A stretch of 64,000 nt of DNA from Sulfuriroseicoccus oceanibius (GTDB taxonomy: Bacteria; Verrucomicrobiota; Verrucomicrobiia; Verrucomicrobiales; SLCJ01). How positions within the stretch are numbered: position 1 is the stretch's first letter; the number at the start of each line of letters is the position of its first letter. The notes under the pieces were generated by a model. It worked only from the letters and a program-made list of their open reading frames with translations. It had not been told where the DNA came from and ran no database searches. The position numbers and the translations under genes are program-made. The stretch is taken from positions 1,302,001 through 1,366,000 of the forward strand of contig NZ_CP066776.1 in assembly GCF_010681825.2 (NCBI RefSeq), given 5' to 3'. This document shows positions 1-64,000 of this stretch, one piece after another.

Positions 1-378
1 GATCAGTACCGTGTGGACAAAGGGAAGCCGCTGACCTGGATCACCACGATGGCGCGCAACCGCGCAATCGACCGTCTTCGAGCCAAGCAACGCCGCGCTC
101 GCTTGACCGAGAGTTTCAAGGAGCAGGAGGAAGGGCACGAGTCACGTCGCCGCGAAGATTCGCTGCGATTGGTGGAGTGGGGTGATCGCAACCGCACCGT
201 CCGCAGTGCGGTGATGGAGTTGTCCGAACCCCAGCGTGAGGCGATCCAGATGGTGTATTTTTCAGGGCTCACCCAAGCTGAGGCCGCTGATCAGTTGGGC
301 GAACCACTGGGCACTGTAAAAGCTAGAATCCGCCGTGGGATCCTGCGCTTGAGGAAAGTGATGCCACTGCGCCTGTGA
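1..378 (+). CDS. ECF-type RNA polymerase sigma factor, 3' part (partial)
   Basis: The frame is open from the first base, so the 5' end lies outside the window. The visible 125 codons hold the end of sigma region 2, with the region 2.3/2.4 pattern W-I-T-T-M-A-R-N-R-A-I-D-R-L-R, and a complete region 4 helix-turn-helix (L-T-Q-A-E-A-A-D-Q-L-G-E-P-L-G-T-V-K-A-R). Regions 1.1 and 3 are absent from what can be seen, as in extracytoplasmic-function sigma factors that direct RNA polymerase to stress or surface-response promoters. No anti-sigma gene follows. A strong terminator starts about 30 bp after the stop. The specific regulon cannot be told from the sequence. Confidence 0.9.
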   Translation, partial: DQYRVDKGKPLTWITTMARNRAIDRLRAKQRRARLTESFKEQEEGHESRRREDSLRLVEWGDRNRTVRSAVMELSEPQREAIQMVYFSGLTQAEAADQLGEPLGTVKARIRRGILRLRKVMPLRL

Positions 379-408
379 GCGTTGAGTCATTCTCCGGAAT
401 ACCATCTG

Positions 409-434
409 AGCACCCCGAGTGGGGTGCTTTTTTT
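409..434 (+). terminator. Rho-independent terminator of the sigma factor gene
   Basis: A perfect 8-bp stem (409-416 with 421-428) closes a GAGT loop and runs into seven T residues. It sits 30 bp after the sigma-factor stop codon. Confidence 0.9.
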
Positions 435-484
435 GTGGCTGGATTTGGCTCGATTGGTGGGGTGATGTTGTTAATGATCTCGTG

Positions 485-1309
485 ATGAGTTCGCTGCCTC
501 CGCGTCCGTTGATTTCCGCGAGTGTCTTGGTGTTTGCTGTTTCGCTGATGCTGATGATGTTTCCCTTTGTGACGCGGTTGTTGGGGGATGGCGGTGACGT
601 GTTTGGGGTGATTCCTGTGGGAGCTCTTGGGCTGCATGCAGTGCTGGCGGTGTGGAATGGATCGGATAAGGCGCGCAAGCGGTGCCTGTGGAGCTTGGGA
701 GCGGGAATTGCGGCGGCTGTGTTATTCGCGGTGTTGTTCTCGATCGATGTGGGATCGGTGGATGGCTTGGCGGCTCATGACTTCCGGGTGGTGGTCGGTG
801 CGCTTGCCGCTGCTGTGGTGAGTGATGTTTGGTTGTTGCTGTGGGTGGTGCAGAAGAAGCATGCGCGTTGGTTCGAGCGGGCTGCGCCAAATACGCATCT
901 TGAGGGTGAGGTGCGGCGGGTAATCCGAGTTTTTCCGTTGGTAGCGGTGGTTTTCGGAGGGCTTTTGTGGTGGCGTGCTGCGGCGCGCGACGATGCGTTG
1001 TTTGATTTGAATGTGGAAGTCGTGGCGGTGGATGGGCTGACAGGGAAGGTGATCGACAATCCCAAGTTGTGGAGTCGGGCGTGGAGTGGTGGTGTGGAGT
1101 GGGGTCCTGCATCCTTGCCGAAGTATTGGTTCGAGGATGGTGATGGTGGGATTTGGGTTCGAGGCGTGTCGGACCGTCCGCTGGAGTTCGCGGTTTCTGC
1201 TGAGGGATATGTTTCGGAGACTGTGACCCTGAGTCCGGACAGTGGGCAACGACTGGAGGTGCGGCTACCGGTGCGGTTACCAGTTCAGCTGCGGATGAAG
1301 GCGGAGTAG
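485..1309 (+). CDS. Hypothetical multi-pass membrane protein
   Basis: The product is about 274 residues with roughly five hydrophobic segments in the first 190 residues, followed by a soluble C-terminal part of about 85 residues. That tail resembles a small beta-sandwich or carboxypeptidase-regulatory-like domain (pattern P-L-E-F-A-V-S-A-E-G-Y). The frame is open further upstream to 419, but that start lies inside the preceding terminator, so the ATG at 485 was chosen. I do not recognise the family. It stands alone between a plus-strand terminator and a minus-strand gene. Confidence 0.65.
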   Translation: MSSLPPRPLISASVLVFAVSLMLMMFPFVTRLLGDGGDVFGVIPVGALGLHAVLAVWNGSDKARKRCLWSLGAGIAAAVLFAVLFSIDVGSVDGLAAHDFRVVVGALAAAVVSDVWLLLWVVQKKHARWFERAAPNTHLEGEVRRVIRVFPLVAVVFGGLLWWRAAARDDALFDLNVEVVAVDGLTGKVIDNPKLWSRAWSGGVEWGPASLPKYWFEDGDGGIWVRGVSDRPLEFAVSAEGYVSETVTLSPDSGQRLEVRLPVRLPVQLRMKAE

Positions 1310-1331
1310 GGGGCGGCTGGGGGGGAAAGAA

Positions 1332-1366
1332 AAACGCTCCGCAACGACGGGCGTTGGGGAGCGTTT
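1332..1366 (-). terminator. Terminator of the small minus-strand gene
   Basis: A 9-bp stem (1332-1340 with 1358-1366) is followed on the minus strand by a T-rich run. It lies just beyond the stop of the 1391-1720 gene and could also stop transcription from the plus-strand gene ending at 1309. Confidence 0.75.
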
Positions 1367-1390
1367 GCTAGAGAAGGATGTGGTGGGAAG

Positions 1391-1720
1391 TTAATCTTCC
1401 TCGGTGATCGGGTATCCGCAGCAGTCGTGGACGATGGCGTGGAAGTCGATGTGGAACCACTTCTTGAAGGTGTCGAACGAGCGGTTCTTCGGCCAGCCGG
1501 CGGGATCGGTGTGCCAGTCGTAGAGTTCGGCTTCGAAGATCACTTCGAACCCTTCCGAGAGGACGTCCATGGCATCCTTGTTGGATTCAAACTCGGGGAT
1601 GAGGTAGACGGTGCGGTCTTCGTTGATGACGTCTTCAGAGATTTTCGGGCCATCGAGCGAGTGAACCCAATCGATGAATGGTTTTTTCGGGCGAACGATG
1701 ACGCTGCTGCGGTTGATCAT
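1391..1720 (-). CDS. Small conserved hypothetical protein
   Basis: About 109 residues, soluble and rich in aromatic and acidic residues (Y-D-W-H-T-D-P-A-G-W-P near the middle, then F-H-I-D-F-H-A-I-V-H-D-C-C-G-Y). The frame extends 12 codons upstream, but the ATG at 1720 (M-I-N-R-S) gives the compact globular protein. No catalytic motif is recognised with confidence; the His/Asp/Cys-rich C-terminus might bind metal, which is inference. It has its own terminator. Confidence 0.7.
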   Translation of the reverse strand: MINRSSVIVRPKKPFIDWVHSLDGPKISEDVINEDRTVYLIPEFESNKDAMDVLSEGFEVIFEAELYDWHTDPAGWPKNRSFDTFKKWFHIDFHAIVHDCCGYPITEED

Positions 1721-1770
1721 AGGGCGAGTTTTAGCAGGGCTGGAGCGGGCCCGCAAGCAAGCGGGTGTGA

Positions 1771-2748
1771 TTAAGCGAAGCGTTGTTGGGCGAAGGCGAC
1801 GCGGGACTCCGCGGTCGAGAGGATGCGGTCCTTGCGGCTGATGGATTCGATGGCTTCTAGGCGGTCGAGCAGGCCGGCATTGTTGGCGACTTGGATGGCT
1901 AGGCCTGGGCGAGCGTTGAGTTCGAGGATGAGTGGCCCCAGGTTTTTATCGAGCACGATATCCGCGCCGAGGTATCCGAGTTCGGTCATTTCGTAGCATT
2001 GCGATGCCAAATGAATGAGCTTGTCCCATTGGGGGACGACGAGTTCGCGCAGATCGCGACCGGTATCGGGGTGTTTTAGGACTGGGCGGTTGAACTGGAC
2101 TGCGCTGCGGGCTTTACCGGTGATCAGGTCGATTCCTACACCAACAGCCCCTTGGTGCAGGTTGGCTTTGCCATCGGATGCCGCGGTTGAAAGGCGCATC
2201 ATCGCCATGACCGGGTAGCCTTGGAATACGATGACGCGGATATCCGGAACTCCTTGGTAGGAGAATCCATCAAAGGCATCGCTGAACTGAATCGCGTATT
2301 CGATCATCGCCTTGTCGTGTTTTCCGCCGAGGCTGTAGAGTCCGCTCAGTGTGTTGCTGACGTGGCGGCGCAGGTCGCCATGGTCTAGGCGTCCGCCGCT
2401 GGGTTTGATGAATGTTTCCGCCTCGCGTCCGGTGATGACGAGAATGCCTTTGCCGGCGCTGCCCTGTGAGGGTTTGATGACGAACTGTTGGTGGTCGCCG
2501 ACGATTTTCGCGAGTTTTTTGACGCCGGACTGGTTGGTAACGACGCCGTAGAGCTCGGGGACATTGAGCCCGAACTCTTTGGCGAGCAGCTTGGTTTTGA
2601 GTTTGTCGTCGACTCGCGGGTAGAGTTCGCGGCGGTTGTAGCGGGCGATGTAGTGCGAGTTGCGGTGGTTCATCCCGACGATGCCGCGTTTGCGCAGCTC
2701 CGACGGCTTGCACCATTCGACCTTGAATCGCTGGAGAAATGAGGCCAT
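1771..2748 (-). CDS. RimK-related alpha-L-glutamate ligase-like ATP-grasp protein
   Basis: A 325-residue ATP-grasp enzyme. The glycine-rich ATP-binding segment is V-I-K-P-S-Q-G-S-A-G-K-G, and the Mg-binding end of the fold is seen in L-G-Y-L-G-A-D-I-V-L-D and L-I-L-E-L-N-A-R-P-G. It matches the RimK-related ligases that are encoded together with a 7TM/inactive transglutaminase protein and a retropepsin-like protease, as here. The family is expected to form amide bonds with glutamate or a related amino acid on a peptide or protein acceptor; the acceptor is unknown. Its start overlaps the upstream stop as TAATG, so the two genes are translationally coupled. Confidence 0.88.
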   Translation of the reverse strand: MASFLQRFKVEWCKPSELRKRGIVGMNHRNSHYIARYNRRELYPRVDDKLKTKLLAKEFGLNVPELYGVVTNQSGVKKLAKIVGDHQQFVIKPSQGSAGKGILVITGREAETFIKPSGGRLDHGDLRRHVSNTLSGLYSLGGKHDKAMIEYAIQFSDAFDGFSYQGVPDIRVIVFQGYPVMAMMRLSTAASDGKANLHQGAVGVGIDLITGKARSAVQFNRPVLKHPDTGRDLRELVVPQWDKLIHLASQCYEMTELGYLGADIVLDKNLGPLILELNARPGLAIQVANNAGLLDRLEAIESISRKDRILSTAESRVAFAQQRFA

Positions 2749-4310
2749 TAGCGGGGGGCGTTATCCTGTGATTTGACCAGCGGGGCGAAGCGAACCAACT
2801 CCGACAAGCGGTAGCCTGCGTATTGGCCCAGCGCGAGAATCACCGCCAGCACGACGAGCAACAGTTCTGGGAAAATGAACACCTGATAGCGTAGGGTTGG
2901 GTTGCCCATGACCAGATAGGCGAGTACGGCGACCAACAAACTGCCGCTGGTTTGTTTAGCGACTTCGCCGGCTCCATCTTCCTCCCACAGAATCGACAGG
3001 CGCTCGACGGTCCACGCGAGAATGATGGTGGGGAAGAGCGTGACCGATTGGGCGATGACCAGGTTGAACTTGGATCCAATAATCCCGAAACCGACCATGA
3101 TTCCGATCACGACGACAACGACTGCCGAGATCCGCGGGACCAGCAGCAGGTCGAGTTTCGACAGATAAGAGCGGACAATCAGACCAACGCTAACGACGAT
3201 GGTGAACAAGAGTAGGCCGGGAAGGAGGTCGGTTTTGAGGAACGACATGGCCAGAAGGATGGGCATGAAGGTTCCCGAAGTTTTGATGCCGACGATGTTG
3301 CGCATGATGACGACGACCAGGGCGCCGAATGGGATCATGAGGAGCAAGCGGTAGGCGTTTTGTTGCTCGATGGAGAGCGATGAGAGTGAGAGGTCGGTGA
3401 GGGTTTCTTGTTTCCGGCGCGCTGCGGTTTCCTGGACGAGTTCGGCGGGGAGGAATTGCTCAATGGTGGAGAACGAGATGCGGCCGTTGCGGCCACCGCT
3501 GAGTTCGACCAATGCCGGGCCGCCGCGCTGCCAGATGAGCGCTTTGCTGGTATCGAGCGGGTGGGGCGAGCCGAAGGCAAAGAGTTGCATTTTTCCGTTG
3601 TCGATGACGGCGACGGCGTGTTGCAGGCTGATATTCGATGCGCTTTTTTCGAGTGGGATATAGCGTATGAAGTGGGCGTCGAGTCCGGCTTTGGCGAGCA
3701 GTTGATGGAGGAGTTGGTTTTCCTCGAGCGGCTTTTTGCGATTTGCCAGCAGAGCCTGGACGTTTTGGTTGTTGCTGTCTTTGAGGATCGTGAGCAGCTG
3801 GCTGACGAACGACTCGGTGTCGGCGGAGTACTGACGAGCCAAGGCGATGATTTCGTCCGCGGCGACGGCTTGCGGGCCCTCTTGCAAGTCGGCCGGAAGT
3901 TCTACCGGAGGTGAGGGAAGCAGAGGGATTGGGGTTTCCGGACGTTGGTAGATGTCGATGCGGTAGAAGAGTTCCTGCTTGCCCTCGGCTTGTTGCTTCG
4001 ACCACGTGACGTAGCGGAAGAAAGACGAGGCGTCTTCCGCTGTTGGTGGTGGTGTGAAGCCGAAGTTCGGGGAGGCTCCGCTTTCCTCCAGGATGCCTAG
4101 CCGGGGTTGCTCGTCGGGAACGGCAAAGCGGACACGGACAGGAGTGTCCGGCTCGGCGGTGAACGTGAGTTTTGCCTCGATGGTCCAGACCGGAAGTTTT
4201 TGGTCGGGAGTCAGGGGGTAACCGGTTTGGAAGTGCCGGTAGAGGGTGGACGCAAGTCCGATGACCGCCAAGGTGGCGATCAGGATGCGGAGTTGAATAG
4301 CGGACTTCAT
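2748..4310 (-). CDS. Inactive transglutaminase fused to seven transmembrane helices
   Basis: A 520-residue protein with an N-terminal membrane anchor near residues 7-25, then a periplasmic transglutaminase-like part, then a C-terminal block of about seven hydrophobic helices starting near L-L-L-M-I-P-F-G-A-L. Iyer and colleagues described this architecture in their survey of amidoligases as an inactive transglutaminase fused to 7TM, always near a RimK-like ligase. It probably presents or senses the substrate of the adjacent ATP-grasp ligase at the membrane (inference). Its stop overlaps the ligase start by one base, and 41 bp separate it from the protease gene upstream. Confidence 0.87.
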   Translation of the reverse strand: MKSAIQLRILIATLAVIGLASTLYRHFQTGYPLTPDQKLPVWTIEAKLTFTAEPDTPVRVRFAVPDEQPRLGILEESGASPNFGFTPPPTAEDASSFFRYVTWSKQQAEGKQELFYRIDIYQRPETPIPLLPSPPVELPADLQEGPQAVAADEIIALARQYSADTESFVSQLLTILKDSNNQNVQALLANRKKPLEENQLLHQLLAKAGLDAHFIRYIPLEKSASNISLQHAVAVIDNGKMQLFAFGSPHPLDTSKALIWQRGGPALVELSGGRNGRISFSTIEQFLPAELVQETAARRKQETLTDLSLSSLSIEQQNAYRLLLMIPFGALVVVIMRNIVGIKTSGTFMPILLAMSFLKTDLLPGLLLFTIVVSVGLIVRSYLSKLDLLLVPRISAVVVVVIGIMVGFGIIGSKFNLVIAQSVTLFPTIILAWTVERLSILWEEDGAGEVAKQTSGSLLVAVLAYLVMGNPTLRYQVFIFPELLLVVLAVILALGQYAGYRLSELVRFAPLVKSQDNAPR

Positions 4311-4351
4311 GAGGCCAGATGGGCGGAAAGCGTGCTGTATCGGGGACGGCG

Positions 4352-4924
4352 TTAGTTCTTGCCTCCCGATGATTTTGGAGCGTTGTCCTTGGTGTCGGTG
4401 GCCCAGAGGTCGGGCTTTTCGAGTGTGTTCTTGCGGCTGACGTCGACAATGGCAGTGCCGTGCAAGAGATTGCGACCGACGAGCAGCGGGTATTGGTAGA
4501 GGCTGCGGTCGGTGAGGGTGAACTCGGTGGGGCGGATTTCCTCGCCGAATGCGGCGCGCAGTTTGACTACCATTCGCCGTTCGAATTCACCTTCCTGGTG
4601 TTTGATTTTAACGCGGCGGACCTGTGGGCGTTCGAGGAGAATGGGTTCCTTGGTTGTTGGGTTGATGAGTTGGAAACGGACCCATTTTTTGCCGTCGCGT
4701 TCGAAGGCTTCGATGTTTTCCGCATGAATCGAACAGGTCTCCGCGCCGGTGTCGATACGGGCTTCGAAGTGCGTTCCAGCTTCGACGATTCCGACGGGCT
4801 CCACCTCGCCGACGATGATCGGCTCCTCCTGTGTGGCACTCGTGGATGAGGGGCTCTCGGCGTGGACCATGAGGGCCATTGCGAGCGAGAGGAGTGTCGA
4901 ATATGTCAGTTGAAGTATCTTCAT
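4352..4924 (-). CDS. Exported retropepsin-like (ATP-dependent zinc) protease
   Basis: A 190-residue protein with a signal peptide (about residues 1-22, ending A-E-S) and a single aspartic-protease motif D-T-G-A-E-T-C-S at residues 58-65. A second glycine-rich flap region reads Y-P-L-L-V-G-R-N-L-L. It belongs to the family usually labelled ATP-dependent zinc protease or RimB-like. It is the first gene of a three-gene minus-strand operon with the 7TM transglutaminase protein and the ATP-grasp ligase. The gene set suggests addition and removal of peptide tags in the envelope, but the substrate is not known. Confidence 0.88.
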   Translation of the reverse strand: MKILQLTYSTLLSLAMALMVHAESPSSTSATQEEPIIVGEVEPVGIVEAGTHFEARIDTGAETCSIHAENIEAFERDGKKWVRFQLINPTTKEPILLERPQVRRVKIKHQEGEFERRMVVKLRAAFGEEIRPTEFTLTDRSLYQYPLLVGRNLLHGTAIVDVSRKNTLEKPDLWATDTKDNAPKSSGGKN

Positions 4925-5113
4925 GAGTAACAGTAATCAACGCTTGTTTATTGAGTCCCGTCAATGGGCTGAGCGAGTGATTAAATACTGGTTTTTCTTG
5001 AGCCGTTCGGATGGAGGTTGATTGATGTACGGATCGGTGTTCAGGATGATTCCGCATGAAACCCTTACGTCTCTTGGGACGTTGTTGGGCTTGCCTGATC
5101 GCCCGAAATTGTG

Positions 5114-7342
5114 ATGTCCGCGCCTTCTCTTCGTTCTGATGCTTCTCACTGTGCCCTCGAGGTTCGTGGGAAGTTTTTGTGGTGCGGTGGGGAGAAGCAT
5201 TTTGCGCGGATGGTGACTTACGGGCCGTTCCCCGATGCCTCGTGTGGGGAGGATGGGATGCTGCCGCCACGAGATGTGGTGGAGTCCGACCTGCGAGCTG
5301 TGCGCGGGGCGGGGTTTAATGCGGTGCGTTTGTATGAAGTGCCGCCTGAGTGGTTCGTTGAGATTTGTGGGCAACTCGGGCTGAAGGTGTGGTTCGGCGT
5401 GCCGTGGGGCTGGCATTTGGACTTTTTATCTGAGCGTGAAGATAGGCGGCATTTACTGGCCGAGGGGCGTGAGCAGTTGCAGCGCGCGGTGAGGCGCTAC
5501 GCGGGGAGCCCTGTCATCGGTGGGATTTTCGTCGCCAATGAGGTGCCGGTGGATTTGGTGCGCTGGATGGGCTGGCGCAATGTGCGGCGGGCATTGGAGG
5601 AAATGATCGATCTGGCAAAAGCGATCGACCCGGAGCGCTTGCTGACCTACGCGAACTATCCGCCGACCGAATGGATCGCTCCACGCAATGCCGATGTCTT
5701 TGCGATCAATGTGTACCTTCACGAGCGCGGAGCCTACGAGGGCTACCTGCAACACGCGCATTTACTGGCGGGAGATCGGCCGGTGTTGGTGAGTGAAGCG
5801 GGAGCGGACGTGCCGCGTGAGGGGGAGTCCTTTCAAGCGGAGATGATGCGGTGGGCGTATCAATCGGCGGCGGATGTGGGGGCGTGCGGGGTTTGTTGGT
5901 TTGCGTGGTCTGGTGACTGGCGGGCGCCGGATGGCGGGCGCAATGATGATTGGGATTTTGGGCTGGTTGCGGCGGATGGCACGGAGCGTCAGGCGTTGCG
6001 GGATGCCCGTGAGTGGTTGGAGCAGTGCGACGGGCTTCCGCAATGGGAGAGCGACAATTCCGTCTCGGTGGCGGTCGTCGTTTGTACCCGCAATGGCGGT
6101 GAGCGGATTGCGAGGTGTCTCGAGGCGTTGTTGGCAAGCCGGCGGCCGGCGGACGAGATTGTGGTGGTGGATGATGGATCCACCGATGACACTGCGGCGG
6201 AGGTTCGGAGGTTCCCGTCAGTTAAGTTGGTAAGCATTGAGCCGTCCGGGTTGAGCGCCGCGCGCAACCGGGGGGCGGAAGAAACTTCAGCTGATTGGAT
6301 CGCCTATACCGATGACGATTGTCAGGCCGACCCGGACTGGATCGGGGCACTGGTGCGGCACGTCTCGCGTCGTGAATGCGGGGCTCTGGGCGGGCCGAAT
6401 GTGCCGCCGTTGAGTGAGGCTGGGGGAGGTCGGCAGTGGATCCTCGACCACGCGCCGGGTACGGCAAATGCCGTGATGATGGATGACCTGCGCGCCGAGC
6501 ATTTGCCAGGGTGTAACCTGGTGGTGCGGCGTGATGCATTTGAGGCAATTGGTGGGTTCCGCAGGCAGTACGTGACGGCAGGTGATGACGTGGATCTTTG
6601 TTGGCGTTTGATTGATGCTGGGTTCGAGTTGCACTATGTGCCCTCCGCAATGGTGTGGCACGAGCGTCGGCCAAGCCTGCGCAAGTATTTGAAACAACAA
6701 GTCGGCTACGGTCGCGCCGAAGCACTGCTCGCGAGGGATTGGGCGGCGCGGGTCGGCTCTGGCGGCGCCCGCTGGGATGGCGTGGTGTATGGTGCGTCCG
6801 GGCTGGCATTTGATCCGGCCGGGGTTTATGGCGGTGCCTTTGCCTCGCCCGGATTTCCTGTTTTGCTGGCGGGGAATGCGCCGTGGGATGGGGCGGCGGA
6901 CATTCACGTGGCGGGTTGGTTGCCGCAGCGGTGGCAGATGGTTGCGCGTTGGATGTTCAAGTGGCAGCGTTGGGCGCGGGCGTACGGTCGTTGGCGTGGA
7001 GGATTGCGGATGACGGTGCCTTATGTGGTCCGGGGAAGATCGAGTGAGCTGGTGGAGCTGTGTGATGTGCTGTGGGTGGAACTGTCTGCCGGCGTGTGCA
7101 GGGAGGAATGGTTGCGTGGCGTGGTGGCAGAGCTGCGCTCGCTCGGATGGGTTGTGGAACCCGACGACGGGGGGCAGCACTGGGACTTGGAGGTCTCAGT
7201 CGGCAGTGGGCGCGCTCCTGTTCAGATTCTGACGGTGGCGGAGGTCGACGGTGCCAGTGGGCTCAACCAAGTGGGCGTGCGGATCGACGGGCGCGACGTA
7301 GAGGCGGTCGAGCGGGTGCGCGCCGCGGTGCGTGCACTGTGA
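5114..7342 (+). CDS. Glycoside hydrolase (GH2-type TIM barrel) fused to family 2 glycosyltransferase
   Basis: About 742 residues in two enzymatic parts. Residues 15-305 look like a GH2/clan A TIM barrel: V-A-N-E-V with candidate acid/base Glu143, and V-L-V-S-E-A-G with candidate nucleophile Glu228. Residues 316-560 are a GT-A glycosyltransferase 2 domain with V-V-V-D-D-G-S-T-D-D and the Y-T-D-D-D-C metal-binding motif, and a D-D-V-D-L-C-W-R segment further on. The last 180 residues are not assigned. No signal peptide is visible, so a cytoplasmic role in polysaccharide synthesis or trimming is likely (inference). A GTG precedes the chosen ATG directly. It runs convergent to the next gene with an 11-bp gap. 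Confidence 0.82.
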   Translation: MSAPSLRSDASHCALEVRGKFLWCGGEKHFARMVTYGPFPDASCGEDGMLPPRDVVESDLRAVRGAGFNAVRLYEVPPEWFVEICGQLGLKVWFGVPWGWHLDFLSEREDRRHLLAEGREQLQRAVRRYAGSPVIGGIFVANEVPVDLVRWMGWRNVRRALEEMIDLAKAIDPERLLTYANYPPTEWIAPRNADVFAINVYLHERGAYEGYLQHAHLLAGDRPVLVSEAGADVPREGESFQAEMMRWAYQSAADVGACGVCWFAWSGDWRAPDGGRNDDWDFGLVAADGTERQALRDAREWLEQCDGLPQWESDNSVSVAVVVCTRNGGERIARCLEALLASRRPADEIVVVDDGSTDDTAAEVRRFPSVKLVSIEPSGLSAARNRGAEETSADWIAYTDDDCQADPDWIGALVRHVSRRECGALGGPNVPPLSEAGGGRQWILDHAPGTANAVMMDDLRAEHLPGCNLVVRRDAFEAIGGFRRQYVTAGDDVDLCWRLIDAGFELHYVPSAMVWHERRPSLRKYLKQQVGYGRAEALLARDWAARVGSGGARWDGVVYGASGLAFDPAGVYGGAFASPGFPVLLAGNAPWDGAADIHVAGWLPQRWQMVARWMFKWQRWARAYGRWRGGLRMTVPYVVRGRSSELVELCDVLWVELSAGVCREEWLRGVVAELRSLGWVVEPDDGGQHWDLEVSVGSGRAPVQILTVAEVDGASGLNQVGVRIDGRDVEAVERVRAAVRAL

Positions 7343-7353
7343 CGGTTGTTCGG

Positions 7354-8184
7354 CTAGCGCTCCAAGCCGAGGACGCGCAGAATCAAACGCGAGAACTCAC
7401 CGGCGGCGGTGAGGCATTCTCCCAGGTATGAGGTGAGTGAAACCTCCTTCGATGCGAGCACGAGCAAGGCAACGATTTGAACGAGGTTCATCAGGTAGAT
7501 GACGACCAGTGAATAGAAGGTGCCGTTCTGATCGAGGTCGGATTGGCCCTTGCGGATCATCGACAGCGTGAACGTGAGGTGGAAGCCCCAGGTGATTCCG
7601 GTGACGAAGAACAAGAGGCGGTCAAAGTAGGGGATGGTGACGAGCCACCAGTGCACCGCCGTGAGCGTGGAGATGCTGAAGACCGTGTAGATCGGAACGA
7701 AGTAGGGCGACAGCGAGATCCACGTGTTGGTCTTGTTGCTGAGGATGTAGCCACCATCGTGCGAGACGCTGAACCCGCCGACTTTGCCGCCACTGAGGAG
7801 AACGAAGATGGCGTGGGTCAGTTCGTGGCCGAAGACGTAGAGCGTGGTCGGGCGGGGGAAGAAGAGAAAGTATGCCGACCACAGGGAGAGCCCTGTTGAG
7901 AAGAAGACCAGCTCGGGGGACTTCCAGACGCTGCCTTCCACATTGGCATTGAAAACCTGAAGCAGTGCCAGGCTGAGGACCCAAGCAACGGGAAGAAGGA
8001 AGATGCCAATGCCGAACTTGAGCCAGGTGAGTGGGATCCGGATGGGCTCGCGCTGGGGGGCTGGGGCGCGGCGGTTGTTTTTGCCGCGGGGAGAACGAGA
8101 TCGGCGCTCCGCACGGGCCGTTGCAAGAGCAGAGGACCCACGCGCGGAGCGCCGACTTTTCTTGATGGGTTTGTTACGCGCCAC
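7354..8184 (-). CDS. M50-like integral membrane zinc metalloprotease
   Basis: 276 residues: a strongly basic 45-residue N-terminal tail, then several transmembrane segments. The zinc-protease motif H-E-L-T-H lies at residues 120-124 inside a hydrophobic helix (F-G-H-E-L-T-H-A-I-F-V-L-L-S-G-G), as in site-2-type M50 proteases. The third zinc ligand is not obvious. It may cleave a membrane-bound regulator, but no partner is apparent. It lies 62 bp downstream of efp on the same strand and may be co-transcribed. Confidence 0.75.
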   Translation of the reverse strand: MARNKPIKKSRRSARGSSALATARAERRSRSPRGKNNRRAPAPQREPIRIPLTWLKFGIGIFLLPVAWVLSLALLQVFNANVEGSVWKSPELVFFSTGLSLWSAYFLFFPRPTTLYVFGHELTHAIFVLLSGGKVGGFSVSHDGGYILSNKTNTWISLSPYFVPIYTVFSISTLTAVHWWLVTIPYFDRLLFFVTGITWGFHLTFTLSMIRKGQSDLDQNGTFYSLVVIYLMNLVQIVALLVLASKEVSLTSYLGECLTAAGEFSRLILRVLGLER

Positions 8185-8246
8185 AGCGAATGGTATGCGG
8201 ATGCGTGGTTTCCCCCATCAGGGAATTCAGAGGATTAGACGCCTGG

Positions 8247-8807
8247 TTAGGCGCGGCCGAGGTACTTGCCGGTTTCGCCGTCGATGCGGATGCGCTCGCC
8301 CTGGTTGATGAAGAGCGGAACCTGCACGACTTTGCCGGTTTCGAGAGTAACGGCTTTGGTTGGGTTATTGGCGGTGTCGCCTTTGACGCCTTCCGAGGCT
8401 TCGGTCACTTCCATTTCGATGGACGATGGGAACTCGATCGAGACAGGGGCTCCGTCGCAGTAGAGAACTTCCACTTCGAGAGCTTCAACGAGGAGGTCGG
8501 TGCCGTCACCGAGAAGGTCTTCGTCGAGAGTGATGGTCTCGTAGGAGGTGGTGTCCATGAAGTGGTATCCGGATGGGTCACTGTATGAAAACTCGACCTT
8601 CTGGCGCTCGGTAGGAACGATGTCCACTTTGTCGCCGGAGGCGAAGCGGATGTCTTTGGTCTTGCCGGACTGGAACGAGCGGATGGTCGCCATGATGAGG
8701 GCGTTGCCCTTACCTGGGGTGCGGTGTTCGATGTTGAGGACGATACCGGTTTCGCCGTTGTACTTGATGGCCTGACCTCTTTTCAGGTTGGTTGCAACAA
8801 TTGCCAT
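8247..8807 (-). CDS. efp: Elongation factor P
   Basis: A 186-residue protein of standard EF-P length with the three-barrel layout: KOW-like N-terminal domain, central domain and C-terminal OB fold (G-E-R-I-R-I-D-G-E-T-G-K-Y near the end). The tip loop that is modified in many bacteria reads T-P-G-K-G-N-A, so a lysine (Lys33) is present at the modifiable position. EF-P enters the ribosomal E site and relieves stalling at polyproline stretches. No epmA/epmB or other modification gene is nearby. Confidence 0.97.
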   Translation of the reverse strand: MAIVATNLKRGQAIKYNGETGIVLNIEHRTPGKGNALIMATIRSFQSGKTKDIRFASGDKVDIVPTERQKVEFSYSDPSGYHFMDTTSYETITLDEDLLGDGTDLLVEALEVEVLYCDGAPVSIEFPSSIEMEVTEASEGVKGDTANNPTKAVTLETGKVVQVPLFINQGERIRIDGETGKYLGRA

Positions 8808-8901
8808 GACAGGGATAGTGTTTGGTTTGGGTTCGCTAAGTCGTTTAGCTGGATGGTATGAACTATGCCGAATGACAATGACTTGTCATCCTAAATTGAT
8901 A

Positions 8902-9978
8902 CTAGGAGGCGGTGGAGCGGATGAACTCGTCGCGCAGTTCCTTCGGGTTGGAGTGGATCTGAAGGTCGGCCGCGAGCAGCGCGTCGTCGTCGACGTTGAC
9001 GGTGCGGGTGGTGACCTTGCCTTGGAACTCGCCTCCGGCCGGAATGTTGAGGTCCTGGTGGATCAGTGCGTGGGCGTCGATACGTCCTTCGACCTCGATG
9101 CTATCGGCGATGACCGGGCCGGTGATTTTGACGTCAGTGCGGCGTGGAATGACCAGTTCGCGGCAGGTGATGGCGGCGTCCAGCGTGCCGGAGAAATTGA
9201 TTTCGACGCGTCCGGTGCATTCGACAGTGCCTGAGAAGCGGCCGTAGGCGGCGAAGTTGTGGCATGCGATGCGGCCACCATTGACCGAGCCTCGCTTGAG
9301 GATGCGGACGTTGCCGTAGGTGAGTTGGTCGCCATCGGTGGCGGTTTCAATGACCAAGTCACACGAGAGTGCCTGGTGGTCACATTCCGGGCATGCCGGC
9401 GCCGGGCCGATGCGCGGGGCTGAGAAATCTTCACCGCACTCGAAGCAGGTGACGGTGCGTTCATTGCGCAAGCGGCGACGAGCCGGCGAAGGATCGCTGT
9501 CGGGCAGACGGGCTTCGTTCTGTGGCTTTTGGCGTTGCTTCGGGCTGTAGGCCGGAGGATCCAGACCGAGGTCGTCAGGGCGTCGGGTTGGCAACGCGGT
9601 GTCGCGCGATGCGATGGGCGGCGGAGGGAAGCCGCTGTTGGCTTCGGATGGTTCTTCGCTCTTTGGTGAGAGCAGCTCTTGTGGAGGCAGCGGAGCAACC
9701 GGTGACTCTGGAACTTCAGGAGCCGGTGGCTGCGCTCCACGTACGGAAGTCATGGTGCCGCTGAACCGCCCCTTCCATTTGCCCAGCAATGATTGAATGC
9801 CTTGGAGGCCCTTCTCCAAGTGGATAGAACGCTCACGCGGGATTTTCGTGCGTTGGACGCCATCGCGCTGGATGTCCAAATGCGAGCGGCAGCCCTTGCA
9901 ATAGAAGGACACCACTTGCGCGGGTTCCTGCTGCTGGTGGCCACATTTCGGGCAGGTGGTTTGAATCAGATCCTTCAC
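8902..9978 (-). CDS. Zinc-ribbon protein with C-terminal bactofilin domain
   Basis: 358 residues. An N-terminal zinc ribbon (C-P-K-C-G-H then C-K-G-C at residues 9-30) is followed by a long Pro/Ser-rich linker (about 70-165). A second zinc ribbon (C-F-E-C-G and C-P-E-C-D, about 177-200) leads into a bactofilin-type beta-helix (about 205-345) with the repeating turns typical of polymer-forming cytoskeletal proteins. Bactofilins polymerise without nucleotide and scaffold envelope proteins. The two metal-binding modules suggest a partner- or nucleic-acid-binding adaptor (inference). A second, simpler bactofilin gene lies directly upstream on the same strand. Confidence 0.82.
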   Translation of the reverse strand: MKDLIQTTCPKCGHQQQEPAQVVSFYCKGCRSHLDIQRDGVQRTKIPRERSIHLEKGLQGIQSLLGKWKGRFSGTMTSVRGAQPPAPEVPESPVAPLPPQELLSPKSEEPSEANSGFPPPPIASRDTALPTRRPDDLGLDPPAYSPKQRQKPQNEARLPDSDPSPARRRLRNERTVTCFECGEDFSAPRIGPAPACPECDHQALSCDLVIETATDGDQLTYGNVRILKRGSVNGGRIACHNFAAYGRFSGTVECTGRVEINFSGTLDAAITCRELVIPRRTDVKITGPVIADSIEVEGRIDAHALIHQDLNIPAGGEFQGKVTTRTVNVDDDALLAADLQIHSNPKELRDEFIRSTAS

Positions 9979-10025
9979 GGTTTAGTCGGCACGGGATGAA
10001 TGCGCGGACAGATAGTACAAAAAAA

Positions 10026-10066
10026 CCTATCGGGCAACGGGGAGATGCCCCGACTGGCCCGATAGG
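10026..10066 (-). terminator. Terminator of the bactofilin gene
   Basis: A 9-bp perfect stem (10026-10034 with 10058-10066) enclosing a second GC-rich hairpin, followed on the minus strand by a run of seven or more T. It lies between the two bactofilin genes, so the downstream gene probably depends on read-through or has its own promoter. Confidence 0.85.
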
Positions 10067-10099
10067 TCGTAGAATCTTTCGATTAAGTGGTGTTTGCCG

Positions 10100-10678
10100 T
10101 TACTTGTTGGCCTTCACCAACTCAGGCTGGGACGAGCTCTGTCCGCCTGCAGGCTTCTGAGCGGGCTTGTCCGAGCCGGCCTTGGTGGCAGCTGCCGCGC
10201 CGACAATCGACTTACCGAGGAAGGTCGCACCTTCTTCAATGGCGAGGGTACGAGCTTTGACGTCGCCGAGAAGTTCTGAGTTCGACTTGAGTTCACAGCG
10301 CTCGGTGACGGTGATGTTGCCTTCGACTTTACCGAAGACGGTCACGGCTTTGACTGCGACTTCGCCCTTGATGTGGGCGTTCTCACCGATGGTGAGAGAT
10401 CCATCCGAGGAGATTTCTCCTTCGATTTTTCCGTCGATGACGAGGTCATTGGAGAACTTGAGGGATCCTTTGATCTCGACGTCGTTGGAAAGGATGTTTT
10501 TGGTGGTGTTCATAGTAGGCTGTCGGCTGGTTGCCGGCTTTGGCTGCTGGGGGGTGTTCGTGTATGTAGGTTCCGGAGCGGGTGTGGCTGCCGGTGAATC
10601 TTGTTCGCGGGCGGAAAGTCCGATTGGTTCCATCGGCTTGTGGGCCCCTGTTTCTTGGTTTTTGGATCTCCTAAGCAC
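10100..10678 (-). CDS. Bactofilin (polymer-forming cytoskeletal protein)
   Basis: Up to 192 residues. A flexible Pro/Thr-rich N-terminus of about 55 residues is followed by a compact bactofilin domain (N-D-V-E-I-K-G-S-L-K-F-S-N-D-L-V-I-D-G-K-I-E-G-E-I onward to about residue 160) and a Lys/Ala/Gln-rich tail. The repeated G-x-I/V turns every 17-20 residues are the beta-helix signature. An internal ATG (M-N-T-T-K-N) would give a shorter 137-residue form close to the typical size. It presumably forms membrane-associated filaments. Confidence 0.92.
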   Translation of the reverse strand: MLRRSKNQETGAHKPMEPIGLSAREQDSPAATPAPEPTYTNTPQQPKPATSRQPTMNTTKNILSNDVEIKGSLKFSNDLVIDGKIEGEISSDGSLTIGENAHIKGEVAVKAVTVFGKVEGNITVTERCELKSNSELLGDVKARTLAIEEGATFLGKSIVGAAAATKAGSDKPAQKPAGGQSSSQPELVKANK

Positions 10679-10805
10679 GGGGGTAATTAGCCATTCTTGG
10701 AGAAATGAGTCAAAGATATTCCCCTGTGTGGCAGGAACTTTTTTAGTTAACTTTTGCGAATCAGTGTTCGGCTCTTAAGCCTTTTGTGAAAAGGGATGGA
10801 GCGTT

Positions 10806-12221
10806 TTATAAATCCGCCAGATCTTCGGCCGGGTAGGTCCAGATTTCGCTTAGAGTTGGGTGGTAATGCGGGGTGGTGGCGAGTTGCTCCGCTGTGGCAC
10901 GGAAGCGCATCGCGACGACCACTTCGTGGATCAGTTCGCTGGCGTGTGGTCCGACTACCGCGCCGCCGATGATTTCTTTGGTTTCCCGGTGGGCCAGCAG
11001 TTTGACGAAGCCGTGAAGTTCGCCCATTACCATCGACTTTCCGTGGTCGTCGAATGGGTAGTCGGCGACGTCGTAGGGGATGCCCTCGGCCTTGGCTTCT
11101 TTTTCGGTCAGTCCGACCATGCCAATTTGAGGTTCGGTGAAGACTCCGAAGAGCTTGAGGCGGTCGGAGAATGTGCGGGGCTCACCGGCGACTCCATTGA
11201 GCATGGCATTCGCGTTGTCGGCTGCGATTTCGCCTTGCTCGATGGCCAGGTGGACGACTTCGAGTGGTCCGCAGACGTCGCCGACGGCGAAAAGGTGGGG
11301 TTGGCCGACACATGCCTGGGTGGGTTCTACTTTAATGTGGCCGGATGGGGACGTGGTGATGCCGGCGGCCTCCAGACCGAGTGGGCTGGTGTTGGGTTTG
11401 CGGCCGAGAGCGCAGAGGATTTCCTCGGCGGCGGCGAATTGCGGGCCGTTTTCTGAGTCGAAGTGGACGCGTTTGAGTCCATCTTCATCACGCGTTACGG
11501 ACGTGAGTTTGGTGCCGGTGAAAAGATTGATCCCACGTTTGCGCGACGCGTCTTCCACGACTTTGGCGACATCGGAGTCGCAGTCTTTCAAGATGTGCGG
11601 GCTGCGTTGGATGACCGTGGTTTCCACCCCGAGGCCCTCGTAATAGTGGGCGAGCTCCATCGCGATGGCGCCGCCGCCGAGCACGATGATGGATTTTGGA
11701 ATGTGGTCGCTGTCGAGCACATCGTCGCTGGTGAGGAAGCCGGTTTCCTGAAGCCCGTCGATTGGTGGGGTGGAGATGGTGGAGCCTGCGGCGATGACCG
11801 CGCTGCGGAATGTGATGGAGATTTGGTTGCCGTCGCGGAGGGCGACGTCGAGCGAGTGCGGGGAGGTGAACTTGGCGAAGCCGCGGTGGAGGTCGAAGCG
11901 TCCGTCTTCAAGTTGGCCCTGACGGTAGCCGGCGAAGTCATCGATGAGTGTGCGTTTGCGCGCGCGGATGGCGGGTCCATCCGCGCCGTGGTAGCTGGCT
12001 TTGAGGCCGAATGCGTCGGCTTCGCGGATGGTTCGGGCTCGGTTGGCGCTTTCGATGAGAGTTTTAGAGGGCATGCAGCCGCGCAGGATGCACAGGCCGC
12101 CGAGTTCGTCCGCGCCGTCGATGACTGCGGTTTTGAGGCCGTGGGAGTGGGCGGTGCGTGCCGCGGCGTAGCCTCCGCTGCCGCCGCCGATGACGACGAG
12201 ATCGTATTGGTAATCGCTCAT
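10806..12221 (-). CDS. Dihydrolipoamide dehydrogenase-like flavin disulfide reductase
   Basis: A 471-residue class I pyridine nucleotide-disulfide oxidoreductase. It has the N-terminal FAD motif V-V-I-G-G-G-S-G-G-Y, a redox-active disulfide C-I-L-R-G-C at residues 44-49 followed by M-P-S-K, a second Rossmann motif I-V-L-G-G-G-A-I-A-M-E, and the C-terminal dimer interface with H-P-T-L-S-E supplying the catalytic His-Glu pair. It could be a lipoamide, mercuric or related reductase. No 2-oxoacid dehydrogenase or mer genes are adjacent, so the substrate is left open. Confidence 0.88.
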   Translation of the reverse strand: MSDYQYDLVVIGGGSGGYAAARTAHSHGLKTAVIDGADELGGLCILRGCMPSKTLIESANRARTIREADAFGLKASYHGADGPAIRARKRTLIDDFAGYRQGQLEDGRFDLHRGFAKFTSPHSLDVALRDGNQISITFRSAVIAAGSTISTPPIDGLQETGFLTSDDVLDSDHIPKSIIVLGGGAIAMELAHYYEGLGVETTVIQRSPHILKDCDSDVAKVVEDASRKRGINLFTGTKLTSVTRDEDGLKRVHFDSENGPQFAAAEEILCALGRKPNTSPLGLEAAGITTSPSGHIKVEPTQACVGQPHLFAVGDVCGPLEVVHLAIEQGEIAADNANAMLNGVAGEPRTFSDRLKLFGVFTEPQIGMVGLTEKEAKAEGIPYDVADYPFDDHGKSMVMGELHGFVKLLAHRETKEIIGGAVVGPHASELIHEVVVAMRFRATAEQLATTPHYHPTLSEIWTYPAEDLADL

Positions 12222-12447
12222 GATGCAGTGATTGGATGAAAAGTTCTCATGGTTATTGATGGCGGCATCCGATGATGCAAGGAGGAAGCGTGACAGGCTG
12301 GAACCTGTGGAAGATGGTTTTTTGGATGGCTGAGTAGGCGAAATTGCGTGGATGGTGGTCGGGTTGGGCTGGAATGAGGGCCGTGTCGCGTCGAATCAGC
12401 GGGTTTTGGGGTGTTTGTGGGGGATAGTGCGAAGAGGGGTGAAATAG

Positions 12448-15054
<2,607 letters not shown>

Positions 15055-15125
15055 TCCTCTAACGAACTTATTCTTCGGTCTGCTGTTGGTCGATTCCACG
15101 GCGGGCCGCTCCCCCTAACTTTCCA

Positions 15126-17777
15126 ATGTCTGAAGAACATTCAATTGCTCCGATCAACGTAGCCGACGAAATGTCGAAGTCCTTCCTGGACTATTCGATG
15201 TCGGTGATCATTTCCCGTGCGCTTCCCGATGCGCGTGACGGGTTGAAGCCTTCGCAACGACGCATCCTTTACGCGATGCATAACGACCTGTCGCTCTCTC
15301 CGACAAAGGCGCACCTCAAGAGTGCCCGTATTGTGGGTGACACGATGGGTAAGTACCACCCGCACGGTGACAGCGCGATTTACACCACGTTGGTGAACAT
15401 GGCCCAGCCGTGGACCATGCGTGAAATCCTCATCGATGGTCAGGGTAACTTCGGTTCCGTGGAAGGCGATGCTGCAGCAGCCATGCGATACACCGAGGCC
15501 CGTCTGACCCACTTGGGCTCGGCCATGATGACCGACCTCGACAAGGAGACAGTCGACTTGCAGCCGACCTACGATGAGACACGTGACGAGCCTGTGGTGC
15601 TTCCTGCCGCTATGCCGAACCTGTTGGTCAACGGTGGTACGGGTATTGCCGTGGGTATGGCGACGAACATTCCTCCGCATAACCTCAATGAGGTGATCGA
15701 CGGGATCTGCGCCACCATCGACAATCCGCGTATCACCATCGATGAGCTCAAGACCCACATCAAAGGGCCAGACTTCCCGGTGAAGTGTCAGATCCGTGGT
15801 TACAACGGAATCGATAGCTACTTCCGCACAGGTAAGGGCAGCATCCGCATGCGTGGTACCGTGGAGATCGAGGAAAAGGCCTCGGGTATCTCGCAGTTGA
15901 TCATCACGGAAGTGCCATTCGGCGTGAACCGAGCGACCCTTCAGCAGCGCATCGCCGAACTGGTGAACACGAAGGTGCTGACCGGGATTTCCGGAATGCG
16001 TGACCTTTCCGACGAGCAGACCCGGATTGAAATCACGCTCAAGCGTGACGCGCGTCCGCAGGTGATTGTGAACCAGTTGTTCAAGCTGACGTCGCTTGAG
16101 ACGAGCTTCGGTGTGAACATGCTGGCGATTCACGAGCGTCGTCCGAAGTTGCTCAACGTGCGTGAGGCTCTGGATTGCTATATCGAGCACCGACGCGAAG
16201 TGGTCATCCGCCGGACGCGTTATTTGCTGCGTAAAGCGGAAGAACGCGCCGAAACCCTCGAGGCGTTCTTGCTTGCTCTTGGTCATTTGGATGACTTCAT
16301 CCGCATTATCCGCGAGTCGAAGAACCGTGAGGAGGCCCGCGAGAAGCTGAAGGCCTACACCTTCCCGACCGAGACTGCCGAGCGACTTGGAATTCTCATC
16401 CGCTCGCAGGCCAGTGTTCAGGGGGATCGTTATGTGTTCACCGATCGCCAGGTCAACGCCATCCTCGAACTGCGCCTCTATCAGCTCACTGCCATGGAGG
16501 TCGACAAGACCAAGGGCGAGTATGATTCGGTGCTGGCTGAGATTACCGATTTCCTCGACATCCTCGCTCGCGAGGCCCGCGTGCTTGGCATCATCAAGGA
16601 CGAGTTGCTTGAGATCAAAGAGAAGCACGGCAACCCGCGTAACTGTGAGATCGTTCCGGATGAAGGTGAGATCGCCATTGAAGATCTGATCGCCAACGAT
16701 GGTCAGGTGGTGACCATTTCCCACCGCGGATACATCAAGCGTACTCCACTCGCCGAGTACCGTGCCCAAAAGCGCGGCGGCAAGGGTGTGCGTGGCATGC
16801 AGACCAAGCAGGCTGCCGGAAAGGACGAGGAAGCTGGAGATTTCGTCGAGCACTTGTTCACCGCGGGAGCTCACGATTACCTCATGTTCTTCACCGATAC
16901 GGGCCGCGTATACGTGGAGCGTGTCTATCAGATCCCTGAGGGGTCGCGTGCCTCGAAGGGGCGTTCTATCAACAACTTGTTGGACCTTCAGCCTCAGGAA
17001 AAGATTGCCGCGACATTGCGCGTGGAGTATCTCACCGATGATGAGGGGAACGACATCACCTTCTCCGAGGACCGTAAGGAGAACATCGTGTTCGCTACCC
17101 GTAACGGTACGGTGAAGAAGACTCAGTTGGCGGACTTCCGCAACTACCGCAAAGGTGGTCTGATCGCGATCCGCATCGACGAGGACAACTCGTTGATCGA
17201 TGTGCGCCTGACCTCGGGCGAAGACGACATCTGTTTGGTCACCCGCAATGGTCTTTGCGTGCGTTGCAGCGAGAGCACATTGCGCGCGATGGGTCGTGCG
17301 ACCCGCGGTGTGTGGGGCATCCGTCCTCGTGAAGGCGACTATGTCGTCGGCATGGCGGTGCCTGCTCCTGGTCAAGCGATGCTGGTGGCCTCCGAGAAGG
17401 GGATCGGCAAGCGTACTCCGTTCGAGGATTATCCGACCAAGGGTCGTGGTGGTAAGGGTATGCTCACGATGAAGATTACCGAGAAGACCGGATCGGTGGT
17501 GTCGTCGTTGGCGGTTGCTGAGGACGATGAGCTGATGCTCATGACCAACAGCGGCCAGAGCGTGCGAATCCGCGTCGCGGAGATCCGCGAGGCGGGGCGT
17601 AACACATCCGGCGTGAAGCTTATGGGCTTGCGCGAAGGTGAGTTCCTCCAGAGCGTGGCCAAGGTCGTTGTCGACGATGAAGAAGACAGCGAAGGCGACG
17701 ATGATGTGACCGTCGAGGGTGGTGACGATTCGGCTGCCGCAGCCGAGGCTCCGGCCGCGGACGAGTCTGCCGAGTAA
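15126..17777 (+). CDS. gyrA: DNA gyrase subunit A
   Basis: 883 residues with the breakage-reunion domain and a full C-terminal beta-pinwheel. The catalytic tyrosine is Tyr122 in A-A-M-R-Y-T-E-A-R. The GyrA box is Q-K-R-G-G-K-G, which identifies gyrase rather than topoisomerase IV, with a second degenerate copy G-R-G-G-K-G later in the pinwheel. Numbering coincides with E. coli in the quinolone region: Ser83 is present, but residue 87 is Thr in place of the usual Asp/Glu. The tail after the pinwheel is strongly acidic. The gene lies directly after gyrB and ends at a strong terminator. Confidence 0.98.
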   Translation: MSEEHSIAPINVADEMSKSFLDYSMSVIISRALPDARDGLKPSQRRILYAMHNDLSLSPTKAHLKSARIVGDTMGKYHPHGDSAIYTTLVNMAQPWTMREILIDGQGNFGSVEGDAAAAMRYTEARLTHLGSAMMTDLDKETVDLQPTYDETRDEPVVLPAAMPNLLVNGGTGIAVGMATNIPPHNLNEVIDGICATIDNPRITIDELKTHIKGPDFPVKCQIRGYNGIDSYFRTGKGSIRMRGTVEIEEKASGISQLIITEVPFGVNRATLQQRIAELVNTKVLTGISGMRDLSDEQTRIEITLKRDARPQVIVNQLFKLTSLETSFGVNMLAIHERRPKLLNVREALDCYIEHRREVVIRRTRYLLRKAEERAETLEAFLLALGHLDDFIRIIRESKNREEAREKLKAYTFPTETAERLGILIRSQASVQGDRYVFTDRQVNAILELRLYQLTAMEVDKTKGEYDSVLAEITDFLDILAREARVLGIIKDELLEIKEKHGNPRNCEIVPDEGEIAIEDLIANDGQVVTISHRGYIKRTPLAEYRAQKRGGKGVRGMQTKQAAGKDEEAGDFVEHLFTAGAHDYLMFFTDTGRVYVERVYQIPEGSRASKGRSINNLLDLQPQEKIAATLRVEYLTDDEGNDITFSEDRKENIVFATRNGTVKKTQLADFRNYRKGGLIAIRIDEDNSLIDVRLTSGEDDICLVTRNGLCVRCSESTLRAMGRATRGVWGIRPREGDYVVGMAVPAPGQAMLVASEKGIGKRTPFEDYPTKGRGGKGMLTMKITEKTGSVVSSLAVAEDDELMLMTNSGQSVRIRVAEIREAGRNTSGVKLMGLREGEFLQSVAKVVVDDEEDSEGDDDVTVEGGDDSAAAAEAPAADESAE

Positions 17778-17800
17778 TCGATCTCGTTGTTAAGTTATCA

Positions 17801-17850
17801 AATCCGTCGTTTATGGTGTCCTTCGGGTGGCCATGAGCGGCGGATTTTTT
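17801..17850 (+). terminator. Terminator of the gyrB-gyrA operon
   Basis: A 9-bp outer stem with one G-T pair (17801-17809 with 17838-17846), an inner stem capped by a TTCG tetraloop, and a following T run. Confidence 0.85.
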
Positions 17851-17895
17851 CGTGGCTTGGCGTGAGGGCTGGCGGTTGCTATAACCATCGGCACA

Positions 17896-18711
17896 ATGAG
17901 CGACAGCATCACACCCGATGATTCAGAGTACCGCGCGGCGGTGGCGTTTTTCATGGCCAATCACCACGCACACGATGCGTACCAGGTGCTGGATCACGCC
18001 AAGCGGTTAGCGGAATCAATAGAGAACGCGACGTGGGAGGTTTTGGTGCCGGAGAAGGACGGGGTGCCGGAAGTGGGAGCGGTGGTGCTCAAAGGTCAGG
18101 CGAACCGTCCGGCGTTCTACCTGAGTGCCGGCGTGCACGGTGACGAACCTGCCGGAGTGCTGGGTGCTCTGAGTTGGGCGGAGTCCGCGTTGGCGGGCTG
18201 GGAGATGGGCGATGTGGTCTATTTGCCGTTGGTGAACCCATGGGGGCTCGAGCACAATGTGCGCAACGATGCCAGTGACCAGGATTTGAACCGATTGTTC
18301 GGCGATCACAAGCATCCGTTGGTCGAGGCGTGGCGGGAATTGATGAAGGGGCGTCAGTTCGCGGCGGCGGTTAGCCTGCATGAGGACTATGATGCCTGCG
18401 GGTGCTACTGCTATGAAATCTTCTGTGAGGGCGGGTTGCGGTTTGGTCGGGGGGCTCTCGATGCCGCTGCTGATGTGATCCCGCTGGAGGCCTGTGATGA
18501 GATCGAGGGTGTGCGGGCGGAGAATGGGTTGCTGGCTCGCGCGGGACTGCCGGACTTTGACGAAGGAGTGCCGGAAGCGTTTCCGCTCTTTACTGACTAC
18601 GCCACGACCTCGCTGACGTTTGAGACGCCATCCGAGTATTCGCTTTACGATCGGGCCCGGGCGCACGAGCGCTTCCTTCATCACGTGGTCGGGCGTTTGC
18701 GGAGGATGTAG
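17896..18711 (+). CDS. M14-family zinc carboxypeptidase / succinylglutamate desuccinylase-like protein
   Basis: A 271-residue protein with the M14 metal-site pattern. G-V-H-G-D-E-P gives the H-x-x-E zinc ligands near residue 80, D-L-N-R is the substrate-binding Asn-Arg pair, and S-L-H-E-D provides the third ligand. A C-terminal Glu in L-T-F-E-T-P-S-E is the likely catalytic base. It is shorter than secreted carboxypeptidases and has no signal peptide, so a cytoplasmic amino-acyl or peptide-trimming role is more likely. It stands alone between terminators. Confidence 0.85.
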   Translation: MSDSITPDDSEYRAAVAFFMANHHAHDAYQVLDHAKRLAESIENATWEVLVPEKDGVPEVGAVVLKGQANRPAFYLSAGVHGDEPAGVLGALSWAESALAGWEMGDVVYLPLVNPWGLEHNVRNDASDQDLNRLFGDHKHPLVEAWRELMKGRQFAAAVSLHEDYDACGCYCYEIFCEGGLRFGRGALDAAADVIPLEACDEIEGVRAENGLLARAGLPDFDEGVPEAFPLFTDYATTSLTFETPSEYSLYDRARAHERFLHHVVGRLRRM

Positions 18712-18771
18712 CGGGCTGCCATAGCGCAGGATTGGTGCCCTCGAGGTAGAGTGGTGCTTACTACACAAAAA

Positions 18772-18806
18772 AAAATCCCGGATCTGATGCGCAGATCCGG
18801 GATTTT
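18772..18806 (-). terminator. Bidirectional terminator after tRNA-Phe
   Basis: A 15-bp perfect stem (18772-18786 with 18792-18806) with a 5-nt loop, A-rich on the left and T-rich on the right. It can terminate the minus-strand tRNA gene and also the plus-strand M14 gene ending at 18711. Confidence 0.92.
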
Positions 18807-18822
18807 GATTTTGAAAATGAAA

Positions 18823-18898
18823 TGGTGGCTCGACCCAGATTCGAACTGGGGACACACGGATTTTCAATCCGTTGCTCTACCAACTGAGCTATCGAGCC
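18823..18898 (-). tRNA. tRNA-Phe (anticodon GAA)
   Basis: A complete 76-nt cloverleaf on the minus strand. The 7-bp acceptor stem begins GGCTCGA and ends TCGAGCC, followed by discriminator A and an encoded CCA at 18823-18825. The D arm is TAGCTCAGTTGGTAGAGC, the anticodon loop is TTGAAAA with anticodon GAA, and the T arm carries GTTCGAATC. A strong terminator follows 16 bp downstream. Confidence 0.98.
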
Positions 18899-19064
18899 AC
18901 CTTGTCTTCCGTTTCCGTTGGGAAGCGGAGCGGCATAATATTCGGCTGCGCGTTTGGTGCAAGTGGAAATTGCTTCGAATTTACGAAATTTCTGCGGATT
19001 CGTGGTTTCGCGGGGGGCGGATCGTGACTTGCGGTGGGCTGGATCTCTGGAATGATGTGGGTGT

Positions 19065-20069
19065 ATGAAGATTTCCGCGAATAAAAGGATCCTGGTGACA
19101 GGAGGGGCTGGCCTGATTGGCAGTGCGTTGATTTGGAGGCTCAACCAAATGGGCTGCGACCGGATCCTGGTCAGTGATCACCTGAATTTGGGCGAGAAAT
19201 GGAAGAACCTGGTTCCGCTTCGCTACGAGGACTACATCGCGGGCGACGACCTGCGCGCAAAAATTGCCGCTGGTGAGGATCTTGGCCAGATCGATTTGAT
19301 TTTGCACATGGGAGCCTGTTCCGCAACGACCGAGAAGGATTCTGATTATCTGATGCGCAACAACTACCAGTACTCACAGGAGTTGTGCCGCTACGCACTC
19401 AAGCACGGTGCCAAGTTTGTCTATGCTTCGTCGGCGGCGACCTACGGCGATGGCGCGAATGGAATGGACGACGCCGGTGAGCTCGAGCCGTTGCGTCCGC
19501 TCAACATGTATGGGTACTCAAAGCACTTGTTCGACAAGTGGGCTCAGCGCGAGGGGATTCTCGACAGGATTGTCGGGTTGAAGTTCTTCAATGTGTTTGG
19601 CCCGAACGAGAACCATAAAGGAGAGATGCGCAGTGTGGTGAACAAAGCGTTCCATCAGATCCGCGAGACGGGGCGGGTTTCTCTTTTCAAGAGTCACCAC
19701 CCGGACTACGAGGATGGCAAGCAAATGCGGGATTTCCTCTATGTGAAGGACTGCGTGGAGATGACCTTGCATCTGGCGTCGAGTCCGTTGGCGGGTGGTT
19801 TGTACAATTTGGGGTCGGGCAAAGCGCAGACCTGGCTGGATTTGGTAGAGGCGATTTTCGCCGCACTGGACATGGAGCCGAATATCGACTTCGTGGAAAT
19901 GCCGGAACATCTGCGCGGAAAGTACCAATACTTTACCGAAGCCAACGTGGCGCGCTTGGAGAAGACGGGCTACACGGCCGGCACGCGTCCGCTCAAGGAG
20001 TCGGTGCGTGATTACGTTCAGAATTACTTGGTCGCTGATTGTTTCCTCGGCGATGGGGCTGACGAATAG
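19065..20069 (+). CDS. hldD: ADP-L-glycero-D-manno-heptose 6-epimerase
   Basis: A 334-residue extended short-chain dehydrogenase. The NAD(P)-binding motif is T-G-G-A-G-L-I-G. The HldD-specific segment reads G-A-C-S-A-T-T-E-K-D-S-D-Y, followed by N-N-Y-Q-Y-S, and the catalytic Tyr/Lys is Y-G-Y-S-K. F-N-V-F-G-P-N-E-N-H-K-G is also typical. The enzyme makes the L,D-heptose precursor of the LPS inner core, which fits lpxK and bamA elsewhere in the window. The gene appears monocistronic. Confidence 0.95.
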   Translation: MKISANKRILVTGGAGLIGSALIWRLNQMGCDRILVSDHLNLGEKWKNLVPLRYEDYIAGDDLRAKIAAGEDLGQIDLILHMGACSATTEKDSDYLMRNNYQYSQELCRYALKHGAKFVYASSAATYGDGANGMDDAGELEPLRPLNMYGYSKHLFDKWAQREGILDRIVGLKFFNVFGPNENHKGEMRSVVNKAFHQIRETGRVSLFKSHHPDYEDGKQMRDFLYVKDCVEMTLHLASSPLAGGLYNLGSGKAQTWLDLVEAIFAALDMEPNIDFVEMPEHLRGKYQYFTEANVARLEKTGYTAGTRPLKESVRDYVQNYLVADCFLGDGADE

Positions 20070-20155
20070 AGTGCGTTTTTCAGGCGGGTGGAGATCAGAT
20101 TCTCCACTCGCTCAATGCACTTGCGGAGAAGGATCTTGAGGAGTAATCTGCCGCC

Positions 20156-21073
20156 GTGATTGAGAAATCCGACAGCCGACGCTCAGGGCGTGACCTGTTT
20201 GAGCAGATCGTCGCCAGCAAGTTATTCGGTGCTTATCGCAAAGCTTTTGAGAGCGCGACAGGTCTCCCGCTACGCATCGTGCGGGTGGGGGATTATTCTG
20301 GTCGTGATGCTTCGGTTGCCGGAGTGGATCGAAATGCGTTCTGTACGATGGTCCGTGAGACGGAATCCGGATGTGCTGAGTGTGTCGAGGTGAACCGGGT
20401 TTTGCAAAACACGGCGATGAGCGGAGCCGCCTCCACGCGCTGTTTCGCCGGGTTGGTGGAGACGATGGTGCCGGTGCATCACGGGGGCGAGGTGATTGCC
20501 TTTTTGCGCACGGGTGAGGTGAGGGATGAGGTGCCAAGTGGTGAAGAAATCGATGAGGTCGTTGAGACCCTGCATGCGGTCGTCGAAGATGATGACCGGG
20601 TGGCAGCAATGGTCGAGGCTCTGAAGGAGGCTCCGACCCAGATGACGAAAGACCGATATGCCGGCGTGGTGTCGTTGTTGGAGGTTTTTTCCGAGCAGCT
20701 TTCCGAGCACTTGAGGGAAGTGGCGATCCGTCGGATGAGCTCCGAGCCGGAGAGTGTGCGGCGAGCGCTGGAGTACATAGAAGAGAATTTGGAGGATCCG
20801 ATTCAGCTGGAGGCCGCTGCGAAAGCTGCCGGGCTGTCGGTGAGTGCATTCAGCCGTGCATTCAAGGCTTCGACGGGGCTGACGCTGATCGAGTACGTGA
20901 ACCGGAAGCGCATCGAATGGGCGCGACGTGAGTTGTTGCGCCGTGATGTCCGGGTGTCGGAGATTGCCTATAAGGTTGGCTTTTCCTCGTTGTCGCAGTT
21001 CAACCGCACCTTCAGTCGGGTGGAGGGCATCTCGCCGACGCAGTATCGCAAAGAGAAGCAGGTGATTTCCTGA
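20156..21073 (+). CDS. AraC-family regulator with PocR sensory domain
   Basis: 305 residues. The N-terminal half (about 10-190) matches a PocR-type ligand/redox sensory domain with spaced cysteines (F-C-T, G-C-A-E-C, R-C-F-A-G-L) and V-P-V-H-H-G-G-E-V-I-A-F-L. The C-terminal 100 residues are a standard AraC double helix-turn-helix, ending with I-A-Y-K-V-G-F-S-S-L-S-Q-F-N-R-T-F. The GTG start is supported by GAGGAG-like sequence about 13 bp upstream and by the lack of a good ATG. No target operon can be named from the adjacent genes. Confidence 0.87.
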   Translation: MIEKSDSRRSGRDLFEQIVASKLFGAYRKAFESATGLPLRIVRVGDYSGRDASVAGVDRNAFCTMVRETESGCAECVEVNRVLQNTAMSGAASTRCFAGLVETMVPVHHGGEVIAFLRTGEVRDEVPSGEEIDEVVETLHAVVEDDDRVAAMVEALKEAPTQMTKDRYAGVVSLLEVFSEQLSEHLREVAIRRMSSEPESVRRALEYIEENLEDPIQLEAAAKAAGLSVSAFSRAFKASTGLTLIEYVNRKRIEWARRELLRRDVRVSEIAYKVGFSSLSQFNRTFSRVEGISPTQYRKEKQVIS

Positions 21074-21097
21074 CGGTTGTTTTCTAATTATGGAAAA

Positions 21098-21133
21098 AGC
21101 CCCATCGACCTTGTGGCCGGTGGGGCTTTTTTT
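21098..21133. terminator. Bidirectional terminator between convergent genes
   Basis: A 10-bp stem (21098-21107 with 21118-21127) flanked by an A run on the left and a T run on the right, lying between the AraC regulator and the sensor kinase gene that converge here. Confidence 0.9.
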
Positions 21134-21152
21134 GATTCGATTTGCCGGCTTG

Positions 21153-24100
21153 TTAATGAGCCGGGTAGCGGTCGAGTAGTTGTTGGATGGCTCCGGAGAG
21201 CTGGGCTTCGTCCAATGGCTTCTCGATGGTGACCGCGATGCCTTCGTCGACCAGTCTGTGCGTCTCCGATGTGAAGCTGCGCGAGCTGGTAAGGATGATG
21301 CGTTGGTTGTCGTGAAGCTTGAGGATCTGAGTGAGTGCAGTGAGACCGTCCATCACTGGCATCCGCAGGTCCATGATGACGAGAAGGTAGCGGTCCGGCC
21401 GCGCTGAGATGAGGTCTACTGCCTGCTGGCCGTCGCTAACGGCATCCACCCGGAGACCGAACTTACGTAGAATGGCAACGCCTTCGGCGCGCTGGACGCT
21501 GTCGCTTTCGGCGTAGAGGACGGTGCCGTTGAGCTGCAATAATGGGCGAACGCGTGCAGTGTGACGCTTGAGGTCGCCCTGGTTGCGGCTTGGGAGTGAG
21601 ATGTTGACGACGGTGCCGTGGTCGATCTCCGACGTGACTTTGATGGATCCTTCGTGGGCTTCGATGGCGGTTTGCACCAGGGTGAGCCCAAGTCCGCGGC
21701 CCTGAGCCTTGGTGGAGAAGAATGGATCGAAGATGTGGTCGAGCGAGCGGCTATCGATTCCGCATCCGGTGTCGGTGATGCGGATGAAGACGCGGGTTTG
21801 GTCGTCTTCAGAGAGTTCGCTGTTTTGCTGGTTTTGCGATGGAGCGACGGCGATCCCGGTTTGGATGCGGATCAGTCCGGTGCTGGTGACCATGGCTTCG
21901 GCGGCGTTCAGCAGCACGTTGTAGATGGCCTGTTTGAGTTGTTCTGCGTCGCCCTCCACGACAGGGAGGCCGCTGGCGAAGTCGGTGACGATTTCGATCT
22001 TGTCGCTGATGCTGTGGCGCAGCTGGGCGATGGCTTCGAGGAGGATGATGTTGATACTGGCCAGGCCGATGTTGCCTTCATTGTGGCCGGAGTAGAGGAG
22101 CATTTCACGGCAAAGGTCCGAGGCTTTGAGGCCGTCGGTTTCGATGGATGCGAGGCAGTCATCGATCGTGGTGTGGGTTTCCGCCTGGGTGCGGGCGAGC
22201 GATGCGTTGCCGAGGATTGCGCTGATCAGTTCGTTGAAGTTGTTGGCTACGCCGCTTGCAAGGATGCCGAGGCTCTCACGCTTCTGGGCGCTGAGGAGTC
22301 GGCGCTCAAGCAGCGACTGCTTGTGGTCCAGCGCTTGTTTGGTGATGGCTGTGCTGAGAACTGCGCCGACAACGCGCAGGGCGTCGATTTGGTCGGACGA
22401 CCACGACTGCTTGGTGGTGTGGTGGTCGAAGCGCAGGAAGCCCCACAGGAGGTCTTGCTTGAACAACGGGATGATCAGAAGTGACTCCACGCCGATGGCT
22501 TGGAGCTTTTCACGGTCCGGTGTGTCGAAATCTGGCAGGGATCCGGAAATCTCCGCGCCCTGGCGCAGCGTGTCGATCCATGCTTGGCAGACGAGTTGTT
22601 GGTTTTCCTTGGTGATCTCCTCGTAGCAAGAGATGTCCACTTCATTTGGCTGTCCTGCAACGTTTTGCCAGACGGTGACCGCTTCGAGGTCTGGTTCGTC
22701 TGCTTCGAGGCGTTGGCGGACGAGGGAGACGCGGTCGATTGTATTACACTCGAGGAGCGCTCCGAGGAGGCTGCGGGCTTCTTGCTCCCACTCCGAACCT
22801 TGCATGAACTCAAGCGACGAGTTGGCGAGGGCTCGCAGAACGACTTCACGTTCCTGAAGCGAGGTCTCTGCTAGGATGCGGCGAGTGACGTCAAAGATGA
22901 ATGATGTCGTGGTGGCTGGGTTGCCTTTTTCGTCGTGGACGATTGTATTTTGCCATTGGGTGGCAACAACCTGACCGTCTTTGGTCTGAGTTTGCCAGAC
23001 GCGGGAGGTTTCCTCGGAGTCGGTGGCCAATGGATTGCCGCTTGGGCAGGTGAGGTGTCCGGCTGCTGTGGCTGGGATGAGGGTCTTGATCGGCATGCCG
23101 AGCGCTTCGTCCCGGGTGTAGCCGAAGATGCGCTCTGCAGCGGGGTTCCACGCGACGACCTTTTGCTGGGTGTCCCACTCGATGATCGCGGTGGCGGTGT
23201 CTTCGAGGAGGGCTGCAATGCGGCGTTGGGCCTGTTTGAGGCGGCTCAGCTGGGTGCGTTGCTCGGTGATGTTGCGTCCGACGGTGAGGACTCGGACGAT
23301 CTGGCCTTCGTCGTTGCGGACTGGAACTTGGAGGATGTCGAGGTGGATCTCCTCGACATTGCCGGCGGCTACCGTGACCGCTTCGAAGCGGTTGCTGGTG
23401 GCGCCTTGGGCGATGGCATTGAAGCCCTCGGCGATCTGCATCAGGATCTGACGTGAGTGGCCGGAAACGGTGCGGGCGATTTCCGCCGGGGTGCGGCCGT
23501 TGAGGTCTGCGCTGAGGACGTTGTGGGTACGTGGGTTGGAGTAGCGGAACTTGCCCTCGCGGTTTTGCAGCATCATCAAGTCCGGCGAGCGCTCGAGGAT
23601 GGAGTTGAGTGTGCGGTTGCGTACCTCAAGCTGGCGTTCCGACTCGGCCAGTTCCTCGGTGCGTTGGGTTACTCGGTTCTCGATGACCGCTGTATGGCGC
23701 GAGAGGATGAACATGACCACCGCCGCGAGGCCGATCGTGGAGAGCGACAGAATGAGGAGGATTCTTGGCAGAGGGCTCTCGTGCTGCTGAATCCATGCGA
23801 GGGTTGGGTTGAAGAGGACGCTCAGGGTGTCGCCTCGGACGTCGAGCAGGTATTGCTGCGAAGGAGTCTCCTCAGGGTCCACCATGGCCGGGGAGCTCTC
23901 GCCTTCGCGGTAGATGGCATTGCGCCACATGATGAGGCGTTGCTGTCCGTCTGCGTTTTTATAGGTGACGCGGACGTCATGGCTGAGGGCGAGCTCGTTT
24001 GGCAGGGTGTCGTTGATCAGGCTGCTGATGCTGATGAACGAGAGAAGGGTGAATTGAGCGGCGTTGTCGCTCTTGGGTGGAGCTGCATACCAAATGAGTT

Positions 24101-24734
24101 GGTTGGTGCCTTCTTGGGACTCACTGAGAGGGAGGGAGTCCAACAGGATGCCACCTGAGAGAGTCTTGGAGGTGTCGATGTCGAGGTTGGGCTCGGTGGA
24201 GGATAGCCAGAGGCTGTCAATTGCGGAGCGCAGCGATCCCTTTGCGGCGATGTCGACGATTTCAAGTGGTGCGTCTGGCGTCGAGCGGGAGGCGAGAACC
24301 AGCGCGGACGATGCGGGGAGTCCTTCAAGGACTCGTGGTGCGTTTAGGCGGAAGGTGGTGCCGGCGGATTCGATCGACTGCTGGTCGCCGATGTTGGCGG
24401 CGAGCATTTCGATGTTTTGTCCGATGTGCTGTTCCTTTTCGCTGAGCGTGCGGCCGATCGAATTGACGTCGCGCGCGACCAGTTCGCGTAATGAGTTGCC
24501 GCTTCCTGCTTTGGTCAGGTGGTTGACGACGATGCCGACGGCGACGGCTACGAGGAGGACGCCGACAATAGCGAGAGAGCGGCTGAGTCCGTGGCCCTGG
24601 GTGCGTCTCTTTTTCTCACTGGGTGGTGAGGTAGGCACTTGGGCAGTCCATTGCGCGGACTTCGCGGAAGAAGGCTTGGGAGATTTGCTCATGCGGGGGA
24701 ATTTGGGGCGCGGAGGGTGTCCGCGCCCTGTCAT
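21153..24734 (-). CDS. Hybrid sensor histidine kinase-response regulator lacking the phospho-acceptor His
   Basis: 1193 residues. Order: basic N-terminus, transmembrane helix at 54-72, periplasmic sensor region to about 322, second helix 324-345, PAS (about 376-490), PAS (about 505-620), GAF (about 625-800), dimerisation helices (about 815-890), HATPase with N box, D-T-G-C-G-I-D and G-R-G-L-G-L (about 915-1045), and a receiver domain with intact D in M-D-L-R-M-P. The H box reads L-A-S-G-V-A-N-N-F-N-E-L: the histidine normally found in A-H-D-F-N is Asn831. ATP binding and receiver look functional. An internal ATG at 24692 is an alternative start. Confidence 0.88.
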   Translation of the reverse strand: MTGRGHPPRPKFPRMSKSPKPSSAKSAQWTAQVPTSPPSEKKRRTQGHGLSRSLAIVGVLLVAVAVGIVVNHLTKAGSGNSLRELVARDVNSIGRTLSEKEQHIGQNIEMLAANIGDQQSIESAGTTFRLNAPRVLEGLPASSALVLASRSTPDAPLEIVDIAAKGSLRSAIDSLWLSSTEPNLDIDTSKTLSGGILLDSLPLSESQEGTNQLIWYAAPPKSDNAAQFTLLSFISISSLINDTLPNELALSHDVRVTYKNADGQQRLIMWRNAIYREGESSPAMVDPEETPSQQYLLDVRGDTLSVLFNPTLAWIQQHESPLPRILLILSLSTIGLAAVVMFILSRHTAVIENRVTQRTEELAESERQLEVRNRTLNSILERSPDLMMLQNREGKFRYSNPRTHNVLSADLNGRTPAEIARTVSGHSRQILMQIAEGFNAIAQGATSNRFEAVTVAAGNVEEIHLDILQVPVRNDEGQIVRVLTVGRNITEQRTQLSRLKQAQRRIAALLEDTATAIIEWDTQQKVVAWNPAAERIFGYTRDEALGMPIKTLIPATAAGHLTCPSGNPLATDSEETSRVWQTQTKDGQVVATQWQNTIVHDEKGNPATTTSFIFDVTRRILAETSLQEREVVLRALANSSLEFMQGSEWEQEARSLLGALLECNTIDRVSLVRQRLEADEPDLEAVTVWQNVAGQPNEVDISCYEEITKENQQLVCQAWIDTLRQGAEISGSLPDFDTPDREKLQAIGVESLLIIPLFKQDLLWGFLRFDHHTTKQSWSSDQIDALRVVGAVLSTAITKQALDHKQSLLERRLLSAQKRESLGILASGVANNFNELISAILGNASLARTQAETHTTIDDCLASIETDGLKASDLCREMLLYSGHNEGNIGLASINIILLEAIAQLRHSISDKIEIVTDFASGLPVVEGDAEQLKQAIYNVLLNAAEAMVTSTGLIRIQTGIAVAPSQNQQNSELSEDDQTRVFIRITDTGCGIDSRSLDHIFDPFFSTKAQGRGLGLTLVQTAIEAHEGSIKVTSEIDHGTVVNISLPSRNQGDLKRHTARVRPLLQLNGTVLYAESDSVQRAEGVAILRKFGLRVDAVSDGQQAVDLISARPDRYLLVIMDLRMPVMDGLTALTQILKLHDNQRIILTSSRSFTSETHRLVDEGIAVTIEKPLDEAQLSGAIQQLLDRYPAH

Positions 24735-25091
24735 GCGTGGGAGAGGATCCTAAGCTTGTGCAATAGAGCCCGCGGTGAGTAAAGGTGAATCGGCGGTGGC
24801 GTAGGTCATTTTTCAAACCTGCGAAGCTCGATTTCGGTGATGATGATGGTCTTTGAAAAAGGTCAGCGGTAACTTTATTGGGGATTTTTTCAAAAAGGGA
24901 GATTGGCAGTTGACGTAGGGGTGTGTCAGTTGGCACTGTCTGCGCTCGCCCCCGCGCATCTCAAGGATTCGTTGCCAATTTTGGTTGGTGGAAGTCCGTG
25001 GTTACGAGGGTCAAAAATCTCATCAAATGCGTGCGATTAAGGGTTGCGCCCTCGCTGGATGTTTGCTGAGACTCTCTAGGATTTTTTTTCA
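24735..25091. other. Divergent intergenic region between sensor kinase and Ser/Thr kinase
   Basis: A 357-bp region between two divergently transcribed signalling genes. I see no open frame with coding character, no tRNA and no terminator-type hairpin. It must hold the promoters of both genes, but no confident -35/-10 pair could be assigned. Confidence 0.6.
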
Positions 25092-27314
25092 ATGAGCGAA
25101 CGCTATCAAATTAAGAGCAAGATCGGCCAAGGCGGTATCGGCGCGGTTTACAGGGCACTCGATACGCACTTGCAACGAGAGGTCGCCATTAAGCGCCTCC
25201 TCCCCCCCGATGAAAGTGAGTCTTTCGATGAGGATCCTACCCAGGGGTTGATTCGTGAGGCGACCACGCTTTCCACGTTGCAGCACCCTAACATTGTGTC
25301 CGTTTATGACGTCGGTCAGGATGATGACGGTGCGTTCGTGGTGATGGAGCTAGTGGACGGTGAGACTTTCGAGGAAGTGGTCCAGCGAGGGTTGCTGACT
25401 CTTGAGGATTTCAACGAATTGGTCGGGCAATCGCTTGAGGCGTTGATTGCTGCACAGGATAAGAACCTGGTGCACCGCGACATCAAGCCGACCAACCTGA
25501 TGGTGAAGTGGCTGCCGAGTGGGCGCTTCCAGTTCAAGTTGCTCGATTTTGGATTGGCAAAGTTCAGTCCGCGTCCGTCCAAGCAGACGATTGGCTTGGG
25601 AGACTCGATCCTCGGCTCGATCCACTTCATGGCTCCAGAGCAGTTTGAGCGTCGTCCATTGGACTGCCGTACCGACTTGTACGCCATCGGTTGTATTTAC
25701 TACTTCGGTTTGACGGGCCGCTATCCATTTGATGGCGAGACCGCAGCTGAGGTGATGGCTGCGCACTTGCAGCACAGCGTGACGCCGTTGGAAGAACACC
25801 GTCCGGACATTCCGCGCCGATTCACCAACTGGGTGATGTGGATGATCAGCCGCGAGGTTGAGGATCGTCCGAAGGATGCAAAGCATGCGCTTGATGTTTT
25901 CTTGAACCCGAATGCGAACATTCCGGGCGCTAGCTCGGGAGCGACAGGGCGTCTGGTGGTGCCGGCCGGGGCGGTTGCGGGAGCAGCAACCCCAGGAACC
26001 GGGGCTGTGAATCCGGGAACCTCCGCTTATGTGAACCCAGCTACAGGGCAGATCGCCACGGCTGGGGGAACCGGGCCAGTTCACCCGGGAACAGGGCAGG
26101 TTTCGACGGCTACAGGTGCCTACGGTGCGGTGGCTCCTGGTGGAGGTCCTCCAAAGTGGACGATTTCAACCGGACCTGTGACCGGAGCTACTCAAACTGT
26201 TGTGGGTGGTGGCAAGCCTGTCGATATGAAGAAGCGCTGGGCGCTGATCGGCGGTTTGTCTTTGCTTGCGTTGGTTGGTGGCGGCTCTCTGTTGGGCATG
26301 TTGCTCGGCGAGAGCGATGAGGAGAAGTTGGCGACTGTTGTTGCACTGATGGAGAGCGACGACCGGACCGGTGGTGACGAGACCGTGAAGCTTTTGCTGC
26401 CTTATCTTAACCCGCCTAAAAAGCTCAAGGTGAGTGATCGCGACGCACTGCTTCAGCGCGTTGAGGATACACTCAAAGAGCTTGAAGGTCCGGGTGTGGA
26501 TACCGCTTTGATGAACGCATTGGACGAGTCGACCTCGACCAAGGTGCGCGAGAGTTTGATGACCGTGTTGGTCAACCGGAAGGTGGAAGACGCCAAGCCG
26601 ATGTTCCTCGAGATCGCGTTGCGCGGTGATGAGGATCCGGCATCCGAATGGGCGACTCAGGCTTATGGCTTCATGACCGACGACGTGGAAGGGACGATCG
26701 ATCTGATCGATTTGCTCGCGACCACAGAGAGTTCGGATGTTCGCCGTGAGGCGGAGAAGCGAGTGCGTCAACTAATGTACGAGTTTTCGCAGGACAAGCG
26801 CTCGAGGTTGGCGACGACCTTGGCTGAAGGTGTGGATCCAATCAACGATCTCAAGAGCCGCCAGGCTTGTGTCCGTTTGCTGGGGATGACCGGCACCGGA
26901 GCCGCTGCAGACAAGCTCAATAGCCTCTTGAAGAGTACAACCGATCAGGAGCTTCATCTTTCCGCGTTGACGGGATTGGGTGAATGGCCTGATGACTCGC
27001 AGGTTGAGGCATTGTTTGAGCTGGCGTCGAATGGGCCGAGCCCGGAAGTGGAGAACGGTGCATTCAAAGCGTACATCATGACGATTGCGCAAGAGCGTGC
27101 TGGACGTGACGATGACCAATGGCGTTCTTGGTGGACCCGGGCGTTCACGCTGAGCGGTTCGGATACCAACCGCAAGATGCTCATGGTGCAGGGTCTCGCA
27201 GGCGTTGGCCGTGAGTGGTCGCTGGACCTTTTGGATCAGATCGGCGCGGACCCTCGCTTCAGCCCGCAAGTGCGGCAGGCGAAGTCCCAAGTGCGCGACG
27301 CGCTCTCGAAGTAA
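25092..27314 (+). CDS. Membrane-anchored Hanks-type Ser/Thr protein kinase with HEAT-like C-terminal region
   Basis: 740 residues. An N-terminal kinase domain (about 1-270) carries the glycine loop I-G-Q-G-G-I-G-A-V-Y, catalytic Lys34, H-R-D-I-K-P-T-N with Asp130, D-F-G at 152-154 and M-A-P-E. A Gly/Ala/Thr/Pro-rich linker with imperfect P-G-T-G repeats follows (about 275-375), then one transmembrane helix (about 384-405). The remaining 330 residues are helical and HEAT-repeat-like, and would lie outside the cytoplasmic membrane. Such kinases sense envelope signals and phosphorylate cytoplasmic targets. It is divergent from the large hybrid kinase, which may indicate joint signalling (inference). 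Confidence 0.9.
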   Translation: MSERYQIKSKIGQGGIGAVYRALDTHLQREVAIKRLLPPDESESFDEDPTQGLIREATTLSTLQHPNIVSVYDVGQDDDGAFVVMELVDGETFEEVVQRGLLTLEDFNELVGQSLEALIAAQDKNLVHRDIKPTNLMVKWLPSGRFQFKLLDFGLAKFSPRPSKQTIGLGDSILGSIHFMAPEQFERRPLDCRTDLYAIGCIYYFGLTGRYPFDGETAAEVMAAHLQHSVTPLEEHRPDIPRRFTNWVMWMISREVEDRPKDAKHALDVFLNPNANIPGASSGATGRLVVPAGAVAGAATPGTGAVNPGTSAYVNPATGQIATAGGTGPVHPGTGQVSTATGAYGAVAPGGGPPKWTISTGPVTGATQTVVGGGKPVDMKKRWALIGGLSLLALVGGGSLLGMLLGESDEEKLATVVALMESDDRTGGDETVKLLLPYLNPPKKLKVSDRDALLQRVEDTLKELEGPGVDTALMNALDESTSTKVRESLMTVLVNRKVEDAKPMFLEIALRGDEDPASEWATQAYGFMTDDVEGTIDLIDLLATTESSDVRREAEKRVRQLMYEFSQDKRSRLATTLAEGVDPINDLKSRQACVRLLGMTGTGAAADKLNSLLKSTTDQELHLSALTGLGEWPDDSQVEALFELASNGPSPEVENGAFKAYIMTIAQERAGRDDDQWRSWWTRAFTLSGSDTNRKMLMVQGLAGVGREWSLDLLDQIGADPRFSPQVRQAKSQVRDALSK

Positions 27315-27322
27315 GTTTATAT

Positions 27323-27365
27323 AAAATGGCCGGCACTGCAGATCGCGGTGCCGGCCATTTTTTGT
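27323..27365 (+). terminator. Terminator of the Ser/Thr kinase gene
   Basis: A 13-bp perfect stem (27323-27335 with 27349-27361) followed by a T run, starting 9 bp after the stop codon. Confidence 0.92.
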
Positions 27366-27390
27366 GTCATCAGGTGGGATGGACACAAAA

Positions 27391-27421
27391 CACCCCGGAG
27401 CCGCAGAACGACGCCGGGGTG
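27391..27421 (-). terminator. Terminator of pfkA
   Basis: An 8-bp GC-rich stem (27391-27398 with 27414-27421) followed on the minus strand by TTTTG, just past the pfkA stop codon. Confidence 0.75.
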
Positions 27422-27439
27422 GATGGTGATTCGGTCTGC

Positions 27440-28399
27440 TTAGTGGCAGAGAGGGTGGATCATCTTGCAGATGTATGGGTTGAGCTCGTAGGTCGAGGAC
27501 AACACATCGTCGATCGGCTTGGTTTTGACGTTCAAGCTGTCGGTGACGGTGACGAACGAGCGCTCGCCGTCGAGCAAGGCTTCCACTGCGGTGTGGGCGA
27601 ACTCGAATGCCATGCGGCGGTCGAGGACGGTAGGTGAGCCACCGCGCTGGATATGGCCGAGGATGGTCAAGCGGGCTTCCATGTTGGTTTTGCGCTCGAG
27701 GGTTTCAGCGATGTTGCGGCCTTCGGCGACGCCTTCGGCAACGACGGCGATCGAGTAGAGGCGGCCCTGAGTGATCTCGTCGTTGAGGCGGCGGGTGATC
27801 TGATCCATGTCGTAATCGACTTCTGGAATGAGGCAGACTTCTGCGCCTGAGGTCAGGGCGCTCATTGCGGCGAGGTAGCCGCAGTTACGTCCCATCGTTT
27901 CGATGACGAATGTGCGGCGGAAAGATGCGGCGGTGTCGCGGATGCCGTCGATGGCTTCACGGATGACGTTGAGAGCGGTGTCGACTCCGAGGCAGTAGTC
28001 GGTGCATGGGATGTCGTTGTCGATGGTGGCAGGGATGCCGGCGACGGCGACGTCTGCTTCGTGCGACATGACGCGGGCTGCGTTGAACGATCCGTCACCA
28101 CCGATGATGACGATTTTGTCGATGCCGCGCTTTTCGAGCTGTTCGTAGGCGATCTTGCGGTACTCCGGATCACGGAAGCGCTGCGAGCGTGACGAGCGGA
28201 GGATGGTGCCGCCGCGGAACAAAATACCGGAAACCGCGTGTTTGTCGGCTTCTACGATCTTTCCGTCCAGCAGGCCGGTGAGGCCGTCGTAAATCAGATA
28301 AGGCTTCTCGCCCTTCTCGATCGAATAGTCGACAAAACGCTTAACGGCTGGGTTCATTCCGGCTGCGTCTCCGCCGGAGGTCATGACTGCGATACTCAT
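27440..28399 (-). CDS. pfkA: 6-phosphofructokinase
   Basis: 319 residues from the ATG at 28399, matching bacterial PfkA in length; the frame is open upstream, but those 82 codons are not conserved. Motifs: M-T-S-G-G-D-A-A-G-M-N at the N-terminus, G-G-D-G-S typical of ATP-dependent enzymes, I-P-A-T-I-D-N-D-I with the catalytic aspartates, and H-I-Q-R-G-G-S-P-T. It phosphorylates fructose 6-phosphate to the 1,6-bisphosphate. It is transcribed away from the sucrose gene cluster, whose substrate is also fructose 6-phosphate. Confidence 0.95.
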   Translation of the reverse strand: MSIAVMTSGGDAAGMNPAVKRFVDYSIEKGEKPYLIYDGLTGLLDGKIVEADKHAVSGILFRGGTILRSSRSQRFRDPEYRKIAYEQLEKRGIDKIVIIGGDGSFNAARVMSHEADVAVAGIPATIDNDIPCTDYCLGVDTALNVIREAIDGIRDTAASFRRTFVIETMGRNCGYLAAMSALTSGAEVCLIPEVDYDMDQITRRLNDEITQGRLYSIAVVAEGVAEGRNIAETLERKTNMEARLTILGHIQRGGSPTVLDRRMAFEFAHTAVEALLDGERSFVTVTDSLNVKTKPIDDVLSSTYELNPYICKMIHPLCH

Positions 28400-28689
28400 C
28401 GTATGGTGTGCGTGAAATTGCGGGGATTCTCTTCCACTGAGAACTACGGTCGGATGCGGGCACCTGCAAGCGGGAATCCGGCGGGTGGCAGCGGCATCAC
28501 TGATAATCTTGGCATTGAGGCTTGAACAAAAAATGCGGGCCGATATCGTTTTTTCTGATCGCGGTAACGGATTCTCTCCGCGGCGACCACCATTGAGATT
28601 TTGGTGAGATTCTGAGACAGGTAGCCAGGCTGGTACCGCGTCCAATCTTGCCGCACGGATCGTTTTATCTAGTGACCGTGCCCTTCAGG

Positions 28690-29424
28690 ATGCTGTTATT
28701 TTCAACCGACATTGACGGAACCGTTTACGATGGCGAGCAGAGCGCTCGGCTCTTTGCTGGTTTCTGGGCGGAATTGAAAAGCGAGCGTGGTGGTTATCTT
28801 GCCTACAACACAGGCAGGGCATTGGATGATACGCTGGGGTTGATCGCATCGACCCCGCTGCCCGAACCGGATTTCATCATCAGCGGGGTGGGGACATCGA
28901 TCTACGATGTGCGGGGTGAGCGCTTGGTGCAAGGCTTCCACGACCATCTCAACGAGGGGTGGGATCCGGAATTGGCGCACCGGGTGGTCGAGCAATCAGT
29001 GAGCGACGGCTTGTCCCGCCAACCAGACGAGTGTCAGAGCCAACACAAGCGGAGCTGGTTCTGGCATGGGGCGTCCGCCAGCGGGTTGTCGGCATTGGAG
29101 CAGGCTTTGGTAGGTGCAGGGTTGGCTACGCAGGTGGTTTATTCTTCGGCGCGGGATTTGGACGTCATTCCAGCTCGGGCGAACAAGGCCAATGCACTGT
29201 TGTTTTTGATGCGGTACTTGAACTCTGCGGTCGCCCGCACGCTGGTGGCGGGGGATTCGGGAAACGATGCCGCAATGCTGGCGCTGGGGGAGGTGGATTC
29301 GATCGTGGTGAGTAATGCGGAGGCTGCCTTGATGGAAAGGCTGCAGGGCCACGAATGTTTTGTTGCCAGCCAACCGTGTGCCAGCGGGGTCATAGAGGGC
29401 TTGAAACACTATCTTTCATCATAA
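28690..29424 (+). CDS. spp: Sucrose-6-phosphate phosphatase (HAD superfamily)
   Basis: About 244 residues from the ATG at 28690 (a TTG lies further upstream at 28648). The HAD motif I is S-T-D-I-D-G-T with both aspartates, motif II is Y-N-T-G-R, and motif IV is A-G-D-S-G-N-D. This is the sucrose-phosphatase-like branch with a cap domain. It removes phosphate from sucrose 6-phosphate. It is the first gene of a four-gene cluster; the next gene begins 5 bp after its stop. All catalytic residues are present, unlike the phosphatase-like tail of the next gene. Confidence 0.88.
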   Translation: MLLFSTDIDGTVYDGEQSARLFAGFWAELKSERGGYLAYNTGRALDDTLGLIASTPLPEPDFIISGVGTSIYDVRGERLVQGFHDHLNEGWDPELAHRVVEQSVSDGLSRQPDECQSQHKRSWFWHGASASGLSALEQALVGAGLATQVVYSSARDLDVIPARANKANALLFLMRYLNSAVARTLVAGDSGNDAAMLALGEVDSIVVSNAEAALMERLQGHECFVASQPCASGVIEGLKHYLSS

Positions 29425-29429
29425 CAATT

Positions 29430-31658
29430 ATGAGCAAAAAAACTGACGGGTTGTATCTTGTTCACATCTCTATTCACGGGCTGATCCGTGGCGGCAATTT
29501 GGAGCTGGGGAGAGATGCTGACACGGGTGGACAGTGTAAGTATGTGCTCGAGTTGGTTGAGGCGCTGGCCGAGCACGAGCGGGTTGGGAAAGTGGATTTG
29601 CTAACGAGGCAGGTGATCGATCCGAAGGTGAGTGTGGATTATGCCAATCCGGTGGAGATTCTGTCCGACGGGGTGAGTATCAAGCGGATTGCAGCAGGGC
29701 CTCGTCGCTATCTGCGAAAGGAGTCGCTTTGGCGGTATCTTGATGCGTTCATCGATCAATCGCTGGTGGCGTTTCGGAAGGCGGAGCGGTTGCCTGATTT
29801 GATCCACGCGCATTATGCTGACGCAGGATATGTGGGGAGTCGGTTGGCGTCGCTGCTGGGGTGTCCGTTTGTTTTTACCGGGCACTCGCTGGGGCGGACC
29901 AAACGGCAGAGCTTGCTTGAGAATAGTTCTGCTGAGGTGATTGAGCGTCGTTACAATTTGAACGCGCGGATTGAGGCGGAGGAGCGGGCGTTGGAGGCGG
30001 CTTCTTTGGTGTGTACCAGCACCCAGCAGGAGATTGAATCGCAGTACGGCGGGTACGAGCATTATGACCCGGCCAGGATGCGGGTGATTCCTCCGGGAGT
30101 GGACTTGTCGCGATTTGCCACGCCGGAGCAGGCGGAGGTGGCACCCAGTGTGGTGGAAAAGGTTGAGCGGTTTTTGAACCATCCCGAACGGCCGACTGTA
30201 TTGGCGATTGCACGCGCGGATGAGAAGAAGAACCTGCGCACACTGGTGAAGGCATTCGGTGAGAGTGAAACTCTGAGGAACCAAGCCAACCTGGTTATTC
30301 TGGCGGGTAACCGTGATAGGATCGCGGATTTGAATCCGGGCGCGCGGAAGGTCTGGAATGAACTGTTACAATTGATCGATCAGTACGATTTGTATGGATC
30401 GGTGGCGATTCCCAAGCAGCATGAGTCCGACGAGGTTCCGAGCTTTTACCGCTATGCGGCGGCGAAGAAGGGTGTGTTTGTCAATTGTGCGCTGACCGAG
30501 GGGTTCGGTCTCACTTTGATCGAAGCGGCTGCCTCCGGGGTGCCTATTCTTGCGACCAATGACGGTGGTCCGCGCGATATCATCGGCAACTGCAGTAACG
30601 GCAAGTTGATCGATCCTCTGGACGTGGATGGGTGGCGCGAGGCACTGGAACAGATCGTGACGGATCGAGATCAATGGCAGCAGTGGTCAGAAAATGGTCT
30701 CAAAGGAGTGCGTGATCACTATTCGTGGAAGAGCCATGTGGACCGTTACATGGAGCAGGCTTCCGGCTTGATCGATAACATCACGCATCCGGACATGATC
30801 CATTCGAAATCGCGCACGGCGATTCCGTTGCAGGATCGGATGATTTTCACCGGCTTGAACGATGAATTGATGGATGGCGATGCGGAGGCGATTGCCGAGT
30901 TGCGTGAGATGATTGAGTCCAACCACACCCGGATAGGGTTTGGTCTGGTGACCGGGCGTACGCTGGACGAGGCCAGGCGGCTCATCGCCGAGTTGAACCT
31001 GCCATCACCGGACGTCTATATCACGCAATTGGGGGCAAGGATTCATTACGGATCGCGTTTCGTGGAGGACACCCAATGGACGCGGCATTTGAGTGACCGC
31101 TGGAAGCCTGACGAGATCCGTGAGGTGATGGACTCGGTGGACGGGCTCACGCCTCAACCCGAGGCGGATCAGCATCGGTTCAAGATTTCCTATTTCTATG
31201 ACGGCTCGATCGCTCCTTCGCGGCGTAAGATACAGCGGATGCTGCGTGAGAGAAAGATTCCGGCCAGGGTGATGTTATCGGATGGGGCGTTTTTGGATAT
31301 CGTGCCGTTGCGGTCTGGCAAGGGGCATGCGGTGAGGTATGTGGCGATGCGCTGGGACCTACCCTTTGACCGGGTCTTGTTTTATGCGCGGCGAGGAAGT
31401 GATCACGGCGCGCTGTCTGGGCATTTCCTGAGTGTTTTGGGGGCGGATCATGCGCCCGAATTGGAGCGATCCGAGCATTTGCCGCGGGTGTATCTGGCGC
31501 AGCAGCCGAATTTCCGCGGGTTGATAGAAGGGATCCACGCCTATCAGTTTACGACGGATGTGAGGGTGCCGGAGAGCGCGAAGGGAACGGATGACCCGAG
31601 TGAGACCGATGCCGTGTTGAGTGCCGATATTGTGGCCCATTGTTCCGATAACGAATAG
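29430..31658 (+). CDS. sps: Sucrose-phosphate synthase with degenerate phosphatase-like C-terminal domain
   Basis: 742 residues from the ATG at 29430. The first 470 residues are a GT4/GT-B glycosyltransferase: H-I-S-I-H-G-L-I-R-G and D-A-D-T-G-G-Q near the start, T-G-H-S-L-G-R in the middle, E-G-F-G-L-T-L-I-E-A-A as the nucleotide-sugar-binding motif. These match sucrose-phosphate synthases, which join UDP-glucose (or GDP/ADP-glucose) to fructose 6-phosphate. Residues about 490-715 resemble sucrose phosphatase but have lost the catalytic aspartates (F-T-G-L-N-D instead of D-x-D-x-T), so this tail is probably structural. The active phosphatase is encoded immediately upstream. Confidence 0.92.
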   Translation: MSKKTDGLYLVHISIHGLIRGGNLELGRDADTGGQCKYVLELVEALAEHERVGKVDLLTRQVIDPKVSVDYANPVEILSDGVSIKRIAAGPRRYLRKESLWRYLDAFIDQSLVAFRKAERLPDLIHAHYADAGYVGSRLASLLGCPFVFTGHSLGRTKRQSLLENSSAEVIERRYNLNARIEAEERALEAASLVCTSTQQEIESQYGGYEHYDPARMRVIPPGVDLSRFATPEQAEVAPSVVEKVERFLNHPERPTVLAIARADEKKNLRTLVKAFGESETLRNQANLVILAGNRDRIADLNPGARKVWNELLQLIDQYDLYGSVAIPKQHESDEVPSFYRYAAAKKGVFVNCALTEGFGLTLIEAAASGVPILATNDGGPRDIIGNCSNGKLIDPLDVDGWREALEQIVTDRDQWQQWSENGLKGVRDHYSWKSHVDRYMEQASGLIDNITHPDMIHSKSRTAIPLQDRMIFTGLNDELMDGDAEAIAELREMIESNHTRIGFGLVTGRTLDEARRLIAELNLPSPDVYITQLGARIHYGSRFVEDTQWTRHLSDRWKPDEIREVMDSVDGLTPQPEADQHRFKISYFYDGSIAPSRRKIQRMLRERKIPARVMLSDGAFLDIVPLRSGKGHAVRYVAMRWDLPFDRVLFYARRGSDHGALSGHFLSVLGADHAPELERSEHLPRVYLAQQPNFRGLIEGIHAYQFTTDVRVPESAKGTDDPSETDAVLSADIVAHCSDNE

Positions 31659-31688
31659 CAGAACCAGACAACTAAAGTAGAATTGGAT

Positions 31689-32621
31689 ATGCAAATGTTA
31701 GATCAATCGCAGGCGGGGCTGCTTGGAGGAATAGAGGCAGGGGGGACGAAGTTTGTTTGTGCGGTGGGATCTGCTCCTGACCAGATATTGCAGCAGGAGA
31801 CGTTTCCCACGGAGGACCCTGAAACGACGATGCGCAATGTGGTGGGCTTTTTTAAGGGCGCGCAAGAGCGGCATGGTGTGATCGAGGCGGTGGGGATCGG
31901 GACGTTTGGTCCGGCGGACATTCATGTGAAGTCACCGGGCTACGGGTCGATTTTGCAAACGCCGAAGGAGCACTGGGAGGGAGCGAACATCGTGACCTCG
32001 TTGTTGGATGGGTTGGGATGTCGGATTCCCGTCGCCTTTGACACGGATGTGAATGCGGCGGCTGTGGGGGAGTCCGAGTACGGAGCAGGTCGGCAGTACC
32101 GCAACCTGGCGTATGTGACGATAGGTACGGGAATTGGCGGCGGCGTGTTGATCGACGGCAAACCGCTGCACGGAAGGATGCATCCGGAGATCGGGCATAT
32201 GTCCGTACCTGATCTGGAGCATCTGGTGGGGAAGGACACGAATGTTTGCCCGTTTCATGGGTCCTGCCTTGAGGGGCGGGCTTCTGGGACGGCGATCCGA
32301 GCGCGCTGGGGAGTGCCGGGCAATGAGCTGCCGGCGGATCATCCAGCGTGGGATTTGCAGGCGCAGTACTTGGCGCACGGCGCTGTGGGGATCACAGCTG
32401 CCTGGTCACCGGATTTGATTATTTTCGGAGGCGGCGTGTCCCAACAGGAAGGCCTGATGGACCGGGTGCGGGGGCATTTTGAGAAGTTGGCCGGTGGGTA
32501 TTGGTCGCTACCGCCGCTGGACGTGTATTTGCAGACGCCGGAGCTGAACCAACAGGCGGGGATCGTGGGGGCGCTGACGCTGGCGGGGCGGTTGTTGGAC
32601 CCGGACCGGACCAATCATTGA
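31689..32621 (+). CDS. ROK-family fructokinase
   Basis: About 310 residues. The ATP-binding motif is G-G-I-E-A-G-G-T-K; the catalytic Asp lies in F-D-T-D-V-N-A-A; the glycine-rich sugar site is I-G-T-G-I-G-G-G. The zinc site H-P-E-I-G-H plus C-P-F-H-G-S-C-L-E-G is characteristic of ROK fructokinases. It returns fructose from sucrose cleavage to fructose 6-phosphate. It sits between sucrose-phosphate synthase and amylosucrase, matching the sucrose clusters known from methylotrophs. Start codons at 31683 (TTG), 31689 and 31695 are all possible; the first ATG was chosen. Confidence 0.92.
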   Translation: MQMLDQSQAGLLGGIEAGGTKFVCAVGSAPDQILQQETFPTEDPETTMRNVVGFFKGAQERHGVIEAVGIGTFGPADIHVKSPGYGSILQTPKEHWEGANIVTSLLDGLGCRIPVAFDTDVNAAAVGESEYGAGRQYRNLAYVTIGTGIGGGVLIDGKPLHGRMHPEIGHMSVPDLEHLVGKDTNVCPFHGSCLEGRASGTAIRARWGVPGNELPADHPAWDLQAQYLAHGAVGITAAWSPDLIIFGGGVSQQEGLMDRVRGHFEKLAGGYWSLPPLDVYLQTPELNQQAGIVGALTLAGRLLDPDRTNH

Positions 32622-32662
32622 ACCATTAAGAACGAATAACCTGATAGATAGAGAGGAACGTA

Positions 32663-34621
32663 GTGCTTCACGATCAAACCAAGTATGACCGTACGATGCG
32701 ACGCCTTCGCGGGATGTTGGAGTCGCGATTTGCCGAGCAGAAGGAAACGTGTGAGATCGAGCAGAAGGAGAACTGTGAGTGGGAAGCCTTCATGATCCGG
32801 CTCGAGGAACGGTTTCCTCATTTGCTGGATCAGTTGTTGGAGTTGTACGGCTCGAACTTTGATTTCTACTATCATCTCGAGCGCTTGGTTGAGATCATGG
32901 GGGCTGCTTTCCTGCAGCGGTCACCGCAGCTGAAGATATCGGATGCGATGCGCGAAGCCGACCCGCATTGGTTCCAGCGCGGGCATCTGATCGGTGCCAT
33001 GGCTTACGTGGATTTGTTTGCCAACGATCTGGTGGATCTGCGCAAGCACATCCCCTATCTACAGGAACTGGGCATCACCTACCTGCATTTGATGCCGGTG
33101 TACAAAACGCCGGATGGTGATGACGACGGCGGCTATGCGGTGAGCAGTTACCGTGAGCTCGATCCGACACTCGGAACCATCGATGAACTGAAGACTCTCG
33201 CGGATGAACTGAGGGAGAAGGGGATTTCGCTCGTGCTCGACTTTATCTTCAACCACACCTCGGACGAGCACGAGTGGGCGCAGCGGGCCAAGGCGTCGAG
33301 TGAGGACTATCAGGACTACTATTTTATGTTCGACTCACGGCGCGAGCCGGACGAATACGAGAAGCATTTGCGCACGATTTTCCCTGAGGAGCATCCGGGA
33401 AGCTTCACGTATATCAACCGCTTGAAAAAGTGGGTGTGGACGACCTTCCATACCTACCAGTGGGATTTGAATTACCGCAACCCGGAGGTCTTCAATGCGA
33501 TGGTGGCGGAGATGCTGCATTTGGCGAACCTGGGCGTGGACGTGCTGCGACTCGATGCGGTGCCGTTCTGTTGGAAAGAGAAGGGCACGGGGTGCGAGAA
33601 CCTGCCTGAGGCGCATTTGGTGATCCGTGCCTTCAATTCGGTGGCGTCGGTGGTGGCGCCCGGAGTGGTGTTCAAGTCCGAGGCGATTGTCGCGCCGGAT
33701 GAAATCAGCAAATACATCAGTCCGGAGGAGTGTCAGGTTTCCTACAATCCCTTGTTGATGGCGTTGCTGTGGGAGTCACTGGCGACCCGTGATGTGAAGC
33801 TGCTCAAGCACTCGATGAAGAAGCGTTTCCACATCGACGCGGGCTGCGCGTGGATCAATTATGTGCGCTCGCACGATGATATCGGCTGGGGCTTCGACAA
33901 CTTGGATGCGGAGGAGTTGGGGATGAACCCACACGACCACCGCAACTTCCTCAATCAGTTCTTTTTTGGGCGGCATGAGGCGAGCTTTGCCGAGGGTGAG
34001 CCATTTCAAGAGGACGCGGTGACCGGGGATGCACGGGTTTCGGGGACTTGTGCCTCTCTGTGTGGGCTAGGGCGTGCCCTGAAGTCCGGGGATGAGGCGG
34101 AGGTGCGCAAAGCGATCGACAGGATCTTGCTGATCCATGGTGTGATCTTCACGATTGGCGGGATTCCTTTGATCTATTTGGGCGATGAGATCGGGATGCT
34201 CAACGACCACTCATACCAGAAGGATTTGGAGAAAGAGGGGGATTCACGCTGGTTGCACCGACCTAAGTTTGATTGGGAAAAGGCGGAGCTGCGCAATGTC
34301 GAAGGGACTCCTGAGTACGACATCTACCACGGGTTGCTGCGCTTTGTGCGATTGCGAGGAAGTAACCCGGCGATCGCCAGCGGCGACACCGATATGGTCG
34401 AAACCGGAAACCCTCATGTGTTCGGCTACTTCCGTACCAACAGCGAACAGAGCGTGCTTTGTTTGGCGAACTTCAGTGAATCGGTGCAAGTCGTCGAGGG
34501 GCGCAGGTTGCGCCAGCTTGGTCTGAAGAAGGCGTTGGTGGATCTGGTCAACGGGCGGTCGGTCATTGCATCGCATACGCTGGAGTTGGCTCCTTACCAA
34601 TTTGCGGCGCTACTTGGATGA
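32663..34621 (+). CDS. ams: Amylosucrase (GH13)
   Basis: 652 residues, the usual amylosucrase length, from a GTG start preceded by GAGAGGAA. The N-terminal helical domain is followed by the (beta/alpha)8 barrel: D-V-L-R-L-D-A-V-P-F holds the nucleophile Asp, F-K-S-E-A-I-V the acid/base Glu and V-R-S-H-D-D-I-G the transition-state Asp. The amylosucrase-type N-terminus (R-L-E-E-R-F-P-H-L) is clear. It cleaves sucrose, building an alpha-1,4-glucan and releasing fructose for the upstream fructokinase. A sucrose hydrolase activity cannot be excluded from sequence alone. Confidence 0.93.
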   Translation: MLHDQTKYDRTMRRLRGMLESRFAEQKETCEIEQKENCEWEAFMIRLEERFPHLLDQLLELYGSNFDFYYHLERLVEIMGAAFLQRSPQLKISDAMREADPHWFQRGHLIGAMAYVDLFANDLVDLRKHIPYLQELGITYLHLMPVYKTPDGDDDGGYAVSSYRELDPTLGTIDELKTLADELREKGISLVLDFIFNHTSDEHEWAQRAKASSEDYQDYYFMFDSRREPDEYEKHLRTIFPEEHPGSFTYINRLKKWVWTTFHTYQWDLNYRNPEVFNAMVAEMLHLANLGVDVLRLDAVPFCWKEKGTGCENLPEAHLVIRAFNSVASVVAPGVVFKSEAIVAPDEISKYISPEECQVSYNPLLMALLWESLATRDVKLLKHSMKKRFHIDAGCAWINYVRSHDDIGWGFDNLDAEELGMNPHDHRNFLNQFFFGRHEASFAEGEPFQEDAVTGDARVSGTCASLCGLGRALKSGDEAEVRKAIDRILLIHGVIFTIGGIPLIYLGDEIGMLNDHSYQKDLEKEGDSRWLHRPKFDWEKAELRNVEGTPEYDIYHGLLRFVRLRGSNPAIASGDTDMVETGNPHVFGYFRTNSEQSVLCLANFSESVQVVEGRRLRQLGLKKALVDLVNGRSVIASHTLELAPYQFAALLG

Positions 34622-34743
34622 TTTGTGAGGCTTTCTCTCGGGTTGATTAGTCGGTTTCACCGCTTAGGAGTATCTGCTACCGTAGTCCGCCCGCTTTGCG
34701 ATCGAGGTGGGGCACGACGACCATCGCCAACCCAAGATTTCCC

Positions 34744-35979
34744 ATGCCAGGTTCCCGTCCACGCGTTCCCGCCAAATTCAACCCGCATCCATTTGCCTAT
34801 CATGAGGAAGTGGAGCTTCAGATCCATTCGCTGACCAATCTTGGGGTGGGCGTGGCGCGCCATGGCGAGGATCAGTGGGTCGTGTTCGTTCCATTCGCGC
34901 TGCCGGGTGAGACGGTGCTGGCGCGCATTTTCCGCAACCATAAGAGCTACTCGGAAGCGGACTTGGTGCGGGTGATCGATCCTTCGCCGAACCGGGTGGA
35001 GCCTGTTTGTCCGTTGTTTGGAACCTGTGGTGGTTGCCAGTACCAGAACTTCAAGTACTCCGAGCAGTTGGTGTGGAAGCGCCGACAAGTCGAAGAGTTG
35101 CTACAGCGGATGGTGGGTATTGAGGCGGAAGTGCAGCCGGTGATCGCCTCGCCGAAGGAGTATCACTACCGCTCCAAGCTGACGCCGCACTTCCAAAAGC
35201 CACGCTGTGGTGAGCTGAGTGAAATCGGGTTCCTGAAGCAGGGCCGGCGTTACGATCTGGTGGACGTGGAGAGCTGCCCGATCGCGATGGACCAGATCAA
35301 CGAGCGGTTGATCGGTGTGCGGGCGGATGTGCGCTCCCGCGGGTCTTCTTTCAAACGTGGTGCCACCTTGTTGCTGCGCGCTGACAAGAATACCGTCCAT
35401 ACCGAGTCCGACGCTATTGCCGAGGAGGATGTGGAAGGTGTGACCTTCCGCTTCAAGGCAGGCGAGTTCTTCCAGAACAACCCTTACATCCTGCCGAAGT
35501 TCACCAGCTTCGTGCGTGAACAGGCAGCAGCAGGCGGAAACAAGTATCTCATCGACGCTTACTGTGGCAGCGGACTCTTCGGATTGACCTCGGCGCGTGC
35601 GTTCGATCAGGTCGCGGGGATCGAAGTCAGTGAGGCCGCGATTGATTGGGCGAAAGCCAATGCCAAGGCCAATGGCATCGAGAACGTGCGCTTCATCAAC
35701 GGCAGTGCCGAAGCAATTTTCCAGGATGTTCAGTTCCCTGGCAGCGAGACGACGGTGATCATTGATCCGCCGCGGAAGGGAAGTAATCAGATGTTCATCG
35801 ACCAGCTGCAGGCGTTTGGTCCGTCGCGGGTGGTCTATGTGAGCTGCAACCCGGCCACGCAGATGCGGGATTTGAAGGAGTTCCTGGAAATTGGCTACGA
35901 AATTGAGAATGTGCAGCCGTTCGACCTTTTCCCTCAAACCCGCCATCTTGAGTGCATCGTGACGCTGCGGAAAGCGTGA
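34744..35979 (+). CDS. rlmD: 23S rRNA (uracil-5-)-methyltransferase, RlmD/RumA type
   Basis: 411 residues. An N-terminal TRAM-like OB fold (G-V-G-V-A-R, F-V-P-F-A-L-P-G-E-T) precedes a 4Fe-4S site (C-P-L-F-G-T-C-G-G-C and a later S-C-P-I-A). The SAM-binding domain has D-A-Y-C-G-S-G-L-F-G, and the catalytic nucleophile is Cys in V-S-C-N-P-A-T. The combination of TRAM and Fe-S cluster favours RlmD over RlmC or TrmA, but the exact target uridine is inferred. The frame extends upstream to a TTG at 34696; the ATG at 34744 was preferred. Confidence 0.88.
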   Translation: MPGSRPRVPAKFNPHPFAYHEEVELQIHSLTNLGVGVARHGEDQWVVFVPFALPGETVLARIFRNHKSYSEADLVRVIDPSPNRVEPVCPLFGTCGGCQYQNFKYSEQLVWKRRQVEELLQRMVGIEAEVQPVIASPKEYHYRSKLTPHFQKPRCGELSEIGFLKQGRRYDLVDVESCPIAMDQINERLIGVRADVRSRGSSFKRGATLLLRADKNTVHTESDAIAEEDVEGVTFRFKAGEFFQNNPYILPKFTSFVREQAAAGGNKYLIDAYCGSGLFGLTSARAFDQVAGIEVSEAAIDWAKANAKANGIENVRFINGSAEAIFQDVQFPGSETTVIIDPPRKGSNQMFIDQLQAFGPSRVVYVSCNPATQMRDLKEFLEIGYEIENVQPFDLFPQTRHLECIVTLRKA

Positions 35980-36111
35980 TTTTCGACGAACTCCGGCGCG
36001 AGCCTTGGTTTCACCTTGGTTGGAGGTGGGTGTGGTTTTGAATGTGGCTCATTATTAATGGGTTGTGGGTGTTGATTGTTCGGTTTTGTTGAATGATTTT
36101 ATGCTAAAATC

Positions 36112-36292
36112 GGTGATTATTTTTCAACGATTTCCCTGCCTGCGGCGTTATACATATAGAGCGTGATTGACTCTTTGGCCGAGCTGCAAAGCGAAGTTGG
36201 GGAGCTGAAAAACCGCTCTCAACTGTGTTGAGGTTGATGGAGTTGAGGGTCGGTCCCATGGATGGAGGAATCGGGACCGGCCCTCATTTTTT
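36112..36292 (+). ncRNA. Possible small RNA transcription unit
   Basis: The 376-bp gap between rlmD and the MBL gene has a promoter-like pair (TTGTTC at 36076-36081, 18-bp spacer, TATGCT at 36100-36105) and ends in the strong terminator at 36245-36292. The roughly 180-nt interval contains short internal hairpins such as CTCAACTGTGTTGAG. The only open frame is a 22-codon GTG-initiated stretch (36163-36231) without convincing coding character. An sRNA is a guess; it could equally be a long untranslated region of rlmD. Confidence 0.25.
36245..36292 (+). terminator. Strong Rho-independent terminator
   Basis: A 13-bp stem with one G-T pair (36245-36257 with 36273-36285) followed by ATTTTTT. It lies about 265 bp past rlmD and just before the next gene, so it may end either rlmD or a separate small transcript. 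Confidence 0.92.
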
Positions 36293-36355
36293 GTGCTCAA
36301 ATGTAGGGCTGGAGTGGCTTGCGCAGGTGGCGCTGCTTTGATTCAATCGCAGGCC

Positions 36356-37183
36356 ATGGCTAGATTGGACCACGCACTCGAAGATGATTACGAGGATGTC
36401 TTGCGCAAGGCGGCGCATGGGCATGGCGAGGACGCGGCGTCGCTCGCAGAGCGGGCGGGGATCGATGAAGAGGTGGTGGCTGCGGCCTTTGCAGGTAGGG
36501 AAGGATCTCCAGATGTGCTGCGCTTGTTGGCGCCTTTGGTCGGCTTGGACGCCGGAAGGTTGGTTGCGCTGGCTCGAGGAAGCTACGTGCCGCAGGCGGA
36601 TTTGCCGGATGGGGTCGCGGAAGTCTCGATGGACTTTCATGGCCTGCCTGTACACGCATGGTTGGTGGAGGATCCTGCCAATCCGAAAGACGTGATAGCG
36701 ATCGATACAGGGATCCGTCCGGAGCCTCTTTTGAATGCGTTGGTGCATGGCGGCTTTAATTTGAAGGCGATCTTCATCACTCACATGGATCCAGATCATG
36801 TGGGGGGCGTGGAGGGCGTGCTGGAGAAGTTCCCGGAAGCGGAATTGTGGTCGCCAGAGGGAGAGGGCTATGCGCCCGGTCGGCATTTTCAGGCCGGGGA
36901 TGTGTTTGCCTTTGGTGGGCTGAAGCTGAAGATGATTTCGTCCCGCGGGCATGGTCCGGCGGCGGTGAGTATTGCCGTCGAGGGATTGGATGCTCCGGTG
37001 GTGATGGTGGGCGACGCGATCTTCGCGGGATCGATCGGGCGGCCGCGGCATGGCTTGGAGTTGGCGTTGCGCGAGATCCGGGAAAACCTGCTCAGCTTGC
37101 CGTCACGGACGGTTTTGTGTCCCGGTCATGGCGCGTTGACCACGGTGGGGCAGGAGCTTGCGCACAACCCGTTCTTTGGGTGA
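36356..37183 (+). CDS. Metallo-beta-lactamase-fold hydrolase with N-terminal helical domain
   Basis: 275 residues from the ATG at 36356 (the frame is open to 36293, within the terminator tail). The first 70 residues are helical and resemble a degenerate XRE-type helix-turn-helix (L-A-E-R-A-G-I-D-E-E-V-V-A-A-A-F-A-G). The rest is an MBL fold. The metal motif is T-H-M-D-P-D-H-V-G-G, that is H-x-D-x-D-H, where most hydrolases have H-x-H-x-D-H. Later metal ligands appear as S-R-G-H-G and V-M-V-G-D-A-I, and C-P-G-H-G at the end. The substrate is unknown. Confidence 0.82.
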   Translation: MARLDHALEDDYEDVLRKAAHGHGEDAASLAERAGIDEEVVAAAFAGREGSPDVLRLLAPLVGLDAGRLVALARGSYVPQADLPDGVAEVSMDFHGLPVHAWLVEDPANPKDVIAIDTGIRPEPLLNALVHGGFNLKAIFITHMDPDHVGGVEGVLEKFPEAELWSPEGEGYAPGRHFQAGDVFAFGGLKLKMISSRGHGPAAVSIAVEGLDAPVVMVGDAIFAGSIGRPRHGLELALREIRENLLSLPSRTVLCPGHGALTTVGQELAHNPFFG

Positions 37184-37330
37184 CGAAGCAGGGGGGCGTT
37201 GGCTTGTGCGGATTTTTGAGAATTTGCGCACGGCATGGTGCGGATTTCTTGGTTCCCGCTGGTGATTCCATGCATTCGCCTGTGGTGGATTGACCCTTAT
37301 GGCTCGGGCAGGTTTGTTGGCCCCGAAATC

Positions 37331-38413
37331 ATGGTCAACATCGCAGACTCCCCCGGTGCTCAGAAGCTCGTCGACGACCCCTTTGGATCGCGCCCGTACC
37401 TAGTTTTTTGGGAGGTGACCCGAGCCTGTGCGTTAGCTTGCAAGCATTGCCGGGCGGTGGCTCAGCCGAAGCGTCATCCGGACGAACTGACGAGCGAGGA
37501 GGCCGAGCGATTGGTCGATCAGTTGGCTGAACTGTCACCTCCGATGTTGATTCTGACCGGCGGCGACCCGCTGATGCGACTGGATGTGCTGCAGATTGCC
37601 CAGCGTGCCGACGAGCGGGGAATGCGAGTGGGGCTGAGTCCCGCAGCGACCGCCCGGTTGAGCAACTATGACTTTGATGTGATCCGTCAGGCCGGCGTGT
37701 CGAGCATGTCGCTCAGCCTGGATGGAGCCACTCGGGAGACCCATGATGCATTCCGCGGCGTGAAGGGAACCTTTGACCGCACGATCGATGCCGTTCACCG
37801 AGCCAAGGCGGCGGGATTGTCGGTGCAGATCAATACAACGCTGACAGCGCACAACTTGGATGAGTTCGATGCCTTCCGTGATCTGATGTTCGAGCTTGAG
37901 CCGTCGATGTGGAGTGTGTTCATCCTGGTGCCGACCGGACGTGCGGGCGTGGTGGACATGCCGTCTGCGGATGCATTGGAGAGTGTGTTCGAGCGGATGG
38001 CGGACTTGGTGGGCAAGGCACCGTTTGGGATCAAGACCACCGAGGGGCATCACTTCCGGCGCGTGCTGGCGCAGCGCGGACATGGCGGCCAGCGAGGGCG
38101 TCAGGGGATGCGCACCCCGCTGGGGATCCGCGACGGGCGTGGCGTGATGTTCATTTCCCACACCGGTGTGGTGAGCCCGAGCGGCTTCCTGCCGGCGGAC
38201 TGCGGCAATGTGCGCGACGTGCACCCGGCGGAGGTTTACCGCGAGCACCCGCTTTTTGTGTCGCTGCGGGACTCCGACGCATTGGGCGGCAAGTGTGGCC
38301 GCTGTGAGTTTAGAACGATTTGTGGCGGGTCGCGTGCCCGTGCCTACGGGGTGACAGGCGACATGTTTGCCGCCGAGCCAGCCTGCTCCTATCAACCAAA
38401 ATCTACGAGATAA
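37331..38413 (+). CDS. Radical SAM/SPASM protein of the TIGR04053 type (AhbD-like)
   Basis: 360 residues from the ATG at 37331. The radical SAM cluster motif is C-A-L-A-C-K-H-C in an N-terminal E-V-T-R-A-C context, with G-G-D-P-L-M as the SAM-contacting motif. A C-terminal SPASM-type auxiliary cluster is seen in C-G-R-C-E-F-R-T-I-C-G-G-S-R-A-R-A-Y. The sequence agrees with the TIGR04053 group, related to the Fe-coproporphyrin decarboxylase AhbD. The AhbC-like gene follows 4 bp later. Together they suggest the last steps of siroheme-dependent heme synthesis (inference). Confidence 0.82.
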   Translation: MVNIADSPGAQKLVDDPFGSRPYLVFWEVTRACALACKHCRAVAQPKRHPDELTSEEAERLVDQLAELSPPMLILTGGDPLMRLDVLQIAQRADERGMRVGLSPAATARLSNYDFDVIRQAGVSSMSLSLDGATRETHDAFRGVKGTFDRTIDAVHRAKAAGLSVQINTTLTAHNLDEFDAFRDLMFELEPSMWSVFILVPTGRAGVVDMPSADALESVFERMADLVGKAPFGIKTTEGHHFRRVLAQRGHGGQRGRQGMRTPLGIRDGRGVMFISHTGVVSPSGFLPADCGNVRDVHPAEVYREHPLFVSLRDSDALGGKCGRCEFRTICGGSRARAYGVTGDMFAAEPACSYQPKSTR

Positions 38414-38417
38414 TCCG

Positions 38418-39626
38418 ATGATCAATCTAACCCGACTCTGGACCGGAACCCAGCAACCCGCCGATGGATTGCGCTACGGGCACGGCAACGCGGCTGTGAA
38501 GACCGCACGCACCCGCCGCCCGATTGTGGTGTGGAATATTACCCGTACCTGCAACCTGCAGTGCATTCATTGCTACTCGGACTCGGCTGGTAAGCGTTAC
38601 CCTGGCGAGCTCGACTGGGATCAGATGAAGGCGGTGGTCGATGATCTCGCCGCTTACGAGGTGCCGTCGCTGCTTTTCTCGGGCGGTGAACCGATGATTC
38701 ACCCGCATTTCTTCGACTTGGTGGATTACGCCACGGAGAAGGGGCTGAAGCTGACGATCTCGACCAACGGAACGTTGATCACGCCAGAAAAGGCGGCGCG
38801 GCTCAAAGAAGCCAATGTGGCGTATGTCGGGATTTCCCTAGACGGCATTGGTGAGATCCACGATCACTTCCGCGGTAAGAAGGGTGCATTTGATCGCGCG
38901 GTGCAGGGGTTCAAGTACTGCCATGAGGTGGGACAGAAGACCGGCCTGCGTCTGACCCTGACGCGTCACAACGTGGAGAACATCGAGCGCATTCTCGACT
39001 TCATCGAGGACGAGGAGATCCAGCGTGTGTGCTTCTATCACTTGGTCCCAGCCGGCCGCGGATGTGAGCTGCAGGTGCTGGGCGAAAAAGAAGCTCGCGG
39101 CGCAATCGATACGCTGATCTCCCGGGTGGAAAAATGGAATGCCCAAGGGCTGACCCGCGAACTACTCACCGTGACCCAACCCGCCGACGGTGCGTATTTG
39201 CTGACTCGCATGGAGCGCGAAAACCACCCGAACTTGGAGCAGGCCCGCGAGTTGCTCGGGTGGAACGGTGGCGGAGCGAATAGCTCGGGACGAGGCATCG
39301 CCAACATCGATACCCAGGGTAACGTGCACCCGGATCAGTTTTGGCAGGACGTCCAGCTCGGAAACGTGAAGCAGGTGCCGTTTTCCAAAATCTGGGAAGG
39401 TCAGCACGAGCCAAGCGCCGCGCAGTTGGAGGAGATCCGCTCGATCGGCCTGCTCAGTGCGGAGGAGCGCCAGGCCAAGCTGGAAGGGCCATGTGGCACC
39501 TGCCGCTGGTTCAAGGTGTGCGGCGGTGGATTTCGCACCCGATCCGCATTTGCCAATGGGCATCTCTGGGGCAGCGATCCGGGGTGCTACCTGTCTGCAG
39601 AAGAGACCAGCGCTGTGTGCGTATAG
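38418..39626 (+). CDS. ahbC: AhbC-like radical SAM protein (12,18-didecarboxysiroheme deacetylase type)
   Basis: 402 residues from the ATG at 38418, 4 bp after the preceding gene. The N-terminus M-I-N-L-T-R-L-W-T-G and the D-G-L-R-Y-G motif are typical of AhbC/NirJ proteins. The radical SAM motif is C-N-L-Q-C-I-H-C-Y, with G-G-E-P as the SAM contact. The C-terminal region has N-G-G-G-A-N-S-S-G-R-G-I, G-N-V-H-P-D-Q-F-W and the auxiliary cluster C-G-T-C-R-W-F-K-V-C-G-G. AhbC removes acetate side chains from didecarboxysiroheme on the way to Fe-coproporphyrin III. NirJ of heme d1 synthesis is the close alternative. Confidence 0.8.
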   Translation: MINLTRLWTGTQQPADGLRYGHGNAAVKTARTRRPIVVWNITRTCNLQCIHCYSDSAGKRYPGELDWDQMKAVVDDLAAYEVPSLLFSGGEPMIHPHFFDLVDYATEKGLKLTISTNGTLITPEKAARLKEANVAYVGISLDGIGEIHDHFRGKKGAFDRAVQGFKYCHEVGQKTGLRLTLTRHNVENIERILDFIEDEEIQRVCFYHLVPAGRGCELQVLGEKEARGAIDTLISRVEKWNAQGLTRELLTVTQPADGAYLLTRMERENHPNLEQARELLGWNGGGANSSGRGIANIDTQGNVHPDQFWQDVQLGNVKQVPFSKIWEGQHEPSAAQLEEIRSIGLLSAEERQAKLEGPCGTCRWFKVCGGGFRTRSAFANGHLWGSDPGCYLSAEETSAVCV

Positions 39627-39695
39627 TGTATTCCAACGGGATTGAATCGGGCCGCATTTGGGGCAGGTTCAGCCCAACATTCAACCAATCATTTT

Positions 39696-40907
39696 ATGGC
39701 TATTCTTGTTATTAATTGTGGGAGTTCCTCGGTGAAGTTTGCCGTGTTTGAGCAGGGCAGTGCCGAGGCGTTGGTGACTGGTATCGTCGATCAAATTGGC
39801 AGTGCCAATGTGGGCGGCAGCTACAAGCTCAACGATGGGACGAAGCAGAAGATTACGTGCCAGGTTGGTGCGGACCACACTGCGGTTTTGGCGGCAATTC
39901 TCGATGCGCTGAAGGCGGACGAGGCGTTGCAGAATGTGGCGATCACGGCAGTGGGGCACCGCGTGGTGCACGGTGGTGAGAAGTTTGCTGAACCTGTGTT
40001 GATCGATGCTGATGTGCTGGCGGGGATCCGCGAGTTGTCGTCCTTGGCGCCGTTGCATAACCCGGCCAATGCGGACGGTATTGAGGCGGCTTCGACCTTG
40101 TTCCCTGGCGTGCCTCAGGTGGCGGTTTTCGACACGGCTTTCCACCAGACCATTCCGCCGCATGTGTTCCGCTACGCGGTGCCGGACGCGCTTTACCACG
40201 AGCACAACGTGCGTCGCTATGGTTTCCATGGAACCAGCCACGATTACGTTTCGGCGGAGACCATCCGCAAGTACGACCTGGATCCGGTGCGCGCCAAAGT
40301 GTTGGTGGCGCATTTGGGCAATGGCTGCAGCGCCACGGCCGTGGTGGGTGGCCGTTCGTGCGACACTACCATGGGCATCACTCCGCTCGAGGGACTGATG
40401 ATGGGAACCCGTTCCGGCAACGTTGACCCGAACCTGCACTCGTACCTGGCCGAGAACACGGGGATGTCGCTCGACGAGATCACCGAGATGCTGAACAAGA
40501 AGTCGGGCTTTGCCGGACTCAGCGGCATTTCAAACGACCTGCGCGAGTTGGCTGTTGCCTACGAAGAAGGTCACGGTGGCGCGCGCCTGGCGGTTGAGGT
40601 TTTCTGTTTCCGTCTGGCTCGCGAGTTGGCCGGACTGACCGTCTCGCTCGACGGCGTGCCGGATGCCATCGCCTTCACCGGCGGGATCGGAGAGAACTCC
40701 AAATTGGTGCGCGAGAAAACCGTGCGCTACCTCAAATTCCTCGGCTGCGAGCTGGATGTGGCACGTAACGAGGTCAATGGCGGCGACTCAAATGGCGTGA
40801 TCAGCGTCGAGGGTAGCAAGGGCCCATTGATCGCTGTGGTTGCCACCAACGAAGAACTCGCAATTGCCGAGGCAACTGCCGAGGTGGCCCAGCCAGAGGG
40901 GAACTAA
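39696..40907 (+). CDS. ackA: Acetate kinase
   Basis: 403 residues from the ATG at 39696; the frame is open upstream but conservation starts at M-A-I-L-V-I-N-C-G-S-S-S-V-K-F. Other signatures are D-T-A-F-H-Q-T, H-L-G-N-G-C-S and G-G-I-G-E-N-S. It interconverts acetyl phosphate plus ADP and acetate plus ATP. pta follows 17 bp downstream, giving the classical acetyl-CoA to acetate route. Confidence 0.97.
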   Translation: MAILVINCGSSSVKFAVFEQGSAEALVTGIVDQIGSANVGGSYKLNDGTKQKITCQVGADHTAVLAAILDALKADEALQNVAITAVGHRVVHGGEKFAEPVLIDADVLAGIRELSSLAPLHNPANADGIEAASTLFPGVPQVAVFDTAFHQTIPPHVFRYAVPDALYHEHNVRRYGFHGTSHDYVSAETIRKYDLDPVRAKVLVAHLGNGCSATAVVGGRSCDTTMGITPLEGLMMGTRSGNVDPNLHSYLAENTGMSLDEITEMLNKKSGFAGLSGISNDLRELAVAYEEGHGGARLAVEVFCFRLARELAGLTVSLDGVPDAIAFTGGIGENSKLVREKTVRYLKFLGCELDVARNEVNGGDSNGVISVEGSKGPLIAVVATNEELAIAEATAEVAQPEGN

Positions 40908-40924
40908 TTACCTGAAATCAATCT

Positions 40925-43069
40925 ATGCGAAAACATACCTTCCTAACCATCCCGGTAGGCCGAGACGCCGGTCTGACGTCCGCCAGTATCGGCCTGGTGC
41001 GTACGCTGGACCGCCTGGGGGTGCCGGTGGGCTTCTTCAAGCCACTGAGCCAGCCTCATCCGGGGCAGAGCTTTGACCGGTCGTCGGCATATCTGGAGAA
41101 GACCAACACATTGTTCCCTCCACCGCCGATCCCGACCGCGGTTCTCGACGCCGCCATCTCCGATGGTACCGTCGATGACTTGATGGAGGAAGTGGTGCAG
41201 CGATTTGAGGAGCTGCCAGCCGAGCAGGAGACCGTGGTGGTCGAGGGGATGGTTCCTACCGCCCAGCTGCCAACCGCGCAAGAGCTCAATGGCTCGCTAG
41301 CTCGTGCTCTGAACGCCGAAGTGGTGCTGGTGGCGCGTCCGTCGGAGTCGTCTGTTCTGGCGATCCGTCAGCTTTTGACCGATGCCATCAACCGCTTGCC
41401 GGCGAGTTTGATCGAGATCAAGCCGGCTGTCATTCTGAACCACGTTGACCTGGAAGTGTTGGCGCACGAGCTGGGAACCGATCCCTCGAAGCAGCAGTTG
41501 ATGCTCGAGCGTCTGCGTGCGGTTCTGACTGCGGGTGACTCTCGCTTTGAGCTGATTGGCCTTATCGGCAGCAACCCAGATCTGGCGGCCACGCGCGTGG
41601 TGGACATTGTGGGCGAGCTGCAGGGTGAGGTGTTGGTCCCTGGTGACATGCACGGGCGCCGCGTGAAGGAGATTCGCCTTTGCGCACGCAATGTTGGTAA
41701 TTTGTTTGAAGTGTTCAAATCGGGCACGCTGGTGGTGACCCCGGGTGACCGATCCGACGTGATCTCGGCGGCGGCACTGGCGGCGACGAAGTCGATCCAC
41801 TTGGCAGGCATCGTGCTGACCGGTGGAATGAAGCCATGTACCAAGACGCTGAACTTCTGTAAGGACGCGTTCGCTCTGGATGGTGGTCTACCGATTTTCG
41901 AAGTTTCCACAGGATCGTTTGAAACGGCACGCGCCCTGACGTTGCTCAACCCGGAAGTTCCGGTGGAAGACGTCGAGCGCGTGAACCTGGTGATGGATAC
42001 CTTCGCCCGCGGAGTGGACTCCGAATGGCTGCGTGACCGCTGCGACACCTTGGTTGAGAAGCGACTCTCGCCACCGGCATTCCGCCACCGTTTGAGCAAG
42101 ATGGCTCGCGATGCGAAGAAGACCATCGTGCTGCCGGAAGGTGACGAACCGCGTACCGTGCAGGCTGCTGTACGCTGTGCTGAGCGTGGTATTGCCGAGT
42201 GTGTGTTGGTTGGCGATCCACGTCAGATTCACGAGGTGGCCCGCGTCAACGAACTCGAGATCGGTGATGGTATTGTCATCGTGGATCCTGCTCACGAGCG
42301 CGAGAAGTACCTCAAGCCGTTGCTTGAGATGCGCAAGCACAAGGGGCTGACCGAAGAACGTGCCATCGAAGCACTGCGCGACAACGTCACCTTGGCGACC
42401 ATGATGGTGGCTCTTGGTGAGGTGGACGGACTGGTTTCCGGTGCGGTTCACAGCACGGCGAGCACGATCCGCCCGGCATTGCAGTTGATCAAGACCGCCC
42501 CAGACGCCAATGCGGTGTCGTCGATCTTCTTCATGTGCTTGCCTGACCAGGTGCTGGTTTACGGTGACTGTGCGGTGAACCCGGATCCGGATGCGGAAAT
42601 GCTGGCGGATATCGCGATTCAAAGTGCGCGCTCTGCCAAGGCCTTCGGCATCGAGCCGACCGTGGCAATGATCAGCTACTCGACATTGGGATCCGGCTCC
42701 GGAGCCAACGTCGACAAAGTGGTCGAGGCCACGAAGATTGCCCGCGAGCGGGCTCCTGAGTTGGTGATCGACGGACCATTGCAGTACGATGCGGCGACCA
42801 TTCCATCGGTGGCCAAGTCCAAGGCTCCGGACAGCCCGGTCGCAGGACGTGCCAACGTGTGCATCTTCCCTGATCTCAATACCGGCAACACGACCTACAA
42901 GGCCGTACAACGTGCCGCCAACGTGATCTCGATGGGACCAATGCTCCAAGGTCTGCGCCGTCCGGTCAACGACCTGAGCCGCGGTGCTTTGGTGGATGAT
43001 ATCATCTACACCATCGCCCTGACCGCCATCCAGGCACAGCAGGTCGAGGACGCCGAGCTCAAGCAGTAA
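40925..43069 (+). CDS. pta: Phosphate acetyltransferase (long form)
   Basis: A 714-residue enzyme of the long class. The N-terminal P-loop-like dethiobiotin-synthetase domain begins T-I-P-V-G-R-D-A-G-L and uses a degenerate Walker motif. A DRTGG-type middle domain follows (about 215-330), then the catalytic PTA domain (about 390-705) with L-P-E-G-D-E-P-R-T-V and L-G-S-G-S-G-A-N-V. It converts acetyl-CoA to acetyl phosphate and pairs with the upstream ackA. A hairpin terminator follows within 35 bp. Confidence 0.96.
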   Translation: MRKHTFLTIPVGRDAGLTSASIGLVRTLDRLGVPVGFFKPLSQPHPGQSFDRSSAYLEKTNTLFPPPPIPTAVLDAAISDGTVDDLMEEVVQRFEELPAEQETVVVEGMVPTAQLPTAQELNGSLARALNAEVVLVARPSESSVLAIRQLLTDAINRLPASLIEIKPAVILNHVDLEVLAHELGTDPSKQQLMLERLRAVLTAGDSRFELIGLIGSNPDLAATRVVDIVGELQGEVLVPGDMHGRRVKEIRLCARNVGNLFEVFKSGTLVVTPGDRSDVISAAALAATKSIHLAGIVLTGGMKPCTKTLNFCKDAFALDGGLPIFEVSTGSFETARALTLLNPEVPVEDVERVNLVMDTFARGVDSEWLRDRCDTLVEKRLSPPAFRHRLSKMARDAKKTIVLPEGDEPRTVQAAVRCAERGIAECVLVGDPRQIHEVARVNELEIGDGIVIVDPAHEREKYLKPLLEMRKHKGLTEERAIEALRDNVTLATMMVALGEVDGLVSGAVHSTASTIRPALQLIKTAPDANAVSSIFFMCLPDQVLVYGDCAVNPDPDAEMLADIAIQSARSAKAFGIEPTVAMISYSTLGSGSGANVDKVVEATKIARERAPELVIDGPLQYDAATIPSVAKSKAPDSPVAGRANVCIFPDLNTGNTTYKAVQRAANVISMGPMLQGLRRPVNDLSRGALVDDIIYTIALTAIQAQQVEDAELKQ

Positions 43070-43100
43070 GCTCGAACGCACATCAAGCTAGAATCAGAAA

Positions 43101-43145
43101 AGCCCTTCAGTGCCCCGATTGTGCGGGTGTGCTGGAGGGCTCTTT
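43101..43145 (+). terminator. Terminator of the ackA-pta operon
   Basis: A 10-bp stem with one G-T pair (43101-43110 with 43132-43141) followed by TCTTT. The T tract is interrupted, so strength is uncertain. Confidence 0.65.
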
Positions 43146-43181
43146 CGTGATCGGAAGGTTTCAGACCTTCTTCCGGGGGGC

Positions 43182-43757
43182 TCACTTTTTGATCTTAATC
43201 ATCACCTCATTGCGGCGTTTGGCGGGCAATGTCATCGGTGGGTCGTAGCTGGCTTTTTCCATCGTGCCGATCACCTCAAGCTTCTGCTTCTCAATCCACT
43301 CCATCAGAAGCTTCTGCGCTTGTTCTTCCTTGGCCCTCGAGCGGATACCGCTGAAGCGATAGACAGCGTAGCGCGCCGCTTCGCGGGTGGTGATCTCGAT
43401 GTTCGGGTTGTTTGCCTTGGGGGCACCAGCTGCCGCGACATCGGCGGGAACCACAAAGCTCATGTGCTTGTCATCGCTTTCGTCGTCGATGATCACCGGA
43501 GTGGTCATCTCAATCTTCTGCTCCGCCTCGTTCTTACCGGAGATGTAGCGGAACAACTGCATGAACGCGCCGTTGTTCGAGTCCATCGGGGCCGAGGCGA
43601 CGACGATTTTCGGGTAGTCACGGATTTCGAATGCCCCATCGTTCTTCACCACCTTGTACTTCGGTGTTTCGTAATCGTCGCGGTCCGCCAGGGCGGCTGG
43701 AACCATGACAAGGATTCCAACGGTGGCGATTGCAGCAAGGGCTCGTCCTAGTTTCAT
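43182..43757 (-). CDS. Exported SOUL-family heme-binding protein
   Basis: 191 residues from the ATG at 43757, with a signal peptide (K-L-G-R-A-L-A-A-I-A-T-V-G-I-L-V, cleavage near A-L-A-D). The mature part is a SOUL domain: Y-K-V-V-K-N-D-G-A-F-E-I-R-D-Y-P at the start, I-E-M-T-T-P-V and a C-terminal Y-D-P-P-M-T-L-P. SOUL proteins bind heme or other tetrapyrroles. It follows the fasciclin gene on the same strand with a 96-bp gap and lies near a B12-type light-sensing regulator, which suggests a role in photo-oxidative stress (inference). Confidence 0.9.
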   Translation of the reverse strand: MKLGRALAAIATVGILVMVPAALADRDDYETPKYKVVKNDGAFEIRDYPKIVVASAPMDSNNGAFMQLFRYISGKNEAEQKIEMTTPVIIDDESDDKHMSFVVPADVAAAGAPKANNPNIEITTREAARYAVYRFSGIRSRAKEEQAQKLLMEWIEKQKLEVIGTMEKASYDPPMTLPAKRRNEVMIKIKK

Positions 43758-43853
43758 GGCAGTTATCAGGTGAAAATGTGATCGACGGGAGGTTGCATTC
43801 ATGTGGCGAAATTCGCCCCCCGCCGATCCTCAACACGGAGTCAGTCGGCTGGG

Positions 43854-44357
43854 TTACGACTTAGGAAGGATTACGGTGTCGATGACGTGAATGACGCCAT
43901 TGCTTCCTACGATATCGGTTTTGATGACTTTCGCGCCATCGACAGTGACCGTGCCGTCGGACACTTGGATGTCCACGCTGGCGCCGTTAAGGGTTTTGAC
44001 CTTACCTGGAGATACGTCCGCAGCCATGACTTTGGCTCCGATGGCGTGCAAGGTGAGTATGGCCTGAAGCTTTTCCTTGTTTTCAGGCTTCAGCAATTCC
44101 TCCACGGTCCCCTCCGGAAGCTTGGCGAAGGCGTCATTGGTTGGAGCGAAGATGGTAAATGGACCTTCACCGCTGAGAGTTTCTGCGAGTCCTGCTGCTT
44201 TCACGGCGGCCACAAGGGTGGAGAAGTCTTCGTTGGATGCGGCAATCTCGACGACGGTTTGCTCTGCCGCCTTCTCGTGGTTGTCGGCGAACACGGTCGG
44301 TGCGGTTGCTAGTGAGCCTGCAATGGTCAGCGTGGTAACGATGGTTGGTAGTTTCAT
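43854..44357 (-). CDS. Exported fasciclin-domain (FAS1) protein
   Basis: 167 residues from the ATG at 44357, with a signal peptide ending near V-F-A-D. A single FAS1 domain fills the rest: [13 protein letters not shown], then the H1 motif [11 protein letters not shown] and the H2 region N-G-V-I-H-V-I-D. Secreted single-FAS1 proteins of this kind act in adhesion or stress. It is divergently transcribed from the MerR-B12 regulator across a 170-bp region with repeated TGTCTA motifs, so it is a likely direct target. Confidence 0.92.
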
Positions 44358-44381
44358 GGGTGGGTGTTTTTTAAGGGTTGG

Positions 44382-44430
44382 TAGACACACTAAACGTTGA
44401 ACAATGTTCGGCGTGTCTAGGTTGTGTCTA
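44382..44430. promoter_or_regulatory. Candidate operator with 11-bp-spaced GTGTCTA repeats
   Basis: The divergent promoter region between the fasciclin gene and the MerR-B12 regulator holds GTGTCTA at 44413-44419 and again at 44424-44430, exactly 11 bp apart in direct orientation. An inverted copy TAGACAC is at 44382-44388 and a further TTGTCTA lies at 44498-44504. Tandem 11-bp direct repeats are the known layout of CarH operators, so autoregulation and control of the fasciclin gene are plausible. The motif itself is not verified. Confidence 0.45.
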
Positions 44431-44527
44431 TCGTGAGTGGTGATTCTTGTCAAAGAAAAGTCGAGGTTTTTGGTTCAGTGGAGAGCTGGGTTGAACTTTG
44501 TCTATCTTTCGTCTAAGAGTTTGTTCT

Positions 44528-45463
44528 ATGGCGAACTCCCAGTATCCGATGAAGTATGTGACGCAGGTCACGGGGCTCAGTCCCCATGTGCTCAGGGTTT
44601 GGGAGCGGCGTTATGGAGCGGTGAAACCGCAGCGGACCGAGAGCAACCGTCGGATTTATGACGAAGCAGACGTGGCAAGGCTGGCTTTGCTCGTGAAGTT
44701 GACCAAGGCCGGGCATTCGATCCGCCACATTGCCAATATCCCGATAGAGGGCTTGGAGAGCATGATCCGTGGGTTGGAGAGCGATCATGCGAAGGTGGCC
44801 AGCCTGCCGCAGGATCCGGAGCTGAAGCAGAGTCTTTTGGACAAGGCGTGGCGCCATGTGATCGCATTACAGCCGGCAGAGCTTCAGCAGGTGCTCGACG
44901 CTGCGGTGGTCGAGCTTGGGGCGTCTGGGCTGATCGAGAAGCTGCTGGCGCCCTTGATTGGGCGGATCGGCGAGGGATGGGAGAATGGCGACCTGTCCGT
45001 AGCGGAGGAACATGCGGCGACCGCGGTGATTCGTGATGCCTTGTTTCGGGCGAGTATTCCGTATTCGGGGGAGGTTGGGGCGCCACGAATGGTGGTGGCG
45101 ACCCCGAGCGGCCAGCTTCATGAGCTGGGAGCTGCGATGGTCTTTGCGACCGCACGGCGCAAGGGCTGGGATGTCACCTACCTGGGATCATCGTTGCCGG
45201 CTGAGGAAATCGTGCGTGCGGTGGTTCGTTCCGAAGCCATTGCCGTGGCGTTGAGTGTGGTTTATCCATCGGATGACCCAAGGTTGGGCGAAGAGTTGCG
45301 GCGTCTGCGCAGTCTATTACCGAGTGATGTGACCATCCTAATCGGTGGGCGGGCTGCGTTTGCCTATCGGAATGAGATTGGGGAAATCAAGGCGTCTCTG
45401 ATGACCGACCTCCAAGGGTTGAAACGGAAGCTGGATGTGTTGCGGGAGAACCGCCAGCGTTAG
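44528..45463 (+). CDS. MerR-family regulator with B12-binding domain, CarH/LitR-like photoreceptor
   Basis: 311 residues from the ATG at 44528. The N-terminal MerR winged helix (Y-V-T-Q-V-T-G-L-S-P-H-V-L-R-V-W-E-R-R-Y) is followed by a cobalamin-cap helical bundle (about 100-175) and a B12-binding Rossmann domain (about 185-305). The residues that make CarH an adenosylcobalamin light sensor are all present: Trp151 then Glu161-His162 in a W-x9-E-H arrangement, and the lower ligand His198 in G-Q-L-H-E-L-G. In CarH, dark tetramers bind DNA and light releases them. Neighbouring fasciclin and SOUL genes fit a photo-oxidative stress regulon. Confidence 0.9.
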   Translation: MANSQYPMKYVTQVTGLSPHVLRVWERRYGAVKPQRTESNRRIYDEADVARLALLVKLTKAGHSIRHIANIPIEGLESMIRGLESDHAKVASLPQDPELKQSLLDKAWRHVIALQPAELQQVLDAAVVELGASGLIEKLLAPLIGRIGEGWENGDLSVAEEHAATAVIRDALFRASIPYSGEVGAPRMVVATPSGQLHELGAAMVFATARRKGWDVTYLGSSLPAEEIVRAVVRSEAIAVALSVVYPSDDPRLGEELRRLRSLLPSDVTILIGGRAAFAYRNEIGEIKASLMTDLQGLKRKLDVLRENRQR

Positions 45464-45497
45464 CACCCGTCATTTGGGGGCTGGAAGGAAACAAAAA

Positions 45498-45538
45498 ACG
45501 GCCGCCCCTCGGATCGAAGGACGGCCGTCAGTGGAAGC
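45498..45538 (-). terminator. Terminator after the UGA-containing gene
   Basis: A 7-bp GC-rich stem (45498-45504 with 45532-45538), extended by weaker inner pairing and followed on the minus strand by six T. It lies 10 bp past the final stop codon at 45548, which supports the reading frame running all the way to that stop. Confidence 0.85.
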
Positions 45539-45547
45539 GGTTAGGCG

Positions 45548-46147
45548 CTAGTTGGTGAAGGGGGAGCCTTCGACCAGCGTGGCTTCTGTAATCTTCAGTT
45601 TGAATGGCTTCAGTGCCTCGGTGACCGCGGCTTCATCGTAGCCGTCTTTGTCTGCCAAGTGGAGTTTGATGCCGTTGTTGACGTAGGCACCGGTGATGCC
45701 ATCGAGCTTTTCCAAGGCCACACGGACCTTGTCGTTGGTTTCAGCTCATCCAGTGCCTGCGACCTTGAGGTGGTAGGTCGCAGCAGGTTCCGTGGCTTGC
45801 TCCGCGGTGAACGAGGTGATCTTGAGCCCTTTTTCGGTGAGGGCTTTTTTGACCGTAGCCTCTTCCAGAGTGGCGCCGTCGTTCATGACGAGCGTGGCGC
45901 GGAGGCCGGAAAGGAGGATCTTATTCACTCCTTCTTGCGTCTTGAGAGCCGAACTGGCCCTCTTGGCAATGCCTCATCCACCGCCGCTGAGGTGGACCAC
46001 ATACGTGGAGATGGTTTCTGCCGCTTCAGCTTGCGCGGCTACCGGCTGGTCGGCTCCGGTCTCGGCCTTGGCGTGGTTGTCCGCGTGGAGCGGAAGCACG
46101 GCCAACCCGAGTCCAGCGATCGCTGTGGGTAGGATATGTTTTTTCAT
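45548..46147 (-). CDS. Probable periplasmic selenoprotein: two HMA-like domains with in-frame UGA (Sec58, Sec134)
   Basis: One frame of 200 codons from the ATG at 46147 to the TAG at 45548-45550, interrupted only by TGA at 45974-45976 and 45746-45748. A signal peptide (residues 1-22) is followed by two tandem repeats of a beta-alpha-beta-beta-alpha-beta domain resembling heavy-metal-associated domains: T-Y-V-V-H-L-S-G-G-G-U-G and T-Y-H-L-K-V-A-G-T-G-U-A. Each UGA falls where the first metal-binding Cys of GMxC would be. The protein has no Cys. A 7-bp, 5-nt-loop hairpin follows each UGA at SECIS distance. Alternatives are a doubly mutated pseudogene or two short fragments (45974-46147 and 45746-45928). 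sel genes are not in the window. Confidence 0.78.
45713..45731 (-). promoter_or_regulatory. SECIS-like hairpin after the second UGA
   Basis: On the minus strand CAAGGTC pairs with GGCCTTG (7 bp including one G-U) around the loop CGTGT. The stem starts 14 nt after the UGA at 45746-45748. The loop has G at position 2 and U at position 3, as does the hairpin after the first UGA. Confidence 0.6.
45944..45962 (-). promoter_or_regulatory. SECIS-like hairpin after the first UGA
   Basis: On the minus strand GAGGGCC pairs with GGCTCTC (7 bp including one G-U) around the loop AGTTC. The stem starts 11 nt after the UGA at 45974-45976, the same spacing as the E. coli fdhF element. The loop has G at position 2 and U at position 3. 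Confidence 0.62.
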
Positions 46148-46283
46148 AATCTTGGGGTTGAGACGCTTCACCCGACCATACGCGTCTGCGGGAGGGCGGG
46201 GACGTCGGAAGTTGCAGCGTCCCGCAAGGGGGCGTGCGTCTATCCTATCGGATAGTGTTTGCTAGAACACCTGGAACCCGTGC

Positions 46284-46802
46284 TTATTCCACGGACTTTC
46301 GCACGCGCTTGGCTGCGGCCTTCTCCTGCTTCGTCATCTTCTTGAAGTACACTCTGCGTTCGTTGGCGTTGTAGGCCGCGAACAAATAGTGCGACTTGAA
46401 CGGAGTGGCAGTCACGTCCAGTAGCGCGAAGGGAAGCGCGATCACCTCGCCGGTGCCGAGCGTCACCGCGTTCAACGTGGCGGCTCCACCGGCCGTTTGA
46501 GGGGCGGATGCTTTGCCGCGGAAGACAAATACATCGTAGTGATGGAACCAAGGGCGGTTTGAGAGGTCGCCGCTCAAGCTGCTGTAGCTGGTAGGCGCGT
46601 CTTGATCGATTGCCTGCTTGAGTGGTGTGTTTTTGTTCCAGCGACCAGAGAGCACGGGATCTCCGTAGCGGGCCATTGCGGTTGCTCTGTCCTTTGGTTC
46701 TTCGAACGAGTCGCCTGCGTTGTAAACCCACGCGCTGACGCAGCTGCTGAGTGAGGTTGCGAGCGCGCAGCAGGCAATGAGAGTCGGGACGCGGGCGGGC
46801 AT
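46284..46802 (-). CDS. Hypothetical lipoprotein
   Basis: 172 residues with a lipoprotein signal peptide ending in the lipobox L-S-S-C at about residues 18-21. The mature protein has no domain I recognise; it carries an aromatic segment W-F-H-H-Y-D-V-F-V-F and a very basic C-terminus. It starts 13 bp after the C39-like peptidase gene and precedes the UGA-containing gene by 137 bp on the same strand, so the three may form one transcription unit. Confidence 0.75.
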   Translation of the reverse strand: MPARVPTLIACCALATSLSSCVSAWVYNAGDSFEEPKDRATAMARYGDPVLSGRWNKNTPLKQAIDQDAPTSYSSLSGDLSNRPWFHHYDVFVFRGKASAPQTAGGAATLNAVTLGTGEVIALPFALLDVTATPFKSHYLFAAYNANERRVYFKKMTKQEKAAAKRVRKSVE

Positions 46803-46815
46803 GTCTGCGCGGGTA

Positions 46816-47445
46816 TTAGTCCTGAATGACGTAGCGAACCGAATGGATCAGATCAGCCTTGTCCGAAAGTTTGGAGATCTTGAGTTCCGCATCCAGTGGG
46901 TCTTTGACCAAGTACTCCTTGCCGGATTTCCCTACGATGGGCACCCAATGTGGGTAGCCGCTGGGCATGGTGTAGCGGACAACCGGGACTTTGCCATTTT
47001 GCAGGGCGGAGTCGAGTTCGGCGTGGGTGAGTCCGCGGGGAACTGTGACTTGGATTTTGCCGTTGGTGACTTTGCCCACGGCGCTCCAGATGAGCCAGCC
47101 TCGCTCGGTGAACCCGTTGTTCTCAATCAGCGATGCGTTGAGTTGTTGCGGTGTGATGGGGTAGCCCAATTGCTCGGCAGCCATCGCGACGGCGCAGATG
47201 GTGCAGCCGACCGAAGCCATGGGTTCGCCACTGCCGCCGATTTTGTCCGCGCCCCATTGCGGGTCATTTTGAAGGTAGTATGCGCCATCGGTCGCTGCCG
47301 GGAGGTCGAGCGAGATCCCTCCCGACGAGCTGATCGATCCGGTTGGAGTAGCCGGGCGGGTTTGGATCCAAATAGCAACGGCCGCGAGCGAGGTGAGGCC
47401 GATGGCTGATGCGATGGCTAGTTTTTTTCTGAGTGAGCGAGACAT
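46816..47445 (-). CDS. Membrane-anchored C39-like cysteine peptidase
   Basis: 209 residues from the ATG at 47445. An N-terminal signal anchor (K-K-L-A-I-A-S-A-I-G-L-T-S-L-A-A-V-A-I-W) is followed by a papain-like C39-type domain: D-P-Q-W-G then S-V-G-C-T-I-C-A-V-A-M with the catalytic Cys, H-W-V-P-I-V-G with the His and V-K-D-P-L with the third residue. It probably acts on envelope peptides; no bacteriocin exporter is adjacent. The small lipoprotein gene follows 13 bp downstream. Confidence 0.82.
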   Translation of the reverse strand: MSRSLRKKLAIASAIGLTSLAAVAIWIQTRPATPTGSISSSGGISLDLPAATDGAYYLQNDPQWGADKIGGSGEPMASVGCTICAVAMAAEQLGYPITPQQLNASLIENNGFTERGWLIWSAVGKVTNGKIQVTVPRGLTHAELDSALQNGKVPVVRYTMPSGYPHWVPIVGKSGKEYLVKDPLDAELKISKLSDKADLIHSVRYVIQD

Positions 47446-47527
47446 GAGAGGGTTAGTGGAAGGTAGGTTGTTATGGCTCGTTGCTCTCGGGGTTGCCAAC
47501 CAAATCTGTCTTCGCTAGCGTCCGGCC

Positions 47528-48121
47528 GTGAAGATTTTCAAGATACTGCTCCCGGTTTGGATGGTCCTGTTTTTGGCATCGTGCCAGGTGATGAGGCATG
47601 CGCCGATGGAGGAGGAATCCTACGGTCGGCGGGTTCACGAACTATCGCGTGCCTTGATGGCGATGCCCAGTGTGGATGCGCGTGCCGCTACAGAGGCCGA
47701 CCAACTGGCGCGGGTAGCGGTTAGCGAGGGGGAGGCGTTCGCTCAGAAGTTCGGGGTGGTGCGGCCGGCGTGGTTGAACAACTGCCTGGTGAATATCAAG
47801 CTGCGCGAACGCGGGCTTTGCTGGCAGTACATGTATCATCTCTATTGGGCGATCGAACGCGAACAGCCCGAGTACTTCACCCTGCGCTGTGCGGTGCGCG
47901 ATCAGGGACGTTTGTTTCACGAGCACCATGCGGTGGCGCTTTCCGCCAAAGGCGAGTCCTTTGCCAACAGCCTGATTCTGGACCCGTGGCAGGATTGCGG
48001 GCGGTTGATCTGGTTCCGGCCGTCCGGTGAGCGCGGCGAGTGGAAGGACAACCCCTACGAAGCACGGCGTGCGCAGAGGATCCGGCAGAACGCCAACGCT
48101 GAGGGCGGCGCTGATGAGTGA
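47528..48121 (+). CDS. Hypothetical lipoprotein
   Basis: 197 residues from a GTG at 47528. The signal peptide carries the lipobox F-L-A-S-C near residue 19. The mature part has several Cys, Trp and His residues (N-N-C-L-V-N-I-K-L-R-E-R-G-L-C-W-Q-Y and L-F-H-E-H-H-A-V-A-L) and an E-H-H-A-V motif reminiscent of papain-like folds, but no family can be assigned. It is transcribed divergently from the C39-like peptidase gene, 82 bp away. Confidence 0.75.
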   Translation: MKIFKILLPVWMVLFLASCQVMRHAPMEEESYGRRVHELSRALMAMPSVDARAATEADQLARVAVSEGEAFAQKFGVVRPAWLNNCLVNIKLRERGLCWQYMYHLYWAIEREQPEYFTLRCAVRDQGRLFHEHHAVALSAKGESFANSLILDPWQDCGRLIWFRPSGERGEWKDNPYEARRAQRIRQNANAEGGADE

Positions 48122-48151
48122 TTTGGGCAGGCGTTGGTGTACAGAACCAAA

Positions 48152-48182
48152 AAACGCCCGGCGACTGGGTCACCGGGCGTTT
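48152..48182 (-). terminator. Terminator of rph
   Basis: A 10-bp stem (48152-48161 with 48173-48182) followed on the minus strand by a T-rich run, 20 bp past the rph stop. It may also stop the convergent lipoprotein gene. Confidence 0.85.
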
Positions 48183-48202
48183 GAGAATGAGTGGGCGCTT
48201 TC

Positions 48203-49006
48203 TTAGTTCTTGCCGAAATGTTTGGCGAGATCGTCGAGGGCGTCGGGATCGGTTGGTTGGCGGGCGGCGGCGATGGCGTCGCGCTGAAGTTGGGTGATGG
48301 TCTTCACTCCGTGCTTGCCGAGCTCGAGCATATCGGTGAGCTGGGTGCCGGAGAAGGTGGCTTCCTCGCCGCTGCCTTGAAGTTCAACAAACTCGAGGTC
48401 CTCGGTCATGACGACGTTGAAGTCGACGGATGCGTCGCGGTCCTCGACGTACATCAAGTCGAGCAGCGGCGTGTCTTTAACCACACCGCATGAAACGGCC
48501 GAGACCAGCTTGGTCATCGGGTTTTTCTTGAGTTTGCCTTCGGCCATGAGTTTCTCGATGGCGATTGCGGCGGCGACGCAGGCACCCGTGATCGATGCGG
48601 TACGGGTGCCGCCGTCGGCCTGGAGGACGTCGCAGTCGATCCAGAGCGTGCGTGGGCCGAGGGCTTTCAGGTCGACTACGGCACGCAGGGCACGGCCGAT
48701 GAGACGTTGGATTTCGATCGAGCGTCCGTCTTGTTTGCCGCGTGAGATGTCGCGGTCTTTGCGGTCGAGGGTCGAGTAGGGGAGCATCGAGTACTCGGCG
48801 GTGAGCCAGCCGCCTGGGACGCCTTGGTATTTCATCCATCCCGGGACGCGCTCCTGGATGTTGGCGGCGCAGATGACGCGCGTGTTGCCGAACGAGGTCA
48901 GCACCGAGCCGAGCGCGTGTGGGGCAAAGCCCTGCTGGAAGGTGATCGGGCGCAGCTGGTCGGGCGTGCGGTTGTCTTCGCGTTGGTATGGTGTGGCGTC
49001 GTTCAT
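48203..49006 (-). CDS. rph: Ribonuclease PH
   Basis: 267 residues with the RNase PH fold. Conserved elements: G-S-V-L-T-S-F-G-N-T-R-V-I-C near the start, R-G-K-Q-D-G-R-S-I-E-I-Q-R-L-I-G-R-A-L-R (phosphate site), C-D-V-L-Q-A-D-G-G-T-R-T-A-S-I-T-G and S-C-G-V-V. It trims the 3' ends of tRNA precursors using phosphate. It is slightly longer at both ends than the 240-residue average. It runs divergent from thrB. Confidence 0.96.
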   Translation of the reverse strand: MNDATPYQREDNRTPDQLRPITFQQGFAPHALGSVLTSFGNTRVICAANIQERVPGWMKYQGVPGGWLTAEYSMLPYSTLDRKDRDISRGKQDGRSIEIQRLIGRALRAVVDLKALGPRTLWIDCDVLQADGGTRTASITGACVAAAIAIEKLMAEGKLKKNPMTKLVSAVSCGVVKDTPLLDLMYVEDRDASVDFNVVMTEDLEFVELQGSGEEATFSGTQLTDMLELGKHGVKTITQLQRDAIAAARQPTDPDALDDLAKHFGKN

Positions 49007-49145
49007 TTCCTCGATAGGTAGAGGACGGGGGGCTGGCGGTCAAGGGGGATGGGACTTGCCGGGTCGGCACCGCCTGTTCAAGTTTGCGTTGTTCTCGCTG
49101 CAATGCATTGTAGGATCTGTATTATAACTATTCCCCTTACTCGTT

Positions 49146-50024
49146 ATGCCTCTGCAAAAAGCTGTTGTTCAAGTGCCCGCCAGTACCAGTAACCTCGGGC
49201 CCGGATATGATTGTCTCGGCTTGGCGTTGCAGATTTATAACCGGGTGACGGTGAACCGGGAGAAGGGCGAGGGTGCGGAAATGGTCCACCCGGCCCACCC
49301 CATGGTGGAGGAGGCGACCGACGCCTACTTCAAGCGCGCACGAGGGGGGGCATTTGCCTACTCGTGGTCGATTGAGGGGGATGTCCCGATGTCGCGTGGG
49401 CTTGGTAGCTCGGTGACATTGCGGTTGGGGATTCTGACCGGCTTGAATGCGCTCAATGGATCGCCGCTCGATCAGCAGGCGTTGTTTGAGATTTGTGCGG
49501 AGTTGGAGGGGCACCCGGACAACGCGGGACCGGCGACGTTCGGTGGGTTTGTGGTAGCGGACGAAAAGTTTGATTACTACCGGTTCGACGTTGAGCCGGA
49601 GTTGCAGTTTGTGTTGCTGATTCCGGATTACGAAGTGCTGACCGACGAGGCACGTAAGTTGATGCCCAAGGTGATCACGCATAAGGATGCGGTGACCAAC
49701 ACAGGCAATGCCTGCAAGATCACAGCGGCGATCGCGACCAAGCAGTACCATCAATTGCGCGGTAACTTTGATGATTACCTGCACCAGCCCTATCGCGAGC
49801 ATTTGGTGCCGGGCTTGCGCGAGATCATAGATTCCGGCAAGGCCGTCGGGGCGGTAGGAGGTTTCCTCTCGGGGTCTGGCTCGACCGTGGCATGTCTCAC
49901 CGTGCGCGGCGACGGCGAGAAGATTGGTCAGGCGATGCGGCTGGCCCACCCGAGCGTGCGCGACGCCGAGGTGCGCGTGGTTTCGGCGGACAACGATGGC
50001 GCGCGCGTGCTCTACACAGAGTAG
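49146..50024 (+). CDS. thrB: Homoserine kinase (GHMP family)
   Basis: 292 residues. The GHMP N-terminal motif is V-P-A-S-T-S-N-L-G-P-G-Y-D-C-L-G; the ATP-binding motif is P-M-S-R-G-L-G-S-S-V-T; the C-terminal glycine-rich motif is L-S-G-S-G-S-T-V. It phosphorylates homoserine in threonine synthesis. No thrA or thrC is adjacent; lpxK follows on the same strand after 72 bp. Confidence 0.92.
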   Translation: MPLQKAVVQVPASTSNLGPGYDCLGLALQIYNRVTVNREKGEGAEMVHPAHPMVEEATDAYFKRARGGAFAYSWSIEGDVPMSRGLGSSVTLRLGILTGLNALNGSPLDQQALFEICAELEGHPDNAGPATFGGFVVADEKFDYYRFDVEPELQFVLLIPDYEVLTDEARKLMPKVITHKDAVTNTGNACKITAAIATKQYHQLRGNFDDYLHQPYREHLVPGLREIIDSGKAVGAVGGFLSGSGSTVACLTVRGDGEKIGQAMRLAHPSVRDAEVRVVSADNDGARVLYTE

Positions 50025-50096
50025 CAATGACCAATAGGCGGTGAGCCAGCCTTGCCAATTCGCTGCATCGCACTGACAGTAGCGACCACCCACCGC

Positions 50097-51308
50097 ATGA
50101 AGGAAAGTCTGGAACAACTCGAACAGTACGGGATCGAAGTGATCCTCGGGCGCGACAAGCGCTTGAAAGCCAGGATTCTTCGTGTCGTGCTGCACGGGTT
50201 GTCGTTCATTTACCGCGGACTGGTGTGGCTGCGGCTCAAGCTCTATCGCGAGCGCGTGCTGCACGAAGCCAACCTCGGATGCATGGTCATCAGTATCGGC
50301 AATCTGAGCGTGGGCGGAACCGGCAAGACACCGGTGGTGGAGAGTTTTGCCCGTGCGCTTAAGGATGCCGGGCGCAATGTGGTGGTGTTGAGTCGTGGTT
50401 ATAAAAGCCGGGGTGGGAAGACGAAGAAGAAGCGCCGTCGTGTCGACCCTGAAGACGCCATCCCTTTCGCCGACGATCCGCCACCGCGTATTGTGTCGGA
50501 CGGTAAGAATGTGTTGCTCAGCTCGCTTGAGTCGGGCGATGAGCCGTTCATGCTGGCAAAGAACCTACGCGACATTCCCGTGGTAGTGGACAAGAACCGG
50601 ATCAAAGGCGGCGTCCATGCGATCCGTGACTTTGCCGCTGATACCTTGATTCTCGACGACGGTTTGCAGTACCTGAAGCTGGCGCACCGGATTGATATTG
50701 TGTTGGTCGATCGCAATGCGCCGTTTGGTAACGAGTATATGTTGCCGCGAGGGACGCTGCGTGAGCCGCCGTGCAATATTGCGCGCGCCAGTTATGTGCT
50801 GATCACCAAGTGCACCGGCACGCCGGGTGAGAACGACGAGTTGATCAAGCGCATCCGCAAGTACAACCCGGATGTCGAGATCATCGAGTGCACCCACCGT
50901 CCGCAGTATCTCTACAACGTGGTGACTGGTGAAACCGAGCCTCTCGAACTGCTGAAGGACAAATACGTCGCGGCGATGAGTGGGATCGCGGTGCCGGAGT
51001 CGTTCGAGAATGGCTTGCGCCGCCTTGGAGCAAACATTGGAACGGTTGCTCGTTTTGCCGACCACCATTGGTTCGACGAACGCGAGATCCAGGATTTCAT
51101 CGACGTCGCGATCGACTGCGACATGGACATGCTGCTGACGACCGAGAAGGACGCGGTGCGTTTCCCAAAATTGGAGCGGACGGACATTCCGATCTACTAC
51201 CTGCGGATTGAGATCGACATTTTGTCCGGTGAGGAAACGTGGGAGGAATGCGTGCGGCGGATTTGCAGTCCAAAGCCCGCCAAGCCGGTGATGCGTGAGT
51301 TTGCGTAG
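50097..51308 (+). CDS. lpxK: Tetraacyldisaccharide 4'-kinase
   Basis: 403 residues from the ATG at 50097 (a TTG at 50052 is a weaker alternative). The N-terminal membrane-associated helix (L-S-F-I-Y-R-G-L-V-W-L-R) is followed by the P-loop S-V-G-G-T-G-K-T-P, and the LpxK signatures V-L-S-R-G-Y and L-I-L-D-D-G-L-Q are present. It adds the 4'-phosphate of lipid A. The protein is longer than E. coli LpxK (328 residues) owing to a Lys/Arg-rich insert after the S-R-G-Y motif. Confidence 0.92.
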   Translation: MKESLEQLEQYGIEVILGRDKRLKARILRVVLHGLSFIYRGLVWLRLKLYRERVLHEANLGCMVISIGNLSVGGTGKTPVVESFARALKDAGRNVVVLSRGYKSRGGKTKKKRRRVDPEDAIPFADDPPPRIVSDGKNVLLSSLESGDEPFMLAKNLRDIPVVVDKNRIKGGVHAIRDFAADTLILDDGLQYLKLAHRIDIVLVDRNAPFGNEYMLPRGTLREPPCNIARASYVLITKCTGTPGENDELIKRIRKYNPDVEIIECTHRPQYLYNVVTGETEPLELLKDKYVAAMSGIAVPESFENGLRRLGANIGTVARFADHHWFDEREIQDFIDVAIDCDMDMLLTTEKDAVRFPKLERTDIPIYYLRIEIDILSGEETWEECVRRICSPKPAKPVMREFA

Positions 51309-51767
51309 GGGCTGAGCTTCCGGAGTGAGGTGAATCGGCGTGGAATGAGCGGCCATCGGGAGGGTGCTTGTGTGATTGCATCGGCGGGGTGGCCAAGCTG
51401 GAGCTTGGCGTTCCAGTGGGACAAGAGCAGCCTCGGGGGCGGGGGCGACCTTTTGGAGTGCGGTGAGCATCACCGCTTTTGATTCCAGGCTGAGCCGGTG
51501 GTGGTGAGCGATGGTATTTGGTATGAGCCCCCCGCATCACTGGAATCTCTCTGAAGGCGAATCTCACGCGTTGTTGGGGGGATCGAGTCTCCAGTGATTG
51601 CCACCCCAGATGGGATGCGCCATGAGCAAGCAGGGGAGTGATAGCGGGAGATCACTCTGCGACGGGCCCTCCCTACCCGCTACTTGCTGCAGGAAAGCAA
51701 AAAATCCGCCATCAGCCGACGAACGGCCGATGGCGGATCAGGATGTGGTTGAACCTAGAGATTGGGA
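51309..51767. repeat. Intergenic block of palindromic repeats
   Basis: 459 bp without a gene. It contains a perfect 8-bp inverted repeat GCCAAGCT-GG-AGCTTGGC (51392-51409), a short copy (51453-51498) of the repeat found twice near 62-63 kb, a 9-bp inverted pair (51536-51544 with 51590-51598) and the YceI terminator at its right end. Open frames crossing it look like artefacts. It resembles clusters of REP-like elements. Confidence 0.6.
51704..51738 (-). terminator. Terminator of the YceI-like gene
   Basis: A 14-position stem with one mismatch (51704-51717 with 51725-51738), followed on the minus strand by a T run. Confidence 0.88.
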
Positions 51768-52403
51768 TTAAGCCTCAGGAGTAGCGATCAGGTTCAGGCG
51801 GATGATGACTTCGTCGCGGATGAGGTCGTCCTTCATGCCTGGGTAGGTCACACCGAAGTCGCTGCGGTTGATGTCGAACTCGGAGGAGATGGTGATCTTG
51901 TCTTCCGACTGATCGACGGTAGCAGGGAAGGTGATGTTCTTGGTCACACCGTGGAAGGTGAAGTTGCCCGCCACTTTGTAGGTGCCGTCGTCCTGTTTGG
52001 TGACGCCGGTGACATCAAAGGTCGAGGTAGGGAACTGCTCGACATCGAAGAAGTCGGCCGACTTGAGGTGACCGGTGAGTTTCTCCGCGTCGCTCCAGGT
52101 CGAGGTCATGTCGATGCTCACCGAGTGGTCGTTTCCAACCGGCTGGCCGTCTGCGATGGTGAAGTGACCGGTGAATGTCTTGAACCCGCCGTCGTGCTTG
52201 CCGGTGACTTTCGATCCGGTGAACTCAATGGTCGACTCCGGTGCGAAGACATAACGCACGCCCTCGGCGGAGGTGGTGGTTTGCTTTTCCACGGCGTCTT
52301 TCACTTCGGCGTCGGCGGTGGAGTCGGCTGGGTTGCCGCACGAGCTGATGGCTGCTGCGGTGGCGATGGCGGCTACGGATGTGATGATGGTCTTGGTTTT
52401 CAT
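51768..52403 (-). CDS. YceI-family lipoprotein
   Basis: 211 residues with a lipoprotein signal peptide (lipobox I-S-S-C near residue 22). A YceI lipocalin-like beta-barrel follows: S-T-I-E-F-T-G-S-K-V at the start, L-K-S-A-D-F-F-D-V-E-Q-F-P in the middle and I-N-R-S-D-F-G-V near the end. YceI proteins bind polyisoprenoid-type lipids in the periplasm. The pirin gene lies just upstream (50-bp gap) on the same strand. Confidence 0.92.
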   Translation of the reverse strand: MKTKTIITSVAAIATAAAISSCGNPADSTADAEVKDAVEKQTTTSAEGVRYVFAPESTIEFTGSKVTGKHDGGFKTFTGHFTIADGQPVGNDHSVSIDMTSTWSDAEKLTGHLKSADFFDVEQFPTSTFDVTGVTKQDDGTYKVAGNFTFHGVTKNITFPATVDQSEDKITISSEFDINRSDFGVTYPGMKDDLIRDEVIIRLNLIATPEA

Positions 52404-52452
52404 AATATTGGGTGGGTTGGTTTTTCTATTGTGGATTGGGAAATGGTGGTGG

Positions 52453-53169
52453 TTACGCCAAGTCGAATAGCAAAGCTTCGGTGCCCTCGGCTGACGAGAT
52501 GGTTAACGATCCTTCGCTCTCGCTGGATGCGGCATCTCCAGGTTTTAACGATTCCCCGTTGAGGGTGAGTTCGCCGTGGATGACTTGCAGCCAGGCTCCG
52601 CGGCCGGCGGCGAGGTCGTGACTGATGGATTCACCGGCTGCCAGTTTGACCCGGTAGACGGAGGCGTCCTGATGGATCGTGGCCGATTGGTCGCGTCCGT
52701 CTGGGGAAATGAGCAAGACCTTGCGTGGGTCGGCACCCTCGGCGGGCTGCCATTCGGTGTAGCTCGGGGTGAGTCCGCGTTCGTTGGGCTCGATCCAAAT
52801 TTGGAGCAGGTGGGCTTCTTCGGTCTGGCTTGGGTTGAACTCAGAATGGAGCACGCCGCGGCCTGCACTCATCATTTGCACTTCTCCAGGGGTGATGACT
52901 TTTTCGTTGCCCATGGAATCGGCGTGCTGGAGCTGGCCGGCTACGAGGTATGAGAAGATCTCCATGTCGCGGTGCGGGTGGCGCGGGAACCCAGCACCTG
53001 GCGCGATGCGGTCTTGGTTGATCACGCGCAGGCTGCGGAAACCCATGCGCTCCGGGTTGTAGTAATCGGCAAACGAAAAGCTGTGCCGTGCGACGAGCCA
53101 TCCGTGGTCGGCAAATCCGCGCTCTTCGCTGCGCATGATGTCGATTGGGCTTTGGGTGTTCGTTTTCAT
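52453..53169 (-). CDS. Pirin-family bicupin protein
   Basis: 238 residues from the ATG at 53169; the longer open frame upstream runs through repeated intergenic sequence. The N-terminal cupin has F-P-R-H-P-H-R-D-M-E-I-F-S-Y with metal-binding His/His/Glu and a later H-S-E-F-N. The short second cupin matches YhhW-type pirins, some of which have quercetinase activity. Function in this organism is unknown. Confidence 0.92.
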   Translation of the reverse strand: MKTNTQSPIDIMRSEERGFADHGWLVARHSFSFADYYNPERMGFRSLRVINQDRIAPGAGFPRHPHRDMEIFSYLVAGQLQHADSMGNEKVITPGEVQMMSAGRGVLHSEFNPSQTEEAHLLQIWIEPNERGLTPSYTEWQPAEGADPRKVLLISPDGRDQSATIHQDASVYRVKLAAGESISHDLAAGRGAWLQVIHGELTLNGESLKPGDAASSESEGSLTISSAEGTEALLFDLA

Positions 53170-53549
53170 GAGGCAGATCATGCCGGAGTCTGCCCGTTTT
53201 GTGAAATGCCCGGTGGTTGGTCTCAGCATGCCCTCAACGCATACATGTCCGGAACCCGGACGGGTGGATACGCGTATCGGAGGCAAGAGGTGGGCTGTTG
53301 GTGAATGGCCGCGTCGGAGTCGGGTGGCTGTGCGGCGGATTGTCTGTGTCTGGAACCCGGACGGGTGGATACGCGGAGGGAATCGAGATGTGGGCGGTTG
53401 GTGGATGGCTGCGTTGCGCTTGGGCGTTGAGGCAGAACGGCAGCTCCCCTAGGGGGAATGGATGATTTATGGGTTGTGGCGGGGGATTTTGCCGAAATGC
53501 GTGTGGGTGGTGGTTTGGGCGACGTCGATGGGTAGTTTTGCCCCCGTCT
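53170..53549. repeat. Intergenic region with a roughly 100-bp tandem duplication
   Basis: 380 bp without a supported gene. The 24-bp unit GGAACCCGGACGGGTGGATACGCG stands at 53251-53274 and again at 53352-53375. A second related pair (GTGGGCTGTTGGTGAATGG at 53290 and GTGGGCGGTTGGTGGATGG at 53390) follows at the same offset of about 100 bp. The core CCCGGACGGG is self-complementary. It may act as a REP-like element or a transcription barrier between pirin and the SGNH-like gene. Confidence 0.7.
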
Positions 53550-54659
53550 ATGAGTAGTCAGGCTCCAACTGCAGAATCCATCGAGCGCCGCCCGGGTGGG
53601 CTTGAGGTGATGGTTCTGTTGTGCGCGATTGTCGCGGCGATGGTGTTGAGCGTGGTGCTGCGTGTGCAAGCCGAAGAGGCGGCACAAGAGAAAGGCCTGC
53701 GGTCAGACGGAGTGGACTATTTTGATGAAGGAACTGAGCAAAGGGAAACGATGCTCAAGCGGCTGGGGCGGAGTCAGGATGTCGTGTTGATCGGCAACTC
53801 CATGCTCGGTTCGCGGATCGATCGTCATTTGTTGCGTCAGGAAGCGGCACCGCTCCGTGCGGATCTTTTGAAGGAGGGGAACACGTTCAGCCTGGTGTGG
53901 TATCTGACGCTGCGCGAGGTGTGCGCGACCTCTGAGGCCAAGCGGCCGAAAGTGGCGGTGATCTTTTTCCGCGATCGCTTTCTGACGTGGCCGGGCTTCC
54001 GCAGCAACGACAATGGGATTGCCTTTGCCGAGGGGCTGGCTGGCGGTGGTCCGTTGTCCGAGGAGGTGATGCGTCGTGTGGACGGCACGCTGGGGGATGC
54101 CAATGCGCTTGAGAGTTCGCTGGCTTATTTGAAATCACCTTCCGATGCAGCCGTGACCCGCGTTTCCGACTGGGCACTGGACGCCACGCGGTTGGCGCAT
54201 GGCAAAGAAGAGCGGCGCGAGTACATGAATGAGCGCTTTTCGCTGGGGAACCTGCGCCACGATCTGCCTGCGGACGTGGGCTCCGAATTGCTCACCGATG
54301 GCGAGGTGATGATGAACGGTTACACCACTCCGGAGAAGTTCGCCGATGCGTTGGAGGGATCGTTTCTGCCGGCGATGGTGGAAATGGCGCGCGAGGCCAA
54401 TGTCCAGCTGGTGTTCTTCCGTGTCATGCGGCGCCCGGAAAAAAATGGGATGCCGGAGCAAAGTGAGTCGCTGGATCAGTATTTGAGCGACTTGCGTGCC
54501 TATGCCGGGCAGCAGGGCGTGCTGCTGATTGACGAGAACGACACGATGCCATTCTCAGTGAGCGATTATGCCGACGGCGACCACGTCAGCGACGAGAGCC
54601 GGCCTGCGTATACGCGCTGGTTTTGGCAGACGCTCGAGTCCGTGCCGGGTGTGCTGTGA
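53550..54659 (+). CDS. Membrane-anchored SGNH-hydrolase-like protein
   Basis: 369 residues from the ATG at 53550. One transmembrane helix (about 19-37) anchors a large soluble domain. The segment V-V-L-I-G-N-S-M-L-G-S-R resembles the G-D-S motif of SGNH hydrolases with Ser as nucleophile, and D-G-D-H-V-S-D-E-S near the C-terminus resembles the D-x-x-H block. Proteins of this kind (AlgJ/DltD-like) usually work with an MBOAT acyltransferase, but none is present here. Assignment is tentative. Confidence 0.62.
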   Translation: MSSQAPTAESIERRPGGLEVMVLLCAIVAAMVLSVVLRVQAEEAAQEKGLRSDGVDYFDEGTEQRETMLKRLGRSQDVVLIGNSMLGSRIDRHLLRQEAAPLRADLLKEGNTFSLVWYLTLREVCATSEAKRPKVAVIFFRDRFLTWPGFRSNDNGIAFAEGLAGGGPLSEEVMRRVDGTLGDANALESSLAYLKSPSDAAVTRVSDWALDATRLAHGKEERREYMNERFSLGNLRHDLPADVGSELLTDGEVMMNGYTTPEKFADALEGSFLPAMVEMAREANVQLVFFRVMRRPEKNGMPEQSESLDQYLSDLRAYAGQQGVLLIDENDTMPFSVSDYADGDHVSDESRPAYTRWFWQTLESVPGVL

Positions 54660-54677
54660 CGCGCGGTTGCGCCAAGG

Positions 54678-55778
54678 TTACTTCACGTAACGTTCTTCGT
54701 CGTCGATATCACGGCGTAGTTGGTACTTTTTCGCCCTTGAATGTTTGTCTCGCTTGGTGCGGCGCTCGATGGTCATCTGGCGCTTCTTCCGGTTGGCTAG
54801 CAGCGTGGCGATTTCCTCGTCGAGTTTGAGGAACCCTTCAAAGCGGGCCGGGTCGAGATCACCGCGCTCCAGGGCTGCGCGGATGGCACAGCCTTTGTCC
54901 GTGCCGTGTTTGCAGTCGTGGAACTTGCATTGCTCCGCCAGCTTGGAGATGTCTGCAAAGCGGTCGCGCAGCGTGGTCTCGTCCGTCCACATGTGGACTT
55001 CGCGGATGCCCGGGTTGTCGATCAGGATGCCGCCGTCATCGAGCACGATGAGTTCGCGTGCGGTGGTGGTGTGGCGTCCCTTTCCGGTGAGTTCGTTCAC
55101 GTCGTCGGTCCACTGGTAGTCTTCGCCGAGCAGTTGGTTGGCGACCGACGACTTGCCCACACCGCTTGACCCGATGAGTGTGATCGATTTGCCGGGCGCC
55201 AGATAGGAACGCAGAGCCTCCAGTGCGGTACCTTCGACGACGCTGGTGATGTGTACGTCGGCATCCGGGTTGAGCGCCTGGATGGCATCGGCGGCCTCGC
55301 GGCAGTCATCTTCGTCGAACAAATCCGCTTTGTTCACCAAAACGACAGGGTGCGCCTTGCTGCGCCCGATCAGCGCAAAGTAGCGCTCCATGCGGCGCAG
55401 GTTGAGGTCGGGACCCGGATCGGTGACCACGGCCACGACGTCGACATTGGTGGCGATGACTTGTTCTTCAGTGCTCTTGCCCGATGCCTTGCGCGAGAGA
55501 CAGCTTTGGCGGGTGAGGCGGCCGCGGATGACGGCTTCCTTTTCCGGGCTGAGATCCAGCGCCACCCAGTCGCCCACCGCAGGCAGTTCCGCGTCGCACT
55601 CGGCGTCGTGGTAGACCTTGCCGCTCATGATGGCTTCGCGCTCTTCGCCGTCGGCCATCAATGCGCCATAACTGATCTTATTGTCGCGGATCAGTCGTGC
55701 GGGAGTCAGCCCTTCTTTGGCGTAGGGCTTGAACTCTTTGGCGAACTGATCGTTCCATCCGAGGTCTTCGAGAGTCAT
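54678..55778 (-). CDS. rsgA: Ribosome small-subunit-dependent GTPase A
   Basis: 366 residues with the circularly permuted GTPase order G4-G1-G3: V-N-K-A-D, then G-S-S-G-V-G-K-S-S, then D-N-P-G-I-R-E. An OB fold precedes it and a zinc-binding C-terminal domain follows (C-K-F-H-D-C-K-H-G-T-D-K-G-C). The tail is very basic, consistent with rRNA binding. RsgA acts late in 30S subunit maturation. Confidence 0.96.
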   Translation of the reverse strand: MTLEDLGWNDQFAKEFKPYAKEGLTPARLIRDNKISYGALMADGEEREAIMSGKVYHDAECDAELPAVGDWVALDLSPEKEAVIRGRLTRQSCLSRKASGKSTEEQVIATNVDVVAVVTDPGPDLNLRRMERYFALIGRSKAHPVVLVNKADLFDEDDCREAADAIQALNPDADVHITSVVEGTALEALRSYLAPGKSITLIGSSGVGKSSVANQLLGEDYQWTDDVNELTGKGRHTTTARELIVLDDGGILIDNPGIREVHMWTDETTLRDRFADISKLAEQCKFHDCKHGTDKGCAIRAALERGDLDPARFEGFLKLDEEIATLLANRKKRQMTIERRTKRDKHSRAKKYQLRRDIDDEERYVK

Positions 55779-55816
55779 GGCGTTGGATCTGGTGCGGGGA
55801 AGCGGGAAGTTCCGGT

Positions 55817-56902
55817 CTAGTCGAGCAGGCGCACCTTGAACTCATCTTTGGGTTCCACCGAGAGCACGAACTGATAGAGCAGTTCGATGGTTTTCTCGAT
55901 GTCCTTGATGTGCGCGGTTTCCACCACCGAGTGCATGTAGCGCAGCGGCAGCGAGATGAGCCCGGACGGGATACCGTTTTTGATGTGGTAGATCTGGTCG
56001 GTATCAGTTCCGGAGTAACGGGACGACGATTCGTGCTGCAGTGTGACCTGGGATTCTTCGGCGACCTGCATCAGTCGCTTTACGACCTCCGGGTGGTTGC
56101 ACGTGCCGTGGGAGATGCTTGGTCCGCCGCCCAGGGTGACCGATCCGTGGATCTCCTTCGGGATGCCGGGAGTGTCCGTGGCGTGGGTGACGTCGAGCAC
56201 GACGGCGACATCAGGTGAGATGCGGTGGGTGGCCATTTTCGCGCCGTAACCGCCGATTTCTTCCTGCACGGCATTGACGGCCACGATGTTGGCCTTCGGC
56301 TTTTTCTTGCCTTCGGCGAGCTTGCGCATCACTTCGGCGATGATGAATCCACCAACGCGGTTGTCGAGAGCACGGCCCATGACCAGGTTCTTTCCGAGCA
56401 TTTCCGGCCCGTCGATGTAGACGGCCGGCACACCGACGCGGATGCCGAGTTCTTCGACTTCCTTCTTCGAGGTGGCGCCGACGTCGACATAGAGTTCGTG
56501 GATCTTCGGTGCCTTTTCGTTGCCGAGGTCCTTGCGCAAATGGATGGCAGTGTTGCCGATCACTCCGCGGACGGTTCCTTTGTCGCCGAAGATGTCAATG
56601 CGGCGGCCGCGTCCGGTGGCGGCATCCGAGCCTCCCACCAGGTCGATGTGGAGGAACCCGTCGTCGGTGATGTATTTGACGATGTAACCGATTTCGTCGG
56701 CGTGAGACTCCAGCATTACCGTCGGCGCGTCCTTGGCCGATCCGTTGATTGTTGCCCATGCGGTGCCGTAGGTGTCGGACTCGGTGGAGTCCGCGAACTG
56801 GGCAATGTGCTTGAGCCACTTGCGCTGGCCCGGAGCTTCGAAGCCGGTCGGGGAGGGCGTGGCGAGAAGGTCGAACAAAAAGGATTGGCTGGATTTTTTC
56901 AT
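55817..56902 (-). CDS. M42-family aminopeptidase
   Basis: 361 residues of the M42 (glutamyl aminopeptidase/endoglucanase M) family. Metal ligands appear in E-S-H-A-D-E-I-G, A-L-D-N-R-V-G-G, V-Q-E-E-I-G-G-Y-G-A with the catalytic Glu pair, and D-V-T-H-A-T-D-T-P; the last His lies in M-H-S-V-V-E. These enzymes form large tetrahedral cytoplasmic complexes that degrade peptides. It is followed by rsgA after a 38-bp gap on the same strand. Confidence 0.93.
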   Translation of the reverse strand: MKKSSQSFLFDLLATPSPTGFEAPGQRKWLKHIAQFADSTESDTYGTAWATINGSAKDAPTVMLESHADEIGYIVKYITDDGFLHIDLVGGSDAATGRGRRIDIFGDKGTVRGVIGNTAIHLRKDLGNEKAPKIHELYVDVGATSKKEVEELGIRVGVPAVYIDGPEMLGKNLVMGRALDNRVGGFIIAEVMRKLAEGKKKPKANIVAVNAVQEEIGGYGAKMATHRISPDVAVVLDVTHATDTPGIPKEIHGSVTLGGGPSISHGTCNHPEVVKRLMQVAEESQVTLQHESSSRYSGTDTDQIYHIKNGIPSGLISLPLRYMHSVVETAHIKDIEKTIELLYQFVLSVEPKDEFKVRLLD

Positions 56903-56914
56903 GGCAAATTAGAG

Positions 56915-57487
56915 TCAGTGTCGTTTCGACGACCGGGGAGACGGGAACTCGATCTCAGGCGGCACCGTGGACGGGGTCAGAGGTGTGTTCAAGTCGTGGA
57001 TTTCTCCAGGTGATTCGAGGTTCGGGTGGTAGATGCGGGATTCGCGCAAATGATAGCTGGCCGCGAGTCCTGCTCCGTAGAGTGCGCCGCAGATGGTGAG
57101 AACGGTCAGCGGGACCCACAGTTTCTTTTTGAGCGGGAGGGTGGCGGCGGCGAGGAACGCCAGCCCGCTGATAGCATAGTAAATCCAGATCACCTTGGAG
57201 AACGCTGTGGTGATCCCTTCGATCTCGGATGCGAGGTGGTGGTCGTGGGATAACTGCAGCTCCGGAATGATTTCGGTGCGGATGGTCAGGTACGGAAAGG
57301 CCGCACCCGCACAAAGCGCGGTGAGCACCAGTACCACTGCCAACGCGACCTTCTGCCGCAGTACCATGCAAAAGAGGGCGAGGATGCCGCACAGAAGGAG
57401 TCCGTGGACGAGCAATGGGTGAAGCACCAGATGGAGGTATTCCGGTGTCTTGAGTTGCTCGATGAGGATCGGGAGTTGGTCAAACAT
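56915..57487 (-). CDS. Hypothetical membrane protein (DUF2231-like)
   Basis: 190 residues with four to five hydrophobic helices in the first 145 residues and a hydrophilic Pro-rich tail. The H-P-L-L-V-H segment near residue 23 resembles the N-terminus of DUF2231-type proteins. It starts 18 bp after the small membrane protein gene and is followed 12 bp later by the M42 gene, so it is part of the ruvB-to-rsgA gene string. Function unknown. Confidence 0.72.
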   Translation of the reverse strand: MFDQLPILIEQLKTPEYLHLVLHPLLVHGLLLCGILALFCMVLRQKVALAVVLVLTALCAGAAFPYLTIRTEIIPELQLSHDHHLASEIEGITTAFSKVIWIYYAISGLAFLAAATLPLKKKLWVPLTVLTICGALYGAGLAASYHLRESRIYHPNLESPGEIHDLNTPLTPSTVPPEIEFPSPRSSKRH

Positions 57488-57505
57488 GGCAGTGTGGTGG
57501 CTATG

Positions 57506-57748
57506 TTATTGGAGGGGCTTCTGGTTGCGGGAGGTGCGCCACAGATTCAGAGCGCCGACTAGGATGAGGGCGGATGGGATGATGAACGTGAGCGAGCGGA
57601 GCAGCATTTCGTCCGTGGCGCTGAAGGAATCCGGGCCATCGAGCGACGGTGCGGCGAAGCGCGCCAGCCCAGTGTAGAGATTGTCGCGGAAAAAGCACAG
57701 CACGGCCAGTCCGGCGATGACGAGTAGGTAGCTGTGGTATTTGATCAT
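57506..57748 (-). CDS. Small two-helix membrane protein
   Basis: 80 residues with two hydrophobic helices (Y-L-L-V-I-A-G-L-A-V-L-C-F-F and L-T-F-I-I-P-S-A-L-I-L-V-G-A-L). It fits tightly between ruvB (12 bp upstream) and the next membrane protein (18 bp downstream), which supports it as a real gene. No homologous family is recognised. Confidence 0.7.
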   Translation of the reverse strand: MIKYHSYLLVIAGLAVLCFFRDNLYTGLARFAAPSLDGPDSFSATDEMLLRSLTFIIPSALILVGALNLWRTSRNQKPLQ

Positions 57749-57760
57749 CTGGGCAGTGGG

Positions 57761-58789
57761 TTAGAGCAATTCCGGTTGGTCTCCGAGGACGCGGCGTGGG
57801 GGCTCCACGCCGATTTTTGTGTACGCTGCAGGCAGGGCCACGCGGCCTCTCGGAGTGCGGGCGAGGAAGCCTTGCATGATCAAGTACGGCTCGTTGACTT
57901 CTTCAAGCGTTGAGGCGTCTTCGCCTACGGCTACGGCGACCGAGCGCAGGCCAACGGGGCCGCCTTCAAACTTGTGGATCACGGTTTCGAGGATGCGCTT
58001 GTCCATTTCATCGATGCCGTCGGCGTCGATGTCGATCATGCCCAGAGCCTGGTCGGCGACTTTTGCGGTGATGGTGCCATCGGCACGGACCTGGGCGAAG
58101 TCGCGTGCCCAGCGCAGAAGCGAGTTGGCGATCCGCGGGGTGCCGCGTGAACGACGCCCGACCTCCAACGCTCCGCCGGGCTCGATCTCGACGCCGAGGA
58201 TGCCGGCGCTGCGGGTGACGATGCCGGCGAGCTGCTCCGCGGTGTAGTAGTCGAGGCGGTTGACCAGCCCGAAGCGCGAGCGCAGCGGCGCGGTCAGCAT
58301 GCCTTGGCGGGTGGTGGCTCCGACCAGCGTAAAGCGCGGCAGTTGAAGCTCGATCGAGCGGGCATTCGGCCCCTGGTCGATGATGATGTCGATCTTGAAG
58401 TCCTCCATCGCTGGGTAGAGGTATTCTTCGATGCTCGGGTGAAGGCGGTGGATCTCGTCGATGAAGAGCACATCACCTTCTTCCAGATTGGTCAGCAGAC
58501 CCGCCAGATCGCCCGCCTTTTCAATCTGCGGGCCGGAGGAGGTGTGCAGCTTCGCGCCTACTGCGTTGGCGATGATGTTGGCCAGCGTGGTTTTACCCAA
58601 TCCCGGAGGGCCGCAAAGCAGGACGTGGTGGAGTACGTCGTCGCGCATCTTCGCGGCCTCCACCATCAGCATCAGCCGCTCTTTGATTTTGTCTTGTCCG
58701 GAGAACTCGTCGAAATCCGGTGGGCGCAGCGATGAGTCGAAATCGTTGCGTGGTTCGGAGAGCGTTTGTTGGAAATAGTTGTCGGACAC
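57761..58789 (-). CDS. ruvB: Holliday junction branch migration helicase RuvB
   Basis: 342 residues, standard RuvB length. Walker A is G-P-P-G-L-G-K-T-T, Walker B is F-I-D-E-I-H-R-L, sensor 1 is G-A-T-T-R, and the arginine finger is L-R-S-R-F-G. The C-terminal winged helix contains [11 protein letters not shown]. It drives branch migration with RuvA; ruvA and ruvC are not in the window. It is divergent from bamA across 224 bp. Confidence 0.97.
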
Positions 58790-59013
58790 GGAGTAGGGAA
58801 TCGGAATGGCGGGGGCTTTCGAGCCCTCACTGAATACGCGACCAGCGCAATCCCGTAAAGGTGAAAGGTTTCGGCGAGACCTGAGCTGCTAGGATCCCTG
58901 CCTTTACTCTTGACGCTATTGGCAATCACTTGTTCCATGCCTGTCACATACCGCGCCGGAGCTTTTCGGTGGGGTGTTCTATCCATCGCATCACTACAGT
59001 TAGTATATTGATT

Positions 59014-61353
59014 ATGAATCCATTGTTCCCCTCGCGCCGACGAACGTTGGTAACGACTCGTCGGGTAGTCGCGAGCATGTTGTTGGTAACCGCGGCGGCG
59101 GTGACATCGCCGGTCATTGTTTCCACTGGATTTGCCCAGGAGCAGATCGAGGAGCAAAAGGTGACTGCGGTTGATATCCGCTTCCAAGGTCCTGAAACGG
59201 TTGCCAAAGAGCGCCTGCGCGGAATGATCGGCGTGGCTCCTGGCCAGACCTTCGCAATCGACCGAACCGAAGAGGACATCCGCACCATGATTGAAAGTGG
59301 TGAGGTGGAGAACGTGCGCGTTCTGACCGATGACTTCCAAGGCGGTCTGCGCGTGATCTACGTGGTGGAAACCCGCAGCGGTCTGGAGTCGGTGGACTTC
59401 GTGGGTAACACGGTTTTGGATAACGAAAAGCTGCGCAAGCAGGTGGAGATCAATGCCGGCGAGAAGCTTCGCGATGCGGAGTTGGTCGAGGCCAAAGAGA
59501 AGATCGTCGATCTGTATATCAAGCGCGGTTACTCCGATGTGAGTGTGACCTATCGAGTGGAGCCATCCGGCCGCGATGGGTTTGATTCCGTGACCTTCTT
59601 CATCGAAGAGGGCGGCAAGGGCTTTGTGCGCAAGATTCAGTTTGAAGGGAACACCGCCTTCAAACGCCATGAGCTGCGCGACGTGATCGAAACCACCGAG
59701 AAGGGGTGGCTTTCATTTGTTTCCGGATCGGGCAAGATTGATAAGTTCCAGCTGCAGGAAGACATCCGCTTGATCGAGGGCGCCTATCAGGATGCCGGTT
59801 ATCTCCGTGCACGCGTGGTCGATGTAGAGCGCGTGCCGGTCGACGACGAGAAGGTGGATCTCATCTTTAAAATCGAAGAGGGCGACGTCTACACGGTGAG
59901 CGACATCAAGGTGGAAGGTTTGCGGATCTTCCAGCCGGGAGAAATTACACCAGACTTCCTTCAGACCACAGGCGTTCCTTACTCCGCCAAGAATGTGGCG
60001 GCGGACCAGAAGCTGATCGGCGATTACTACGGCTCCCGCGGTTACGCCGATGCGAATGTTGAGGTGATCGTGCGCGAAGTGGCTCCACAGGAAGTGTCGA
60101 TTCTCTACTCGGTGACCGAGGGTGAGATCTCCTATGTCGGCCGCGTGGATATCAGCGGCAACGTGAAGACCAAGGACAAAGTGATCCGCCGCGAGCTGAC
60201 ACTTCTTCCTGGTGATGAACTCAACACAGTCGAGCTCGCTGTGAGCCGCGCGCGTTTGATGAACACCGGCTACTTCTCGAATGTTACGGTGCAGCCTACC
60301 GTTTCCAGCGAGGAAGGGTTCCGCGACATCAGCGTCAACGTCGACGAGCAGAACACCGGATCGGTGAGTGTGGGTGTGGGCATCAGCTCCATCGACGCAA
60401 TTGTCGGTGGCATCACCTTGTCACAGACCAACTTCGACCTGCTCGGCTGGCCAAACTTCACCGGTGGTGGCCAGCGCTTCCTGATGGACGCCCGCATCGG
60501 TACCGAGCGCTTTGACATGAGCCTCGCGTTGGAAGAACCCTACTTCCTCGATCGCCGCCTGGCGCTCGGTGGCGAGGCGTACTTCCGCGACTTGCTCTAC
60601 CTCTCGGACGACTACGACCAGCGTGAGTTCGGCGGCAACCTCTACCTGCGCAAGCCAATCACCGAGTTCTCGTCGCTCAAGCTCGAGTACACACTCCAGC
60701 AGGTGGAGATCCGCGACATTGATAACAATGCCTCGGACATCATCCGCGCTGAAGAAGGTGAGTTCCTCCAGAGCCGTCTCGGTCTCGGCTACATCCTCGA
60801 CACCCGCGACAGCATCCAGCTTACCCGCCGTGGTCACAAGATCTCGGCCCAGGTTTACGGATCGGGGAACTTCCTCGGCGGCGACGTCGATGACTGGGGC
60901 TTCCAGCTCGACGGCCTGAAGTTCGTACACTTGCCATACGACATCATCTTCAGCCTCCAGGGGCAGTTGGCGGTGGTCGACGGTGATGACGTGCCGATCT
61001 TCGATCGTTTGTTCCTTGGTGGTGCCCGCAACCTGCGTGGTTTCGACTACCGCGATGTGGGGCCGAAGGATGAGAACGGCGAGCCAATCGGCGGCCAGAC
61101 CTCGCTCTTTGGTAGCGCTGAAGTGACCTTCCCTCTGATCGAGAGTGTGCGTGGTGCGGTCTTCTACGACATCGGTGTGGTGAGTGAAGACTCGTTCGAC
61201 TTCGGCGGTGATCTGAACTCCAACGTGGGTGTGGGTCTGCGCCTGAACCTGCCAATCGGTCCGCTTGCTCTCGACTTCGGTATTCCAATCCAGTCCGACG
61301 AGTTCAACGACTCGAACGGAAAGTTCCAGTTCAATATGGGCTACAAATTCTAA
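59014..61353 (+). CDS. bamA: Outer membrane protein assembly factor BamA
   Basis: 779 residues from the ATG at 59014, with a signal peptide ending near T-G-F-A-Q. Five POTRA domains follow (about 35-400; typical starts V-E-S-V-D-F-V-G-N and V-R-K-I-Q-F-E-G-N). The C-terminal 16-stranded barrel ends with G-Y-K-F, a terminal aromatic residue as in Bam substrates, and the barrel lock motif F-L-G-G-A-R-N-L-R-G-F is present. It inserts outer-membrane proteins. The periplasmic chaperone gene skp follows after 167 bp. Confidence 0.96.
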   Translation: MNPLFPSRRRTLVTTRRVVASMLLVTAAAVTSPVIVSTGFAQEQIEEQKVTAVDIRFQGPETVAKERLRGMIGVAPGQTFAIDRTEEDIRTMIESGEVENVRVLTDDFQGGLRVIYVVETRSGLESVDFVGNTVLDNEKLRKQVEINAGEKLRDAELVEAKEKIVDLYIKRGYSDVSVTYRVEPSGRDGFDSVTFFIEEGGKGFVRKIQFEGNTAFKRHELRDVIETTEKGWLSFVSGSGKIDKFQLQEDIRLIEGAYQDAGYLRARVVDVERVPVDDEKVDLIFKIEEGDVYTVSDIKVEGLRIFQPGEITPDFLQTTGVPYSAKNVAADQKLIGDYYGSRGYADANVEVIVREVAPQEVSILYSVTEGEISYVGRVDISGNVKTKDKVIRRELTLLPGDELNTVELAVSRARLMNTGYFSNVTVQPTVSSEEGFRDISVNVDEQNTGSVSVGVGISSIDAIVGGITLSQTNFDLLGWPNFTGGGQRFLMDARIGTERFDMSLALEEPYFLDRRLALGGEAYFRDLLYLSDDYDQREFGGNLYLRKPITEFSSLKLEYTLQQVEIRDIDNNASDIIRAEEGEFLQSRLGLGYILDTRDSIQLTRRGHKISAQVYGSGNFLGGDVDDWGFQLDGLKFVHLPYDIIFSLQGQLAVVDGDDVPIFDRLFLGGARNLRGFDYRDVGPKDENGEPIGGQTSLFGSAEVTFPLIESVRGAVFYDIGVVSEDSFDFGGDLNSNVGVGLRLNLPIGPLALDFGIPIQSDEFNDSNGKFQFNMGYKF

Positions 61354-61454
61354 GTTTGGTGACGCTTCCCCCGGCGGCGAGTCCCCGGGGTGAAAAATCA
61401 CCGATTTAGAGCTTGATCCCAGCGATCAAAAGTTTGTTGATCTAGCCATCAACC

Positions 61455-61488
61455 GCGGGGCACTCGTAGAGCGGGTGCCCCGCTTTAG
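61455..61488 (+). terminator. Terminator or attenuator between bamA and skp
   Basis: A 12-bp stem with one G-T pair (61455-61466 with 61472-61483) followed by TTTAGTT. The T tract is short, so partial read-through into skp is possible. Confidence 0.7.
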
Positions 61489-61520
61489 TTCACCGATTCA
61501 TTAAATAACAAAAGAACCCT

Positions 61521-62138
61521 ATGATTCGTAAATTCATCGTAACCCTCGTGCTCGGCGCCATGGCGCTCGGAACCGCTGCGGCCCAGGACCTCAAACTCGG
61601 CGTTGTCGACATGCGCCAGGTGATTGAGAATTACTACAAGACCAAGCAGGCACGTATCGACCTCAACGAGCGCCAGACCGAGATCCAGCGCGACCTCGAC
61701 CTGCGCCGCGCCAAGCTTCGTGACCTCGCCAAGCAGCTCGAAGAACTCAAGAAGGACTTCCAGTCGGCCGAAATGAAGCCTGAGTTCCGCCGCATCAAGC
61801 AGGAGGAATACGAGCAGAAGTTCCAAGACGCACGTGCACTGGAGAAGGACATCGAAGTGGTGACCAACCAGAAACGTCGTCAGCTCCAAGCTGAGCTTGA
61901 GCGTATGTTCCGCGGCATCCGTGACGAAGTGCAGAACATCGTCCAGGAGCGCGCCAAGGCAGACGCTTATGACCTTGTGTTCGACAAGTCGGGTGTGGGT
62001 CTCGGTGGTACGCCGCTGATGCTTTACTCGAAGGACGCAACCGACTTCACCGAAGCGGTGCTCTCCGAGTTGAACAAAGACGCACCAGCCGAGTTGCTCG
62101 AAGAAGCCAAGGAAGCAGCTGCGGAAGCTGCCGAGTAA
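61521..62138 (+). CDS. skp: OmpH/Skp-family periplasmic chaperone
   Basis: 205 residues: a signal peptide (about 1-21, ending A-A-A-Q), then the Skp opening L-K-L-G-V-V-D-M-R-Q-V, a long charged coiled coil (about 45-145) and a closing beta segment. The Ala/Glu-rich tail extends beyond the family norm. Skp holds unfolded outer-membrane proteins before delivery to BamA, whose gene lies directly upstream. Confidence 0.93.
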   Translation: MIRKFIVTLVLGAMALGTAAAQDLKLGVVDMRQVIENYYKTKQARIDLNERQTEIQRDLDLRRAKLRDLAKQLEELKKDFQSAEMKPEFRRIKQEEYEQKFQDARALEKDIEVVTNQKRRQLQAELERMFRGIRDEVQNIVQERAKADAYDLVFDKSGVGLGGTPLMLYSKDATDFTEAVLSELNKDAPAELLEEAKEAAAEAAE

Positions 62139-62161
62139 GGCGAGCGATCAGACTCTCTATC

Positions 62162-62198
62162 AAACGGCCAGTCCCACACCGGGGCTGGCCGTTTTTTT
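62162..62198 (+). terminator. Terminator of skp
   Basis: A 12-bp stem with one G-T pair (62163-62174 with 62180-62191) and a 5-nt loop, followed by TTTTTTT. Confidence 0.92.
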
Positions 62199-62240
62199 AT
62201 GTGAGGGGAAGGGGGGGCATCCGCTAGTGGCGGGCGTTTC

Positions 62241-62390
62241 TTGGAGTGCTGTGAGAATCACTGCTTTCGATTGCAGGCGAAGCCGGGGGGGATGGCCACA
62301 AAGAGCACAAAAAGCCACGAAAAGTAGAGGCCATCGCTGGTGCTGTGTTCTTAGACGGGATCCACATGACTTTCCGCGAGCTGGTCAGCA
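62241..62390. repeat. Dispersed repeat, copy 1
   Basis: About 150 bp that recur at 63476-63622 in the same orientation, with few differences. Shared blocks include TTGGAGTGC, TGAGAATCACTGCTTTCGAT, AAAGTAGAGGCCATCGCTGG and GAGCTGGTCAGCAA. A 46-bp part recurs at 51453-51498. No open frame spans both copies, so it is probably non-coding. It occupies most of the gap between skp and the SHD1 hydrolase gene. Confidence 0.85.
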
Positions 62391-62464
62391 ATGCATCAAC
62401 ACCCATTAGGTCGCTGATGCAGCCGACTCGCCATCACTGCTCCAACTCATCCTTCCCATCGCTA

Positions 62465-63403
62465 TTACTTTGGGAGTGGCTGTTGTTTGATCCATTCGAT
62501 TGCCTGATCGATCACCGCTGGAGGTGCTACTACATGTCCTCCAGGAAACGAGATGTGCTTTGCCTCCCAGCGATACCGCTTCAGCGCTTCAATATCAGAC
62601 TGAACCCATGCGTTTGCCCCTTCGTCTTTGTCGCCATTGACTATCGCGACAGCCATACGTTTGGGATACTTCCTGCTCTGGTAATCAGAGCCTCCCAACC
62701 ATCCTCCGAATGCGATAATTCCGGCAAATTGGACATCTATTCGACGGTGCGCGATGTCGTAGCAACGCATGGCCCCTCCTGAAGCTCCGCTCAAATAGAC
62801 GCGCTCCGGATCATGAGGAACCTCTGCAGCCACATCAGCCAATATCTCGTCTTCAAGCAGCAACTCGAGCTCGCGATTCCCCATGCTGTTCTTGAGTTTG
62901 TCGCACCCCACCACGATCCACCCTGCCTTTTCTGCTGACTCGCGGAGCTGGCCGAGGATGCCTCTGCCATTTCCACTTGGTGAGAACCCGTAGATCATCG
63001 GAGGAGGTTGATCAAAATCAAAGGAGGTTGGAACGTACACGTGATAGGTCACGCGGTGGTCACCCTTGGTTGTGCAGCTGACCACTTCCCCCGGCTTCCA
63101 CCTCTCTCGCATCGCTGCGCGTTTCTTTTCCGCAGCTAGCTCCGCGGCCTTCTGGTCGGCCAGCTCTTTTTCCTGTGCCTTCTTATACAGCTCTCGAACC
63201 AATGTCTGGTCAGCGGCGGAAAGATTTTCAAAGGGAGTGGCGACTTCCTTTCCGCCAGCCAGCTTGAGCCATACCCGGCCGCTCTCAACTTTTACGAACT
63301 CGGCATCCACTGTCCGATTGTCCTGCGACGTCCAGGTTCTCATCTCAGCCGACCAAGCGAATGTCGACAGGCAGAATAGCAGGGGGAAGGTACGAATTGG
63401 CAT
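62465..63403 (-). CDS. Secreted SHD1-domain protein with alpha/beta hydrolase (esterase-like) domain
   Basis: 312 residues. A signal peptide (about 1-18) precedes an SHD1-like module (R-T-W-T-S-Q-D-N-R-T-V-D-A-E-F-V, about 22-70), a charged coiled region (about 70-100) and an alpha/beta hydrolase domain with the nucleophile elbow L-S-G-A-S-G-G-A and a C-terminal G-G-H-V-V supplying His. SHD1 modules in exported proteins are common in Planctomycetota and Verrucomicrobiota. The hydrolase part resembles LpqC/depolymerase-type esterases. The gene lies between two direct copies of a 150-bp repeat. Confidence 0.82.
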   Translation of the reverse strand: MPIRTFPLLFCLSTFAWSAEMRTWTSQDNRTVDAEFVKVESGRVWLKLAGGKEVATPFENLSAADQTLVRELYKKAQEKELADQKAAELAAEKKRAAMRERWKPGEVVSCTTKGDHRVTYHVYVPTSFDFDQPPPMIYGFSPSGNGRGILGQLRESAEKAGWIVVGCDKLKNSMGNRELELLLEDEILADVAAEVPHDPERVYLSGASGGAMRCYDIAHRRIDVQFAGIIAFGGWLGGSDYQSRKYPKRMAVAIVNGDKDEGANAWVQSDIEALKRYRWEAKHISFPGGHVVAPPAVIDQAIEWIKQQPLPK

Positions 63404-63475
63404 GCCAATTAAGAGCGTGTCTTAATTGTGTTAGGTAGCGAAAAATAGGAGGAAATAGATTTGGGCTGAGGGTGT

Positions 63476-63622
63476 TTGGAGTGCAGTGAGAATCACTGCT
63501 TTCGATTGCAGGCGTAGCCGGGGGGAGGCACAAAGAGCACAAAAAACAACGAAAAGTAGAGGCCATCGCTGGTGCTGTGTTATCAGACAGAATCCACATG
63601 AATTTCTGCGAGCTGGTCAGCA
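63476..63622. repeat. Dispersed repeat, copy 2
   Basis: The second full copy of the repeat at 62241-62390, in the same orientation on the other side of the hydrolase gene. The inverted repeat CAGTGA-GAA-TCACTG (63484-63498) is perfect here. The remaining gap on either side (63404-63475 and 63623-63717) shows no gene. Confidence 0.85.
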
Positions 63623-63717
63623 AGTCACCAGAAGCCTCAAGGCCGCACCTGCGTGACGCTGGGGCGGACGTGGGGAATGCCTTGTCGGTGAACGGTCGAG
63701 CGGGTAGAGTGTCGCGG

Positions 63718-64000
63718 ATGGTTAGAAGATATGCGCGTCCCACATGGCACTTAGGTGTCCTTCTGCTTCTTCTGTTTCCTTTGTGGGTGAATGCTGAGCA
63801 GGGCGACGCTCGGGCAGACTACCGGTATGAAACCGCTGCGGAGAGGAAGGTTCGGAAGGGTAAAATTCGTCTACTAGAAGAAGAGTTCCGGAGGAAGTAT
63901 GGGATGGGGAGCGAGGAATACACTCGTAAGAACTGCGAGAGTTCTTTGGTGCAAAGCGGCGGGCAGCTTTCGGCGTCATTAGCAAATTACATGATTAGGT
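63718..64000 (+). CDS. Secreted hypothetical protein, 5' part (partial)
   Basis: The ATG at 63718 opens a frame that runs uninterrupted to the window edge (94 codons). It begins with a clear signal peptide: a basic start M-V-R-R-Y-A-R, then the hydrophobic stretch L-G-V-L-L-L-L-L-F-P-L-W-V ending N-A-E. The visible mature part is highly charged (E-E-E-F-R-R-K-Y-G-M-G-S-E-E-Y-T-R-K) with one Cys. The rest lies outside the window, so no function can be given. Confidence 0.65.
   Translation, partial: MVRRYARPTWHLGVLLLLLFPLWVNAEQGDARADYRYETAAERKVRKGKIRLLEEEFRRKYGMGSEEYTRKNCESSLVQSGGQLSASLANYMIR

Follow-up and report, generated by a model that had tools for sequence, protein, structure and literature searches.

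The gene and its reading frame

The gene on the minus strand at 45548..46147 of the window (the whole stretch of 64,000 nucleotides analysed here) very probably encodes an exported selenoprotein with an HMA-like (heavy-metal-associated) identity. Both of its in-frame UGA codons are almost certainly decoded as Sec, a reading for which comparative genomics gives support as strong as sequence allows. As both UGAs are kept in about 50 related bacterial genomes, the gene appears to represent a genuine selenoprotein family. The frame runs from ATG to TAG over 199 codons plus the TAG and has TGA codons at positions 58 and 134 as its sole interruptions, while the 199-residue translation of the window gene is without any Cys. 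The initial annotation had described a single minus-strand frame leading from a signal peptide to a TAG and a terminator, with these two TGA codons and a Cys-free product, and translation and folding confirmed this description. The elements of the frame are the following:

45548..46147, minus strand: CDS of the putative double-Sec protein, both TGA codons (58 and 134) taken as Sec (translation; 50 other family sequences with both TGAs)
46082..46147, minus strand: predicted signal peptide MKKHILPTAIAGLGLAVLPLHA, read from the sequence
45974..45976, minus strand: UGA codon 58 (Sec-1), TGA in 51/51 sequences
45746..45748, minus strand: UGA codon 134 (Sec-2), TGA in 51/51 sequences
45548-45550, minus strand: TAG stop of the CDS (translation)
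45490..45529, minus strand: terminator-like hairpin and T run directly 3' of the gene (-30.0 kcal/mol for a 68-nt stretch)

In some homologues the signal peptide is replaced by a lipoprotein-type end, with a lipobox-like Cys in L045, L047, L053, L060 and L063.

Family members and selection

A single-sequence search led to two relatives with 43-45% identity, Roseibacillus persicicus KCTC 12988 and Verrucomicrobiota bacterium JB023, each with two TGAs. The first single-sequence scan of genome contigs gave no confirmed relatives; a profile scan of genome contigs gave three, all of them Verrucomicrobiota. With a three-row profile, 50 carriers were detected among 387 genomes of the order, and the full-length matches all had exactly two TGAs. 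The resulting alignment comprises 51 sequences, the one of the window included, with a pairwise identity of 20-97%. TGA is present at both columns in every one of them, and only four Gly columns (G55, G57, G81 and G131) are equally invariant. Concerning the rest of the phylum, a profile search returned only weak further matches to HMA domains of ATPases and to small HMA proteins, and thus the double-Sec family appears, within the genomes searched, to be confined to Verrucomicrobiales.

Cys was not found at either Sec position in the 51 sequences of the double-Sec family, and it was seen at the equivalent position in more distant HMA relatives. A search for homologues bearing Cys or Sec at codons 58 and 134, which had been proposed at the outset, is thereby answered with TGA at both codons throughout the family. 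For close pairs, the median dN/dS fell from 0.23 upstream of UGA-1, a segment made up largely of signal peptide and linker, to 0.11 in the segment between the two UGAs and 0.065 downstream of UGA-2. Purifying selection therefore persists past both UGAs, and the additional stops or frameshifts that the initial annotation had named as signs of decay were not detected in the homologues.

SECIS-like hairpins

Each UGA is followed by a short hairpin in the window:

45944..45962, minus strand: SECIS-like hairpin 1, GAGGGCC-AGTTC-GGCTCTC, 7 bp, loop AGUUC, 11 nt after UGA-1, -10.6 kcal/mol
45713..45731, minus strand: SECIS-like hairpin 2, CAAGGTC-CGTGT-GGCCTTG, 7 bp, loop CGUGU, 14 nt after UGA-2, -7.5 kcal/mol

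Sequence and folding bear out the two hairpins with 7-bp stems and 5-nt loops reported earlier at 11 and 14 nt past the UGAs, and in both G and U occupy loop positions 2 and 3. The published bSECIS model demands a stem of 4-16 bp, a loop of 3-9 nt with a G among its first two bases, an MFE of at most -7.5 and a distance of 16-37 nt from UGA to loop (PMC13188914). Both hairpins fit these constraints (7 bp, 5-nt loop, G at position 2, UGA-to-loop distances of 18 and 21 nt), hairpin 2 lying with its -7.5 exactly at the energy limit and hairpin 1 reaching -10.6.

The distance of the hairpins from the UGA is fixed in all family members, and their pairing is conserved beyond synonymous-codon expectation. 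Specifically, 6.27 of 7 pairs were observed at site 1 vs 4.23 +/- 0.13 in synonymous-codon shuffles, and 6.57 of 7 at site 2 vs 4.11 +/- 0.15; no shuffle approached the observed value at either site. The inner six pairs are complete in 39/51 sequences at site 1 and 42/47 at site 2, where 1.6 and 1.4 would be expected. Several compensatory pair types occur, the closing pair of site 2 being CG in 24 sequences, GC in 18, TA in 4 and AT in 1. Additionally, the second loop base is G in 51/51 (site 1) and 47/47 (site 2) sequences, followed by U in 50/51 and 44/47.

Sec machinery and its distribution

The genome of the window, a single Verrucomicrobiales contig of 3.5 Mb, contains all four components of the Sec machinery whose presence the initial annotation had left to be checked: tRNA-Sec with anticodon TCA (65.8 bits), selA (471.4 bits), selB (305.8 bits) and selD (368 bits), each scoring above its curated cut-off. 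The selD gene (G000:C1:1190029-1191233; also L002, L015) adjoins the tRNA-Sec gene and appears to be a selenoprotein gene itself, with an in-frame TGA in its N-terminal loop and a hairpin with G first in the loop about 33 nt downstream.

Across the order, selA was matched in 47/50 carrier genomes vs 71/337 non-carriers (Fisher p = 2e-24, a value that overstates independence because the genomes are related). The three carriers without a selA match have tRNA-Sec at 54-63 bits, so that every one of the 50 carrier genomes has selA or tRNA-Sec.

Domains and predicted fold

The following two domains were delimited in the protein:

45812..46009, minus strand: HMA-like domain 1, residues ~47-112, motif GGGU (AlphaFold beta-alpha-beta-beta-alpha-beta, pLDDT >90; Pfam HMA at 32.5 bits in homologue L017)
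45575..45784, minus strand: HMA-like domain 2, residues ~122-191, motif GTGU (AlphaFold; A2 profile matches to CopA (1p6t, 2rml), MerA, CopZ and MerP chains)

AlphaFold, run with a 45-row alignment, predicted two ferredoxin-like domains of the beta-alpha-beta-beta-alpha-beta type (mean pLDDT 90.7, pTM 0.81). Superposition of the single predicted domains on CopZ gave a TMt of 0.79 and an rmsd of 1.7, and a PDB sequence search with the A2 profile reached the CopA tandem domains at E 9e-9. Pfam PF00403 (HMA) was matched at E 0.01 or better by 19/45 members. The tandem HMA-like domains of the initial annotation are hence supported by the Pfam match of a homologue, near-matches in NCBIfam, the PDB matches and the predicted fold; the weak part is the window protein's own sequence, which scores 16.5 bits against PF00403, under the gathering cut-off of 24.8 that homologue L017 exceeds with 32.5 bits.

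In the model, each Sec is placed in the beta1-alpha1 loop, where HMA domains have the first Cys of the CxxC motif. The alignment and the Cys-bearing HMA relatives also support this position, which had been assigned to the UGAs from the window alone. The motif as such is absent, its first position being Sec and its second never Cys in 51/51 members.

Comparison with known systems

Sec in heavy-metal-handling proteins has precedents. The closest is NF041115 (UxxU_metal_bind), a metal-binding (seleno)protein given as putative mercuric reductase in Table 1 of PMC13188914, which shares with the double-Sec family an HMA-like domain with Sec at the metal-binding Cys and was weakly matched by 42/45 members (best E 4.5e-9). 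However, it is a 74-position single-domain UxxU model, whereas the double-Sec protein is exported and has two domains, each with one Sec and without a further Cys or Sec. The window protein reaches 23.2 bits with the NF041115 model vs a curated cut-off of 95, and its Sec is followed by a non-Sec residue at +3, so no UxxU is formed.

Sec forms of MerP, or putative mercuric transport protein, and of the cation-transporting ATPase E1-E2 (UxxC in the ATPase) have likewise been described (PMC2398784, PMC13188914); Sec MerP, reported from two sequences, was listed in the older GOS survey (PMC2398784). These are parts of transport systems with a single Sec, while the double-Sec protein stands alone, with two Sec and without mer neighbours. 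Against the MerP model TIGR02052 the window protein reaches 23.9 bits vs a curated cut-off of 92.55, and the context of a mer operon is absent. MerT_CopZ_Se (NF045683) is a further named selenoprotein with a CopZ-like part, but it is fused to a MerT-like membrane part and was matched by only two members (E ~0.06).

Concerning structures, the N-terminal tandem HMA domains of CopA (1p6t, 2rml) and CopZ (6ff2, 2qif) share the beta-alpha-beta-beta-alpha-beta domains, with single-domain rmsd values of 1.7-2.0 to CopZ. They are cytoplasmic and bear CxxC, whereas the double-Sec protein would be exported and has Sec without the second Cys. Although the single domains fit CopZ, the pair superposes poorly on the CopA tandem (rmsd 14-15), and the packing of the predicted domains therefore differs from that of CopA.

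The metal-handling Sec entries in Table 1 of PMC13188914 are NF041115, the cation-transporting ATPase (UxxC) and the mercuric transport protein, and a tandem double-Sec HMA protein is absent from this table of 119 families or subfamilies (2026). No model of NCBIfam release 20 accepts the window protein, and full-text literature searches on HMA-domain or Verrucomicrobiota selenoproteins returned nothing relevant. The earlier remark that the architecture is undescribed thus stands for the catalogue and libraries searched, within which the tandem, two-Sec HMA architecture is new; it does not extend to Sec in single HMA domains, already known from NF041115 (UxxU), the P-type ATPase and MerP. One family is thereby added to the approximately 119 catalogued for prokaryotic selenoproteins. 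It is unusual in that both Sec are obligate, most mature proteins are Cys-free and the family was not found in a Cys form, and it could therefore provide a clean test of the benefit of Sec over Cys in the chemistry of metals or of redox reactions. Genes of this type would tend to be truncated by standard annotation at their first UGA. Our results suggest that heavy-metal-associated selenoproteins are widespread yet overlooked in Verrucomicrobiales.

Gene neighbourhood

The window gene has the following neighbours:

44498-45463, plus strand: MerR/B12-binding regulator, CarH/LitR-like
43854-44453, minus strand: fasciclin-domain protein
43182-43802, minus strand: SOUL heme-binding protein

Farther away in the window, the ORF list places at 37235-39626 on the plus strand a pair of neighbouring radical-SAM-like genes and, after them, genes resembling those of acetate kinase and phosphotransacetylase.

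Clustering of the neighbours of 40-odd loci revealed no operon partner conserved across clades, and no metal pump, mer or cop operon as a conserved neighbour of these loci. Neighbours were clade-specific only, and by sequence reading they were named FAD oxidoreductase-like, bS21-like, peroxiredoxin-like, S41-peptidase-like and phosphatase-like. A search for a common upstream palindrome or regulator site found none. The sole metal-export-like neighbour seen is an ArsP-like permease with a His-rich loop (L074:3849-4868:-), divergent from a family member; being an isolated case of one member, it was not retained as a partner. A SOUL-like gene lies just upstream of member L086, and the SOUL protein was equally set aside, being isolated to two members (the window and L086).

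Proposed function and alternative readings

We propose that SelA, SelB, SelD and tRNA-Sec of the genome would read both UGAs as Sec, each UGA being specified by the SECIS hairpin that follows it. The mature protein would consist of a tight pair of HMA-like domains with the ferredoxin fold, one Sec in each, in which the second Cys of CxxC has been lost. As the likeliest role, the two selenolates would bind a soft metal (Cu+, Hg2+, Ag+ or a similar ion) on the extracytoplasmic side, each domain taking its own ion or both sharing a single one, in a scavenger or chaperone role like that of MerP or CopZ. The chances that the protein acts as such an extracytoplasmic soft-metal scavenger or chaperone are, in our estimate, about evenly balanced. 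That the second Cys and other evident ligands are missing makes metal binding of the classical HMA kind less certain, and the conserved gene neighbourhood lends a metal role no support. More tentatively, the two Sec might share a single soft metal ion between them (Se-M-Se) or be linked by a reversible diselenide across the domains, in a bis-selenolate metallochaperone or redox switch that would be one of several Sec-HMA families by which Verrucomicrobiales remodelled extracytoplasmic metal handling. If true, this would be a Cys-free protein whose entire activity rests on a selenolate pair.

The strongest alternative, though rather unlikely, is that the same selenoprotein has a redox function, as an exported thiol/diselenide oxidoreductase or in peroxide scavenging by a diselenide or a single Sec, with the HMA fold as a scaffold. 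A redox role is assumed for many selenoproteins (PMC13188914), and the absence of the second CxxC ligand from both domains (Cys there in 0/51 members) would agree with such a role. The motif of domain 2 is often UxxT, a form also given for GPX-like and OsmC-like selenoproteins (PMC13188914), and a peroxiredoxin-like gene adjoins some members. However, metal binding is the known role of the HMA fold, the closest models (NF041115, MerP and CopZ) are metal binders, and no reductase partner is conserved nearby. A function other than metal binding or selenol redox is less likely still.

Far weaker are the readings that deny Sec altogether. If the code were reassigned or a suppressor tRNA present, UGA could be decoded as Trp or some other standard residue, and this would agree with a frame that is open under a TGA-sense code. 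Such decoding is very improbable, as had been judged initially, in view of the tRNA-Sec(UCA), the hairpins at fixed distance and the distribution that tracks selA; moreover, the family members L058 and L071 appear to use TGA as a terminator, which argues against TGA being a plain sense codon there. A pseudogene or a sequencing error, with an HMA-like gene hit by two nonsense mutations, could be suspected from two in-frame stops within one window gene and retains next to no probability given both TGAs in 51/51 sequences, a dN/dS of 0.065 past UGA-2, the conserved hairpins and the linkage with selA.

Cys- and Sec-type relatives in the order

Apart from the double-Sec family with its preferred Sec reading, other HMA proteins of the order were reached through weak matches. 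Two exported tandem-HMA proteins (L107:270-881:+ and L108:724-1311:-) occur in genomes also carrying the double-Sec family. Like that family they have a signal peptide and two HMA domains, but each of their domains bears GMTCxxC, their N-terminal part includes a Cys-rich stretch, and their similarity to the family is low. They represent Cys counterparts of the architecture and may do a separate job.

A second and wider group consists of exported single-HMA proteins of Verrucomicrobiales, apparently selenoproteins, with the motifs GVTU[AG]GC or GL.UA[AGS]GC and SECIS-like hairpins of their own (L113, L114, L116-L125, L127-L129, L131 and L132, e.g., L117:1480-1827:-); none of those tested passed an NCBIfam cut-off. 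Among the matches listed, single-HMA Sec forms (GVTUAGC, GLVUAGGC) were counted in at least 75 genomes, 70 of them with selA, vs at least 52 genomes, 1 with selA, for Cys-only forms (e.g., GMVCAGC), all by automatic stop counts in which a few TGAs (e.g., G434 and G552, another family) may be terminators. Many of the Sec forms have a hairpin of the same type. This split between Sec and Cys, tracking selA, supports UGA at the HMA Cys position. Finally, in L098 (G252:C234) a Cys-form HMA domain is fused behind a membrane permease-like protein, and the match extends into a TGA, probably its stop; from its sequence, the protein may be a metal exporter that bears an HMA tail.
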